Assembly (NCBI GenBank): GCA_001897515.1
Contig: MKTA01000032.1
Location: 62,001 to 126,000 of the forward strand
DNA length: 64,000 nucleotides
From: Bacteroidetes bacterium 41-46
Lineage (GTDB): Bacteria; Bacteroidota; Bacteroidia; Bacteroidales; UBA932
Direction: 5' to 3'
In this document: positions 1 to 64,000 of the stretch, piece by piece
Layout: each line of letters opens with the position of its first letter
Position numbering within the stretch: position 1 is the stretch's first letter
The notes under the pieces: model-generated
What the model saw: the letters and a program-made list of their open reading frames with translations, nothing else
The model's database searches: none
Told to the model about the DNA's origin: nothing
Made by a program: the position numbers and the translations under genes

Positions 1-2573
1 TTCAAAACTTTAGATACAAAAGGAAAACTTCTTGAAGCTCTTAAATTACACTCAATTACCTTGATGTCATTCTCCTTTGCCAGGAATTGAATATTGAATG
101 GACCGGAAATCTCAAGCTCCTGAGCTATTTTGCGTGCTATTCTCTTAATTCTTCTGGCTGTCTCAACATATAGCTTTTGAGGCGGAAACTGTATAGTAGC
201 ATCGCCTGAGTGCACTCCTGCAAATTCTATATGTTCTGATATTGCATATGCTTTTACCTCCCCATTCTGAGCAACTGCATCAAATTCAATCTCTTTTGCA
301 TTTTGTATGAACTCAGAGACCACAACAGGATGCTTCTTTGAGACATTGGCTGCAAGCTTAAGAAACTCTTCAAGCTCAGAATCGTTTGAGCACACATTCA
401 TAGCCGCACCTGAGAGAACATATGAGGGTCTAACCAAAACCGGATATCCTACCTGTGAAACAAACTCATGTACATCCTCTAATGTTGAAAGCTCTTTCCA
501 TCTTGGTTGATCAATCTGTAATCTGTCTAACATTGATGAAAACTTGTGCCTGTCCTCTGCATTGTCAATACTTTTGGCTGATGTGCCAAGAATTTTTACA
601 TCGCTTTTATCAAGTCTGAGGGCAAGATTGTTTGGAATTTGTCCTCCAACCGATACAATTACTCCTCCGGGGTTCTCCAGTTCGTAAATATCCATAACCC
701 TCTCATAGGTAAGCTCATCAAAATAGAGCCTGTCGCACATGTCATAATCTGTAGAGACAGTTTCCGGGTTGTAGTTTATCATCACACCCCTCCATCCCTG
801 TTTCCTTATTGTATCAAGTGCGTTAACGCTGCACCAGTCAAATTCTACAGAGCTGCCAATTCTGTATGCTCCAGAGCCAAGTACAATAATTGATTTTCTG
901 TCTCCAAGGTATTTAACATCATTATGTGTTCCGTTGTATGTCAGATAAAGGTAGTTGGTAACTGCAGGAAACTCTGCAGCAAGAGTGTCAATCTGTTTTA
1001 CAACGGGTACTATTCCCATCTCTTTTCTCAGAGCTCTTACTTTTGCAGATGCGTCATCCACATCAATTATATCCTTATAAAGCAATCTTCCTATCTGGAA
1101 ATCCGAAAATCCCTGTTGTTTTGCCAGTTTTAGCAAATCTGAAGAGAGGGATTCTATATCGTTAAATTCTGCCAATTCAACAGATGTCTTGTGGATATTA
1201 TACAATTTGTCAAGAAACCATCTGTCAATTTTTGTAAGTTCATGGATCTCGTCAACTGTGTAACCCTTTTTAAATGCTTTAGAGATTACAAAAATCCTAT
1301 TGTCAGTAGGCTCCCTCAAGGATTTATCAATATCAGGAACTGTTATCTCTCTGTTGGCCACAAAACCGTGTGCACCTTGTCCAATCATCCTTAAACCTTT
1401 TTGGATAGCCTCCTCAAAGGTTCGGCCTATTGCCATTACCTCGCCTACACTCTTCATGCTTGAGCCTATCTCTCTGGACACACCCTGAAACTTTGAGAGA
1501 TCCCATCTTGGAATTTTGCAGACAATATAGTCCAGAGCGGGTTCAAAGAATGCTGGTGTACTCTTTGTTACAGAATTTTTCAGATCAAACAGGCCATATC
1601 CCAAACCCAATTTGGCTGCAACAAAGGCAAGTGGATAGCCTGTTGCTTTTGATGCCAATGCAGAGGACCTGCTAAGTCTTGCATTTACTTCAATAACTCT
1701 GTAATCTTCAGAAAGTGGATCAAATGCATACTGTACATTGCACTCCCCAACAATTCCAATATGTCTGACAATTTTTATTGCGAGTTCTCTTAGAAGATGA
1801 TACTCGCTGTTAGTAAGGGTTTGTGACGGGGCTACCACTATACTCTCTCCTGTATGAATTCCCAGCGGGTCAAAGTTCTCCATATTGCATACAGTAATGC
1901 AATTGTCAAATCTGTCTCTTACCACTTCGTACTCAATCTCCTTCCATCCTTTAAGGGACTTTTCAACTAAAACCTGAGGAGAGTAGGAGAATGCCTTTTC
2001 ACATAGTGAGTCAAGTTCATCTTCATCATTGCAAAAGCCACTTCCAAGTCCACCAAGTGCGTATGCTGCTCTTATTATAACCGGATAGCCCAGCTCCTCA
2101 GCCGCCTTTCTTGCACTTTCCTTATCCTCAACAGCTTTACTTTTAATGGTTTTGACGTCAATCTGATCAAGCTTTTTCACAAAAAGCTCTCTGTCTTCAG
2201 TGTCCATTATTGCCTGTACTGGTGTACCAAGCACTTTTAGATTGTATCTCTCCAGAATTCCGCTCCTGTAAAGCTCCACTCCGCAATTTAAAGCAGTTTG
2301 CCCTCCAAATGCAAGCAGTATCCCCTGAGGTCTCTCCTTTTTAATCACCTCCTCTACAAAATGAGGTGTAACAGGCAGGAAGTAAATTTTATCTGCAACA
2401 CCTTCAGAGGTCTGAACAGTTGCAATATTTGGATTAATGAGAATTGTCTCAATGCCCTCCTCCCTAAGTGCTTTAAGAGCCTGTGAACCTGAATAGTCAA
2501 ACTCTCCGGCTTCACCTATCTTGAGAGCTCCGGATCCAAGTATAAGTGCCTTTTTTATAGTGGTGTCAATCAT
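1..2573 (-). CDS. carB: Carbamoyl-phosphate synthase large subunit, 3' part cut by window edge
   Basis: Reverse-strand reading frame open from ATG at 2573 to the window edge (absent from the ORF track because it is truncated); [36 protein letters not shown]..., [46 protein letters not shown]; directly downstream of carA. Confidence 0.95.
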
Positions 2574-2574
2574 T

Positions 2575-3651
2575 CTAAAGAAGTTTTATAAAATCATCAA
2601 AAAGGAATTCTGTATCAGTAGGTCCGCTTGAGGCCTCCGGATGAAACTGGCATGAGAAGAATGGTTTGTATTTATGCTTAATTCCCTCGTTAGTTCCATC
2701 ATTCATATTAACAAAGAGAGGTTCCCAATCCTTTCCCAGCGTTGCGTCATTTACTGCGTAGCCGTGATTCTGAGACGTAATGAAGCATCTGTTGGTCCCG
2801 GCCATTCTTACGGGCTGATTATGGCTTCTGTGGCCATATTTCAATTTGAAAACAGATGCTCCTGCTGCTTTTGAGAGAAGCTGATTTCCCATACATATAC
2901 CAAATATTGGTTTGTCATTATTTAATGCACTTTTTATGTTTTCCACAGCCTCGTCGCAAAAGTTAGGGTCTCCGGGTCCATTTGAGATAAAAAGTCCATC
3001 GTAATCAATTTTGGAGAAGTCATAATTCCATGGGACTCTGATTACTTCAACACCTCTGCTGATAAAGCATCTTATAATGTTATGTTTAACACCACAGTCC
3101 ACCAGCAGAACCCTCTTTTTCCCCTCAGCTGTACCATATCTTAGTACCTCTTTACAGCTGACTATATCCACTTGGTTATATCTGTTCGGATCCTCAATTT
3201 TTTCTAATTTCGCCCCGGAGGGAACGATTTTACCAAGCATGGATCCCTTCTCTCTCAATATTTTGGTGAGTTCCCTTGTATCAACACCAAAAATTCCGGG
3301 CACTTTGCTCTCCTTAAGCCATTCATCAAGGCTTTTTGAGGCATTCCAGTGGCTGTAATTAAATGAATAATCAGAAATAATCAATCCTCTGACATGAATT
3401 TTTTCTGACTCATAAAATGATGAAAGACTATTTGTTACAGAATCTGCAGGCACTCCGTAATTCCCAACCAGGGGGAAGGTTACACAGAGTATCTGACCAG
3501 AATAGGAGGGGTCTGTGAGACTCTCCGGATAACCCACCATAGCAGTAGAAAAAACGACCTCACCATCAATGGCTTGGTCGTTTCCAAATGAGTAACCGGA
3601 AAACTCTGTTCCATCCTCAAGAACGAGTGTTGCGGGTTTGTATTTGTGCAT
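2575..3651 (-). CDS. carA: Carbamoyl-phosphate synthase small subunit (glutaminase)
   Basis: 358 aa; [65 protein letters not shown]. Confidence 0.95.
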
Positions 3652-3685
3652 CTCTTTTTCTAAAAAATCTTTTAATAAATTCCTG

Positions 3686-3693
3686 CAAAGTTA
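3686..3693 (-). promoter_or_regulatory. Putative Bacteroidota -7 element (TAACTTTG) upstream of carA
   Basis: Matches TAnnTTTG on the minus strand, 35 nt upstream of the carA start. Confidence 0.45.
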
Positions 3694-3724
3694 TGTATTA
3701 ATATTCAAAAAATACCATATACAA

Positions 3725-5332
3725 TTACATTGCTCTGGCAAAAACAGACCACAACTGAGCTTTAAGATCTTTCCAGCGTTGCATCGTTGAAAGTGCATAA
3801 TCGTGAGTACGCCTGGTTAGAAGCTGTTTTGCCTCATCACTCTTTCCTGCCTTAATTAACTCAGTGGCCTCAAATTCGTCAGATGGGGCGGTCCTGAACA
3901 TATCATCTTCAAATCTTGCAATTTCCGGCTCAAGAATCCCCCTTGTTTTATCCCAGTTGATTGTAGCGATTCTGTTAGTCTCCCTGTAAGCCCATATCGC
4001 AGCATCTTCACGGTATCTGTGCTGACCGCAAACATAAAATGAGCTTGGTAGAGATATTGTACCAGAGTATATTGGAATTCTTGGACTCTGCGCAGGATTG
4101 TCAAAAGAGAAGTATGCAACTCCTCCAACCTCATCCGGCAGCCAATCTCTTAGTTGAATAATATGTGAATAGGAACACTGAATAACAGCAATTCCTCTTA
4201 CTCTTTCCGTAACACCTGGTTTTACAGAGTTCAAAAGAGCTCTCATCTCATTACTCATGAAATTTGATACTGGCTTTATAGTATCTTTGTATTCGTTTCC
4301 TTTTGAATCTCTTCTGGTTATCTCCGCAACTAAATTTTTTGTCTGATCCCACTCTGTCCCCTCATATGTCTCCCTATAGAAAGACATCACATCTCTAACT
4401 GAAATCTTTTTATCAGGTTTTACAGAGAAAGGTAACTCCTCTGCATCATATTTCAAGTTAAGTGATGGCGCTACTGAGTTAAGAACGAAGTACTCTCTTA
4501 TTGAGAATGGCTTTCTTCCGTTATTGATTTTCCAAAATTTAAACTCCTCTTTTCCATCCCATAAGCCCAGCTTTTTACATCTCTCTTTAATATCATTGCT
4601 ATACATGAAAAAATCCGGGTCATTAAAGTTTACATTGGATATTCTGGGAATATTTGCAGATATACCTACGTGGTCATCCGGAATTCTTTGAGCAACCCAT
4701 ATGGCAGATGGCTTGCCGGGACCTGATCCGAATATCTCCAGTTGCCACACCTCTTTTTTATCTGCTATAGTAAGGCACTCTCCAGAATCTCCGTAACCGT
4801 ATGTTTCAGCAAGTTTGCCAATTAGCTTAATTGCATCTCTGGCTGTGCTACATCTTTGTAATGCAATTCTCTGCAACTCCTCAATCAAAAAAAGCCCACT
4901 TTTGTTTACCAAAAGATCCCTCCCGGTAATTGTGGTCTCTCCCATAGCAAGTTGCTTCTCGTTCATGCAGGGGTAAGCAGTATTAAGGTAGGCATAGGTC
5001 TCCTCAACAGCCGGTATCCGACCCTTCTCAACTACATTTCTTGTATCCCAAGGCTCTTCGTTATGGAGGACTCCCCAAAAAACAGGCTCACTCTCTCCCG
5101 GTTTAAATTTTTTCCTGGCAGTCATCTCCACCCAGGTACGGTAGTTGGAGTCACAAGTATGAGCAGTCATTACAGAGCCGTCTGTGCTTGCCTTTTTTCC
5201 TACCATTATGGAGGTGCAACTCTCAGAAAAATTTTCATCATCAGGATCAACCGGGATCCATTGAGTCTGTGCAGATGAGACTAACGTAAAAAATAGCCCC
5301 AGCAACAAAAGGGAAATTCTCTTCATATTCAT
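3725..5332 (-). CDS. C69-family dipeptidase (PepD-like), secreted
   Basis: 535 aa; signal peptide MNMKRISLLLLGLFFTLVSSAQ; CTSIMVGKKASTDGSVMTAHTCDSNYRTW typical of peptidase family C69/U34. Confidence 0.85.
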   Translation of the reverse strand: MNMKRISLLLLGLFFTLVSSAQTQWIPVDPDDENFSESCTSIMVGKKASTDGSVMTAHTCDSNYRTWVEMTARKKFKPGESEPVFWGVLHNEEPWDTRNVVEKGRIPAVEETYAYLNTAYPCMNEKQLAMGETTITGRDLLVNKSGLFLIEELQRIALQRCSTARDAIKLIGKLAETYGYGDSGECLTIADKKEVWQLEIFGSGPGKPSAIWVAQRIPDDHVGISANIPRISNVNFNDPDFFMYSNDIKERCKKLGLWDGKEEFKFWKINNGRKPFSIREYFVLNSVAPSLNLKYDAEELPFSVKPDKKISVRDVMSFYRETYEGTEWDQTKNLVAEITRRDSKGNEYKDTIKPVSNFMSNEMRALLNSVKPGVTERVRGIAVIQCSYSHIIQLRDWLPDEVGGVAYFSFDNPAQSPRIPIYSGTISLPSSFYVCGQHRYREDAAIWAYRETNRIATINWDKTRGILEPEIARFEDDMFRTAPSDEFEATELIKAGKSDEAKQLLTRRTHDYALSTMQRWKDLKAQLWSVFARAM

Positions 5333-5358
5333 AGTTCTGGTGTTAATTGTTGTATATG

Positions 5359-5366
5359 CAAAAATA
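5359..5366 (-). promoter_or_regulatory. Putative -7 element (TATTTTTG) for the C69 peptidase gene
   Basis: TAnnTTTG on the minus strand in the divergent intergenic region. Confidence 0.4.
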
Positions 5367-5398
5367 ACATTATCTTTACCAAATCCAACACCATTACT

Positions 5399-6742
5399 AT
5401 GTTTAGATTATTTCTGGCATTCTTAACAGTGCTAATCTCCTTTGTATCTTCTGCAGAGGACAGGCGTGTATTTGTAATACCCGTAAAAGGGGAGATATCA
5501 AAGGCAACTGAGCGTACTCTTAGCAAAGGTCTTAAACAGGCAACAGAGAGGGAGGCTGATTTTGTTATTATACATTTAAACACTTATGGAGGTGCAGTAG
5601 CTTCCGCAGACAGTATGAGGAGTGCTTTGCTTAAATTTGGGAAACCAGTAGCAGCCTTCATTGATAATCAAGCAGTCTCAGCAGGAGCGCTGATTAGCAT
5701 TGCGTGCGACTCTATATATATGACAACCGGTAGCACAATTGGGGCAGCAACTGTTGTAAATCAGTCAGGAGAACCTATGCCGGACAAATACCAATCTTTT
5801 ATGAGGGCGATGATGAGATCTACTGCTCAGGCAAATGGCCGTGATCCATTAATTGCAGAGGCAATGGTTGATCCATCTATAGTTGTTCCCGGAATTGCCG
5901 ACGATAGTCTAAAGGTTCTTAGTTTTACAATGGAGGAGGCCATTGCCAACGGTTATTGTGAAGGGTCAGCTTCAACTATTTACGGGGTTGCAACTATGCT
6001 CGTAAATGGAGAGAATTATACTGTTGAAGAGATGAAGATTTCGTCACTTGACAAGCTGATCTCTTTTCTTCTTTCGCCCATGCTGCAGGGACTTTTACTA
6101 ATGGCAATCATAGGTGGTCTCTATTTTGAACTCCAGAGTCCGGGAATCGGATTTCCTTCTGCAGCAGCCGTAATTGCCGCTCTACTCTATTTTGCCCCTC
6201 TCTACCTTGAGGGACTTGCCGAAAATTGGGAGATAATCCTGTTTATTGTCGGTGTTTTGTTAATCCTTGCAGAGATATTTGTAATACCAGGATTTGGAAT
6301 AGCCGGTATCTCAGGAATATTGGCTACTGTTGTCTCTCTGGTATTTGCAATGATTGACAATAATCTCTTCTATTTTGATGGGAGAGTTGATTTTATCGTG
6401 ATTATTAAACCTTTGTCTATTGTTCTGTTATCTGGATTCTCCTCCCTCGTACTGTCAATTTGGCTCGCTGGAAGATTGTATCCCGGCAAGAGCTTTTCGT
6501 ATCTCTCGCTTAAAACAAGTCTTGAGTCTAATACAGGATTCGTAGGAGTTGAAGACAAACTTCAAACATTAATTGGTAAGAGGGCAATAGCGACAAGCAG
6601 CCTGAGGCCATCCGGAAAAGTTGAAATAGATGGGAGATGGTATGAAGCTACTCTTGAATATGGAATGGCAGATAAAGGTGATGAATTAGTTGTTACTAAA
6701 GCCGAGGGCGGAAGAGTTTATTGCGAACGTCTTCCTCAATGA
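5399..6742 (+). CDS. NfeD-family membrane-bound serine protease (ClpP-like domain + TM + NfeD OB domain)
   Basis: 447 aa; VIIHLNTYGGAVASADSMRSALLKFGKPVAAFIDNQAVSAGALISIACDSIYM; C-terminal LIGKRAIATSSLRPSGKVEIDGRWYEA. Confidence 0.9.
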   Translation: MFRLFLAFLTVLISFVSSAEDRRVFVIPVKGEISKATERTLSKGLKQATEREADFVIIHLNTYGGAVASADSMRSALLKFGKPVAAFIDNQAVSAGALISIACDSIYMTTGSTIGAATVVNQSGEPMPDKYQSFMRAMMRSTAQANGRDPLIAEAMVDPSIVVPGIADDSLKVLSFTMEEAIANGYCEGSASTIYGVATMLVNGENYTVEEMKISSLDKLISFLLSPMLQGLLLMAIIGGLYFELQSPGIGFPSAAAVIAALLYFAPLYLEGLAENWEIILFIVGVLLILAEIFVIPGFGIAGISGILATVVSLVFAMIDNNLFYFDGRVDFIVIIKPLSIVLLSGFSSLVLSIWLAGRLYPGKSFSYLSLKTSLESNTGFVGVEDKLQTLIGKRAIATSSLRPSGKVEIDGRWYEATLEYGMADKGDELVVTKAEGGRVYCERLPQ

Positions 6743-8030
6743 GTTCAAGTAGCTTGTCAATAGCCTCATTTTCAGGAACTGCTCTGTAAACAGCAGTTTT
6801 TCCTCTGTAAATACTAACTCGGTTTTTACCTTCACCGACATAGCCATAGTCTGCGTCAGCCATTTCGCCGGGTCCGTTAACGACGCAACCCATTACAGCA
6901 ATGTTGTACCCCTTGAGATGAGCTGTCCTTCTTTTAACCTCCTCAAAAACCGGCTCAAGATTGAAAAGAGTTCTTCCGCAACCGGGACATGCGATATACT
7001 CCGGTTTAGAAAAGACTCTTCTGCTTGCCTGAAGCAGATCATCCCTGAATACAGAGACCTTTTCCACATCGGCAGGAGCTCCATTTATTGAGACTTCAAA
7101 TATTACATCGTCAATAATTTTGTCAAGCAGCAGAGGACCAAGATCACAACTCGCTTTAAGAATAAAATTATCCCAGCAATCTTCGTTGTAGGATGCCTTT
7201 ATTACTCTATCTCTTTGTTCTCCAGTATTTGATCTCTTCTCTTTAAGATAATTGGCAATAAACCTGGCTACCGGGATCTCATTTTCAGGATCCTCTGTAA
7301 GAGAAACTCTCAGAGTGTCTCCAATGCCTTGACTAAGCAGTGCTGCAAGGCCAACGGATGATTTAACGCGTCCGGACTGTCCGTTCCCAGCCTCAGTTAC
7401 CCCTAGATGAAGAGGATAAAATATACCTCTTTGCTTAAATTCATTATAAAGTAATCTGTACGCCTCAGTCATTACCAAAGTATTGCTGGCCTTAAGTGAG
7501 ATGACTATTTGGTCAAAATCAAACTCCTCAGCCATTTTAATCCACTCTAAAGCAGATTGCATCATACCCACAGGGGAGTCTCCGTACTTGTCTATTATTC
7601 TCTCTCCTAAAGATCCGTGGTTTACTCCTATTCTCAAAGCAACGCCTCTTCTTTTACATACCGTAATTAATTCATGGAATTTTATTCTTGCCGTTTCAAA
7701 GTCCCTGGCAAAATTTCCAGGGTTTATCCTGACCTTATCAACAACTTCTGCTGCAGCAATAGCCACATCAGCTGTAAAATGGACATCTGCTGAGAGTGGG
7801 GTAGTAATTCCATTATCCATAAGACGCCTTTTAATCACTCTCAGTGCCTCTACCTCTTTCATTCCTTGCGAGGTTAGTCTAATTAGCTGTGCACCAGCTT
7901 TTGACAGACGAAGACATTGATTGTAAGAAGAGTCAATATCCTGGGTTGAAGTATTGCACATTGTCTGTACAACAATTGGTGAAGCTCCTCCAATATGAAG
8001 ATCTCCTATTTTAACAACTATATGTCTCAT
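6696..8030 (-). CDS. ispG: 4-hydroxy-3-methylbut-2-en-1-yl diphosphate synthase (IspG/GcpE), intermediate length
   Basis: 444 aa; GGASPIVVQTMCNTSTQD, LRIGVNHGSL, LHLGVTEAGNG, IGDTLRVSLTEDPE, IACPGCGRTLFNLE, VMGCVVNGPGE. Confidence 0.95.
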   Translation of the reverse strand: MRHIVVKIGDLHIGGASPIVVQTMCNTSTQDIDSSYNQCLRLSKAGAQLIRLTSQGMKEVEALRVIKRRLMDNGITTPLSADVHFTADVAIAAAEVVDKVRINPGNFARDFETARIKFHELITVCKRRGVALRIGVNHGSLGERIIDKYGDSPVGMMQSALEWIKMAEEFDFDQIVISLKASNTLVMTEAYRLLYNEFKQRGIFYPLHLGVTEAGNGQSGRVKSSVGLAALLSQGIGDTLRVSLTEDPENEIPVARFIANYLKEKRSNTGEQRDRVIKASYNEDCWDNFILKASCDLGPLLLDKIIDDVIFEVSINGAPADVEKVSVFRDDLLQASRRVFSKPEYIACPGCGRTLFNLEPVFEEVKRRTAHLKGYNIAVMGCVVNGPGEMADADYGYVGEGKNRVSIYRGKTAVYRAVPENEAIDKLLELIEEDVRNKLFRPRL

Positions 8031-8656
8031 TTTGATTTGATATGAAAGAAGAGCGAAGCACTTAATATCAAGTGATTTGGATAAGAGTATTGTGGTCTTG
8101 TAACTCCGCCTTTTCTTGGATCATTCAGATAAGTTAAAGAATAATTGTAATTTGCCTCCAGATGTAGCTCAAAAGGTTTTAATACAAATGCAAGGCCTCC
8201 CCCTCCGATTATTCCGAATTCAAGCCTGTTGTCTCCATCTTCATATGGCAGGCAATTTGGCTCTATTCGTTTGCCTCTGTATCCTCCATATGCTCCAAGA
8301 TTCAGAAGTAGTCTCATTTTCCAAAAATCAATGTGGAATTGAGATACCAGAGGAACTCTATACATTTGAGAGACCAGCCTCTCGCCACCCACTTCGTAGC
8401 CGGTCTCCATCAGAGACAAACCTGTCTGAAGTCCAAAATAGGGTGAGGAGCCCCAGATATCATGATAGTAGGTATATAGCAGAGAGAAATTTTTAAAAGT
8501 CTTTACAGATCTGTGTTCAAGTGGAGGATCAAAATAGACCCCTGAAATGTTATAACCGTAACTTACCCCTGCCATGTGTAATTTATTCTGGGCCTGAATC
8601 TCTCCAGATAATACCAGAGAAAATATTGTTATAACTGATATTATTACTTTTTTCAT
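8027..8656 (-). CDS. Small outer-membrane beta-barrel protein (porin family)
   Basis: 209 aa; signal peptide; alternating amphipathic beta strands; overlaps ispG start by 4 nt. Confidence 0.6.
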   Translation of the reverse strand: MKKVIISVITIFSLVLSGEIQAQNKLHMAGVSYGYNISGVYFDPPLEHRSVKTFKNFSLLYTYYHDIWGSSPYFGLQTGLSLMETGYEVGGERLVSQMYRVPLVSQFHIDFWKMRLLLNLGAYGGYRGKRIEPNCLPYEDGDNRLEFGIIGGGGLAFVLKPFELHLEANYNYSLTYLNDPRKGGVTRPQYSYPNHLILSASLFFHIKSK

Positions 8657-10467
8657 CTGAAAATTTCTTTTAGATCAATACCCTGAGACAACTCCATACC
8701 CTCTTTAAGATCAAAGATCTCAGTGCCGGAAGGAAGTTTGTATAGCCTAACCATCTCAGGTTGTCGTCTCTCTTTCAGTAGCCCTGAATCAAGGATTCCG
8801 TTTCCATTTGTGTCTTTGAATACCCTTATAGAGTATTTCCCGGGTTCAAGGTATGGAAAATCAAGGATTGCGTCAGATGTTATTCTGTATGATCTGAATA
8901 CCTTATCACGAGCCTGATTAATTAGTTCAACCACATAGGAACCACCATCAGATCCCTTAATTTCAAGATCTATTCTCCCAAGTTTATCGCTTTTTGGAAG
9001 CATAATCTTAATTGCTGTTGAATCATTGTAATTGCCTGAGATATCGGTAAAAGCTCTGCTATCAACAGATAAGATGTAGTCATAACCCTGCTGTAGTCTG
9101 TTTTCAGGCAATACAGTATATCGTCTCAACTCCAGAGTATCAGCCTTTAGTTTAAACTTTTCAGAAGCCTCTTGTCCTTTTGGAGTAAGCGAAATGAGTT
9201 TTATGCTGTCAATTAATATTGACTCAATGGGTGCCGGAAATTCAAGTTTGAAACCCTCTTTTTCAACTAAGGCCGGATTGGCGTCAAGTTTTATCTCTAA
9301 AATATTTGGTCTGCTATCTTTTTTACGCTCTTTTTCACGTTGCTCTTGTTGCCTTGATTTTCTTGGGATCAGAAACCTGAAATTTTCTCTTGTCATTACA
9401 AGATTTTCCAAAGAATCTGTTTTAAGATACTTAATTGAAAAATTTAATGTATCCGGAACTCTTTTAGTGTCTCCCTTAATCCAAATGGTAAGACTATCTC
9501 TTGTGATATTGAATTTCTTGATAATCTGATTAGAGTCTATCTCATTAAAACCTAAAGAATCAATTACAGCATTGTGGGCATTAAATTTTATGTAACACTC
9601 TCTTTCTGACAGTCTTTCATACTCTTTGACAAATTGTCTTGAAGCCTCTTCTCTAAATAGATAGAGTCTGAAATCGCTCTTTCTGGCAAGAGATGCAGTT
9701 GTATCTTTTGGATCTACATAAGCAAGTTCCGCCATCCCTCTCTTCATTATCTTAGAGGGTGTAAACAGAGTGTCTAAAAATGCGAGTTTTTCATTTTCTG
9801 GATTATAAATATTATTTCCGTTTTCATCTGAAAAGGCTATGACTCTATATGGCACAGGTTTTAAATTTGTAATAACAAAATGGCCCCATTTATCACTTTT
9901 AGAAATTGCTGATGGCAATTGGTTATAAAGGGAAGAGTCAGAATGATTTTCGTAAAAGGCAAGAGTTATACCAGGAAGGGGTAGCAGAGTGGCCGCATCA
10001 ACAATATCTGCTGTAGAGATTAATGAATCAATACTATCTCCGGTTGAGAATACATATCTGTACGGATAGAATGCATTACCTTCGTTATTGTCAACAATTG
10101 AATTATTAAAAGAGACAGAGTATGTTGTATTGTGATTGAGAGAGTCTCTGAATTGGACAATCACGCTCTTTCCACGAACCTTTGCTTCAACTCTTCTTGC
10201 CTGAGGAGGAGATACAACAATATTTTTTTCAGCCTCTTTCAAGACTATAAATTCGTTGAATTTCAACTCAATTTTCTCTCCCTTTAATGGAAAGAAGACC
10301 CTGTTTGAATCAGGGGTGACTTTGACCAGAACAGGTGCCAGAGTATCTTTCACACCACCGGAGGGTGGTGCAGTTGTATTTGCACAGGATTGAAACAGAT
10401 TAATTAAACCAATGGAAATTAAAATGATAATTAAAGTATATGTTTGTCTAAATTGGTTCATAAGCAT
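8653..10467 (-). CDS. Ig-like (SbsA-type) domain lipoprotein, conserved Bacteroidota family
   Basis: 604 aa; lipobox NLFQSC; SGGVKDTLAPVLVKVTPDSNRVFFPLKGEKIELKFNEFIVL. Confidence 0.7.
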   Translation of the reverse strand: MLMNQFRQTYTLIIILISIGLINLFQSCANTTAPPSGGVKDTLAPVLVKVTPDSNRVFFPLKGEKIELKFNEFIVLKEAEKNIVVSPPQARRVEAKVRGKSVIVQFRDSLNHNTTYSVSFNNSIVDNNEGNAFYPYRYVFSTGDSIDSLISTADIVDAATLLPLPGITLAFYENHSDSSLYNQLPSAISKSDKWGHFVITNLKPVPYRVIAFSDENGNNIYNPENEKLAFLDTLFTPSKIMKRGMAELAYVDPKDTTASLARKSDFRLYLFREEASRQFVKEYERLSERECYIKFNAHNAVIDSLGFNEIDSNQIIKKFNITRDSLTIWIKGDTKRVPDTLNFSIKYLKTDSLENLVMTRENFRFLIPRKSRQQEQREKERKKDSRPNILEIKLDANPALVEKEGFKLEFPAPIESILIDSIKLISLTPKGQEASEKFKLKADTLELRRYTVLPENRLQQGYDYILSVDSRAFTDISGNYNDSTAIKIMLPKSDKLGRIDLEIKGSDGGSYVVELINQARDKVFRSYRITSDAILDFPYLEPGKYSIRVFKDTNGNGILDSGLLKERRQPEMVRLYKLPSGTEIFDLKEGMELSQGIDLKEIFR

Positions 10468-10470
10468 CAG

Positions 10471-12768
10471 TTACTGATTATCCTTAATTTCTGTGCGGGC
10501 AACACTCATAACACCTTTAACTGAAGACATTTGCTTCATAAGTTTTTCAAGATCTTCAACACTGTGTACATAAAGATCAATATATCCCTCAAATATTCCA
10601 TCATGGGTCTCTATGAATATTTTTCTGATATTGACACTAAGAACTAATGTAATATATTGTGTAAGTTCATTAACTATCCCAAGTCTGTCAATACCTCTCA
10701 TATTTATTCTTGCAAGAAAAGAGAGGACTGTGTGCTTACTCCATTTAGCCTTTACAATTCTTTCTCCATCCCTTGAAGCCATGTGTATGGCTTCAGGACA
10801 GCTGTTTTTGTGAACTATTACAACGTCGTTATCATCAATAAACCCAATAACTTTATCACCGGGGATAGGCCGGCAACATACAGCTACCTGATATGACAGG
10901 GTCTTCTCCACTGGGTTTTCCTTTAGCAGAAAATCCTTTTTAATATCTATTTTTGAAGCTCTTTTCTCTTCCTGTACTTTCTGTATTTCAACAGGGTCAT
11001 CAGAAAGCTCCTCCTCGCCCTGCCAATCCCATTTACCCTCGGAGTCTCCTCCTGTAATTTTTGAAAACTGAAGACTCCAATATCTGACAAATTTACTTGT
11101 TGTGTTCTTTTTTAATACTTTTGATAAGTCTGCCAGATCTATAAGGTTGGCTCCAATTTTACTAAAAAGTTCCTCTCTGTTGTTGAGCTTGTAATTTTCT
11201 GAGAGTTTCCTGTAAACTCTGGACATTGGTCTTATACCCATTGACTTAAGTCTTTCATCTAAAATCTCTTGACCCCTCTTCTGAGAGTCTTTAATTTCTG
11301 ACTTAAGCGCATCAAGAATGAAGCTTTTTGCCTTTGGGGTTTTAATAAATTCCAGCCAATCTCTTTGTGGTCTCTGGGACTCAGCTGTAATTATCTCTAT
11401 CTGATCCCCGTTCCTCAGTTCATATGTAAGCGGAACCAGTTTAAAGTTTGCCTTTGCAGCGATAGCTTTATTTCCAACCTCAGTATGGATTGCGTAGGCG
11501 AAATCTAAAGCTGTCGCACCTTTTGGCAGAGATCTTGACTCACCTTTTGGCGTAAAAACATAGATTTCAGAGGAGAGTAGCCCGGTATGGAACTTATCAA
11601 GAAATTCAAGGGCATTAACATCGGGATTTTCTAATACCTCTCTTACCATATTAAGCCATTTGTCCATCTCTCCCTCTGAGGGAGAGCTTCCTTTGTAGCT
11701 CCAGTGAGCAGCTACACCTCTCTCAGCCAGATCATCCATTCTGGAGGTCCTGATCTGAATCTCTACCCAGTTGCCTTGAGGGGCCATTACTGTACAATGG
11801 AGAGCCTCATATCCATTAATCTTAGGAGTGCTGACCCAGTCTCTGATTCTATCTGTTTTTGAGAGGTATAGCTCAGTTATTAGTGAATAGATGTGCCAAC
11901 ATTGAATTCTCTCAGGTTGGTCGGGCTTTGCGTCAAAAATAATTCTGACGGCATAAAGGTCATAAATCTGTTCAAACGGAATAGACTTCGCATTCATCTT
12001 TCTCCAGATGGAGTAGGGGCTTTTGGTTCTTTTTGAAACAGTGAACTTGTAACCGGCTTTATTTAAACTTTCGGATATAGGTTCCATAAAACTGTCCATA
12101 GCACAGCCTCTCTCAGCAACCGTTTGTGAAATTTTTGCCTGTATGCTCTCGTACTCTGCAGGCAGAGTATGCATTAGCCATATATTCTCCAACTCAGATT
12201 TAATGCTGTACAGACCAAGACGATGAGCAAGAGGTATAAAAATATACATCGTCTCACTGAGAATTTTGGACTGCTTATGCTCAGGCATAAACTCAATAGT
12301 CCTCATATTATGTAGTCTGTCAGCGAGTTTTATCAGAATAACCCTGACATCATCATTTAGAGTCAGCAGAATACGTTTAAAGTTCTCTGCCTGACTACTT
12401 GTGCCACTATCAAAAGCACTTTTAATTTTTGTTAATCCATCAACCAGAGATGCGATTTTAGCACCAAAAAGTCTCTCAATATCATCTGTATTGTATTCTG
12501 TATCCTCAACTACATCATGCAGAAGGGCAGCCACAATAGATTTGTATCCCAGACCAATCTCTTTTACCACTATCTTGGATACAGCAATGGGATGAAGGAT
12601 ATATGGCTCTCCGGAGCGTCTTCTTACTCCATTATGTGCAGCCTTTGCAAACTCAAAGGCTTTGAGAACAATCTCAAATTCAGCTTGATTAGCACACCTT
12701 TTTAAGCTTGCTAGCTTTAATTCCTCAAATTCGCTCTCAATAAGCTCGTTATCCTTATCGGTAAACAT
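10471..12768 (-). CDS. rsh: RelA/SpoT bifunctional (p)ppGpp synthetase/hydrolase
   Basis: 765 aa; HD domain AALLHDVVEDT; synthetase DLYAVRIIF; TGS IYVFTPKGESRSLPKGATALDFAYAIH; C-terminal ACT. Confidence 0.95.
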   Translation of the reverse strand: MFTDKDNELIESEFEELKLASLKRCANQAEFEIVLKAFEFAKAAHNGVRRRSGEPYILHPIAVSKIVVKEIGLGYKSIVAALLHDVVEDTEYNTDDIERLFGAKIASLVDGLTKIKSAFDSGTSSQAENFKRILLTLNDDVRVILIKLADRLHNMRTIEFMPEHKQSKILSETMYIFIPLAHRLGLYSIKSELENIWLMHTLPAEYESIQAKISQTVAERGCAMDSFMEPISESLNKAGYKFTVSKRTKSPYSIWRKMNAKSIPFEQIYDLYAVRIIFDAKPDQPERIQCWHIYSLITELYLSKTDRIRDWVSTPKINGYEALHCTVMAPQGNWVEIQIRTSRMDDLAERGVAAHWSYKGSSPSEGEMDKWLNMVREVLENPDVNALEFLDKFHTGLLSSEIYVFTPKGESRSLPKGATALDFAYAIHTEVGNKAIAAKANFKLVPLTYELRNGDQIEIITAESQRPQRDWLEFIKTPKAKSFILDALKSEIKDSQKRGQEILDERLKSMGIRPMSRVYRKLSENYKLNNREELFSKIGANLIDLADLSKVLKKNTTSKFVRYWSLQFSKITGGDSEGKWDWQGEEELSDDPVEIQKVQEEKRASKIDIKKDFLLKENPVEKTLSYQVAVCCRPIPGDKVIGFIDDNDVVIVHKNSCPEAIHMASRDGERIVKAKWSKHTVLSFLARINMRGIDRLGIVNELTQYITLVLSVNIRKIFIETHDGIFEGYIDLYVHSVEDLEKLMKQMSSVKGVMSVARTEIKDNQ

Positions 12769-12775
12769 ATTTTTA

Positions 12776-14194
12776 TTAATAAAGTAAGTCTCTTTTACCG
12801 TTTTTAATCAGTGAAAGTTTAGATGCAACATCCTCTCTTTTTTTCTCATCCTTTATATATGAAAGTTCTCTTTCAATAAGTTCATAGCCTGCTTTTTTAG
12901 TCTCAGCAGATGAGTAATCCTCCAAATACTCAGCCAGAGTGAGCATTGCATTTGGGGTACAAAATCTTCCAATAAAACCAGGTATGGCATACTCCATAAA
13001 ATGTTCGCCTGTTCTTCCTACTCTGTAGCAAGATGTACAAAAACTAGGTATAAATCCTTTTGTGAGCAGCCATTCTATTACTTGATCAAGCTCCCTTCTG
13101 TCACCTACTTCAAATTGTTCTCTGTCAAGCTCCTGATTTTTTCCTCTCTCCTCTTGATAACCCCCAATTTCCAGTCTGGTTCCGGCATCTATCTGTGATA
13201 CTCCAAATTCAATAACCGCATCCCTAACCTCTGCACTCTCTCTTGCCGTCATTATGAGGCCTGTGTAAGGCACAGCAAGACGCAATATTGCAACAAGTTG
13301 CTTAAACTGATCATCGGTAACCTGATAAGGGAGGTGCAGGTCAAGTCCGTAAGCAGGTTTAACACGAGGAAAGCTTATTGTATGGGGACCCACTCCATAT
13401 CTGTCTTGTAAATGGTGAGAGTGTTCAACCAGTCCCAGTACCTCAAATCTCCAGTCATATAATCCAAAAAGAGCTCCGATTCCAACATCATCATGCCCCC
13501 CTTCAAACGCCCTGTCCATTGCATTCAACCTCCACATATAGTCGCTTTTGACTCCGGGTGCAGGGTGAAATTTTTTATATGTCTCTTTATGGTAAGTCTC
13601 CTGAAATACCTGGAATGTCCCTATGCCGGCCTCCTTAACCGTCCTGAAGCCCTCAATTGTCATAGGAGCTGCATTTATGTTCACCCGTCTTATCTCGCCA
13701 TTACCAACCTTCACGTTGTAGCATGTCTTTACAGTTTGTGCTATATATTCAGGTGTGTACTTTGGATGTTCGCCATATACAAGAATTAATCTTTTGTGTC
13801 CCTCTTTCTCAAGCTGGGCAACCTCAGCAACTAACTCCTGGTCTGTAAGAGTCCTTCTGACTGCTCTTGAAAGAGAACTTCTGAATCCACAATACTGGCA
13901 GTTATTTATGCAATAATTACCAATGTAAAGCGGTGCAAATAGTACAATTCTGTTTCCATAAATTGATTTTTTCAGATCTCTTGCAGTCTGATAAAGTTCC
14001 TCTAGCATTTCAGGAGACTTTATTGCCAAAAGCTCTGCTGTCTCTTCAACACTCAGAGCCTGTTTAGATCTGCTTTTCTGAAATATATCGCGAATCTTTA
14101 CCGGATTCTCTTTTGTGTTATTTATAAGATTGTGCAGTTTTTCATCATTAATGAAATCAACAGCATCCTTTGTAAGTTCAAGGTTCATTTTCAT
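12776..14194 (-). CDS. hydG: [FeFe]-hydrogenase maturation radical SAM tyrosine lyase HydG
   Basis: 472 aa; radical-SAM CINNCQYC; C-terminal CTSC-X22-C auxiliary cluster motif that distinguishes HydG from ThiH. Confidence 0.93.
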   Translation of the reverse strand: MKMNLELTKDAVDFINDEKLHNLINNTKENPVKIRDIFQKSRSKQALSVEETAELLAIKSPEMLEELYQTARDLKKSIYGNRIVLFAPLYIGNYCINNCQYCGFRSSLSRAVRRTLTDQELVAEVAQLEKEGHKRLILVYGEHPKYTPEYIAQTVKTCYNVKVGNGEIRRVNINAAPMTIEGFRTVKEAGIGTFQVFQETYHKETYKKFHPAPGVKSDYMWRLNAMDRAFEGGHDDVGIGALFGLYDWRFEVLGLVEHSHHLQDRYGVGPHTISFPRVKPAYGLDLHLPYQVTDDQFKQLVAILRLAVPYTGLIMTARESAEVRDAVIEFGVSQIDAGTRLEIGGYQEERGKNQELDREQFEVGDRRELDQVIEWLLTKGFIPSFCTSCYRVGRTGEHFMEYAIPGFIGRFCTPNAMLTLAEYLEDYSSAETKKAGYELIERELSYIKDEKKREDVASKLSLIKNGKRDLLY

Positions 14195-15125
14195 TTTGAA
14201 TATTGTATTTATCTACATTTTGATATGCGTGCGAAAGCTCCGCACCAAATAGAATAATTGTCCAGCTTATGTTCATCCAAACCAGAAACAGAGGAATTGC
14301 AGCGAAGACTCCGTAAACTGCATTAAGGCCTGAAACCAGAATTTGAGTCTCAAGATAGAGAAACTGTACAGATACAAATGCGAGGGAGACAACAAGTGAT
14401 GAATTGAATGCTGCGGCAAACTTAACTTTTACATTTGGGATAAAGTAGTACATTACAGAAAAGACTAGTGCAACAATTCCGTAAAATGTAAGCCATGTGA
14501 ATATTGAAGTAATGGGGATAATTCTGTCAATTTGAAGCCCTACGGATTTTAATGTATTTGTATAGATCAGAGCGAGAGAGAGAAAAATTAAAATAATCAG
14601 GGGAGAGACTAAAAGCAGGAGAGGGTAGTATAGAGCTCTTTTGGCAATAGACCTCCTGTCCTCAACCTTCCAGATATCATTGAATGATTTCTCAATACTA
14701 AGCATAAGCCATATAACGGTCCAAAGAAGGAATATGAAGCTTATTATTCCAAAGAATCCATTTTCAGCAGAGTCAAGAATATTATTGGCAAAATGTAGGA
14801 TGTACTCAATTATCTCTTCATTTTCAGCAAAGTAAGTAAGAAGAAGAACCTCTAAATTTTTTGCAAGACCGAAACCCTTTGTTACAGTAAACATAATTGC
14901 AACAAACGGTACGACAGACATCGCAGAGAAGAAACTTAAGTTGACAGCCTGTAAACCCACCTTGTCGTTAGAAAATCCTTTAATAGTTATTATAAAGACC
15001 TTAAGATAGCGTATCATCCGTGCTCTCATGATGCTGAGCTCAGAAAGATCAAGCCTCCAGATGTCGTTTATAAGAAACTTCAGGACTCTCTGATAGGTAT
15101 GCTGTATCTCCTTATATCTCTTCAA
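14178..15125 (-). CDS. YihY/BrkB-family inner-membrane protein
   Basis: 315 aa multi-TM; NLSFFSAMSVVPFVAIMFTV, WTIILFGAELSHAYQN. Confidence 0.85.
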   Translation of the reverse strand: MKRYKEIQHTYQRVLKFLINDIWRLDLSELSIMRARMIRYLKVFIITIKGFSNDKVGLQAVNLSFFSAMSVVPFVAIMFTVTKGFGLAKNLEVLLLTYFAENEEIIEYILHFANNILDSAENGFFGIISFIFLLWTVIWLMLSIEKSFNDIWKVEDRRSIAKRALYYPLLLLVSPLIILIFLSLALIYTNTLKSVGLQIDRIIPITSIFTWLTFYGIVALVFSVMYYFIPNVKVKFAAAFNSSLVVSLAFVSVQFLYLETQILVSGLNAVYGVFAAIPLFLVWMNISWTIILFGAELSHAYQNVDKYNIQNENEP

Positions 15126-15493
15126 TTCAGTTTATTCATAAATTTAACGGGGTCAATAATAAATCTGGTATGCCTTCCGCTGCCTATCTCTCCTTTATCA
15201 TCATAGGCAGTGACTTTGAAATCAAGTCTTCTTCCGTCAATTTCAACTAATTCAGCCTCTGCGTAAACAGAAGATCCAACGGGTGTCGCTCTTAAGTGCT
15301 TAATCATCAACTCTATGCCAACTGTATCCTGATTATCCGGCAACATACTTTTAGCCAAAAGATGCGCACTTTTCTCCATAAGCGCAACCATTGCCGGAGT
15401 AGAAAATACATCCAAGAGACCGGACCCTAATGCAGCTGCACTGTCTGAGCTCTCCACAATTTTATCAACTCTTAAACTCTTTCCTCTCTCCAT
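15122..15493 (-). CDS. FlK-like hotdog thioesterase
   Basis: 123 aa; STPAMVALMEKSA and HLRATPVGSSVYAEAELVEIDGRRLDF; overlaps the yihY-like start by 4 nt. Confidence 0.8.
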   Translation of the reverse strand: MERGKSLRVDKIVESSDSAAALGSGLLDVFSTPAMVALMEKSAHLLAKSMLPDNQDTVGIELMIKHLRATPVGSSVYAEAELVEIDGRRLDFKVTAYDDKGEIGSGRHTRFIIDPVKFMNKLN

Positions 15494-16669
15494 CTACAAA
15501 ATGTTTTTTGCTATCAAACTAAATCCCTCCATTTTAGAAATATCAGGAGCACCCATTAATTCTACGGGCTCTGCTATCTTAGTCCATGTCATCTTTTCAG
15601 CAAAAGAGAGTAGTGACTTCAATCCGCCTCCATTCCAACTGTAAGATCCAAAAAGGGCATAATTCTTATCCTTAGGGTTTATTACAGTCAGTTCATGGCA
15701 AAGATGTTCCATCATAGGGTGCATACCTGCATTATAGGCACATGATCCCAGGATTACGCTTTTATACCTCCAGATATCACTTAAAATAAAAGAGGCATGC
15801 GTTTTTGAAACATCATACACCCTAATGTTTTTCACACCACTCTCTGCTATGAGCCTGGCTGCATAGTCTGCCATTCTCTCGGTATTTCCATACATAGATG
15901 CAAATGCAATCACTACCCCCTCTTCTGATTCATGTTTACTCCATTTGTCATAAAGTCCAATCGCTTTTCCAGGGTTCTCTCTCCATATAGGGCCGTGAGA
16001 AGGGCAAATTATCTTGATATCAATATCCTTTAACTTGACAAAAGCCTTTTGAACCATATTGCTATATTTACCGACAATGTTAGAGTAGTATCTCCTCATC
16101 TCGTCCTCAAAGCGTTCAAAATTAATCTCATCATCAAATATCCCACCGTCCAGTGTTCCGAAGCTACCGAATGCATCGCATGAGAATAGTACACTATCAG
16201 TTGTATCAAAGGTCATCATAGTTTCCGGCCAGTGAACCCAGGGGGTAATATGAAATGAAAGTTTGTGATATCCCAGATCTAGCACCTCTCCCTCTTTGAC
16301 CTCTATAAAATTCTCAGGTGATATTCCGAAATAGGCTTCAAGCATTTTAAAAGCCTTTATATTTGAGACAATCTTAAGATCGGGATAAAATTTCATCAAA
16401 ATACCTATCATACTAGAGTGATCTGGCTCCATATGATTGACTATCAGGTAATCAAGTTCTCTTCCTTTTAGCTGATCTGAAATTTCGTTCAAATAATCCT
16501 CTTTGGATCCAAACTCAAGAGTATCTATAAGTGCTGTCTTCTGATCATTAATTAGATATGAGTTATATGCCACACCATTTGGAAGTGGCCAATTATTTTC
16601 AAAGAGAGACTTCTTTCTGTCGTTTGTCCCTAAGTAGTAGATATTATTACTGACAACTATCTGCTTCAT
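15494..16669 (-). CDS. FprA-type flavodiiron protein
   Basis: 391 aa; diiron motif HMEPDHSS, WVHWPETM, SCDAFGSFG; flavodoxin domain ASMYGNTERMAD. Confidence 0.93.
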   Translation of the reverse strand: MKQIVVSNNIYYLGTNDRKKSLFENNWPLPNGVAYNSYLINDQKTALIDTLEFGSKEDYLNEISDQLKGRELDYLIVNHMEPDHSSMIGILMKFYPDLKIVSNIKAFKMLEAYFGISPENFIEVKEGEVLDLGYHKLSFHITPWVHWPETMMTFDTTDSVLFSCDAFGSFGTLDGGIFDDEINFERFEDEMRRYYSNIVGKYSNMVQKAFVKLKDIDIKIICPSHGPIWRENPGKAIGLYDKWSKHESEEGVVIAFASMYGNTERMADYAARLIAESGVKNIRVYDVSKTHASFILSDIWRYKSVILGSCAYNAGMHPMMEHLCHELTVINPKDKNYALFGSYSWNGGGLKSLLSFAEKMTWTKIAEPVELMGAPDISKMEGFSLIAKNIL

Positions 16670-16716
16670 ATTAAATACTTGTAAATGCTAATTGTTGAAT
16701 ATTGTTAAATATCCTA

Positions 16717-16724
16717 CAAAATTA
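16717..16724 (-). promoter_or_regulatory. Putative -7 element (TAATTTTG) for the flavodiiron gene
   Basis: TAnnTTTG on the minus strand, 48 nt upstream of the ATG. Confidence 0.4.
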
Positions 16725-16725
16725 A

Positions 16726-20057
<3,332 letters not shown>

Positions 20058-20060
20058 AGT

Positions 20061-21716
20061 GTGAATGGCAAGATAATTATATATCAAACATTTCCCAGAT
20101 TATCCGGGAACAGGAGAGAGAACCCTGTTCCCGGATCTTCTTTTACCATAAATGGTGTCGGTAAATTTGATTTTTTTAATGATGATGAATTGTTGAGAAT
20201 TAAAAAACTCGGATGTACACATGTTTGGTTTACAGGAATTATAGAGCATGCTACTCAAACTCCTTGTTTAGATAAAAGATGCCTTACAGACCCTCCGGAA
20301 ATTGTCAAAGGCATAGCAGGTTCTCCATATGCCGTAAAGGACTATTATGATGTTGCTCATTATCTTGCAAATAATCATGATAATAGGATTGAGGAGTTTG
20401 AAGAGCTTGTATCCAGATGCCACTTTGCGGACCTTAAGGTGATTATTGACTTTGTTCCCAACCATATATCCAGAAATTACAAATCAGATAAGAATCCCGG
20501 ACTTTATAAAGATTTTGGCGTTGATGATGATGAGTCTCTCTCTTTTTCTCCGCAAAATGACCATTACTACATTCCAGGCGCAAGCTTTATTTCACCTGAT
20601 AGTTCAGTTATTCAGACTTTCAGTGAGGTGCCAGCTAAAGCAACCGGAAATAATTGCTTTTCAGAGAGACCTTCTAAGAATGATTGGTATGAAACAGTAA
20701 AATTAAATTATGGAATTGATTATCAGTCAGGAGGTAATAGTTATTTCAAACCCTATCCGCCCGTATGGGAAAAGATGAAACATATATTGCAATACTGGGC
20801 AGAGAAAGGAGTTGATGGTTTCAGGTGTGATATGGCTGAGATGGTTCCTGCTGAATTCTGGAATTACGCAATTAATAGTGTAAAGGCTCAATATCCTAAT
20901 CTTATATTTATTGCTGAGATTTATGACCCTGCGCAATACTCATTATATTTAGCCTCGGGTTTTGACCTGCTATACGATAAGGTTGGTCTGTATGATACTA
21001 TTATTGACATAATTAAGGGCAATAGAAACCCTTCTGATATATCAAGTTGCTGGCAATCTCTAGGCGAAATACAGCATAAAATGCTTAATTTTCTTGAAAA
21101 TCATGATGAACAAAGAGTCGCGTCTGATTATGTTGCCGGCTTCCCTGAGAGAGCTTTACCCGCTGTAGCTGTATCTCTGCTTTTAAATAGCGCGCCATTT
21201 ATGATTTACTTTGGACAGGAGCTTGGTGAGAGAGGTATGGATTCAGAAGGTTTTAGTACTTTGGATGGTAGAACCTCTATCTTTGATTTTTGGTCATTGC
21301 AAGTATTAAATGATTATTATAAAGGCAAATACAATAGTTATCTATATAATGAATATAAGTTCCTTTTAAATATTGCAATTAACGAATTAGCCCTTAGAGA
21401 TGGAGATACATTTGATCTTCAGTATGCAAATGAATCATCTAATCATTACAACTCAAACAGACTTTTTTCATTTGCAAGGAGATTAAACACAGAATTGATA
21501 CTTGTAATTGTTAATTTCTCAGATTATCAAGCTAACGGACATTTGAATATTCCTGAGCATCTTTTTAATCACTGGAATATTGCCAACAATTTATCAAGGA
21601 AATTTTTCAACTTGAAGAGTGGTTCAACAGGCTATATTGATCTATCCTCAAATAAAACAATTGAATTCAGTGTTGAGGGATATTCATATTCAATAATTAA
21701 ACTATTACTTGAATAA
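20061..21716 (+). CDS. GH13 alpha-amylase family protein, no signal peptide, GTG start
   Basis: 551 aa; VIIDFVPNHIS, DGFRCDMAE, IAEIYDP, NHDEQRVAS. Confidence 0.88.
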   Translation: MNGKIIIYQTFPRLSGNRRENPVPGSSFTINGVGKFDFFNDDELLRIKKLGCTHVWFTGIIEHATQTPCLDKRCLTDPPEIVKGIAGSPYAVKDYYDVAHYLANNHDNRIEEFEELVSRCHFADLKVIIDFVPNHISRNYKSDKNPGLYKDFGVDDDESLSFSPQNDHYYIPGASFISPDSSVIQTFSEVPAKATGNNCFSERPSKNDWYETVKLNYGIDYQSGGNSYFKPYPPVWEKMKHILQYWAEKGVDGFRCDMAEMVPAEFWNYAINSVKAQYPNLIFIAEIYDPAQYSLYLASGFDLLYDKVGLYDTIIDIIKGNRNPSDISSCWQSLGEIQHKMLNFLENHDEQRVASDYVAGFPERALPAVAVSLLLNSAPFMIYFGQELGERGMDSEGFSTLDGRTSIFDFWSLQVLNDYYKGKYNSYLYNEYKFLLNIAINELALRDGDTFDLQYANESSNHYNSNRLFSFARRLNTELILVIVNFSDYQANGHLNIPEHLFNHWNIANNLSRKFFNLKSGSTGYIDLSSNKTIEFSVEGYSYSIIKLLLE

Positions 21717-22959
21717 TATCATCCCAAGATGTTGTATATCTTTTAGATAATAAATTCTGATTTGCTCTTATTCTCTCTACTCCAGCTGCAGCGGTAACTA
21801 TACTGCTCTTTCCATATTTCTCATTAATCTCATCCAATACATTCATTAGAGCACTCTCTCTGAAGAGCTCTTCATGAGGAGTGAACAATGAGGGTATATT
21901 CTCACTCTTTGATATAATTGACGAGAGAATTACTCCGCATTTTTTATATCCATATCCCTCTCGGAAAATCTCCCTTACTGCATAACAAGCATTTGATGCT
22001 ATTTTAAGAGTATTATCAGTATAGTCGGAAAAAGTAACAAGTACGCTTTGGTTATGATGTTCTGCTCCCTCTCTGAATGGGTTAGTAAGAAGAAAAACTA
22101 TTGCCTCTCTGCATACTCCGTTTTGTCGTCTAAGTTTCTCTGCAGAGTATGAGGAGAAGGTAGCTATTGCTTTAAGGATCTCCTCAATGTCAAATATGTC
22201 ATATGAAAAACTTCTACTTGTGCAGATCTGTTTTTTATCAGGTACAGACTCCTCCAAACTTATGCAAGGCGTTCCTCCAAGCTCTCTCCAGCACTTTAGC
22301 CCTGTTACACCCATTTTTTGCCTGACCCACTTGTCACTCTTTTTTAAAAAATCTGCTGCGGTATCTACTCCTGATTGATTTAGCATCTTGGAGTAGGCTC
22401 TTCCCACTCCCCAGATATCTTCAACAGGAAATCCTGATAGTACCTTTGCAATTTGTTCTTCCCTGATTATGAAGCAGAATCCCATGGTGGCGGGATATTT
22501 TTTGCTCATTTTTGTTGCAATCTTTGCAAGTGTCTTTGTTTTTGAGATACCTATGCTAATTGGGACACCAATCTCTTTTCTTATTTTTGACACCAGACTC
22601 TTTCCCAGTAATCTTGCATCCTTTTCGCATACTCCTCTTAAATCCATAAATGCTTCATCAATTGAATATATCTCTATTCCAGGAGTCTCTCTGCGAAGAG
22701 TATCCATTACTCTTGCTGATATATCCCCATACAGAGGAAAGTTTGAGGAGTAGCATATAAGTCCGCTCTTTTTTATATAGCTGGTCAATTTAAAAAACGG
22801 CTCTCCCATCTTTATGCCTAGTGATTTAGCCTCTTCAGATCTTGATATTACGCACCCATCGTTGTTGCTAAGTACCACAACAGGTTTCCCGTTTAAAGAG
22901 GGGTTGAAGATTCTTTCACAACTGACATAGAAATTATTGCAATCTATCAGGCCAAACAT
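21697..22959 (-). CDS. umuC: Y-family DNA polymerase V subunit UmuC
   Basis: ORF to 22983, likely start MFGLIDCNNFYVSCERIF at 22959; VVVLSNNDGCVISRSEEAK, YSIDEAFMDL. Confidence 0.93.
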   Translation of the reverse strand: MFGLIDCNNFYVSCERIFNPSLNGKPVVVLSNNDGCVISRSEEAKSLGIKMGEPFFKLTSYIKKSGLICYSSNFPLYGDISARVMDTLRRETPGIEIYSIDEAFMDLRGVCEKDARLLGKSLVSKIRKEIGVPISIGISKTKTLAKIATKMSKKYPATMGFCFIIREEQIAKVLSGFPVEDIWGVGRAYSKMLNQSGVDTAADFLKKSDKWVRQKMGVTGLKCWRELGGTPCISLEESVPDKKQICTSRSFSYDIFDIEEILKAIATFSSYSAEKLRRQNGVCREAIVFLLTNPFREGAEHHNQSVLVTFSDYTDNTLKIASNACYAVREIFREGYGYKKCGVILSSIISKSENIPSLFTPHEELFRESALMNVLDEINEKYGKSSIVTAAAGVERIRANQNLLSKRYTTSWDDIIQVIV

Positions 22960-23347
22960 TGTCAATTGTTTTTTCCAGAGCAAAAATTATTATTGAAGCA
23001 GAAATAATAGCAGCAATATTTGATGCTAAATCCAGCGGATCAGTATCCCGTGCAGGTGTTAAGGATTGCAAAGCCTCTGCGGCAAGAGCTAAAATGACTC
23101 CGGAGGTAAGTACAATGGCGTGGGACATTTTGCCAAATCTCTCTCTCAACTCACCTTTTACAGCCAGCCATGCTGAGAAGGGGTAGGGGAAGAACATTAC
23201 AAAGTGGGCCACTCTGTCTGCTCTTATGCCAAAAATATAGCTGGATAAATCAATGTCGCTCTCTTTGAAGGAGTATAGACAAAGGAACAGAACCATACAT
23301 ATATATATTATGAACAGTACTTTGAACAAAATTCTTACATTTTTCAT
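22934..23347 (-). CDS. VanZ-family membrane protein
   Basis: 137 aa; ADRVAHFVMFFPY, EALQSLTPARDTDPLDLASN; TAATG junction with umuD and 26-nt overlap with umuC. Confidence 0.8.
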   Translation of the reverse strand: MKNVRILFKVLFIIYICMVLFLCLYSFKESDIDLSSYIFGIRADRVAHFVMFFPYPFSAWLAVKGELRERFGKMSHAIVLTSGVILALAAEALQSLTPARDTDPLDLASNIAAIISASIIIFALEKTIDNVWPDRLQ

Positions 23348-23787
23348 TAAACCCTCTTAATTAGATACCTTACAATGCCCCAAATATAGAAATCATTCTC
23401 TCTGCTTACTTTTATTGTTTTAAATTTTGGATTGGCAGGTATCAGTAACAGATTGTCACCATCAACCTTTACTCGCTTAAGTGTAAACTCTCCTTCAAGA
23501 TAGCAAACTGCCAGACAGTTTTCGTAAGGATCAACAGACTTGTCAATTACGAGTATATCTCCATCATCCACACCCTCTCCAACCATACTCTCTCCCTTAA
23601 CTCGTGCAAAAAATGTGGCAGCAGGGTTCTTTACCAGGGCTTTATTCAGGTCAAGCTTGCTTTCCAGGTGGTCGTCAGCAGGAGATGGAAAGCCAGCGTG
23701 AACCGGCGTCTCTGAAAGTGTAACTGAAATTGTGCTCTTCTCTTCTGGAGAGAATAGTTCAAGTCCAGATTTAGCTCTGATAATCAT
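23347..23787 (-). CDS. umuD: UmuD/LexA-like S24 self-cleaving protein
   Basis: ORF to 23838, start revised to MIIRAKSGLEL at 23787; AGFPSPADD cleavage region, GESMVGEGVDDGDILVIDKS, ANPKFKTIKV. Confidence 0.92.
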   Translation of the reverse strand: MIIRAKSGLELFSPEEKSTISVTLSETPVHAGFPSPADDHLESKLDLNKALVKNPAATFFARVKGESMVGEGVDDGDILVIDKSVDPYENCLAVCYLEGEFTLKRVKVDGDNLLLIPANPKFKTIKVSRENDFYIWGIVRYLIKRV

Positions 23788-23835
23788 ATTATTATATATA
23801 AAGTTATATTTTGTAAGGCTATTTTTTATTCTATG

Positions 23836-23843
23836 CAAAATTA
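23836..23843 (-). promoter_or_regulatory. Putative -7 element (TAATTTTG) for umuD-vanZ-umuC
   Basis: TAnnTTTG on the minus strand, 48 nt upstream of the revised umuD ATG. Confidence 0.4.
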
Positions 23844-23901
23844 CTATTTAAGAATGAGATGTTAAATTAATGTTAAAAAAAACATAATGAATTAAAAATA
23901 A

Positions 23902-23932
23902 TTTGATTAGAATTAAAAAAATATTACATTTG
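23902..23932 (+). promoter_or_regulatory. Putative Bacteroidota promoter: TTTG (23902-23905), 19-bp spacer, TACATTTG (23925-23932)
   Basis: Fits TTTG-N19..21-TAnnTTTG; sits directly upstream of the 23.9-27.3 kb cassette. Confidence 0.6.
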
Positions 23933-23937
23933 CAATA

Positions 23938-25170
23938 GTGAACATGAATCACCTAAACTTAATGGAATCAAAGCTTTCCGGTGTTAAACAATTATGCAGG
24001 GTTTTTACCCTTGCCTTTGTTCTATTGCAAATCAGCCTGTTTGCAACAGCACAAAGCAAGATTGAGAATGCTTTAAATAATGCCGGATTTGAAAATGTGA
24101 GGCATATATCCAAACCAGGAAAAGAGATACTCTTTTTGGAAAATAAATCATATTCAAACCAACAGAGAGCAGTAGAGGCGGCAAGGGAGGAGGTTTCACT
24201 ATTGAAAAACGAATTTTTAACAGATAATGTTGAAATAGTATTAATGGATGAAAAGATCCCTCTTCTTAGGACTTACGCATCATTGAAGAGTCCTGATGAG
24301 ACAATTTGGAAATCTGATTTCATGCTGGAGGAGGCAATGGGTGAGATTCGTTCTTATGATGGGACAAAATTTGAATACGAATCAGCCGGTAAGCTGGACT
24401 TGAAACTTTATCCTACATTCAGATTTAAAAATTCCAGGCTTGATGTAATGTATCTTTTGCAATTCAATATAAACCCCACACTTGAAGTATCATTGTGGAG
24501 AGGTGCAAAGGCTACAGCACAGATAATTTTCCCGGTTGTTAATGATTACTCTGTTGAAGAGGGAAAGATACGTCCGGGATTTCTTACCATTTCGCAGCAG
24601 TTTCGTCTGCCTTACAACATATACTCCATGGTAACATTGGGTAATTTCAATATGTTCAGAGCAGGAGCTGATTTAAAATTATATAAGTCTATTGGCAAGC
24701 GTTTGGGTGTGTTCGGACAGGTTAGTTATACTGCGTACTCTGTTCCAATGTTTGATGACTGGCTCTACTCCGGATTCAATACACTAACCTGGAAACTTGG
24801 TGCAAATTATGTATATAAGCCTCTTAAAATGATATTTAGTGCATCCGTAGGAAAATATCTGGGAAATGATATTTCAGTACGTGGAGAGGTGACAAGATAT
24901 TTCAAAAACTCTGCAGTTGGATTTTATGTCCAGACTATGGATATTCCCGACTATCCTATAAACGGGGGATTCTTTTTTGCAATTTCCCTTCCGCCCTATA
25001 AACATAACAGGAACAAATTTGTTAGAGTTTCTGCAGGTGACTATTTCCCCCTTGAGTATATTGCCAGACCATATACTTATCACGGAAGATATTTCACAAC
25101 CTCTCCCGACGAAAATTCGTCGTACAACTTTTTTAACAGAATACATTTAAGTCAACTATTTGAAAATTAA
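23938..25170 (+). CDS. YjbH/GfcD-like outer-membrane protein, resembles the C-terminal half (start may be ATG at 23944 or 23962)
   Basis: 410 aa; signal peptide LAFVLLQISLFATAQ; linker-type region ENKSYSNQQRAVEAAREEV; beta-barrel strands ending NGGFFFAISLPPYKHNRNKFVRV. Confidence 0.65.
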   Translation: MNMNHLNLMESKLSGVKQLCRVFTLAFVLLQISLFATAQSKIENALNNAGFENVRHISKPGKEILFLENKSYSNQQRAVEAAREEVSLLKNEFLTDNVEIVLMDEKIPLLRTYASLKSPDETIWKSDFMLEEAMGEIRSYDGTKFEYESAGKLDLKLYPTFRFKNSRLDVMYLLQFNINPTLEVSLWRGAKATAQIIFPVVNDYSVEEGKIRPGFLTISQQFRLPYNIYSMVTLGNFNMFRAGADLKLYKSIGKRLGVFGQVSYTAYSVPMFDDWLYSGFNTLTWKLGANYVYKPLKMIFSASVGKYLGNDISVRGEVTRYFKNSAVGFYVQTMDIPDYPINGGFFFAISLPPYKHNRNKFVRVSAGDYFPLEYIARPYTYHGRYFTTSPDENSSYNFFNRIHLSQLFEN

Positions 25171-25193
25171 CCAATAATTAACCAACAAGATTT

Positions 25194-26513
25194 ATGAAAG
25201 CAAGAAAATTCTTTACAAAACTGATGGGAGTAGCATCTGCTTCACTCCTGTTCGCGCTTTTTACAAGTGCTTGCACAAAGGTAGATGAGCCTACACCTCT
25301 TCCTCAGCCTCAGCCTGCCACCTACTCAATTAAAGGAGAGGTTTATAACAACTCTACTAATGCAGCTCTGGCAGGTGTTACTGTTCAAATGGGAACACTG
25401 ACTACCACAACTGATAATGCAGGTAAATTCCAATTTCTTAACCTTACATCAGCAGGCAAGTATATTATCAATCTTTCAAAAGCCGGATTTCTTTCAACTG
25501 CTATAACGCTGGAATTCCAGCCTGCAGCTCCTAATCATGCCATGATTTATACTGTATCTGCTAAGATGGTTCCATATGTTCCAGGAGGAACTTATATTGA
25601 GCCATCAGTTGGAGGAACTCTGTTTATTGATGGTGGTGCTCAGGATGCTACATTGACAGTTGCTGCCAATACAGTAGTTAAAGATGCAAACGGAGCAACA
25701 ATAACAACTCCTTATCAGATTTTGGCTGTTCAAGCTAACGACCAGGTTGCCGGCACTACACTTAATGCGCCTCTGAAGGTATTTAGCTTCGCTCCAACAG
25801 GATACACATTTACTCCTGCTCTTGCATTGAAAGTTGACAACCCTCTTACAAACTACAGGTACTCAAATCTTATCCTTCAGTACTTCACAAATAACGCTTG
25901 GGTTACTCAGACTACTCCTGTAACATTTGATGCTACTGCTAATGATTATGTAACATCAATCAGCCACTTCTCAATGTACAAACTTGCATTTGATGTTCCT
26001 ATCGCTGCAGGTGCTTCTTCTGAACAGCCTATTACAGTTATTGATAGCCTTAAGATTAATAGAGGCCTTACAGGTGTTTCATGGAGCAACTGGAAGCATA
26101 TTAAGAAGAGTGGTTATGTATTCTCACAGCCTCTTGATGCAACTCTTAACGCCGCCGGTATAACTGGTGCTGACCAAGAGCAACTGATTAACTCTATCAA
26201 GAATATTGTAAAATACCACAATGGAGGAATTGAAGCTCAAAATGCTTTCACATCTGGTGAAGATGCATTTGTTTCTGAAAAACAAATCCCAAGTCTTACT
26301 TACATGATTGTAACAGGTAAACAAACATTTAACACTAAGACTTATACTCTTAAAGTAAAGACACTTGATGGGTTAACAGAGAAAACAATTGTCGTTACAA
26401 CTATTCACGCTGGTGCAGTTGAGCTATTCTTTGAACATCTGATTTATGATGAGCACGCTCACGGACACTACCACGGTCACGATCACGGTCTTGGTGGAGG
26501 CGGTACAGTATAA
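25194..26513 (+). CDS. Lipoprotein with CarboxypepD_reg-like N-domain, ZU5-like region and histidine-rich C-terminus
   Basis: 439 aa; signal peptide ending FTSAC; GEVYNNSTNAALAGVTVQMGTLTTTTDNAGKFQFLNL; GGTLFIDGGAQDATLTVAANTVV...SHFSMYKL; tail HAHGHYHGHDHG. Confidence 0.7.
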   Translation: MKARKFFTKLMGVASASLLFALFTSACTKVDEPTPLPQPQPATYSIKGEVYNNSTNAALAGVTVQMGTLTTTTDNAGKFQFLNLTSAGKYIINLSKAGFLSTAITLEFQPAAPNHAMIYTVSAKMVPYVPGGTYIEPSVGGTLFIDGGAQDATLTVAANTVVKDANGATITTPYQILAVQANDQVAGTTLNAPLKVFSFAPTGYTFTPALALKVDNPLTNYRYSNLILQYFTNNAWVTQTTPVTFDATANDYVTSISHFSMYKLAFDVPIAAGASSEQPITVIDSLKINRGLTGVSWSNWKHIKKSGYVFSQPLDATLNAAGITGADQEQLINSIKNIVKYHNGGIEAQNAFTSGEDAFVSEKQIPSLTYMIVTGKQTFNTKTYTLKVKTLDGLTEKTIVVTTIHAGAVELFFEHLIYDEHAHGHYHGHDHGLGGGGTV

Positions 26514-26533
26514 CTTTTGAACCAAGTCTCTGA

Positions 26534-27262
26534 ATGAGATTAAAGATCCAAATTACAAAGATGATGTTGGGAGCAGCTATTCTGCTCCTGACATCTTCTT
26601 TTTTAAACGCACAGACAACTCTTGGCGTAACCGGGCTTCTTAATAGCCCTACGGCAGAGATGTCTCCGGACAGGACTGTTAAAATTGGTGGAAACTTCCT
26701 CCCAAAGCAGTTTACAACTGATACTTGGGATTATCATACATTTAACTTCTTTATAAACATAACCTTCCTCTCATTTGTAGAGGTCTCAATGAATAATACT
26801 GCATTTGATTTATGGGATGCAGGATATTTCAGTAATGTTGACAGGTCAATATCTGTTCGACTTAGACCGGTTAAGGAAGGAAAATACTGGCCGGCTGTTG
26901 TTATTGGTTCCAATGATGTGATCTCTACAACTAGTCTTGTCGGCTATGCTCAGGGTAATAAATTTTTCGGCACACATTATATTGCGCTGACAAAACACTT
27001 TGACATTGGAGCAAACAGACTAGGTTTGCATGCTGCTTATAATATACCGGTAAGTGTACACGTAAAACAGGAGTTTCCTGTTTCTGGAGGTATCTCTTTC
27101 TCTCCTGCCTTCTATAAAAATTTGAACATAATTGCAGAATACGACTCAAGAGATTTCAATCTTGGAGCTAATGTACTTCTGTTCAAACATCTCTATTTTC
27201 AATTTTTCATGAACGAGCTAAAATATCCGGTCGTCGGATTTCACGTACAGTTCACAATCTAA
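26534..27262 (+). CDS. YjbH/GfcD-like outer-membrane protein, resembles the N-terminal half
   Basis: 242 aa; signal peptide then GVTGLLNSPTAEMSPDRTVKIGGNF, which matches the GxTGLxNxPTA N-terminal YjbH motif. Confidence 0.65.
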   Translation: MRLKIQITKMMLGAAILLLTSSFLNAQTTLGVTGLLNSPTAEMSPDRTVKIGGNFLPKQFTTDTWDYHTFNFFINITFLSFVEVSMNNTAFDLWDAGYFSNVDRSISVRLRPVKEGKYWPAVVIGSNDVISTTSLVGYAQGNKFFGTHYIALTKHFDIGANRLGLHAAYNIPVSVHVKQEFPVSGGISFSPAFYKNLNIIAEYDSRDFNLGANVLLFKHLYFQFFMNELKYPVVGFHVQFTI

Positions 27263-27268
27263 AATGCT

Positions 27269-27295
27269 GCTTGTAGAGATACAGGCTTTTTTTTT
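27269..27295 (+). terminator. Rho-independent terminator GCTTGTA-GAGA-TACAGGC-T9
   Basis: 7-bp stem with one G-U pair, tetraloop, and nine T residues ending exactly at the next ATG. Confidence 0.75.
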
Positions 27296-28666
27296 ATGAA
27301 GAAATTACTCTTAATTGCAATAACGAATTTATTAATTATCAATTCCTTCCCCTTTAAGATTTTTGCTCAGGAGGCGACAGGGCCAGAAGGTTCATGGTAT
27401 GGCATTCTTAATATTCAGGGAGTTGAGCTTAAAATAGCATTTCACGTAAAAAAGGGAGAGAGTGGTTATACAGCAGATATGGACTCTCCCGATCAAAGTG
27501 CATTTGGTATAACTGCGACCTCTGTAAATTATGAAAATTCAATGCTTAGATTAACTATTGCAGGGGCAATGATTGAATATACAGCTGTATATACAGGAGA
27601 CAGATTAATGGGTACATTTAAGCAGGGTGGACTCTCAATTCCTTTGAACATGTCCAGAAGAGCCTTTGAATCAAGTAAAAGACCTCAGGAGCCCAAAAAG
27701 CCTTTTCCTTATAAATCAGAGGATGTTTTAATTGTTAATAGAGTGGACAGCATTGTGTTGGCTGGTACTCTCACTCTTCCTCAAAGCGGCCCAGTAAAGG
27801 CAGCTGTCATTTTAATATCGGGTAGTGGTATACAGAATAGAGACAGTGAGATTATGGGCCATAAACCTTTTTTGGTATTATCTGATTATCTTACTAAAAA
27901 CGGTGTGGCTGTACTTAGATATGACGATAGGGGTGCTGGAATGTCTGGAGGAAACCCAGCAATTGCAACAACCAGGGATTTTGCAACTGATGCCAGGGCA
28001 GCTCTTCAGTATTTAAGAGAGAGAGAGGAGCTGGCTATGGTTAAGATAGGTATGGTTGGGCATAGTGAAGGTGGAATCATTGCCCCAATGATAGCCTCTG
28101 AGGGCAATTACGCCGACTTTATGGTCCTGTTAGCGGCTCCTGCCATGAAAGGATCAGAGATTATTTTAAGACAGCAGAGATTGATTGCATCAGGCTCAGG
28201 ATTGGGTGAGCAGGAGTTGGATGAATATGAGAAAACCTCAAGAGAGATGTTTCTGCTAATTGAGAACAACAGAGATAATCCAATGTTATTTGAGATAGTT
28301 ACAGATTTTATAAGAAAAAGTGTTCCGGATGAGAGCGAGAGCGTTATAAAATCTCAGGCAAGAACTGTTGTAAATCCTTGGATGATTGAGTTTTTACTTT
28401 ATGATCCACTCCCAGCCATACAAATGTGTAATATTCCAGCTCTTGCAATAAACGGAACAAAAGATTTACAGGTTCCTGTTGAGAATCTTGAGATAATAGG
28501 CAATAACTATGGAAATAAAGAGAAAATTAAAATAGTTGGCGTGGATGGAGTAAATCATCTCTTTCAACACTCCTCAACCGGACTCCCATCTGAATATTCA
28601 AAAATTGAAGAGACCTTCTCTGAAAGTGTAATTAAAATTATATTAGAGTGGATTAATAAGCTTTGA
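27296..28666 (+). CDS. Secreted alpha/beta hydrolase (serine aminopeptidase-like)
   Basis: 456 aa; signal peptide; LRYDDRGAGMSGG, GMVGHSEGGIIAP, NGTKDLQVP, GVNHLFQ. Confidence 0.85.
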   Translation: MKKLLLIAITNLLIINSFPFKIFAQEATGPEGSWYGILNIQGVELKIAFHVKKGESGYTADMDSPDQSAFGITATSVNYENSMLRLTIAGAMIEYTAVYTGDRLMGTFKQGGLSIPLNMSRRAFESSKRPQEPKKPFPYKSEDVLIVNRVDSIVLAGTLTLPQSGPVKAAVILISGSGIQNRDSEIMGHKPFLVLSDYLTKNGVAVLRYDDRGAGMSGGNPAIATTRDFATDARAALQYLREREELAMVKIGMVGHSEGGIIAPMIASEGNYADFMVLLAAPAMKGSEIILRQQRLIASGSGLGEQELDEYEKTSREMFLLIENNRDNPMLFEIVTDFIRKSVPDESESVIKSQARTVVNPWMIEFLLYDPLPAIQMCNIPALAINGTKDLQVPVENLEIIGNNYGNKEKIKIVGVDGVNHLFQHSSTGLPSEYSKIEETFSESVIKIILEWINKL

Positions 28667-28667
28667 T

Positions 28668-28720
28668 TGTCAGTTAGTTGGCGGAAATTTTGTCAGATAA
28701 TAAGCACAATAAATGACAAA
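28668..28720. repeat. Three TTGTCA/TGACAA half-sites upstream of hsp20
   Basis: TTGTCAG at 28668 and 28690 (direct) and TGACAAA at 28714 (inverted); TTTGTCA-N18-TGACAAA is a perfect 7-bp dyad. Confidence 0.45.
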
Positions 28721-28794
28721 GTGTCTCTATCTCTCCACTTTTTATTGATTGGTATCTACTTTGATATATCTAAGTAAGAAACAATAAAAATAAT

Positions 28795-28800
28795 AGGAGG
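28795..28800 (+). promoter_or_regulatory. Canonical Shine-Dalgarno AGGAGG upstream of hsp20
   Basis: AGGAGG with a 7-nt spacer to the ATG at 28808. Confidence 0.6.
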
Positions 28801-28807
28801 AAAAATT

Positions 28808-29251
28808 ATGGCACTAATAAGAAGAAATCAAAATTTACCGGGATTTTCAAACATTTTTGATGATTTCCTGAATAATGACTGGAGTGACTGGGGGTTGAAG
28901 AATTATTCTAGAACAAACACCACTATTCCATCGGTCAATATTAAAGAGAACAACGACAATTTTATTATTGAGGTTGCTGCTCCGGGACTTGAAAAAAGCG
29001 ACTTCTCCATTGAGGTTAATCAAGGTACTCTTAAAATATCTTCTGAGAAGAGGGGAGAAAACGAGGTAAAAGAGGAGTCATATAGCAGAAGGGAGTTCAG
29101 CTATCAGTCATTCTGCAGATCCTTTAGCTTGCCTTTGACAGTTGAGAGTGATAAGATTGAGGCTAAATATGATAGGGGTATCCTTCTTGTTACAATACCA
29201 AAAAGGGAAGAGGCTAAACCCAAGCCTGTAAGATTGATAGACATTCAGTAA
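28808..29251 (+). CDS. Hsp20/alpha-crystallin small heat-shock protein
   Basis: 147 aa; PSVNIKENNDNFIIEVAAPGLEKSDFSIEV, KYDRGILLVTIPK. Confidence 0.93.
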   Translation: MALIRRNQNLPGFSNIFDDFLNNDWSDWGLKNYSRTNTTIPSVNIKENNDNFIIEVAAPGLEKSDFSIEVNQGTLKISSEKRGENEVKEESYSRREFSYQSFCRSFSLPLTVESDKIEAKYDRGILLVTIPKREEAKPKPVRLIDIQ

Positions 29252-29263
29252 TAAAATTATTAA

Positions 29264-29935
29264 TTAGAAGAGGAGATTCATCAAATCTCCTCTCTTTTTG
29301 TTCTCTGTGAAATTAGGAGAGGGTCTTGCAATAAGATCAACAGAGTAAGGAAGTGCAAATTCTTTGTAATCAGCTCCCTCTAACCAAGATTTTTCATCTT
29401 TGGGACTAAGAATAACCGGCATCCTCTTATTTGTATTGTGTATTTCACTCATAATATTATTGGCCGCTGTGGTAATGATAGCGAACGTGCCTGTAATACT
29501 GCCATTAGCTGAATCTCTCCACCAAGAGCATATTCCAGCAAAAGAGAAAAGATTCTCTTCAGGAGTTGTTATCAGATATCTCTCTTTAATGACTCCACCT
29601 GGTTTAATTATGTGTTTCCATTCATAGAATCCGTCTGAAATAACAAGGCATCTATCATTTATGTAATTTTTGAATGACTTGGTTTTTTCAAGTGTTTCAA
29701 TCCTGGCATTCAGCGTTTTTGACCTGATATAGTTATTTGAAGATTCTCCGGGTATTAGTCCCCATGAAAGAGGAGTTATTGAGTCTGGGGCTCTGTTTGT
29801 AATAGTTTCGCAAAGTGGATGAGAAAACCCGTTATACTCCCTGTTTGGTGTGGATTGGAAAACTTCACTCTTCTTAACCTTGAATCTGTTTGCCACCTCC
29901 AGGGCCTCTTTTGTCTGCCTGAAATAGAAGCACAT
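29264..29935 (-). CDS. SOS response-associated peptidase (SRAP/YedK/HMCES family)
   Basis: 223 aa; Cys2 after Met, NARIETLEKTKSF, RCLVISDGFYEWKH, IHNKRMPVIL-type motif (IHNTNKRMPVILSPKD). Confidence 0.93.
   Translation of the reverse strand: MCFYFRQTKEALEVANRFKVKKSEVFQSTPNREYNGFSHPLCETITNRAPDSITPLSWGLIPGESSNNYIRSKTLNARIETLEKTKSFKNYINDRCLVISDGFYEWKHIIKPGGVIKERYLITTPEENLFSFAGICSWWRDSANGSITGTFAIITTAANNIMSEIHNTNKRMPVILSPKDEKSWLEGADYKEFALPYSVDLIARPSPNFTENKKRGDLMNLLF
29269..29299 (+). terminator. Terminator for hsp20: AGAGGAGATT-CATCA-AATCTCCTCT-CTTTTT
   Basis: Perfect 10-bp stem followed by a T-run, 17 nt after the hsp20 stop. Confidence 0.8.
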
Positions 29936-29937
29936 AA

Positions 29938-30321
29938 TTACAGTAAGTTTCTTTCAATTATCTTAAACAATTCAGTTTTGTTGATGGGTTTTGATATATA
30001 GTCGTCAAAACCTGATCCCAGTATTTTCTCCTTGTCTCCGGATACAGAATAAGCAGTCTGAGCAATTATCGGTATATTAGATCTCTCCTTCTTAATGGCC
30101 TCAGTTGCCTCATAACCATTCATATCAGGCATGTTAATATCCATCAGAATAATTGAAATGTTTTCATCAGACAGAGCAAAACTAACAGCCTCACGACCGC
30201 TTTTAGCCCTGATAATCTCAATGCCCGTTCTTTTAAGTATTGCTTTTAAGAGTAGAAAACTAGGTTCATCATCCTCTGCCAACAACAATTTCTTTCCTGA
30301 GAAATCAAATACATTGTCCAT
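29938..30321 (-). CDS. Single-domain response regulator (receiver only)
   Basis: 127 aa; LLAEDDEPSFLLL, ILMDINMPDMNGYEA, DDYISKPI. Confidence 0.93.
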   Translation of the reverse strand: MDNVFDFSGKKLLLAEDDEPSFLLLKAILKRTGIEIIRAKSGREAVSFALSDENISIILMDINMPDMNGYEATEAIKKERSNIPIIAQTAYSVSGDKEKILGSGFDDYISKPINKTELFKIIERNLL

Positions 30322-30374
30322 AACTCCTCTCTTATTTTTGTCAATTATAACAACATCGCCAAATTTAAAAATTA

Positions 30375-31013
30375 TTATTTAACTGATTCGTTTATAAAGA
30401 ATTTTTCTATGGCACTGCCAATAATTAATTCGCAATCTTTTCCTGAAAGATTATAGCCCTTCTCTTTCAAAGATGTAATAAAATCTGTATGACTTCTCCC
30501 TTTTCTATATTCTGGTTCTCTTTTTGGATGTTTAAGATACGCAGCAATTATATCTGCATGTTCAGAAATATTTAGTACAGCATGGTAAAAAAAGAGACTC
30601 TCTTTTAAGTACATGGAGGATCCCATAATCTTCTTCTCGCCAATAGAGAGGTCAGAGATGCCTCTGGAGTGGATTCCAACAACGCCAGATTTTTCAAATT
30701 CCTCAATAAGTAATTGGTTGATTCTCTTAAAAAGAGACTTTGGTGTCTCAGAGTTGCCGGCATTAATAGTTATAGAAAAAATAATAGTTTTAGGTGTTAA
30801 TACAACTGTCTCTCCGCCTGAAGGCCTCTGAAGTACAGTAATGTTATCTTTTAAAACTAAATCTAGATTCAAGTCAATTTCTGCTTTATTAGATCTTCCT
30901 AAAACTATATAAGTCCGGTCGGGGTGCCAAATTTTATATCTCTGATTTCTATTGTTATATAACACATCAATATCAGGAAGTGAGTAGGGTAGGGTTTTTA
31001 CTTCTCTTTTCAT
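30375..31013 (-). CDS. Lipoate-protein ligase A family protein
   Basis: 212 aa; YIVLGRSNKAEIDL, VLQRPSGGETVVLTP, SIGEKKIMGSSMYL. Confidence 0.85.
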   Translation of the reverse strand: MKREVKTLPYSLPDIDVLYNNRNQRYKIWHPDRTYIVLGRSNKAEIDLNLDLVLKDNITVLQRPSGGETVVLTPKTIIFSITINAGNSETPKSLFKRINQLLIEEFEKSGVVGIHSRGISDLSIGEKKIMGSSMYLKESLFFYHAVLNISEHADIIAAYLKHPKREPEYRKGRSHTDFITSLKEKGYNLSGKDCELIIGSAIEKFFINESVK

Positions 31014-31021
31014 ACTATTAA

Positions 31022-31057
31022 AAGTTCAGGCCCATAAATGGGCCTGTCTGTGAACTT
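31022..31057. other. Strong hairpin between lpdA and the lipoate-ligase gene
   Basis: CAGGCCCA-TAAA-TGGGCCTG perfect 8-bp core, with flanking AAGTT/AACTT arms; no strong T-tract. Confidence 0.6.
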
Positions 31058-31061
31058 CATT

Positions 31062-32414
31062 CTACTTGTGAATTGCTTTATCTACGGCCTCAAAGCCAGC
31101 CTCCATAAACACCTCAGATACGGTTGGGTGTGTGTGAACTGTCTGTGCGATATCATAAACAGTTGATTCAAGCTGAATATATGCAGCAGCCTCATTTATC
31201 ATATCTGTCGCATTAGGAGCAACTATCTGCACACCTAATACCTCTCCCAGTCTGTTGTCGGATAAAATTCTGACAAAACCCTCTGCATTTCCCTCTGTTT
31301 GAGCTTTGCCGTTGGCTGAGAGTGGAAATTCGCTAACTTTATAATCATAACCCTCCTCTTTAAGACGCTCTTCTGTAAAACCAATTTGAGCGGCTTCAGG
31401 AACTGTGTACATATTCATTGGGAGTTTAGAAATATCAAGTTTACCCTCAATTCCTTTTAGTCTGTTAATCACAAAGAGCCCCTGTGCAGAGCCGATGTGA
31501 GCAAACATAGCCGTACCGTTTACATCGCCAACAGCATAAATCCCTTTAACAGACGTTTCAAAATATTCATCCACTTGTATATAACCATCTTGGATAACAA
31601 AATCCAAGTCTGACGGGAGAATGTTAGCCTTTCTGTCCGCCGCATTGATGATTAAATCACAAGCAATCTCTTTGCCTGATAAGTTAAGAGTTCCATTATT
31701 CCAAATTCCTTTTGTAGTTGTTATTGTTGTGTTGTAAATAATCTCAATTTTATCCTTTTTAAGTTTTCCGGCCATGTAATCCCGAACATAAGAATCTGCT
31801 TTTGGCATTATATGGGATGAATCTGAGATAAGTGTGACATTTTTATCCATCATATTAAACAATTGAGCCAGCTCAATTGCGACAGGACTCTTTCCTATAA
31901 CCACGATGTTTTGCGGAATCTCCCTTTCAGAAAAGAGCTTTTTAGGCTCAACTACCAGGTTGTCAATATCATTATCAATTTTGGGAGATGATGAACCAGT
32001 TGCAATTATGATGTTTTTAGTTTCAAGTAGTCTGTTATCAACTAATACTGAATTAGATGAAATTATTTTAGCCTCACCATTTATTATATCAACTCCGTTC
32101 TTTTTCAATAGAAACTCAACGCCACCGGTCAGTCTCTTAACGATTGTATCAGCTCTCTTAATACCTTTGTTCCAGTTGAAGGAGATTGCTTTTTTGTCAA
32201 TTCCCTCTATACCAAAACGTGCTGAGTCCTTAGAGATTTTCTGATAAAGTTTTACACTCTCCATCATCGCCTTTGAGGGAATACAACCCCAATTAAGGCA
32301 CATTCCGCCAATCTGATTCTTCTCTATTATGGCGGTTTTTAGTCCAACCTGGCCGGCTCTGATTGCCGCAACATAGCCTGCCGGGCCTGAACCTATTATT
32401 ATTAAGTCGTACAT
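31062..32414 (-). CDS. lpdA: Dihydrolipoyl dehydrogenase (E3)
   Basis: 450 aa; GSGPAGYVAAIRAGQ, CLNWGCIPSKAM, GIYAVGDVNG, HTHPTVSEVFMEA. Confidence 0.95.
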   Translation of the reverse strand: MYDLIIIGSGPAGYVAAIRAGQVGLKTAIIEKNQIGGMCLNWGCIPSKAMMESVKLYQKISKDSARFGIEGIDKKAISFNWNKGIKRADTIVKRLTGGVEFLLKKNGVDIINGEAKIISSNSVLVDNRLLETKNIIIATGSSSPKIDNDIDNLVVEPKKLFSEREIPQNIVVIGKSPVAIELAQLFNMMDKNVTLISDSSHIMPKADSYVRDYMAGKLKKDKIEIIYNTTITTTKGIWNNGTLNLSGKEIACDLIINAADRKANILPSDLDFVIQDGYIQVDEYFETSVKGIYAVGDVNGTAMFAHIGSAQGLFVINRLKGIEGKLDISKLPMNMYTVPEAAQIGFTEERLKEEGYDYKVSEFPLSANGKAQTEGNAEGFVRILSDNRLGEVLGVQIVAPNATDMINEAAAYIQLESTVYDIAQTVHTHPTVSEVFMEAGFEAVDKAIHK

Positions 32415-32432
32415 ATTTATTTCCTCCCAAAT

Positions 32433-33716
32433 TTATTCCATTATTAAACTAACTGGATCCTCAAGATAGTACATTATTGAATTAATGAATCTTGCCGTTT
32501 CACCACCATCAGCAATTCTGTGATCTACAGAGAGTGAAAGTGGCAACACCATACCAGGTACAACTTGATCCCCTTTAACTACAGGCTTTTTATCAATTCT
32601 CCCTATCCCAAGGATACCCGCCTGGGGGTAATTAATGACAGGAACAGCAAAAAGACCTCCTATGCTTCCATAGCTTGTAATTGTGAATGTTCCATCCTTC
32701 ATGTCATCAAGTGTCAGTTTTCCATCTCTCGCCTTATCTGATAGAGTTTGTATCTCGGTAGCAATATCTTTTACTGAAAGTTTATCAGCGTCTCTTATTA
32801 CTGGTACAACAAGTCCTTTTGGTGTATCAATTGCTATCCCAATATTGTAGTACTTTTTATAGATCATATTGCCTCTCTCCATATCCATCTCTGTATTTAA
32901 TGCTCTGAATTTTTTAAGGGAAGATGCAGTTGCCTTTATAATAAAAGCAAGATAAGTGAGTTTTATCCCCTCCTGAGAAAATTTATCCTTGTATTTTTTT
33001 CTCACCCTTTCTAGTTCACTTATCTCAACTTCTTCAAAAACAGTCATGTGAGCAGCATTATGCTTGCTTTGAATCATATTTTTTGCAATCGTTTTTCTAA
33101 TCTGAGATAGAGGCTCTATCTCAATATTTTGCTGATGACTCTTACCTTTTGAGTCTGTCTGAGCAGGGGAGGAGCCCATTTGTGAAGAAGTGGAAATAAA
33201 TCTGATTATATCCTCCTTAGTAACTCTGCCGGCAGGTCCGCTTCCTTTAACAACATTAATGTCAACACCACTCTCTTTGGCTAGTGCTCTGGCTACAGGA
33301 GTGGCCAATACCTTTGCTGGCTTTTCAGTTAATATTGAAGAGCTCTCCACTCCCTCTTTGCTGGCTGATAGGACAGCAGAATTTCCGGCTACCTCCAAGG
33401 TTCCAACAACGCCTGCTCCCTCCTCTTCAACAGCTTCACTTTTGGATGCCTCGGTAATTGCAGCCTCACCTTCAATACCTGCAATATCTATCTCAACAAG
33501 AGCAGAACCCACATGGATTGTTTCTCCTACTTTTCCAAACTTTGCCGCTATGATTCCGTCTTTGGGAGAGGGTATTGCTGTTACTACCTTATCGGTTTCC
33601 ATAGTTACAAGAGAATCTCCCATCTTTACGTTCTGACCCTTCTCCACATGCCACTCAACTATTGTTCCCTCTTCAAGACCCTCGCCTATATCTGGGAATT
33701 TAAATATATATCTCAT
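32433..33716 (-). CDS. 2-oxoacid dehydrogenase dihydrolipoamide acyltransferase (E2), one lipoyl domain
   Basis: 427 aa; lipoyl METDKVVTAIPSP; PSBD ATPVARALAKESGVDI; catalytic SVDHRIADGGETARF. Confidence 0.95.
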   Translation of the reverse strand: MRYIFKFPDIGEGLEEGTIVEWHVEKGQNVKMGDSLVTMETDKVVTAIPSPKDGIIAAKFGKVGETIHVGSALVEIDIAGIEGEAAITEASKSEAVEEEGAGVVGTLEVAGNSAVLSASKEGVESSSILTEKPAKVLATPVARALAKESGVDINVVKGSGPAGRVTKEDIIRFISTSSQMGSSPAQTDSKGKSHQQNIEIEPLSQIRKTIAKNMIQSKHNAAHMTVFEEVEISELERVRKKYKDKFSQEGIKLTYLAFIIKATASSLKKFRALNTEMDMERGNMIYKKYYNIGIAIDTPKGLVVPVIRDADKLSVKDIATEIQTLSDKARDGKLTLDDMKDGTFTITSYGSIGGLFAVPVINYPQAGILGIGRIDKKPVVKGDQVVPGMVLPLSLSVDHRIADGGETARFINSIMYYLEDPVSLIME

Positions 33717-33720
33717 AAAC

Positions 33721-34698
33721 CTAGTATTTTACAATTTTTTCAATTTCATAGAAAATTTTTAAAGGATCTTGCATATAGTGATGCTCTCCTTTTGGTAGCG
33801 GAACTATTACATCGTAACCAGATACTCTTGCAGGAGGAGCCTCAAGATGAAGGAATGCCTCTTCAATTGCAATTTGACTGATCTCTGCTCCAAGACCGAA
33901 AGATTTTGGGCCCTCTGTCACGGTAATTATTCTGCCTGTTTTCTTAACAGATTTTGCTATTGTCTCTTTGTCAATAGGATAGATTGATCTAAGATCTATC
34001 AGTTCCACACTAATACCGGCCTCTTTTGCCATAACTATAGCCTTTTGAACCTCTCTTATCATTGCCCCAAAAGATACTACTGTTACATCTTTGCCCTGAC
34101 TAAGAACGTTCGCTTTACCCAAAGGAATCGTGTACTTACCCTCAGCTACTTCCTGTTTAATTGCTCTGTATATCCTCTTTGGTTCCATGAAAAGTATTGT
34201 GTCATCGCTTTCAATAGCAGATATAAGCATTCCTTTTGCATCGTGGGGTGTAGATGGGGCTATAACTTTAAGACCGGGTATGTGTCCAAAAATTGCTTCC
34301 ATACTCTCGCTGTGGTGCTCAAGTGCATTGATTCCCCCTCCATAAGGCATTCTTATGACCATCGGCGTCTTATGAACTCCCCTGGAGCGATTGTGCATTC
34401 TTGAAGCATGGCTTATTATTTGGTTAAATGCAGGATAAATAAAACCGCAAAACTGCATCTCTACAACTGGCCTCATTCCAGCAATTGCCATTCCTATTGC
34501 TGTCCCGACAATGCCGGATTCAGCAAGCGGAGAGTCAAAAACTCTCTCTGCTCCATGTATCATCTGAAGCCCTTCGGTAACCCGGAAAACTCCCCCCTCT
34601 ACACCAACATCCTCTCCGTAAACAACAACATTTCTATCCTCTTTTAACTTGATATCCAATGCATCATTGATAGCATTGACCATATTCATTATTTTCAT
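33721..34698 (-). CDS. 2-oxoacid dehydrogenase E1 beta subunit
   Basis: ORF to 34749, likely start MKIMNMVNAINDAL; VYGEDVGVEGGVFRVTEGL, PLAESGIVGTAIGMA. Confidence 0.93.
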   Translation of the reverse strand: MKIMNMVNAINDALDIKLKEDRNVVVYGEDVGVEGGVFRVTEGLQMIHGAERVFDSPLAESGIVGTAIGMAIAGMRPVVEMQFCGFIYPAFNQIISHASRMHNRSRGVHKTPMVIRMPYGGGINALEHHSESMEAIFGHIPGLKVIAPSTPHDAKGMLISAIESDDTILFMEPKRIYRAIKQEVAEGKYTIPLGKANVLSQGKDVTVVSFGAMIREVQKAIVMAKEAGISVELIDLRSIYPIDKETIAKSVKKTGRIITVTEGPKSFGLGAEISQIAIEEAFLHLEAPPARVSGYDVIVPLPKGEHHYMQDPLKIFYEIEKIVKY

Positions 34699-34724
34699 TA
34701 CACTTTCTCTTGTTTGGTTAGTTA

Positions 34725-35816
34725 TTATTTTGCCCTGGCTGCCTTCCACTCCATAAATCTCTCATATTCCCTCTCCTGATCTTTAAGATCGTCGGGCATC
34801 TCGGCATACATATACTTGAAAATATCCTCTTTTGGATAAGGGCCGTAGTTTTCTGCTTCAAGAAACTGTCGGTCGACCTCTACTTTATACTGCTCAATCA
34901 CCTTCTCCTCCTCTTTGTCGCTCCAAATTTTCTTAGCAATCAGATAGCTTTTCAATCTCTTCAAAGGGTCTTTTAAATCCCATTGCTCCTCCTCCTCTTT
35001 TGTCCTGTATTTAGTTGGATCATCCGATGTAGTGTGCGCACCTTTTCTATATGTAACAGCCTCAATCAGAACTGGTCCCTCTCCAGCCTCACAAACCTTG
35101 ATTGACTCCTGAATTGCCTTGTACATTGCAAAGTAGTCGTTGCCATCTACTTTAATTCCTTTTACGCCATAAGCAATTGCTTTAACTGCAAGATTATCGG
35201 ATGCAGTTTGCATACGGGTAGGGGTGGAGATACCATATTGGTTATTCTGTATAATAAAAATTACCGGAACCTTCCAAACACCTGCAAAGTTTACTGCCTC
35301 GTGAAAATCTCCCTCTGAAGTTCCACCGTCTCCCACAAAAGCATAGACTAGATCTTTCTCTTTATTATATTTGATTGCATATCCAAGTCCGGCTGCATGA
35401 AGAAGCTGTGAAGCAATAGGAACGCTTATTGGCAAGGTCTTTTTTGCTTTGCTGAATTTTGATCCATCCTCATATCCCATAAAATAGAGAAAAAGCTCTT
35501 TTAACGTCACACCTTTTGCAAGCATAGCTCCCATCTCTCTAAATGCAGGGACAAGCCAGTCGCTATCTTTTATTAATGCTCCAACCGCTCCGGAGATTGC
35601 CTCCTGTCCATAATTTGGGGGGTAAGTGTAAATTCTCCCCTGTCTTTGATATGAAACTATTTGTAGGTCAGCTGTCCTTGCAAAGAGCATCTCTTTGTAG
35701 GCTTTTAGAAGTTCATCATCCTTTATTGGAGGCATCATCTCTTTGGCCACAACTTTTCCTTTATGGTCAAGTATCTGAAACTCCTTGTTGTTTATTGGGT
35801 TATATTCTTTGAACAT
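34725..35816 (-). CDS. 2-oxoacid dehydrogenase E1 alpha subunit
   Basis: 363 aa; ThDP motif GDGGTSEGDFHEAVNFAGVWKVPVIFIIQNN; YRKGAHTTSDDPTKYR. Confidence 0.94.
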   Translation of the reverse strand: MFKEYNPINNKEFQILDHKGKVVAKEMMPPIKDDELLKAYKEMLFARTADLQIVSYQRQGRIYTYPPNYGQEAISGAVGALIKDSDWLVPAFREMGAMLAKGVTLKELFLYFMGYEDGSKFSKAKKTLPISVPIASQLLHAAGLGYAIKYNKEKDLVYAFVGDGGTSEGDFHEAVNFAGVWKVPVIFIIQNNQYGISTPTRMQTASDNLAVKAIAYGVKGIKVDGNDYFAMYKAIQESIKVCEAGEGPVLIEAVTYRKGAHTTSDDPTKYRTKEEEEQWDLKDPLKRLKSYLIAKKIWSDKEEEKVIEQYKVEVDRQFLEAENYGPYPKEDIFKYMYAEMPDDLKDQEREYERFMEWKAARAK

Positions 35817-35881
35817 GTTTTTTTTGTTAATGATTTATTAGTAAAACAATCATTTAATCATATTGTTGAATCCACCCTTTT

Positions 35882-35924
35882 TTAAAAAAGAGGGGCCGGC
35901 TAAAATTTACTTTAGCCGGCCCTT
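35882..35924 (-). terminator. Intrinsic terminator of the NagB-PIG-L fusion gene
   Basis: GGGCCGGCTAAA-ATTTAC-TTTAGCCGGCCC perfect 12-bp stem (35893-35922); on the minus strand it is followed by CCTCTTTTTT. Confidence 0.85.
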
Positions 35925-35948
35925 TGTAATGAGTTAAATTAAGTTATT

Positions 35949-37868
35949 TTACATATCATGTCTTACAAATAACTCAATTGCCTGATATTCTGCCATTCCT
36001 AATTTATCAAACAGTAATGCTGTGTTATGATTTCTCTCTTCAGCACGTTGCCAGAACTCTCTCTTATCAGATCCGGGGAATAGAGGACGGTCCTTTTGAG
36101 ACTGGTGTTTGAATATAGCCTCTCTTTTAATGTTAACCTCTTCTGGACTCAAAGGAACCGCCATGTCAGAATCTGCAACATCCCACTCCTGCCAGGCACC
36201 TCTGTAAAGCCAAACTCTGCAATCCTTAATCCATTTTTCATCTTTTAGCTCATCTAAAGCAGCCAATATTGCCTGAAGACATACTCTATGGGTTCCGTGA
36301 GGATCGCTCAGATCACCTGCAGCATAAACCTGATGAGGTTTAATCTTCTGCAGGAGGTTTTTTACAATTTCAATATCTGCGCTGCTAATTGGTTTCTTCT
36401 TCACACCTCCTGTTTCATAGAATGGGAGATCCAGGAAGTGAACTCTGTTTTCCGGGATTTTTAAATATCTGCAGGCTGCTTTTGCCTCTCCTCTTCTGAT
36501 AGCCCCTTTTACAGCCCTGATACTAGGACTATCGGGCTCTCCGGGGTGTTTGATACTGAGCTCTTTCTGAGCAGTTGTGTAAATATTATCGCTTTTAGCT
36601 GTATCAAAGTCAAATATCTTAGCACTATCTCTCAGGAAGTCAAGAAATCTTACGGCATCATGGTCAAAAACAGCAATATTTCCAGAAACTTGGTATGCAA
36701 TATGTACTTCATGCCCATGTTCAGATAGACGAGCCATCGTTCCCCCCATAGATATTACATCATCGTCGGGGTGTGGGCTGAAAATTACAACTCTTTTAGG
36801 AAAAGGTTTTGCTCTTTCCGGTCTTGTTGAGTCATCTGCATTTGGTTTACCACCCGGCCATCCTGAGATAGTGTGTTGCAAATCATTAAATACTTTTATG
36901 TTTATTTTGCTTGCTGGTCCTTTCTCGGTGACCAGATCACTCATACCATTGTCATTGTAATCTCTATCAGTTAGCTTTAATATTGGTTTATCAAGTTTTT
37001 TGCAAAGCCAGAATACAGATTTTCTTATCATAAAGTCTGTCCACTCTACACTTCCTGTCAACCACGGCGTCTTGACCCTGGTCAGTTCAGCAGCTGCTGG
37101 CAGGTCAATTATTATCTCAAGATTATCATGTTGCTGAAGATAGGATAGGGGATTTTGCTCATTGATTGAACCCTCAACCATCTTTGCAATAGCTGATGCC
37201 TTACCCTCGCCCCATGCCAGGAAGAATATTTTTTTTGCTGATAGGATAGTCTCAATACCCATTGTAAGGGCATGATATGGAACATATTCCACTCCGAAAA
37301 ATTCTGACGCTGCAGAGATTCTGGATGAGTAGTTTAATGTTATAAGCCTGGTCTTTGAATTATAATATGAACCAGGTTCATTAAATCCCATCCCACCTGT
37401 AATTAAAGCATCAATACCTCCCAATTTTTTAATCAGAAGCTCGTAGTTGTCGCAATAATCATGAACAACCTCTTTTTTAATCTCACCATCAAGAAAGTGG
37501 ATATTTTCTGATGGTATCTCAATACCATCCAGCAGGTATTCCTGAAAAAAGCGGTAATGGCTTTGAAGCTCTTTTTTATTCAGGGGCCAATACTCTTCAA
37601 CAGAGAATAAATGAACGTTTTTAAAGGATAAGTCCTTCTTCTTGTGAATGTTAACCAGTTCCTCATAAACCTGTATTGCAGATGAACTTGCACTAAGAGC
37701 CAGAACACAATTCTGTCCCTTTCTGGCTTTACCTCTAATTAGCTCTGCAATGGTCTCGGCAACGAGAAGTGATGCTGCGGAAGAATCTTCGTAGATATCT
37801 ACCGGGATTTTCTCGTACCTCTTTGTAAAATCACCGTGAATTATCATAACTTTAAAATTGAACTGCAA
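35949..37868 (-). CDS. NagB-like domain fused to PIG-L/LmbE-type deacetylase domain
   Basis: 639 aa; N-half SHYRFFQEYLLDGIEIPSENIHFLDG...GFNEPGSYYNSKTRLITL; C-half FSPHPDDDVISMGGT and DPHGTHR. Confidence 0.9.
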   Translation of the reverse strand: MQFNFKVMIIHGDFTKRYEKIPVDIYEDSSAASLLVAETIAELIRGKARKGQNCVLALSASSSAIQVYEELVNIHKKKDLSFKNVHLFSVEEYWPLNKKELQSHYRFFQEYLLDGIEIPSENIHFLDGEIKKEVVHDYCDNYELLIKKLGGIDALITGGMGFNEPGSYYNSKTRLITLNYSSRISAASEFFGVEYVPYHALTMGIETILSAKKIFFLAWGEGKASAIAKMVEGSINEQNPLSYLQQHDNLEIIIDLPAAAELTRVKTPWLTGSVEWTDFMIRKSVFWLCKKLDKPILKLTDRDYNDNGMSDLVTEKGPASKINIKVFNDLQHTISGWPGGKPNADDSTRPERAKPFPKRVVIFSPHPDDDVISMGGTMARLSEHGHEVHIAYQVSGNIAVFDHDAVRFLDFLRDSAKIFDFDTAKSDNIYTTAQKELSIKHPGEPDSPSIRAVKGAIRRGEAKAACRYLKIPENRVHFLDLPFYETGGVKKKPISSADIEIVKNLLQKIKPHQVYAAGDLSDPHGTHRVCLQAILAALDELKDEKWIKDCRVWLYRGAWQEWDVADSDMAVPLSPEEVNIKREAIFKHQSQKDRPLFPGSDKREFWQRAEERNHNTALLFDKLGMAEYQAIELFVRHDM

Positions 37869-37887
37869 AAGTAGTTAAAAATTGTTA

Positions 37888-39195
37888 TCAGTATCCATAC
37901 TTTTTCCACATACGCTCAAGCATTAAACGTATCTCTCTTTCTCTTGGATTATTAGCAGGATTATAAATACAGCTCCCCATAAGAGATTCAGGCATAAACT
38001 CCAAATCTGTGAAATTCCCCTCATAAGAGTGTGCATACTTATAGTCTTTGCCATACCCTATGCTCTTCATAAGTTTAGTAGGAGCGTTTCTCAAATGTAA
38101 CGGAACAGGTTGATATCCTGTTTTTTCAACAATGGAAAGTGCCTCATCTATTGCTAAATAGGCCGAATTACTTTTTGGTGAAGTGGCAAGATATATTGCT
38201 GTGTGTGAGAGAATAATTCTTGATTCAGGCATTCCAATCTTACTTACGGATTCAAAGCAAGCATTTGCAAGAAGGAGTGCATTGGGATTTGCAAGACCAA
38301 TATCCTCAGATGCAAGGATTATCATTCTTCTGGCTATAAAAAGAGGATCCTCACCTCCAGAAATCATTCTGGCCATCCAATAAACTGCAGCATTTGGATC
38401 TGAACCCCTTATGCTTTTAATAAAGGCAGAAATTATATCATAATGCTGCTCTCCGTTCTTATCATAAATTGCAATATTCTCCTGGAGTTTTTCAGTTACA
38501 AGGTTATTAGAAATTATTATCTCTTCATTTGGTGAGAATGAGGAGACAATGAGCTCAATAATATTAAACAACTTTCTGGCATCTCCACCAGAAAATCTGA
38601 AAAGAGCATCACTCTCATATATTTCAATCTTTCTACTCCTTAACAGAGAGTCTTCATTTATAGCTTTTCTAGATAATTTCTCAAGATCCGCCTCATCTAA
38701 TGGTTTAAGTATATATACTTGACATCGAGAGAGTAGGGGGGTAATTACTTCAAATGAAGGGTTTTCTGTTGTAGCACCAATCAGGGTTATAGTGCCATCC
38801 TCTACAGCGCCAAGGAGAGCATCTTGCTGTGATTTATTAAATCTGTGAATTTCATCAATAAAAAGAATCGGCCTTCCTTTTTGAAAAATTGAGCGGGATT
38901 TAGATTTTTCAATTATCTCTCTTACATCTTTGACCCCAGCATTGACTGCTGATAGTGTATGAAAGGGACGTTCTAGTTGATGAGAAATTATTTTTGCCAA
39001 AGTAGTTTTGCCAACACCAGGAGGACCCCAGAGAATAAATGAGGAAATATTTCCACTCTCTATCATTTTTCTCAAAACAGCATCTTTACCTGCCAGGTGT
39101 TCTTGTCCCACATATTCATCAAGGGTAGTGGGGCGCATTCTCTCGGCTAATGGCTGAGTTAAGTTAAATTGGTTCTCTTCGGGGCTATTTAACAT
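37888..39195 (-). CDS. rarA: Replication-associated recombination protein A (MgsA/RarA AAA+ ATPase)
   Basis: 435 aa; [54 protein letters not shown]. Confidence 0.94.
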
Positions 39196-39214
39196 AATAT
39201 AAATTGTGTTGTTA

Positions 39215-40465
39215 TTATTGAATTTCTCGCTCTCTGCGACTTAACTGTCTAATAATCCTTGAAATAACACTTTCAATTGAAGCGTCAGGTTCAATGATAT
39301 TGTATCCACCCCAGAAATTATCATCTGTAAAATCCTGAACTTTTGCAGACATAATATCTCTTGAACGAATTCTGTTTTGGTTTTCAATTTTTCTTTGACG
39401 ATCTGATATCTCTGTAGTTGCAAGCTCTGACATAATTGTATATGTACTTCTAAACCATCTTCTGTCCCATTTTGCATTGAACTTAACTTCTGTCCTTGAG
39501 TAGTCAAAATGCCAGAGTCCATTGATTTCTTTATAATTTACCAAATAAGCAGCGGATAAAACCTCCATTTTAAGATTAGTAGGTTTTTTTCGGATAAAAT
39601 ATGAATTTGCCCTTGGGTTCTCCTCTACATTCATATTAAACTCAATTCTTGCAATGGCCATTGATTGAGATTCAATATACACTCTACCTCTGAAGAATAC
39701 ATCGCTTACATAGGGTTTTTGGTTAAATTCAATTACATAAAAGTATCTGTTGTCAATGGTAACAGGAGCAGACATTTTAAAATCATAATACTCTTTAATT
39801 AGCATGGGTTCAACGCCTAAGAAAGGATCCCTTGCTACGTCAATATCAAGCGCGGAATTTGGCCCCCCCTGAAATTTAACCATTAGCGTATCAATCCTGT
39901 TGGAGTCATAATTCCCTCTTGCCTTGTAAATACCTATTTGATCAACACCATATCTGCCATAAGCAGATTTGTTAATGTCCAGTACAGCCTCATTTATAGA
40001 TACATAGGAGTTCCCTTTTTTTATCATTTCTCTGTAAAATGCAGTTATTTGCATTGGGTCAACATGATAGTTACGATCAATTCTGTTTAATGCCATCATC
40101 ATTAATTCTGAAGCATCCTGAGGTCTCACTGTAATTGGTGCTAAACTTATCTCTGAAGGATTTAGCAATACACTAACCCTTTGATCTGATCCTGGTTTTA
40201 TGGCAATTTTTTGAGTTTTATATCCTAAATACGAGACAAGCAGAGTGTCAGCCTTTAAAATAGAGGGAATTTTCAAAAGAAAGTTACCTTCAGAATTTGA
40301 CACATTGCTTATATTGGTAGATAACAGTTGAATAGATGCATAACTAAGTTGTCTTTTGCTTGAGGCATCCAGTACTCTTCCAGATACTGAATAGTACTCC
40401 TGGGCATGTATAATATTGAAGCTTAGAGTCAATATTAATATTGTCAGTCTGTAATAAGCCTTCAT
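39215..40465 (-). CDS. CarboxypepD_reg-like domain protein, secreted
   Basis: 416 aa; signal peptide; YSVSGRVLDASSKRQLSYASIQLLSTNISNVSNSEGNFLLKIP. Confidence 0.8.
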   Translation of the reverse strand: MKAYYRLTILILTLSFNIIHAQEYYSVSGRVLDASSKRQLSYASIQLLSTNISNVSNSEGNFLLKIPSILKADTLLVSYLGYKTQKIAIKPGSDQRVSVLLNPSEISLAPITVRPQDASELMMMALNRIDRNYHVDPMQITAFYREMIKKGNSYVSINEAVLDINKSAYGRYGVDQIGIYKARGNYDSNRIDTLMVKFQGGPNSALDIDVARDPFLGVEPMLIKEYYDFKMSAPVTIDNRYFYVIEFNQKPYVSDVFFRGRVYIESQSMAIARIEFNMNVEENPRANSYFIRKKPTNLKMEVLSAAYLVNYKEINGLWHFDYSRTEVKFNAKWDRRWFRSTYTIMSELATTEISDRQRKIENQNRIRSRDIMSAKVQDFTDDNFWGGYNIIEPDASIESVISRIIRQLSRREREIQ

Positions 40466-40511
40466 ATTTTATAGTGTTTAAATGTTTCTTTTACGAATTT
40501 ACGAAAAACCT

Positions 40512-40519
40512 TAATTTTG
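40512..40519 (+). promoter_or_regulatory. Putative -7 element (TAATTTTG) for rlmD-alkD-mnmE
   Basis: TAnnTTTG, 19 nt upstream of the ATG at 40539. Confidence 0.45.
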
Positions 40520-40538
40520 CGTTATATATTAACAAACA

Positions 40539-41954
40539 ATGAAGAAAAAAGTTAGAGAGGTTTTAGAGGGAGTTGTTATTGAATCTGTAGCTGCAGAGGG
40601 TCGTTCAATTGCAAAGATTAACGGGAAAATTTTATTTGTGCCCTTTGCAATTCCAGGAGATATTGTTGATGTGGAGATACATAGAAAAAAAAGTGGATGG
40701 ATGGAGGGAGTCGTAAAAAGGGTTGTTATGCCCTCCCCTCACAGACTAGATCCTTTTTGCAGTCACTATGGGGTATGCGGAGGATGTAAATGGCAGCCTC
40801 TGCCCTACTCTATGCAACTAAAATATAAGCAGCAACAAGTAGAGGATCAGCTATTAAGAATAGGGAATCTTGATTTACCGGAGATTTCGTCTATTATTGG
40901 TTCTGAAAGAGTTGTCAGATATCGAAATAAACTAGAGTTCACCTTCTCAAATAAAAGGTGGATTGAGTCTCTTTCAGAGGCAGAGAATTTAGGCGAATTT
41001 GAAAGATACGGGCTGGGTTTTCATATTGCAGGGATGTTTGATAAAGTCCTTGATATTGAAAAGTGCCACCTTCAGGATGATCCATCTAATGAAATTAGAA
41101 ATTACATTAAAAGAGTTGCTTTAGAAAACAGATATTCATTTTATGATTTAAGGGAACATACCGGGTTTCTCAGAACCCTGATAATTAGAACAACTTCTAC
41201 AGGGGAATTGATGGTTATACTTGTTGTAAGTTATTTTGATAAAGAAATGATAGACAATTTAATGACCTCTCTCATATCAACTTTTACTCAAATTACATCA
41301 CTTAACTATGTGGTTAATGGAAAAAGGAATGATACAATAAATGATCTTGAGGTAATTAATTACTATGGAAGAGATTGCATTTACGAAGAGATGGAGGGGC
41401 TAAAATTCAGAATTGGACCGAAATCATTCTATCAGACAAATAGTCTTCAGGCATACAAGCTTTACTCAATTATCAGAGAATTTGCATCATTAAATGGGAC
41501 AGAAACATTATATGATTTATATACCGGAACAGGGACTATAGCGCTTTTTCTCTCTTCAAGAGTAGCAAAAGTAATAGGTGTAGAGTATGTTCCGGAGGCA
41601 ATTGAGGATGCTATAATAAACTCTCACTTGAACAAAATATCAAACGCAGTGTTCTATGCCGGAGATATGAAGGATATGATAACAGAGTCTTTTATAGAGC
41701 AGAATGGAGCTCCTGATGTAATTGTACTGGATCCTCCAAGAGCAGGAGTTCACCCAGATGTGCTTAATGTGATTATGAAGGTAAAGCCTGTTAAAATAGT
41801 GTATGTCAGCTGCAACCCTGCTACACAAGCCAGAGATCTTTCTTTAATTAAAGATAGTTACAAGATAAAGAGAGTTCAGCCTGTAGATATGTTTCCTCAT
41901 ACCCATCACCTTGAAAATGTTGTTCTTTTAGTTTTAAAAAATGAAAAAGACTGA
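40539..41954 (+). CDS. rlmD: 23S rRNA (uracil-C5)-methyltransferase, RlmD/TrmA family with TRAM domain
   Basis: 471 aa; C-X5-CGGCKWQ Fe-S motif, FYQTNSLQAYKLY, DLYTGTGTIALFLS, VSCNPATQARDL. Confidence 0.9.
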   Translation: MKKKVREVLEGVVIESVAAEGRSIAKINGKILFVPFAIPGDIVDVEIHRKKSGWMEGVVKRVVMPSPHRLDPFCSHYGVCGGCKWQPLPYSMQLKYKQQQVEDQLLRIGNLDLPEISSIIGSERVVRYRNKLEFTFSNKRWIESLSEAENLGEFERYGLGFHIAGMFDKVLDIEKCHLQDDPSNEIRNYIKRVALENRYSFYDLREHTGFLRTLIIRTTSTGELMVILVVSYFDKEMIDNLMTSLISTFTQITSLNYVVNGKRNDTINDLEVINYYGRDCIYEEMEGLKFRIGPKSFYQTNSLQAYKLYSIIREFASLNGTETLYDLYTGTGTIALFLSSRVAKVIGVEYVPEAIEDAIINSHLNKISNAVFYAGDMKDMITESFIEQNGAPDVIVLDPPRAGVHPDVLNVIMKVKPVKIVYVSCNPATQARDLSLIKDSYKIKRVQPVDMFPHTHHLENVVLLVLKNEKD

Positions 41955-42594
41955 AATACTTCAGTTATTCAACAGTAGCGGAGACTCCGAAAGGGGAGCT
42001 CAGATGGCTGCGTATATGAGAAATCAATTTCCATTTTTGGGAATAGGGTCTGTTAGAAGAGCTGAACTCTCCCGCCCCTTTCTATTAGAGTTAGACAAAT
42101 CTGAAAAAATAGACTGGGTTTTTGTATATGAGTGTTTTAACAGATCTGAAAGGGAGTTTGCCTATCTTGCAATTAGCTATATCAGCAGATTGAAAAATAA
42201 TTTAGATCCTACTGAAATATCAAATATTGAGAAGTTAGCCTATATAAAACCATGGTGGGATACAATAGACTCAATTGCTCCGTTGGTGGGCTTTTTATAT
42301 TTGAAGAATCCAAATTATGTTTTGAATTTTATATATAAATGGATGGATTCAGGGAATGTCTGGCTAATTAGAATGTCAATATTATTTCAGCTTAAGTATA
42401 AGCATAACACTAATATAGAGATATTAACTAAAGCTATACTTAAGAATAATGACACAGAAGAATTCTTTATTGATAAAGCTATAGGATGGGCGTTAAGACA
42501 ATACGCAAGGACTAATGCTTTATGGGTAAGAGAATTTGTTGAGGTAAATAGAATTAGTAAATTGAGTAAAAGAGAGGCATTAAAATGGATATAA
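41941..42594 (+). CDS. AlkD-like HEAT-repeat DNA alkylation repair protein
   Basis: 217 aa; FLGIGSVRRAELSRPF, EFAYLAISYI, WWDTIDSIAPLVGFL, ALRQYARTN. Confidence 0.88.
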   Translation: MKKTEILQLFNSSGDSERGAQMAAYMRNQFPFLGIGSVRRAELSRPFLLELDKSEKIDWVFVYECFNRSEREFAYLAISYISRLKNNLDPTEISNIEKLAYIKPWWDTIDSIAPLVGFLYLKNPNYVLNFIYKWMDSGNVWLIRMSILFQLKYKHNTNIEILTKAILKNNDTEEFFIDKAIGWALRQYARTNALWVREFVEVNRISKLSKREALKWI

Positions 42595-44024
42595 AACAGA
42601 GTAGGTTCGGCAAAGAAGATACTATATGTGCTGTTGCGACACCTGGTGGAAGTACAGCAATATCAGTAATCAGAGTAAGCGGAGTAAATGCTATATCAAT
42701 AGTAAATGAGATCTTTACACCATATTCTGGCAAGTCATTTCAGGAAGGACCATCAAGAATGATGAGGTTTGGACATATCTCTAAAGAGAATAATCTAATA
42801 GATGAGGTCTTGGTTGTCTCCTTCCCGGGAAAAGCCTCTTATACAGGTGAAAATTCAGCTGAAATATTCTGTCATGGATCTGTTTTCATTAGAAAAGAGA
42901 TTATGATGATTCTTTTTTCCAAGGGGGTAAGGCAGGCAATGCCTGGTGAGTTTTCAATGAGGGCATTTTTAAATGGCAAAGTAGATTTATCACAAGCAGA
43001 AGCTGTTGCAGATCTTATCTCATCTGAAACTTCAGCTTCTCACAGAGTGGCAATTAATCAAATGAAGGGTGGATTCTCAAAAGAGTTGTCACAAATGAGG
43101 AGCAAACTTCTGAATTTGGTCTCTCTTATGGAGCTTGAGCTGGATTTTAGTGATGAGGATGTAGAGTTTGCTGATAGAGATAATCTAAAAACTCTGCTAG
43201 TAGAGGTCAGGTCACATATTGAGAGACTTATTGACTCTTTTGCTCTAGGTAATGTTATTAAAAATGGTGTTCCTGTGGCCATTGTCGGTGCAACAAACAC
43301 TGGAAAAAGCACATTGTTAAACTCATTATTGGGAGAGGAGCGAGCAATAGTTTCAGAAATTCACGGAACAACACGAGACTTTATTGAGGATGTCGTAAAT
43401 ATTAACGGGACAGCTTTCAGATTTATTGACACAGCAGGAATAAGAAAAACGGAGGAGAAAATAGAGATAATAGGTATTGAGAGAACTTATGAGAAGATTA
43501 AAAGGGCTAATATTGTTGTTTTGATGTTAGACTCGGAGAGACCGGATGATTTTACAGAAGGAGTATCAAAAATAGCTGAGATAATTTCTTCTAGTCAGCA
43601 AACCCTGATTATTCTGATAAACAAATGTGATACTGTGAATGATCCCGAAAGAGAGTCAGAGTTGCTAAGAGAGGTCAATAATATTGCAGAAGGTAAAAGT
43701 CTTAAGCCATTTGCAGTATTGCCTTTTTCCGCAAAGAGTGAAAATAGTGTTTCAGTTTTGAAGGATAAAATATCAAATGCCGGTGAAGTTTCAGATATCC
43801 CTTCTGATGCCGTACTGGTTACCAATTTAAGACATCATCAGGCCCTTAATCTTGCTTTGGATGCACTTGTAAGGGTAGAAGAGGGAATGATTGCTGAGGC
43901 TCCAACTGATCTGCTAGCTCAGGATATTAGAGAGACCCTGTTCCATTTAGGAGAGATTGTTGGAGAGATCAACACAGAGGAGATACTAGGGAATATTTTC
44001 AGCAAATTCTGTATCGGGAAATAG
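42585..44024 (+). CDS. mnmE: tRNA uridine-5-carboxymethylaminomethyl modification GTPase MnmE
   Basis: 479 aa; DTICAVATPGGSTAISVIRVSG, GATNTGKSTLLNSLLGEERAIVSEIHGTTRD, C-terminal ILGNIFSKFCIGK. Confidence 0.96.
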   Translation: MDIKQSRFGKEDTICAVATPGGSTAISVIRVSGVNAISIVNEIFTPYSGKSFQEGPSRMMRFGHISKENNLIDEVLVVSFPGKASYTGENSAEIFCHGSVFIRKEIMMILFSKGVRQAMPGEFSMRAFLNGKVDLSQAEAVADLISSETSASHRVAINQMKGGFSKELSQMRSKLLNLVSLMELELDFSDEDVEFADRDNLKTLLVEVRSHIERLIDSFALGNVIKNGVPVAIVGATNTGKSTLLNSLLGEERAIVSEIHGTTRDFIEDVVNINGTAFRFIDTAGIRKTEEKIEIIGIERTYEKIKRANIVVLMLDSERPDDFTEGVSKIAEIISSSQQTLIILINKCDTVNDPERESELLREVNNIAEGKSLKPFAVLPFSAKSENSVSVLKDKISNAGEVSDIPSDAVLVTNLRHHQALNLALDALVRVEEGMIAEAPTDLLAQDIRETLFHLGEIVGEINTEEILGNIFSKFCIGK

Positions 44025-44044
44025 TTTCTGCTCTCTTTAAGCCT

Positions 44045-46318
44045 CTAGAAAGGGTAACCAACACCAAACTGAAGGCTATAGGTATCTCGTTTGAACCAGT
44101 TAAACGGTTTTATCCAGTTCTGTTTAACAGGATCATACGCGACCATACCTAAATCAAGACGTAATATAACAAAATCAAGATTTAACCTTGCTCCGAATCC
44201 CCAGTTGAAAGCAAGGCTCTTGTAAAAGTCATTCAATCTGAATCTTCCCTCTTCTCTCCCCTGCTCTCCTTTTATAGTCCATATATTTCCAAGATCAGCA
44301 AAAACGGCCCCTTCAACTTTCCAGAACATGAGGAATCTGAATTCTGCATTAAGTTCCAATTTAAGGTTTCCTGTCTGATTTGGAATTGAGAATGTCGTAT
44401 CTAATGGTGCTGAGCCCGGTCCTACAGATCTTGCTTGCCATCCCCTTAAACTATTTGCACCTCCGGCATAAAAAAGTTTTTCAAATGGTACCGATTTTGA
44501 ATTTCCGTAAGCTATTCCGACACCTCCGTTAAAACGTGCAGCAAATGCATTTTTCTCGTCAATCCGCCAGGTTTTAGACATTGTAAAATCGGTCCTGAAA
44601 TACTGTGAATATGGTGTATTCCATACAGTTTTTGAGCCGGTTGAGTCGGTTGGCAATTTTGAGTTGAATAGACTAAGCAAATTGCCGGATATGTCATTTA
44701 TCCAGCGGATATAGAAAAAAGAATTTTTTGGATATGGAGAGGGGTCTGTTGTATAGAAAATTGTTCCTCCAGCACCCATATCAAAGTGGTTTACATATGA
44801 ATTTCTTAAAAAAGGATCTGTAAGACTCTCATAGAAAGTCTCAGACATATTATTAAGCTTAACTATGTTTAGCTGAATAGGATTTACCCTGTAGTATATC
44901 CTTCCAATATTCCAGTTATAACCGTAATTAAAAGATATTAGATTCCTTGTAAACTCCGGCCTGTTTTGATAATTGTAACTTAAGGTAATATCGGTCCTTG
45001 GTACTGAGTGTTTAAATATCCTGTCGGGAAGAAGCAGAAAATTTGGAGTTGAGATTCCAGCGGATACACCTAGTTCGGTTGATTTAACAGGATCATTTAT
45101 TTTAAATTGAAAATTACCCATAAATCCCAGATTTAGCCACTCTCCGCCTTTAAAAATATTCTTATGATAGTAGGAAATTGCAGGTGAGACTCCAAGTAAA
45201 CCATTTGAGTTACTTGATGCTTCAATATTAATCTTATAACCCTGCATTTTTGATGGTGTAAGTCTTATAGTAGCGTTAACAGATGGATTGAATATAGAAT
45301 CGTTGATTGTTTTAGTATTCTCGTCAAATTGAAGGTTAACTCCTGAGAAGAGTCTTAATGCCAGTAATCTGTCATAAGTCCTATTTACTTTGCTCTCTGA
45401 ATATATCTCTCCAGGCTTTATTTGATTCATCTTATACAAAACCGAAGGACTAACAATACTCTCACCCGGAGTTATAATTTCTATACCATTTAAGATAAGT
45501 GTGTCATTCTCTTGTGCTGATGTTAGATTTTGTGAAGAGGGGTCACTGACTGTAAGTATTTTCACACTATTAATGCTGTATTTGTTATGAGGTCTGGACT
45601 CCTCCGGTTTTTCATTCCGGGTGTGATTAAGAATTCTTACCATTATAGTGGCAGAGTCCTTTCTTATCAAGGTGTCTGCAATAAAAGAGAAATAATTTTT
45701 TGAAAAATTGTAGTATCCAATGTCTCTTAACTTTGTAGTTATCCTCTCACTTTCTGCCTCTAAGACCTTTTCTGATAGATAATTGCCTACTTTAAGTAAT
45801 GATGATGAGGTGTCGGTTAAGACTATGTCACGTATTAAATCATCGGTAATTTCATAGGTAATATCTGAAATTATATATCTTTTACCCGGATATGCTGTAT
45901 AAGTTACTGAAGCAAGCTTTCGGTTAAGTTTAATACTATCCTTTACAGTACTATTGTAGTATCCAATTGATTCTAGATGGCTTGTAATATTTTCATTACT
46001 TTTTTTAACAAGGGCGCTGTCAAATATTACGGGAGCCTGTCCGAGTCTGGTAACAAATCTATCCCAACCGCTTCCTGTTCCATCGCTCCAGTTATATATA
46101 TTTAAAAAAGGATTCCATCCAAATAAAAACTCACTGTTTGGTTTCTGCCGTACATAAGATGCCAATTCAGACTCTTTGACTTTTGAGTTAACAGGGATAT
46201 AAATTGTATTTTTCTTTAGACGATACTCTCCATCCGGAACAACCTTTACAGTGCTGCATGAATTCAAGATGCTTATAATCAAAGCAAAAGCAAAGAAATA
46301 CCTTTTACACCACTTCAT
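44045..46318 (-). CDS. BamA/TamA-family (TamL-like) outer-membrane lipoprotein
   Basis: ORF to 46381, start revised to MKWCKRYFFAFALIISILNSCST; POTRA-like repeats; C-terminal barrel FYAGGANSLRGWQARSVGPG. Confidence 0.88.
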   Translation of the reverse strand: MKWCKRYFFAFALIISILNSCSTVKVVPDGEYRLKKNTIYIPVNSKVKESELASYVRQKPNSEFLFGWNPFLNIYNWSDGTGSGWDRFVTRLGQAPVIFDSALVKKSNENITSHLESIGYYNSTVKDSIKLNRKLASVTYTAYPGKRYIISDITYEITDDLIRDIVLTDTSSSLLKVGNYLSEKVLEAESERITTKLRDIGYYNFSKNYFSFIADTLIRKDSATIMVRILNHTRNEKPEESRPHNKYSINSVKILTVSDPSSQNLTSAQENDTLILNGIEIITPGESIVSPSVLYKMNQIKPGEIYSESKVNRTYDRLLALRLFSGVNLQFDENTKTINDSIFNPSVNATIRLTPSKMQGYKINIEASSNSNGLLGVSPAISYYHKNIFKGGEWLNLGFMGNFQFKINDPVKSTELGVSAGISTPNFLLLPDRIFKHSVPRTDITLSYNYQNRPEFTRNLISFNYGYNWNIGRIYYRVNPIQLNIVKLNNMSETFYESLTDPFLRNSYVNHFDMGAGGTIFYTTDPSPYPKNSFFYIRWINDISGNLLSLFNSKLPTDSTGSKTVWNTPYSQYFRTDFTMSKTWRIDEKNAFAARFNGGVGIAYGNSKSVPFEKLFYAGGANSLRGWQARSVGPGSAPLDTTFSIPNQTGNLKLELNAEFRFLMFWKVEGAVFADLGNIWTIKGEQGREEGRFRLNDFYKSLAFNWGFGARLNLDFVILRLDLGMVAYDPVKQNWIKPFNWFKRDTYSLQFGVGYPF

Positions 46319-46337
46319 CCTGATTATCAATTTTATG

Positions 46338-46345
46338 CAAAAATA
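46338..46345 (-). promoter_or_regulatory. Putative -7 element (TATTTTTG) for tamL
   Basis: TAnnTTTG on the minus strand, 20 nt upstream of the revised ATG. Confidence 0.35.
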
Positions 46346-46389
46346 ACTTAAATAATATTTTTTTCTATAGAGAAAAGACAAAAAAGAAA

Positions 46390-46397
46390 TATATTTG
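46390..46397 (+). promoter_or_regulatory. Putative -7 element (TATATTTG) for the arginine decarboxylase-like gene
   Basis: TAnnTTTG upstream of the ATG at 46467. Confidence 0.45.
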
Positions 46398-46466
46398 CGG
46401 GCAAAAGTAATCCGAGCGAGTTACTTTGATGTAAAATATGCAATCCAACTAAGTTACATTTAGAAG

Positions 46467-47858
46467 ATGAAGAATAAATACATTGATTTGATTGAACAGT
46501 CTTTTGAGTTTCCACAAGATGAGTTTCGGGTAGAAGATGGAGAACTCTACTTTCACAATATACCGGTAATGGATTTGATAGAACAATATGGAACTCCTTT
46601 GAAAATTACCTATCTGCCAAAAATCTCTTCTCAGATTCAGAGAGCAAAAAGAATGTTCAATGTTGCAATGGCAAAGGTTGATTACAAAGGAGAGTATAAT
46701 TATTGTTATTGTACGAAAAGTTCTCATTTCTCTTTTGTAATGGAGGAGGCATTGAAGAATGACATTCATATTGAGACATCATCTGCATTTGACTTAAACC
46801 TTATTGAATCACTGTATGAACAGAATGTTGTTGACAAAGAGCACTATATTATTTGTAATGGATATAAAAAGGATATATACATTGAGAATATTGCCGGACT
46901 AATTCAGAATGGATGGAAGAATACGATTCCGGTTCTTGATAACATGAATGAGCTTGATCAACTTGATGCGGCTATAGAAAGCAATATAAAAATAGGAATT
47001 AGGATTGCGGCTGAGGAGGAGCCAAAATTTGAGTTTTATACTTCTCGGCTTGGAATACGTTACAGTGATATTATGCCCTTCTATGAGAGCAAGATTAAAA
47101 AGAACAAAAAGTTCTCTTTGAAAATGCTTCATTTTTTCATCAATACAGGAATAAGAGATAATGCTTACTATTGGAATGAATTAAGTAAGTGTGTTTCTGT
47201 ATATTGTGATCTTAAAGCTGTCTGCCCTGAGTTAGACTCACTGAACATTGGAGGGGGATTCCCAATTAAAAATTCTCTGGCGCAAGATTATGATTATGAG
47301 TATATGGCAGAGGAGATTATTGCTCAAATTAAAAGCATATGTCAGCAAAGGGGAATTCCAGAACCAAATATTTTTACAGAGTTTGGAAGTTTTACGGTGG
47401 GCGAAAGTGGTGCTACAATATATCAGGTCATGGGACAGAAACAACAGAATGACAGGGAGAGATGGTATATGGTTGACAGCTCTTTCATGACTACATTGCC
47501 GGATACCTGGGGTCTTAAGCAACGGTTTATACTTCTACCTGTAAATAAATGGAACGATGAGTACCAACGAGTATTTCTAGGTGGTCTGACTTGTGATAGT
47601 CAGGATTACTATAACGCTGAAGCGCATGCAAATGCAATATTTCTTCCTGTTATAAATGGAGGGGATCCTTTGTATATAGGGTTTTTTCATACAGGTGCCT
47701 ATCAGGAATCCATAGCAGGTTTCGGGGGAATACAGCACTGTCTGCAGCCTGCTCCAAAGCATATTATTATTGATTTGGATGAAAACGGGGAGTACTTTAC
47801 TAAGCTATTCAGCAAAGAACAGACCTACAAATCAATGCTTAAAATACTTGGTTACTGA
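46467..47858 (+). CDS. PLP-dependent arginine decarboxylase-like protein (short Bacteroidota type, alanine racemase fold)
   Basis: 463 aa; YGTPLKITYLPK, YNYCYCTKSSHFSFVMEEAL, LNIGGGFPIK, TEFGSFTVGESG, LGGLTCDSQDYY, FFHTGAYQE. Confidence 0.85.
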   Translation: MKNKYIDLIEQSFEFPQDEFRVEDGELYFHNIPVMDLIEQYGTPLKITYLPKISSQIQRAKRMFNVAMAKVDYKGEYNYCYCTKSSHFSFVMEEALKNDIHIETSSAFDLNLIESLYEQNVVDKEHYIICNGYKKDIYIENIAGLIQNGWKNTIPVLDNMNELDQLDAAIESNIKIGIRIAAEEEPKFEFYTSRLGIRYSDIMPFYESKIKKNKKFSLKMLHFFINTGIRDNAYYWNELSKCVSVYCDLKAVCPELDSLNIGGGFPIKNSLAQDYDYEYMAEEIIAQIKSICQQRGIPEPNIFTEFGSFTVGESGATIYQVMGQKQQNDRERWYMVDSSFMTTLPDTWGLKQRFILLPVNKWNDEYQRVFLGGLTCDSQDYYNAEAHANAIFLPVINGGDPLYIGFFHTGAYQESIAGFGGIQHCLQPAPKHIIIDLDENGEYFTKLFSKEQTYKSMLKILGY

Positions 47859-48574
47859 TGATATCAAAGCAGGAGCTGAAGTTTGTCAAATCTTTGTCTC
47901 AAAAGAAGTTCAGAGATGAACACTCAATGTTTATTATTGAAGGAGAGAAGCTTTTGCATGAGGCTGAGAGAAGTGGCGCGACAATCTTAAAGGTGTACAA
48001 AAGAGATGAAATTGGTGAGGATGCAATGGCTAGAATATCTCTGCTCTCCTCCCCTTCACCTGTTTTGGCTGTAATAAAAATGGAGGAGAATGAAGGTTTA
48101 GTAAAACCTGATGAAGAAAAACTTCATTTAGTAATAGACTCTGTTAAAGATCCGGGCAATCTGGGAACTATAATCAGAATCGCAGACTGGTTCAGTATAA
48201 ACAACATTTACATATCAAGCGGAAGCGTTGAAGTATATAATCCAAAATGTGTACAAGCCACAATGGGTGCTATTTTTCGTGTAAACGTTCAATACACTAA
48301 CTTAAAGGAGCTTATAGGAGGCAGTATTAAGAAAATGCCTGTTTATGGCACCTTTCTGGCCGCAAAGTCAATTTACGAGACACAACTTGAGAGAAGAGGA
48401 CTTATAGTATTAGGAAGCGAATCTGATGGTATCTCCGAAGAGATTACGTCTTTAATAAAGACTAAAATAACAATTCCCCCCTATCCACCCGAATCTACAA
48501 GAGGAGAATCCCTGAATGTTGCTGTTGCAACGGCTATAGTTTTGGCGGAATTCAGACGCCCTTTTGGCGCATAG
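47858..48574 (+). CDS. TrmH/SpoU-family RNA 2'-O-methyltransferase
   Basis: 238 aa; VIDSVKDPGNLGTIIRIADWF, LIVLGSESDGISEEI, RGESLNVAVATAIVLAEF. Confidence 0.92.
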   Translation: MISKQELKFVKSLSQKKFRDEHSMFIIEGEKLLHEAERSGATILKVYKRDEIGEDAMARISLLSSPSPVLAVIKMEENEGLVKPDEEKLHLVIDSVKDPGNLGTIIRIADWFSINNIYISSGSVEVYNPKCVQATMGAIFRVNVQYTNLKELIGGSIKKMPVYGTFLAAKSIYETQLERRGLIVLGSESDGISEEITSLIKTKITIPPYPPESTRGESLNVAVATAIVLAEFRRPFGA

Positions 48575-49292
48575 CTTCAAACATTATTACTGAAGCAGCT
48601 ACCGAAACATTAAGAGATCCAATTTTTCCGGCCTGAGGGATCCTGGCTTTAATATCTGCAATCCCCAATAATGCATCTGATACACCTCTGTCCTCAGATC
48701 CCATTATTACTGCTGTCGGCTTATTGAAGTCAATCTCGTATATGCTGCTGTCTCCTCTCTCTGTGGCCGCGACAATCTGGAAACCATTCTCTGCTAGCAA
48801 ATAGACAGCTGTTCTTAAATTTGGGACTTTAGAGGTGGAAATTCTCAGCAACGCTCCTGCTGAGGCTTTAATTGCCTCTGCATTTACAGCTGCTCCCCCC
48901 TTTGCTGGTAAAATTATCCCTTTAGCACCTGCACACTCAGCACTTCGAGCAGTAGCACCAAAATTTCTGACATCGCTCACTCCATCAAGTAATATCACCA
49001 TTGGCGATTTATCTGTAGACAAGGCATCCTCTATGAGTTTCTCTATAGTTACATAATCAACCTGTGAGATAAGAGCTACTACGCCCTGGTGACGACCCTT
49101 GGCTACTCTGTTTAACCTCTCTTCCGGAACAAACTGTACCCCTACACCTGCTTCCTGAAGCTGCTTAAGCAACTTGTGGAACTGGGGACCCTCTAACCCC
49201 TGTCTGAACATTACCTTTTCAATTTTTTCCCCAGCCTTCAGAGCCTCCGTAACAGGGTGCATACCAAAAAGATACTCGCTTTTATTTTCCAT
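48552..49292 (-). CDS. rlmB: 23S rRNA (guanosine-2'-O)-methyltransferase RlmB
   Basis: 246 aa; EYLFGMHPVTEALKAG, LLDGVSDVRNFGATARSAECAG, VIMGSEDRGVSD, IGSLNVSVAASVIMFEA. Confidence 0.93.
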   Translation of the reverse strand: MENKSEYLFGMHPVTEALKAGEKIEKVMFRQGLEGPQFHKLLKQLQEAGVGVQFVPEERLNRVAKGRHQGVVALISQVDYVTIEKLIEDALSTDKSPMVILLDGVSDVRNFGATARSAECAGAKGIILPAKGGAAVNAEAIKASAGALLRISTSKVPNLRTAVYLLAENGFQIVAATERGDSSIYEIDFNKPTAVIMGSEDRGVSDALLGIADIKARIPQAGKIGSLNVSVAASVIMFEAMRQKGV

Positions 49293-49301
49293 TATCTTAA
49301 A

Positions 49302-51203
49302 TTAATTGTGCAGAGACTCCCACTCATCCATAAGCTTTGAAAGTCTCTCTTTTAAAACATTATAATTATTAATTAGTTCACTAAGTCTTGCCTTGTCTTT
49401 TAACTCTGCAAGCTCAGTTTCTATATTTGCTATATCCGTTTCACACTCCTCTATCAGAGATTCAAATCTTTCAATTTGCTGACGTTTTCTACGCTCCTCT
49501 TTTGCCTTTTCCCTTCCATTATTTTGAATATTTTTTATTGGCTGGGCAGAGTTATCATCTTTATTTTTCTCAATATTATATTCAAACACCTCTTCAGTTC
49601 TTTTCCTTTCAAGATAATCAGAAACGGATCCAATGTGTTCTCTTATTCTTCCATCTTTAAACTCTAGTACCTTATTTACAAGGCCATCTAAAAAATCTCT
49701 GTCATGAGAAACTACTAGCAAGGTGCCATTATATCTTAAAAGAGCCTGCTTTAGAATATCTTTAGATTTGATATCCATATGATTAGTCGGTTCATCAAGT
49801 GCAAGAAGATTATATGGCTTGAGAATCAGTTTTGCCATTGCTAGTCTGGATTTCTCTCCTCCACTTAAAACAGATACCCTTTTGTCAATATCTTCCCCTT
49901 TGAAAAGAAAAGCTCCAAGTATATCTCTAAGCCTTGTTCTGACATCCCCAACAGCTACTTTTTCAAGTGTTTCAAAAACTGTGTCATTACAGTCAAGTAG
50001 TTCGTCTTGGTTTTGAGCGTAATATCCTAAAGAGACATTATGTCCAAGCTCTATTACCCCATGACTTGGATTTATCTCCTTAGAAAGTAGCTTCATAAAT
50101 GTAGTTTTACCCTCTCCGTTTCTTCCTACAAGAGCGATCTTTTCTCCTCTTTCTATGACAATATCTGCCCCCTTGAATACCGTTTTCTCTCCATAAGACT
50201 TTCCTAGTTCCTTTGTTTTAAGTACAACATTTCCAGATCTGGGAGCAGATGGAAACTTAACCGAAATTGAAGATTTATCATCCTCCTCTACTTCAATTCG
50301 GTCAATCTTGTCTAGTTGCTTTATTCTTGATTGAACCTGGTTTGACTTTGTCGCCTTGTACCTAAAACGCTCTATAAACTCTTCGCTCTTTTCAATTAAT
50401 CTCTGTTGATTGTCAAATGCAGCTCTCTGCTGCTCCATTCTCTCTTTTCTTAATATCAGGTATTTTGAATAGGGTACCTTATAATCGTGGATTTTGCCAA
50501 GCATAATCTCTACAGTTCGGTTTGTAACACTATCAAGAAATCTCCTGTCATGTGAAACAAGTATAAGTGCCCCCTGGTATGATGCAAGATACTCCTCCAG
50601 CCATTGTATAGATTCAATGTCAAGGTGATTTGTGGGTTCGTCCAGAAGAAGAGTTGTAGGAGATGAAAGCAGGATTTTCGCCAGCTCTATACGCATGTTC
50701 CACCCCTGACTAAAGGTTGATGTAGGGCGATCTAGTTCTTTTGGCCGAAATCCTAATCCAAACAGAGTCTTCTCTGCCGTGCCTCTGGGATTGCCATCTT
50801 CAATTATTGTGAGTTTGTCATGTAGATCATTAAGCTCAATAATAAGTTTATGATAACTTTCGCTTTCATAATCATTTCTTTCAGATAGTTTTAGAGAAAT
50901 ATTGTCAATATTCTCTTTAATAGCATCTATATGAGAGAATGCAAGCATAGCTTCCTCAATTACACTTTTGTCTTTATTATGCTCCATCTCTTGAGGCAGA
51001 TAGCCAATTTTTTCAGAAGATGGAATCATTACTTTACCGGAAGAGGGTCTCCCTACTCCAGCAAGTATTTTTAAAATAGTAGATTTGCCGGATCCGTTTT
51101 TTCCAACCAGTCCGATTTTGTCCCTGTCACCGACATGGAAATTAACTTCACTGAAGAGATCTGAACCGCCAAAGGTTACTACAAGGTCATTAATTGATAT
51201 CAC
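49302..51203 (-). CDS. ABC-F family ATP-binding protein
   Basis: ORF to 51251; probable GTG start [13 protein letters not shown]; two Walker A motifs (GLVGKNGSGKST, ALVGRNGEGKTT), LLLDEPTNHLD, LSGGEKSRLAMA. Confidence 0.94.
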   Translation of the reverse strand: MISINDLVVTFGGSDLFSEVNFHVGDRDKIGLVGKNGSGKSTILKILAGVGRPSSGKVMIPSSEKIGYLPQEMEHNKDKSVIEEAMLAFSHIDAIKENIDNISLKLSERNDYESESYHKLIIELNDLHDKLTIIEDGNPRGTAEKTLFGLGFRPKELDRPTSTFSQGWNMRIELAKILLSSPTTLLLDEPTNHLDIESIQWLEEYLASYQGALILVSHDRRFLDSVTNRTVEIMLGKIHDYKVPYSKYLILRKERMEQQRAAFDNQQRLIEKSEEFIERFRYKATKSNQVQSRIKQLDKIDRIEVEEDDKSSISVKFPSAPRSGNVVLKTKELGKSYGEKTVFKGADIVIERGEKIALVGRNGEGKTTFMKLLSKEINPSHGVIELGHNVSLGYYAQNQDELLDCNDTVFETLEKVAVGDVRTRLRDILGAFLFKGEDIDKRVSVLSGGEKSRLAMAKLILKPYNLLALDEPTNHMDIKSKDILKQALLRYNGTLLVVSHDRDFLDGLVNKVLEFKDGRIREHIGSVSDYLERKRTEEVFEYNIEKNKDDNSAQPIKNIQNNGREKAKEERRKRQQIERFESLIEECETDIANIETELAELKDKARLSELINNYNVLKERLSKLMDEWESLHN

Positions 51204-51942
51204 GACAGATAAGTATGCTGAATTCGTAAAGAAGATAAAGCGGCATCGCAACTACCATAAGGGTAAAAGCATCTCCGCTTGGTGTAATTATGGCTGCAGC
51301 TATCAAAAGAAATACAAATGCGTGTTTTCTGTACTTTATTAACAATGATTTGCTGATAATGCCTATTCTGGACAATATGAGTGCAAGTGCCGGCATCTCA
51401 AATACAATCCCCATAATGAGAATCAGCCGGGTAAACATTGAAATATAAGATTGAAGAGAGATTTGATTGGGTACATATTCGCTTACCTGATAAGTTCCAA
51501 GGAATCTTAATGTAAGAGGAAATACAAAGAGGTATCCAATAACAACTCCTGTTAAGAATAGCAGGGAACCGAAACCAAATGCTCTGCGCGTTGCTCTCTG
51601 TTCGTTTTCATATAAACCAGGCTTAATAAAGGACCAAAATTGATATAAAATGTATGGGACTGCCAGTATAAACGACAGAGTTAGTGAAACAGATATATGG
51701 ATAAAAAACTGGGCAGAAAGATCAATGTTAATCAGATTTATATTGAAATCTGACGGAAATGCACCTTCAAGCCACCTGTATAGTATAAAGCTCTGTTTAG
51801 TTGGTGCAAAAATAATATAGTCAAAGAGATACTCCTTTGCCAGGAATACAGGCACGGCAATAATAATAATCGCAATGGCAGACCTGAACAAAACACCTCT
51901 AAGTTCGTCCAGATGATCCCAAAAGGTCATCTCGCTACTCAC
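51190..51942 (-). CDS. tatC: Sec-independent protein translocase TatC
   Basis: 250 aa; [45 protein letters not shown]. Confidence 0.95.
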
Positions 51943-52145
51943 TTCTTCTCATTGTCTTTATTGGTATCTGTTGTATTGATTTCATCCTCAATACCTTTAA
52001 CCCCGTCTTTAAAGCTTTTTACCCCTTTACCAATACCCTTCATTAATTCGGGAATTTTTTTACCTCCAAAAAGTAAAAGGACAATGAGGGCTATAATGAT
52101 AATCTCTGTTGCTCCTATTGAGCCAAGAAAAAGTAGGTTATTCAT
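51939..52145 (-). CDS. tatA: Sec-independent protein translocase TatA/E
   Basis: ORF to 52190, likely start [43 protein letters not shown]. Confidence 0.93.
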
Positions 52146-52155
52146 TTTGTTTGTT

Positions 52156-52569
52156 TTATATTGTTTCAAAAAATGGTTTAAATGCATCAACTACATATTC
52201 TGGAGCTCTTGTAGGTTTTCTGCTATCAGAATGGATAAAACCCAATGTTACACTACCTGAAGCAACTCTCTCGTTTTTATCATTAAAAATGCAAGAGTCA
52301 ATCCTAATCTTAACTTTTGGTAGCTCTTTTATTGTGCTGATAATTTTTATCTCCTCCCCCATTTTAACGGGTATTTTATAATCGCATTCAACATGAATAA
52401 CAGGCATCATAATCCCTGATTCTTCAATTTTATTAATTGGAAGACCCAATTCTTTCAATGCTTTGCTCCTGGCAGTTTCAAAATATCTTATGTAATTGGA
52501 ATGATGAACAATGCCCATCAGATCTGTTTCATAGTATCTTACTTCAAGAGTTGTCTCAGATGTGAACAT
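52156..52569 (-). CDS. YbgC/FadM-type acyl-CoA thioesterase
   Basis: 137 aa; [30 protein letters not shown]. Confidence 0.93.
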
Positions 52570-52571
52570 AC

Positions 52572-54902
52572 CTATTTAATTTTTATTGAACCATTACCGG
52601 GCAGGTGGTAAATCAATCTTATTGAATCTACATCAAGCACGCTCCCGTCTGCGCCTGTAAATATTTCCCCAAAGATACTAGATGAAATTGAAACTGAAAT
52701 ATATTTTGAACCCTCCATCCAATTGTCATAAGAAAAATCAATTATTGACCTTGTCCATTCACTATTCCCTGAAAAAATATAAGAGGCAGATGCAACAAGA
52801 TTCTCCTGAGAGTTGTTCCAAAGATCTGCTTTAAGCAATCCCTGGTCATTTCCGGCGACTGTTTCAACTGGATTGAAAGCAGGAATAGTAGTTGAAGTAA
52901 TCTTAGGAGAAGTTTTTACTAAGGTCTCTCCCTTTCGGTATTTATGCCAGATAATGAGTTGTTTAGGCAGGTAGTATGTGTTAAATGGTATCCCCTTTAC
53001 AATCATTCTTCCTGGTGAATAGACATCTGCTGTAGCCGTGCTATATCTAAATTTGCCCAAAAAGAGATTTCCGGAAGTTAAAGAAGTGACCTTAATTATA
53101 TCTGCAAAATTTATTGTTGAAAGTTTTGTGAGTATTCTGGCTGCATATTTTGATTGGTAGCCATCCACTCTTACTACATTAACTGCTGATGGATTATTTG
53201 AGCTGTTCCAGCCGGAACCATCACTTGGGAAGATGGATGTCTCTAGGCTCTTAAACTGAGGATGTACTACCCACTCTTCAAAATCTTTGTTAGGTAGCTG
53301 GGGTGCAGGTATTACTCTTATTGTCCACTCTCTGGAGCTGCCACTCTCAGAAATTATTTTGAATTTTTTTGTACCACCCCAAGGAATTTCAACAACACCT
53401 CCTGAGACCATCCCCTCAATTTTTGATCCGGTAGATGTTTCTATTATTGGAGTAAGCTTTAAAGAGGTATTGTACTCAAAATTTTCACACACAATTACTA
53501 TTTCACTAATTTCCGGCTCAATATATATTTCGTCAACTGAGTATGAGAAAGAGGGTTTACCGTAATGGAAACCTGTCACATCCGCCTGATTTGAAAGAGG
53601 AGTTAATCTATTTACAAGCTTTAATGACCATAATTCATTTTTGCCATTTCTTGTAAGATTAAATGTCTTATAATCATTCATAGAGGAAAAGTTGATATCA
53701 GCAGAGAGACTATTCTCTGTGGGTTGTGAAAGTAAAATAGAGAAATCGTTTATTATCAGTGGAAACTCTCCATTTGAGAGAACAGGGATGGAGATTTCTC
53801 TTAATTCCGGATAAATCTCAGGAGGACCTAATTTTATGTCGTTATCAGATGAATAATAGGAGCCCCATTCTACTCCGGTTACTTTTATAATTGTGTTTGT
53901 TTGTCTAAAAACAATTTCCCATTTATTATAGTTTCCGGTTATATTGTCTATAATAATTAACTGGTGGGAATCATCTTCATTTTGAAAAATATACTCCTCA
54001 CCACTATATACCGAGGAACCTGTAATGAACTCATTAAAACTAAAATTGAAAAGTACGCCAAAGTTTTCTGCTTTCTTATCTCCTGAATAGTAAAGAATTA
54101 CCTGCCGGTCTTTTGTGTTAAAAGTGACAGTGTCTAAATTATGTAAAGATGAAGTAAATTTTGCATCAAAATGATTAAATGGATTAATAAGCCTCTGGTT
54201 TGATGTAATATCCTCTTTAGCATTAATTATAGAAACTTGCCATTTCTCCTCTCTCCCACTCTCACTTAATAAGTTTAATGTTTTTGTTTCTCCCTGAAAC
54301 GAAAATGTTAGCGACTCTCCCTTTTCCCAGTCGGTAAATACAGCACCTTCTGAAACCTCAACCTCGGGATTGATAATCAGGGGATAAGTTGGATCAACAG
54401 CGTATATTTTTACAATAGACTCTGTGGGGTCAGCAAAAGCCTCCTCTCCTACATTTAAAATACCATTAGATGAACTCTTAATCTTGAACTTCAGAATCTC
54501 GGATATCTCATTGGAAGATATAAGATTAAGCTTAATCTCATATCGTTTTGGCATTCCGCTCTCAGAAACTATTGTAATTGTATTAATTGAATTTAAGACA
54601 GGAAAAATCAACGAGCCATCATCTTCAAGACCAAGTATTTTTACCTTGCTGTCATTACAGATTATTGTTGGATATAACTTAAGCGGAAAGAGATATTTTC
54701 CAAATTTTACTGGAATAATTACTGATGACTCTTCAACTACAGGATTATCCAGAAGAACCTTTTCAGGTTCAACATTGTCAATACTTACGCTAATAATTAT
54801 GTTATCGTCACTTAGTTGTGCTACTTTTTCACAAGAGTGTAAAATCACAGCTACAAAAACTGCGATCAAACACAATTTATATGTAGCACAAATCTTTATC
54901 AT
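52572..54902 (-). CDS. Large lipoprotein with repeated Ig-like domains and C-terminal PCMD-like (putative carbohydrate metabolism) domain
   Basis: 776 aa; lipobox AVILHSC; repeated blocks ending in SESG.....W.I; C-terminal PNKDFEEWVV...YAARILTKLS...FLGKFRYS. Confidence 0.7.
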   Translation of the reverse strand: MIKICATYKLCLIAVFVAVILHSCEKVAQLSDDNIIISVSIDNVEPEKVLLDNPVVEESSVIIPVKFGKYLFPLKLYPTIICNDSKVKILGLEDDGSLIFPVLNSINTITIVSESGMPKRYEIKLNLISSNEISEILKFKIKSSSNGILNVGEEAFADPTESIVKIYAVDPTYPLIINPEVEVSEGAVFTDWEKGESLTFSFQGETKTLNLLSESGREEKWQVSIINAKEDITSNQRLINPFNHFDAKFTSSLHNLDTVTFNTKDRQVILYYSGDKKAENFGVLFNFSFNEFITGSSVYSGEEYIFQNEDDSHQLIIIDNITGNYNKWEIVFRQTNTIIKVTGVEWGSYYSSDNDIKLGPPEIYPELREISIPVLSNGEFPLIINDFSILLSQPTENSLSADINFSSMNDYKTFNLTRNGKNELWSLKLVNRLTPLSNQADVTGFHYGKPSFSYSVDEIYIEPEISEIVIVCENFEYNTSLKLTPIIETSTGSKIEGMVSGGVVEIPWGGTKKFKIISESGSSREWTIRVIPAPQLPNKDFEEWVVHPQFKSLETSIFPSDGSGWNSSNNPSAVNVVRVDGYQSKYAARILTKLSTINFADIIKVTSLTSGNLFLGKFRYSTATADVYSPGRMIVKGIPFNTYYLPKQLIIWHKYRKGETLVKTSPKITSTTIPAFNPVETVAGNDQGLLKADLWNNSQENLVASASYIFSGNSEWTRSIIDFSYDNWMEGSKYISVSISSSIFGEIFTGADGSVLDVDSIRLIYHLPGNGSIKIK

Positions 54903-57553
54903 AATTTTAATAAATCCTCACGGGCTCTTGTTAGTTTTTCAATTTTTGTAATTGCGTCTCTCTGTTTGTTGTATTCTGTCTCAACAACCTCTTTTGGTGC
55001 ACTTTCCACAAATCTTGGATTTGAAAGTTTTTTATTTACGCTGTTTAAAAATCCGTCCAATCTTTTAATCTCTGCGTCAATTTTTTCTACCTCCTGCTCT
55101 TTGTCTATGTAATTATCAAGCGGTATGAAAAACTCTGTCGTACCAACCATAAAAGAGGCTCCGGCATTATTACTCCCTCTCTCTGATATGGGTTTTACAG
55201 ATTCAATATTTACCAATTTTGTTATAAATGACAGAAGTTCAGACGGAATTGAGTTGTCTGTAACAAAGAGTTTTAGAGTCTCCTTAAGTGAAATATTACG
55301 TGACTGCCTTATATTCCGGATATTAACTATGGCCTCCTTGCACTCCTCTGCCTTCTTAATAAATGATAAGTCATATTCTACTGCCTTAGGCATACATGAT
55401 ATCATTATACTATCGCCCTCATCTCTCTTTTCTAGATTCTGCCATAGCTCCTCTGTAATGAATGGCATAAATGGGTGAAGCAATCTTAAAAGCTTGTCAA
55501 AGAACTCATTTGTTGACTGATGGGTATGGATGTCAATCTTCTCTCCTCTGCCAGGCTTAATAATCTCAAGATACCAAGAACAGAAATCATCCCAAAATAG
55601 CTTATACAATGTCATAAGTGCATCAGATATTCTGAACTTTGAGAAATGATCCTCAATAATTGTGAAGGAGTATGACAACAGATTGTCAAACCATTTTACT
55701 GCAGTGGCTGATCTTTCGTTTTGAGAAACATTATCGCTACTCTCCCATCCTGACACGAGTCTGTATGCATTCCATATTTTGTTTGAAAAATTCCTCCCCT
55801 GTTCAACCTGACTCTCGTCAAAGAGTATATCGTTTCCGGCACTGCTACAGAGTAGCATACCAACACGGACTCCATCTGCACCATAAATCTTCATCAAATC
55901 TATGGGATCTGGCGAATTACCCAGGGACTTAGACATCTTTCTTCCAAGTTTATCTCTCACAATTCCGGTTAAATATACGTTTCTAAAAGGCATATTTCCG
56001 CAAAACTCATCACCAGCCATAACCATCCTCGCTACCCAGAAAAACAGGATTTCAGGAGCAGTGACTAGATCATTGGTTGGATAGTAATATTCAAGATCTC
56101 TGTTTGGCTTTTTATCTGGAAATCCTGGTTTTTCAGGATCAAAAACAGAAATTGGCCACAGCCAGGAAGAGAACCATGTGTCCAGTACATCGGGATCCTG
56201 TATAAGCATATGCTCTTCAATTCCAGAGTCTCTTTTTTTTGCCTCAACTAATGCCTCTTTTATATCTGCAGCTACAACATAGCTTCCGTCAGGCAGGTAC
56301 CATGCCGGGATTCTCTGCCCCCACCACAATTGTCTGGATATGCACCAATCTTTTACATTCTCCATCCAGTGTCTGTATGAATTCCTGAACTTATCCGGTA
56401 TAAGTTTAATTTTGTCCTCATCTATATATTCTAAGGCTCTGGAGGCTGCATCATCCATCTTCATAAACCACTGAAGAGATAGTTTTGGTTCAATTACTGC
56501 ATTTGTCCTTTCTGAGTATCCAATTTGAGAAGTGTAATCCTCCTCTCTCTCCATATGCCCCTTTTCATAAAGCATTCCCACAATTTTTTTGCGTGCTTCA
56601 AATCTCTCTTCTCCGACAAATATCTTTGCCTCTTCATTAAGTCTTCCCCACTTATCTATTATGTCTGTGAAAGGCAAATTATGTCTTAACCCAATCTCAT
56701 AGTCGTTTATATCGTGTGCAGGAGTAACCTTAAGGCATCCTGTTCCAAAATCCATGGTTACATAATTGTCCTGAATAATTGGAATCTCCTTTTCTATCAG
56801 AGGGATTAAAACTTTTTTACCTTTAAGATATGAGTACCTTTCATCGTCAGGGTGAATACAAACAGCTGAATCAGCCATTATTGTTTCAGGTCTGGTAGTA
56901 GCAACAACAATATACCTGTCGGTCTTTTTGCCATTATCAGATATATAGTATCTTAAATGATATAATTTTGATTTTGTCTCTTTTCTGATTACCTCTTCGT
57001 CACTTACAGCTGTTTGACCCTCAGGATCCCAGTTCACCATTCTGACGCCTCTGTATATCAACCCCTTTTTGTAGTAATGTACAAAAGTGTTAATCACGCC
57101 ATCACTTAACTCTGGGTCCATTGTAAATTTAGTCCTATCCCAATCGCAAGATGCACCCAGTTTTTTAAGCTGCTCAAGAATAATTCCACCATGCTTCTCC
57201 TTCCAATCCCAGGCATGTTTAAGAAACTCCTCTCTCGTTATTTCGGATTTCTCAATACCTTCTGCCTTGAGCTTGGATACAACCTTAGCCTCAGTAGCAA
57301 TTGATGCGTGATCCGTTCCTGGAACCCAGCATGCATTCTTGCCTGACATTCTTGCCCTTCTGATTAATACATCCTGTATTGTATTATTTAGCATATGTCC
57401 CATATGAAGTACTCCTGTTACGTTAGGGGGGGGTATTACAATAGTGTAAGGCTCCCTTTCATCCGGCTCAGAATGAAATAATTTGTGGCTTAGCCAGTAT
57501 GAGTACCATTTCTCCTCAGTCCCTGCGGGGTCGTATTTTGCTGGAATCTCCAT
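54899..57553 (-). CDS. valS: Valyl-tRNA synthetase
   Basis: 884 aa; PPPNVTGVLHMGHMLNNTIQD, GRKMSKSLGNSPDPIDLM, Val-tRNA-synthetase C-terminal coiled coil. Confidence 0.97.
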   Translation of the reverse strand: MEIPAKYDPAGTEEKWYSYWLSHKLFHSEPDEREPYTIVIPPPNVTGVLHMGHMLNNTIQDVLIRRARMSGKNACWVPGTDHASIATEAKVVSKLKAEGIEKSEITREEFLKHAWDWKEKHGGIILEQLKKLGASCDWDRTKFTMDPELSDGVINTFVHYYKKGLIYRGVRMVNWDPEGQTAVSDEEVIRKETKSKLYHLRYYISDNGKKTDRYIVVATTRPETIMADSAVCIHPDDERYSYLKGKKVLIPLIEKEIPIIQDNYVTMDFGTGCLKVTPAHDINDYEIGLRHNLPFTDIIDKWGRLNEEAKIFVGEERFEARKKIVGMLYEKGHMEREEDYTSQIGYSERTNAVIEPKLSLQWFMKMDDAASRALEYIDEDKIKLIPDKFRNSYRHWMENVKDWCISRQLWWGQRIPAWYLPDGSYVVAADIKEALVEAKKRDSGIEEHMLIQDPDVLDTWFSSWLWPISVFDPEKPGFPDKKPNRDLEYYYPTNDLVTAPEILFFWVARMVMAGDEFCGNMPFRNVYLTGIVRDKLGRKMSKSLGNSPDPIDLMKIYGADGVRVGMLLCSSAGNDILFDESQVEQGRNFSNKIWNAYRLVSGWESSDNVSQNERSATAVKWFDNLLSYSFTIIEDHFSKFRISDALMTLYKLFWDDFCSWYLEIIKPGRGEKIDIHTHQSTNEFFDKLLRLLHPFMPFITEELWQNLEKRDEGDSIMISCMPKAVEYDLSFIKKAEECKEAIVNIRNIRQSRNISLKETLKLFVTDNSIPSELLSFITKLVNIESVKPISERGSNNAGASFMVGTTEFFIPLDNYIDKEQEVEKIDAEIKRLDGFLNSVNKKLSNPRFVESAPKEVVETEYNKQRDAITKIEKLTRAREDLLKL

Positions 57554-57579
57554 AAAACTTTATATGATTTAACAATCTA

Positions 57580-57587
57580 CAAATGTA
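57580..57587 (-). promoter_or_regulatory. Putative -7 element (TACATTTG) for valS
   Basis: TAnnTTTG on the minus strand, 27 nt upstream of the valS ATG. Confidence 0.4.
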
Positions 57588-57600
57588 TGAATTTTTATCT

Positions 57601-57608
57601 TATATTTG
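57601..57608 (+). promoter_or_regulatory. Putative -7 element (TATATTTG) for the DUF3467-etfBA-acd unit
   Basis: TAnnTTTG, 26 nt upstream of the revised ATG at 57635. Confidence 0.45.
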
Positions 57609-57634
57609 CGAACCATATAATTACACTAATAAAA

Positions 57635-57943
57635 ATGAACGCTGATAATGAGCTAAATATAGAGTTGAGTGCAGAAGTTGCCGAAGGAGCTTACTCAAAT
57701 CTTGCAATAATTACACATTCTAGTAGTGAATTTATAATTGATTTCATACGAATGATGCCAGGGGTGCCTAAACCTAAGGTTGACAGTAGAATAATTATGA
57801 CTGCAGAGAATGCAAAAAGGGTGCTTAAAGCACTAGAGGATAATATTAACAAGTTTGAAGATCAATTTGGAGAAATTATCATTCATAATAATGAGAATGG
57901 ATCTATTCCAATGGCCTTTGGTAATAATAATGCCGAGGCCTGA
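57635..57943 (+). CDS. DUF3467-family protein
   Basis: ORF from 57587, start revised to MNADNELNIELS; EGAYSNLAIITHSSSEFIIDFIRMMPG, VDSRIIMTAENAKRVLKALEDNI. Confidence 0.85.
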   Translation: MNADNELNIELSAEVAEGAYSNLAIITHSSSEFIIDFIRMMPGVPKPKVDSRIIMTAENAKRVLKALEDNINKFEDQFGEIIIHNNENGSIPMAFGNNNAEA

Positions 57944-57961
57944 AAACAATAATTAACAAAT

Positions 57962-58837
57962 ATGACGAAAGCATTTAAAATCGTAGTTCTGGCAAAACAA
58001 GTGCCAGATACAAGAAATGTTGGCAAAAATGCAATGAAGGAAGATGGCACCGTTAACAGAGCGGCCCTTCCGGCCATATTCAACCCTGAGGACATGAACG
58101 CTCTTGAACAGGCCCTCAGGATAAAAGATAAAAACCCCGGTACTAAAGTCTATCTTCTTACTATGGGACCCGGCAGAGCAGCAGATATAATTAGAGAGGG
58201 TCTATTCAGAGGTGCAGATGGTGGCGTCCTTTTAACCGACAGAAAGTTCGCAGGTGCAGATACACTTGCTACCTCTTATGCAATCTCTATGGCACTTGAC
58301 AAAATGAAGCCGGATCTTATTTTTGCTGGAAGGCAGGCGATAGATGGTGACACAGCTCAGGTTGGACCACAGGTTGCACAAAAGCTTAATTTTCCTCAAA
58401 TTACCTATGCAGAAGAGGTTATTGATATAAATAGTAATACTATAACAGTCAAAAGAAGACTGGAAAGAGGCATTGAGGTAGTTGAATCTTCTCTTCCGGC
58501 TGTAGTGACTGTACATGCTACAGCCCCTGAATGCAGACCAAGAAATGCAAAACAATTGATGAAATATAAGCATGCAAGGACTTTGTCGGAAGAACAGGAT
58601 AATGAGCATAACTCATATCTGCCACTATTCACAATGGACTATCTGAAAATTGAGGAGTGGGGTGTTAATGAAATTGGAGGTGATGAGAAAAATTATGGCC
58701 TTTCCGGATCTCCAACAAAGGTTAAAAAGATTGAAAACATTGTTTTTCAGGCAAAAGAGTCTAAGAGACTTACCTCATCCCCGCAAGATATTGACTCCCT
58801 AATGAAGGAATTAATAGCTTCGCATACAATAGGTTAA
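57962..58837 (+). CDS. etfB: Electron transfer flavoprotein subunit beta
   Basis: 291 aa; VLAKQVPDTRNV, NPEDMNALEQALRIKD, IFAGRQAIDGDTAQVGPQVAQKL. Confidence 0.94.
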   Translation: MTKAFKIVVLAKQVPDTRNVGKNAMKEDGTVNRAALPAIFNPEDMNALEQALRIKDKNPGTKVYLLTMGPGRAADIIREGLFRGADGGVLLTDRKFAGADTLATSYAISMALDKMKPDLIFAGRQAIDGDTAQVGPQVAQKLNFPQITYAEEVIDINSNTITVKRRLERGIEVVESSLPAVVTVHATAPECRPRNAKQLMKYKHARTLSEEQDNEHNSYLPLFTMDYLKIEEWGVNEIGGDEKNYGLSGSPTKVKKIENIVFQAKESKRLTSSPQDIDSLMKELIASHTIG

Positions 58838-58855
58838 TATAATAAATATTAGATA

Positions 58856-59875
58856 ATGAATAATATAATTGTATATATTGAGACTGAAAACGGAAATGTA
58901 AGTGATGTCAGTCTGGAACTTCTTACTAAGGGGAGAGCACTTTCAGCTCAGCTTGGATGCAAACTGGAGGCATTGCTGATTGGATTTGGTGTAGAAAATC
59001 TCATTCCTGTTCTTGCTGAATACGGAGCTTCAAAGGTTCACCTGGCAGATGATAAGAGACTTGAGAACTACCTGACTCTTCCATATGCGGAAATAGCAAT
59101 ATCTACACTAAAGAAAGAGAGCCCGCAAATAGCTCTGTTTGGAGCTACAAGTGTCGGAAGAGACTTGGCTCCAAGGGTTTCAGGAGCTCTCAACAGCGGA
59201 TTGACAGCAGATTGCACATCGTTAGAAATTGGACCACATACTGATAATAAGTCTGCTAAGACGTATGAAAATCTACTGTATCAAATAAGGCCCGCTTTTG
59301 GAGGTAACATTATTGCAACAATTATTAATCCGGACCACAGGCCACAAATGGCTACTGTCAGAGAAGGTGTAATGAAAAGGGAGCCTCTGAATCGACCTGT
59401 TGATTGCAAGTGCGTAAAAATTGATGTTGATAAAATCCTGAATGATATCCATTTCATAGTTAAGATTATTGAAAGGCACGTAGAGGATAGAAAAATTGAT
59501 ATTAAGTCCTCTTCTGTAATAGTTGCAGGAGGTTTTGGAGTTGGTTCAAAAGAGAATTTTGAGTTGCTTTTTGAACTTGCCCGTGTTCTAGGCGGAGAGG
59601 TTGGAGCATCAAGAGCTGCAGTTGACGCAGGTTTCGCGGATCATGCAAGGCAAATTGGACAAACCGGTGTAACTGTTAGACCAAAGCTTTACATAGCTGT
59701 TGGAATTTCTGGCCAGATACAACACACTGCCGGTATGGATCAGTCTGCAATGATTATTTCAATAAACACAGACCCCTCTGCACCTGTTAATCAGATAGCT
59801 GATTATGCAATAATTGGTGATTTTACTGAGGTTATTCCGAGAATGATTAAGTCGTACAAAAACAACAGCAAATAG
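58856..59875 (+). CDS. etfA: Electron transfer flavoprotein subunit alpha
   Basis: 339 aa; FGATSVGRDLAPRVSGALNSGLTADCT, C-terminal QIGQTGVTVRPKLYIAVGISGQIQHTAGM. Confidence 0.95.
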   Translation: MNNIIVYIETENGNVSDVSLELLTKGRALSAQLGCKLEALLIGFGVENLIPVLAEYGASKVHLADDKRLENYLTLPYAEIAISTLKKESPQIALFGATSVGRDLAPRVSGALNSGLTADCTSLEIGPHTDNKSAKTYENLLYQIRPAFGGNIIATIINPDHRPQMATVREGVMKREPLNRPVDCKCVKIDVDKILNDIHFIVKIIERHVEDRKIDIKSSSVIVAGGFGVGSKENFELLFELARVLGGEVGASRAAVDAGFADHARQIGQTGVTVRPKLYIAVGISGQIQHTAGMDQSAMIISINTDPSAPVNQIADYAIIGDFTEVIPRMIKSYKNNSK

Positions 59876-59877
59876 AG

Positions 59878-61605
59878 ATGGCTAATTTTTACAAAGACAA
59901 TAAAGATCTGAAATTTCAGTTTGAACATCCTCTTATGAAGACGATTGTATCTTTAAAGGAGCAGGATTTCAGAGATTCAGGGCAATTTGACTACGCTCCT
60001 TGCACAGCTGAAGATGCAATTGATTCTTATGATAAGGTAATGGAAATTATGGGAGACATCTGCGGAAATGTAATCTCTCCAAATGCCGAAAACGTTGATA
60101 AATCTGGTCCTGTTCATCATGAAGGAAGAGTTTACTACGCCTCTGGAACAAGACAAAATCAAGATGTTTTAACACAGGCCGGTCTTTATGGAATGGCTCT
60201 TCCCCGTGAATTCGGAGGGTTAAATTTCTCTATGGTTCCTTATGTAATGTCGGCTGAAATTGTCGCAAGAGCAGATGCTGGATTCGCAAATATCTGGGGG
60301 CTTCAAGATTGTGCTGAAACAATTAATGAATATGCATCAGAAGAGATAAAAAAGGAGTTTCTTCCAAGAATCAATTGCGGTGAAACCTGCTCAATGGATC
60401 TTACTGAGCCAGACGCAGGTTCAGATCTGCAGGCCGTAATGCTAAGGGCATCTTATAATGAAAGTGAGAACAGATGGTATCTTAATGGAGTAAAGAGGTT
60501 CATTACAAATGGAGATGCCGAAATTAAACTGGTTCTTGCAAGATCGGAGGAGGGAACAACAGATGGCAGAGGGCTCTCATATTTTGTGTATGATAAGAAA
60601 TGGGGCGGTGTAACTGTCAGAAGAATTGAGAACAAGCTCGGAATAAAAGGTAGTCCGACGTGTGAACTAGTATTTAACAACGCACCGGCTAAACTAGTTG
60701 GTGAGAGAAAGCTGGGTTTGATAAAATATGTTATGTCGCTAATGAACGGAGCCAGACTTGGTGTTGGTGCTCAGTCTGTAGGTATTTCTGAAGCCGCGTA
60801 CAGAGAAGCTTTAAAATACGCACATGAAAGAGCTCAGTTTGGAAAGCCAATTATTCAATTCCCTGCTGTTTACGAGATGCTTGCACTGATAAAGGCCAAG
60901 TTGCAGGCATCAAGAACTCTATTATATGAGACAACAAGATTTGTTGATATATATAAAGCATATGGATTTATTGCAGAGGAGAGGAAGTTGTCACCAGATG
61001 AGCGAGCTGAATCAAAAAAGTATCAGAAGCTTGCAGATATGTTTACACCTATGCTTAAACTAGTATCATCTGAGTATTGCAATCAGAATTCTTACGATTC
61101 TTTGCAAATACATGGAGGTTCAGGATTTATGAAGGATTATCCTATTGAGAGAATATACCGAGACGCAAGAATTACTACAATTTATGAGGGAACCTCACAG
61201 CTTCAGGTTGTTGCGGCCCAAAGGTATGTTACAAATGGATCATATTTAGCTCAAATGCGGGAGTATGAAAAAATCTCAGTGAAGCCAGAGTATGAGCCGT
61301 ATAAAAGAGAGATAATTGATATGACTGACCAGTATGAAAAAGCAGTTCAAATTGTTGCAGATAAGGACTCTGAATATATTGACTTTCATGCTAGAAGGCT
61401 CGTTGAGATGGCCTCTCACATTATTATGAGCTACCTTCTTCTTGGTGACACTCAAAGAGAAGATAGTTATGCCGCATCTATGGAAATATTTCTTGATAAA
61501 TCAAAATCGTGGAATAACGAAAGATTCTCTTATATACGAGATTTTACAGAATTTAAAATGGGCTCGTTTCTAGCAGTAAAAGGCGAGAAGCCTTTGGAAG
61601 CGTAG
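59878..61605 (+). CDS. Acyl-CoA dehydrogenase family protein (about 575 aa, with C-terminal extension)
   Basis: FGGLNFSMVPYVMSAEIVARADAG, MDLTEPDAGSDLQAV, ERIYRDARITTIYEGTSQLQ. Confidence 0.94.
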   Translation: MANFYKDNKDLKFQFEHPLMKTIVSLKEQDFRDSGQFDYAPCTAEDAIDSYDKVMEIMGDICGNVISPNAENVDKSGPVHHEGRVYYASGTRQNQDVLTQAGLYGMALPREFGGLNFSMVPYVMSAEIVARADAGFANIWGLQDCAETINEYASEEIKKEFLPRINCGETCSMDLTEPDAGSDLQAVMLRASYNESENRWYLNGVKRFITNGDAEIKLVLARSEEGTTDGRGLSYFVYDKKWGGVTVRRIENKLGIKGSPTCELVFNNAPAKLVGERKLGLIKYVMSLMNGARLGVGAQSVGISEAAYREALKYAHERAQFGKPIIQFPAVYEMLALIKAKLQASRTLLYETTRFVDIYKAYGFIAEERKLSPDERAESKKYQKLADMFTPMLKLVSSEYCNQNSYDSLQIHGGSGFMKDYPIERIYRDARITTIYEGTSQLQVVAAQRYVTNGSYLAQMREYEKISVKPEYEPYKREIIDMTDQYEKAVQIVADKDSEYIDFHARRLVEMASHIIMSYLLLGDTQREDSYAASMEIFLDKSKSWNNERFSYIRDFTEFKMGSFLAVKGEKPLEA

Positions 61606-61623
61606 TATTCTCTTTAACATCTT

Positions 61624-61661
61624 AATAACAGTCGGAAAAGCTTTCCCGACTGTTATTTTTT
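61624..61661. terminator. Shared terminator between convergent acd and CDF genes
   Basis: AATAACAGTCGG ... CCGACTGTTATT 12-bp stem followed by TTTT; A/T-rich on both sides. Confidence 0.75.
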
Positions 61662-62541
61662 ATCTGCACTCCCTTCTCCCTTTATAGTTGTCTGATTCAT
61701 CTAGTTTCTCTTGTTCAATAGTTGAGTGCTCAATACCCTCTCTCAAGAGAACTGACCTTATGCTTCCTTTAACCTTGTTTGAGTCAAAATCCGGATTACA
61801 AACATAGTGTAAAGAAGCTATGTTTTTCTCCCCATCCATACTCCACACATGAAAATCAGAAATTGATTTTACACCATCTAAATTTGCAATTATATGCTCT
61901 AATTTAGATATATCTAATTCAGGTGGTACTTGTTGGAGCAAAATTGAGAATGTCTCTTTTAAGTTTCTATAAACGTTAATAATTACCCAGATTACTACAA
62001 CTAATGATAGCAGAGGGTCAATATATGAAATGCCGGTAAAGTACATAATTATGCTTCCAATCAGAATTGCCCCCCACCCCAAAACATCCTCCATCATATG
62101 TATAGTTACAGCCTTTTCATTGTGAGATTTACCTCTTCTAAGCTTAATTACAGCAACTCCGTTAACGACTATACCAAGCAATGAGAGTGCTATCATTCCA
62201 AAGGCATTGCTCTCCTGAGGATTAATCAATCTTTCAATACTCTCGCTGATCATAATCATTGATCCAAAAAGAAGAACAACCGAAATAAATACAGACCCCA
62301 ATAGGGAGAATCGTCTGTATCCATAGGTGAATTTGTCGTCACCCCTCTTTTTTGATTTTCTTTGGAGATAATAGGCTACTCCAAGAGAAAGAGAGTCTCC
62401 GAAATCATGGATAGCATCAGAAAGAATTGCAACTGAATTTGTTACAACTCCTCCAATCAATTCAATAATTGCAAAGCAAAGATTTAACAAAAATGCAATT
62501 AAAATATTGCCGGTAGAATCATTAGAATCACTCTCTTTCAT
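61660..62541 (-). CDS. Cation diffusion facilitator (CDF) family transporter
   Basis: 293 aa; NSVAILSDAIHDFGDSLSLG, HMMEDVLGWGAILIGSIIMYFTG, SISDFHVWSMDGEKNIASLHYV. Confidence 0.94.
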   Translation of the reverse strand: MKESDSNDSTGNILIAFLLNLCFAIIELIGGVVTNSVAILSDAIHDFGDSLSLGVAYYLQRKSKKRGDDKFTYGYRRFSLLGSVFISVVLLFGSMIMISESIERLINPQESNAFGMIALSLLGIVVNGVAVIKLRRGKSHNEKAVTIHMMEDVLGWGAILIGSIIMYFTGISYIDPLLSLVVVIWVIINVYRNLKETFSILLQQVPPELDISKLEHIIANLDGVKSISDFHVWSMDGEKNIASLHYVCNPDFDSNKVKGSIRSVLLREGIEHSTIEQEKLDESDNYKGRRECR

Positions 62542-62611
62542 AACGCTTTTAATATGGTATTAACACTTAAGCGAGGGGATTGTTTGCAAAACCCATATTG
62601 ATTAAAATTTT

Positions 62612-62619
62612 TATCTTTG
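62612..62619 (+). promoter_or_regulatory. Putative -7 element (TATCTTTG) for the fucose-isomerase-like gene
   Basis: TAnnTTTG, 18 nt upstream of the ATG. Confidence 0.45.
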
Positions 62620-62637
62620 CAAAATTAAAAGCATTTT

Positions 62638-63912
62638 ATGGAAATAAACCTTACCCTAGTAGTATTTGCCTCTAATCTCCATGATAATCAATCTGTATCC
62701 GGATCCAGAGAGGCTCTTTACTCAGATTTTAAGAAAAATTATTCATTAAAAATTGTTAGTGCACAGGAGTATGAGCCAATAAAAGGACAGGAGGAGTTTG
62801 CAATTGCATTTATTGCTACCGGAGGTACTGAGCAGCTATTCCTTAGCAATTGGCAAAAAATATCAAGGCCCCTGGTTATTTTAAGCGACTCTTTCCATAA
62901 CTCTTTAGCAGCTACCCTTGAGATATCCAGCTGGCTTAGTGGTAGAAAAATTAAACATAAACATCTCAACTTCCCTATAAACCCAACAGAAGATTACATG
63001 AGCAACCTTCATAGGGAGATATCTCTACTTTCAAATGTTCATAAAGCTTTTAAAGAGATTTCAACCACAAAAGTAGGATTGATAGGTGAAGCCTCTCCAT
63101 GGTTGATTGCATCAGATGTTGATAAATATTCGTTGACTTCAAGGCTGGGAGTAAAGTTTATTGATATACCAATTTCATCATTAGAAGAGAGATTCAATAA
63201 CATAGATACATACAGCGGCAAATATGCACTTACCTCAAGTGAGTCTGAAAAACTCATAACTGATTATTCTAAAGTAATTGACGGAGGAAGGACAAAGGGA
63301 GATGTTATAGAGGCTGTAAAGATGTACAATGCAATTAAACAAATTGTTCAGGATAATGAGCTTAATGCAATATCTATCAAATGTTTTGATGTTATTGGTA
63401 CATGCAAAACTACAGCATGTCTTGCATTGTCAATTTTAAATGATAAGGGCTTAGTATCAGGATGTGAAGGAGATATACCAACACTTTGGTCAATGATTAT
63501 TGCCAGGGCGCTACTTAATAAACCGGTTTTCATGGCAAACCCATCCTCTATTGATAGATCAACAAGAAGTGTAGATTTTGCACATTGTACAACGCCTCTA
63601 TCATTTTCCGATAAATTTAAACTGCCATCTCATTTTGAATCAGGGATTGGAATTGGAGTTGCAGCAGAGCTCACTCTGGGGAATTACACACTTTTTAAAT
63701 GTGGTGGTGAAAGTCTTGATATTATGTTTTGCGCTTCTGGTAGAGTTGTTGAAAACACCAGAGTTGCTGAGAGGTGCAGAACACAAGTTAAATTTGTGTT
63801 TGATAATGAAAAAGAGATAGATACATTCCTAAATTCCCATCTTGGAAACCACACTATTCTTATACCGGGAAATTATATAGAGGAGCTTGAGCATTTTTTC
63901 CAACTTTATTAG
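62638..63912 (+). CDS. L-fucose/L-arabinose isomerase-like protein
   Basis: 424 aa; AIKCFDVIGTCKTTACLALSILNDKGLVSGCEGDIPTLWSMIIARALLNKPVFMANPSSID, C-terminal HTILIPGNYIEELEHFFQL. Confidence 0.8.
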   Translation: MEINLTLVVFASNLHDNQSVSGSREALYSDFKKNYSLKIVSAQEYEPIKGQEEFAIAFIATGGTEQLFLSNWQKISRPLVILSDSFHNSLAATLEISSWLSGRKIKHKHLNFPINPTEDYMSNLHREISLLSNVHKAFKEISTTKVGLIGEASPWLIASDVDKYSLTSRLGVKFIDIPISSLEERFNNIDTYSGKYALTSSESEKLITDYSKVIDGGRTKGDVIEAVKMYNAIKQIVQDNELNAISIKCFDVIGTCKTTACLALSILNDKGLVSGCEGDIPTLWSMIIARALLNKPVFMANPSSIDRSTRSVDFAHCTTPLSFSDKFKLPSHFESGIGIGVAAELTLGNYTLFKCGGESLDIMFCASGRVVENTRVAERCRTQVKFVFDNEKEIDTFLNSHLGNHTILIPGNYIEELEHFFQLY

Positions 63913-63919
63913 TGTTATT

Positions 63920-64000
63920 ATGAAAATAATTAATTATTCTGTAACCCTCCTTCTAATATTGCTTTCAAATATATTATACTCCCAGCAGATTTTAATAAAA
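63920..64000 (+). CDS. Unidentified secreted protein, truncated by window end
   Basis: MKIINYSVTLLLILLSNILYSQQILIK... signal-peptide-like start in an open frame to the edge. Confidence 0.6.
   Translation, partial: MKIINYSVTLLLILLSNILYSQQILIK

Follow-up and report, generated by a model that had tools for sequence, protein, structure and literature searches.

The window analysed here is a stretch of 64,000 nucleotides of contig MKTA01000032.1 of Bacteroidetes bacterium 41-46, in which positions are counted from the first letter. Three closely spaced genes lie there between a promoter and a terminator. The first and third encode two parts of a YjbH/GfcD-type outer-membrane protein, referred to below as the C-half and the N-half, and the second encodes a lipoprotein. 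The features are as follows:

23902–23932, + strand: promoter of the Bacteroidota type, TTTG-N19-TACATTTG, the sole exact match in the 64 kb window.
23962–25170, + strand: YjbH/GfcD C-half, secreted, with a GfcD-M-like periplasmic domain and the C-terminal barrel (assigned by Pfam and profile-profile alignment).
25194–26513, + strand: lipoprotein with the lipobox TSAC, a transthyretin/CarboxypepD_reg-like domain, a ZU5-like sandwich and a C-terminal alpha/beta domain.
26448–26513, + strand: His/Gly C-terminal tail of the lipoprotein, predicted to be disordered, ending in DEHAHGHYHGHDHGLGGGGTV and containing the H..GG motif.
26534–27262, + strand: YjbH/GfcD N-half, secreted, 242 aa, N-terminal barrel only (assigned by PF06082 and profile-profile alignment).
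26559–26599, + strand: RNA hairpin with a T-run, resembling a terminator or attenuator and located within the codons for the N-half signal peptide.
27269–27295, + strand: intrinsic terminator of the operon (7-bp stem, GAGA loop, T9).

The three plus-strand open reading frames and the intergenic gaps of 23 and 20 nt given in the earlier note were confirmed, as were GVTGLLNSPTAEMSPDRT at the start of the third protein, the ENKSYSNQQRAVEAAREEV linker in the first, and the terminator, whose hairpin (27269–27286) is followed by T9. The trio of secreted proteins is present as described, with the correction that, of the three, the middle one alone is a lipoprotein. The promoter was also found at its proposed place; it is suggestive only, since 0.49 exact matches are expected by chance in 64 kb. 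Its distance to the first gene is 12 nt for the ATG at 23944 and 30 nt for the ATG at 23962. On the basis of this spacing, the ATG at 23962 was preferred over those at 23938 and 23944, and it is the likely start of the C-half (402 aa; the ATG at 23944 would give 408 aa). Those neighbours of the trio that were examined were ordinary genes, for example those for DNA ligase, RelA/SpoT and ValS.

A comparison with the Pfam family PF06082 (658 positions, cut-off 24 bits) placed the N-half at positions 2–194 with 48.6 bits and the C-half at positions 479–599 with 23.1 bits, just below the cut-off. Family alignments of the Bacteroidota homologues of each half were then used as hhalign queries against E. 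coli YjbH; the N-half aligned to residues 32–277 (E = 1.5e-15) and the C-half to residues 310–684 (E = 1.6e-13). The GfcD protein is divided into the domains GfcD-N (19–278), GfcD-M (279–423) and GfcD-C (424–698) (PMC11494523). The two alignments meet at a border of these domains; therefore, the gene border lies between the N-terminal barrel and the middle domain. The invariant residues of the N-half (G31, G34, P39, A41, E83, D103, E115, P120, K154, G186, E202 and N209) are kept in the E. coli and Paraburkholderia proteins. Fewer residues are held in common by the C-half, including G227, G235, G297, L300, F314, G320 and G336 (numbered from the ATG at 23962). An AlphaFold model of the C-half, for which only five sequences were supplied (the window and loci L026–L029), reached a pLDDT of 44.7 overall; within it, an alpha-beta-beta repeat was predicted for the middle domain with a pLDDT of about 70–86. 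A sequence search of the PDB with each half gave no match.

The profile alignments thus show that the N-half corresponds to the N-terminal barrel of GfcD and the C-half to its middle domain and C-terminal barrel, in agreement with the earlier proposal that the halves are separate proteins. A reading of proteins 1 and 3 as tandem paralogues, or as barrels that resemble YjbH without being related to it, is very improbable: the C-half of the window alone stays just under the Pfam cut-off, but a congeneric C-half (genome G004) clears it with 27.3 bits, the signature residues are common to E. coli YjbH/GfcD, and their alignments cover separate, complementary regions of YjbH/GfcD with E-values of about 1e-13 to 1e-15, which rules this reading out. 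A single polypeptide carrying both barrels was found neither in the window nor in any Bacteroidota genome with hits. N-half barrels were also observed inside longer ORFs of 487–534 aa (L205 at 3684–5147 and 11608–13212; L211 at 1194–2711); the end of one or more of these ORFs resembles an OmpA-type domain.

The conservation of the trio in related genomes was checked as well. The order C-half, lipoprotein, N-half was present in 17 congeners, and the trio was also found in further genera and in different classes (L114, L116, L206, L217 and L121, the last in high-GC DNA). The C-half was detected in 20 of 395 genomes of the phylum and in 20 of 393 genomes of the order. An N-half was found in 25 of the 27 genomes carrying a C-half, with none detected in G118 and G644; N-half matches occurred in 14/15 C-positive versus 15/281 C-negative genomes (Fisher 3e-15). 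These searches show that the genes for the two halves co-occur across Bacteroidota.

The arrangement of the genes differed between loci. The order C-half, lipoprotein, N-half occurs in the genus of the window and in L114, L116, L121 and L206; N-half, C-half, lipoprotein in L204 and L210; and lipoprotein, C-half, N-half in L207. In L110, L119, L123 and L213, the lipoprotein gene is located upstream of an N-C pair. The halves are far apart in G287, G134 and G337, and they are frequently unlinked, on different contigs. Consequently, the reversed order described earlier holds for the window genus and some others as a local trait and is not general, as N-C also occurs. The suggestion that the split is particular to the lineage of the window was not borne out: all the Bacteroidota genomes sampled show it, and the way in which BT0292/BT0293 of Bacteroides thetaiotaomicron are annotated already implies it (PMC10434189).

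Several variations in the surroundings were recorded. In L087 (G011, 5041–8639), there are two copies of the tailed lipoprotein and a C-half fragment close by, which is a trace of local cassette duplication. In L198 (G583), a gene for 123 aa (3430–3801) is inserted between the C-half and the tailed lipoprotein. A secreted protein of about 215–250 aa is often located 3' of the tailed lipoprotein (L198 at 1259–2011, L199 at 4022–4729, L201 at 9006–9755, L204 at 467–1192, L212 at 4237–4914 and L217 at 1360–2010), that of L199 matching OMP_b-brl. An OmpA-family protein follows the tailed lipoprotein in L112, with look-alikes in L115, L214, L215 and L216.

The lipoprotein of the window matched PF13620 (CarboxypepD_reg) with 35.3 bits; no match to PF12985 (DUF3869) and no sequence match in the PDB were found for it. 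Its AlphaFold model had a pLDDT of 77.5, with the tail residues 420–439 below 50 and disordered. Foldseek searches with this model retrieved transthyretin-like folds and the ZU5 domain of ankyrin (E = 4.8e-4), with the structures 3g3l and 3kog at ranks 2–3. The lipoprotein beside the C-half of G337, from the same order, matched 3g3l with an E-value of 4.5e-28, including the tail HDSHDSHDSHG..NAGGG, which places it by sequence with the DUF3869 lipoproteins. The bodies of 30 tailed lipoproteins fell into seven groups without similarity at E 1e-3; a distant kinship of some of them is possible, and several have transthyretin-like first domains. Around residue 258, the ZU5-like domain of the window lipoprotein contains SISHFSMYK, which is reminiscent of the HFS motif at which ZU5-UPA proteins cleave themselves. 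Akin HFS/HFT sites are present in many of the tailed lipoproteins.

All 30 lipoproteins linked to a C-half or an N-C pair, from 26 genera, carried a C-terminal tail that follows the pattern (C)H[DNQE]xGG, for example CHEGGGGE, CHNQGNGG, CHDQGSGGTGG, PHDQGGIFFGPY, CHQGCNL and CHDQGGGK. Their genes directly adjoin the C-half in 25 of the 30 cases; the other five are separated from it by one small gene or lie immediately upstream of an N-C pair, and two of these five (L119 and L213) were chosen with the tail in view. The tail was found in all 18 loci obtained after the pattern had been proposed. One C-half locus, L208 (G687), had no lipoprotein adjacent. As a control, 153 other ORFs passing the lipobox test, a simple pattern, yielded 19 matches; removal of 17 congener copies of the same gene left 2 loose matches among 136 (Fisher about 5e-28 by genus). 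Within the scanned 66% of the complete G011 chromosome, only 2 of 98 lipobox ORFs truly ended in an H..GG tail, and both belong to the trio locus. These two comparisons ruled out chance low complexity as an explanation of the tail. Tails of the form CHxxG were also sought in 296 genomes with a broad DNA pattern, which was too loose and gave no more hits than a reversed control. When the 30 lipoproteins were aligned, only the column of the tail His was fully invariant. The earlier note had noticed the His-rich tail and missed that no other feature of the lipoprotein is as conserved. As far as sequence can tell, the linked lipoprotein always ends in (C)H[DNQE]xGG, whatever its body. In Proteobacteria, small secreted proteins with Gly/Ser/Thr-rich ends, such as SGGGNGTSSTGTTG, were observed beside fused yjbH/gfcD genes (L174 at 4188–4439, L177 at 8857–9060, yjbE in L084 and gfcA in L085). 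The Gly-rich ends of these YjbE/GfcA-like proteins are possibly a loose parallel to the His-Gly tail, with a superficial likeness only.

The hairpin near the 5' end of the N-half gene has 17 pairs followed by a T-rich sequence and a folding energy of -24.6 kcal/mol in the window. Hairpins of -18 to -28 kcal/mol were found in 16 congeners, and 15 congener loci (L086–L103) have the hairpin at the same place; it was the strongest local structure of the N-half gene in all 10 congeners examined for this. Ten of the 17 pairs have changed on both sides with pairing kept; none of 500 shuffles reached the observed covariation score, and every slid register scored far lower. The hairpin was not evident in most distant lineages, with moderate ones in g144 and g67. 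It is possibly an attenuator, a processing signal or a 3'-end stabiliser of the message for the C-half and the lipoprotein. The split of the gene, together with this hairpin, would allow the C-half and the lipoprotein to be made in excess over the N-half, and differing doses of the two halves would be a reason for keeping them as separate genes.

Taken as a whole, the operon may encode a two-piece outer-membrane device of the YjbH/GfcD type with a dedicated lipoprotein, combining paired barrels, a role in polysaccharide handling, docking through the tail and a dosage hairpin; we give this reading a probability of about 50%. The two barrels would lie next to each other in the outer membrane and take over the function of GfcD/YjbH, in which a surface polysaccharide is let through or anchored, and the lipoprotein would replace the missing YjbF/GfcB, its tail docking on or in the C-half as LptE plugs LptD. 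GfcB, GfcC and GfcD interact (PMC8592465), and GfcD has a two-barrel layout with a lateral gate predicted in GfcD-C for lipid-bearing cargo (PMC11494523). The YjbF/GfcB family (PF11102) was absent from 14 of 14 genomes, with E. coli as the positive control; hence, the lipoprotein is not a YjbF/GfcB homologue, and the tailed protein may fill the YjbF slot. Polysaccharide as the cargo is inferred by analogy with the E. coli gfc/yjb work and from the neighbours of other N-half genes or N-C pairs, which include OPX and Wzc genes (L122 and L123), sugar transferases (L111 and L117), Polysacc_synt_2 (L204) and MBOAT (L105). No polysaccharide genes were found around the window trio. OPX genes are present in the genome of the trio; they do not discriminate, because they also occur in congeners without it.

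The sharing of the His-Gly tail suggests a docking or sorting tag that has gone unrecognised. A bolder version, advanced tentatively and with distinctly less confidence than the reading of the operon, is that the tail belongs to a class of C-terminal address tags not described before in Bacteroidota; as a short peptide, it would be transferable, read by the C-half of the split YjbH, and used to dock or export any lipoprotein that carries it. If this is true, YjbH/GfcD-type double barrels handle proteins as well as polysaccharides.

Two other readings of the tailed lipoprotein were considered. In the first, which we regard as rather unlikely, the split YjbH is a machine for exporting and displaying the lipoprotein: the tail acts as an export signal and leads the way into the C-half barrel, the lateral gate proposed for GfcD-C frees the lipid anchor into the outer leaflet, and the transthyretin-like, ZU5-like and coiled bodies are displayed surface adhesins or enzymes. 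A sorting signal would be expected to stay constant while the bodies change, as the tail does; in most loci, the lipoprotein gene is next to that of the C-half and not to that of the N-half, the gate predicted in GfcD-C for lipid-bearing cargo (PMC11494523) fits, and the only two tailed lipoproteins in the scanned part of the G011 chromosome belong to the trio locus. However, usually one tailed protein per genome was seen, which would make an exporter with a single cargo, and fused E. coli YjbH/GfcD is tied to polysaccharide and not to lipoprotein export. In the second and still less probable reading, the lipoprotein is a surface adhesin or carbohydrate binder that is merely co-transcribed with the barrels, and its His tail binds metal or cell-wall groups. 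This was proposed by Natarajan et al. (2015; PMC4387736), and it agrees with the several His residues in the window tail and with the HDSHDSHDSHG tail of 3g3l. Many tails, however, contain one His plus Gly residues (CHNQG, CHEGGGGE and HNQGGS), too few ligands to form a metal site on their own, and the fixed part is H-x-x-G rather than a run of His.

Homologues of GfcD are described as the largest group of multi-barrel outer-membrane proteins, with an open function (PMC11494523). In a naturally divided double barrel, each barrel can be deleted, expressed and solved singly, and the invariant tail names a few specific residues for mutation. The His-tailed Bacteroidota lipoproteins 3g3l and 3kog, of known structure and unknown function, gain a candidate partner and a likely operon.

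A comparison with E. coli GfcD/YjbH (PF06082, formerly DUF940) demonstrated that the N-terminal barrel, the periplasmic middle domain and the C-terminal barrel are recognisable in order and length, although one gene there corresponds to two here, and YjbF/GfcB is replaced in the neighbourhood by another lipoprotein with an H..GG tail. The 12-strand N-terminal barrel region of GfcD (19–278) is matched by the N-half sequence. Its C-terminal barrel, for which 13 strands and a lateral gate are proposed, is matched by the C-half sequence, whose model had a pLDDT of 44.7. The LptD-LptE pair also joins a barrel with a (proposed) lateral gate to a lipoprotein partner, as an analogy only and with no sequence relation.

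Closer precedents exist within Bacteroidota. According to Natarajan et al. (2015; PMC4387736), the structures of BF1687 from B. fragilis (3g3l) and of BVU_4064 (3kog) represent proteins with a His-rich C-terminus, and the genes of Bacteroides His-tailed lipoproteins often neighbour those of DUF940 (YjbH) and OmpA-like proteins. These DUF3869 lipoproteins resemble that of the window in the lipobox, the transthyretin-like first domain, the His-rich C-terminal tail and a neighbourhood with DUF940 and OmpA-like barrels. In contrast, the available portion of the main text of that paper contains neither complementary DUF940 halves nor a link to GfcD, and neither the H..GG core nor its occurrence on unlike bodies and in further classes. 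The adjacent genes BT0292 and BT0293 of B. thetaiotaomicron, each listed in a table as "YjbH domain-containing protein" (PMC10434189), resemble the present pair as two neighbouring YjbH-domain genes, known from annotation and not analysed there as halves. Given this annotation, the view that separate YjbH halves had never been recorded was dropped; together with the work of Natarajan et al., it also means that the association of a lipoprotein with YjbH is not new as such. As far as the literature searched shows, the complementary split, the phylum-wide tail with its motif core, the hairpin and the proposed mechanism are new.
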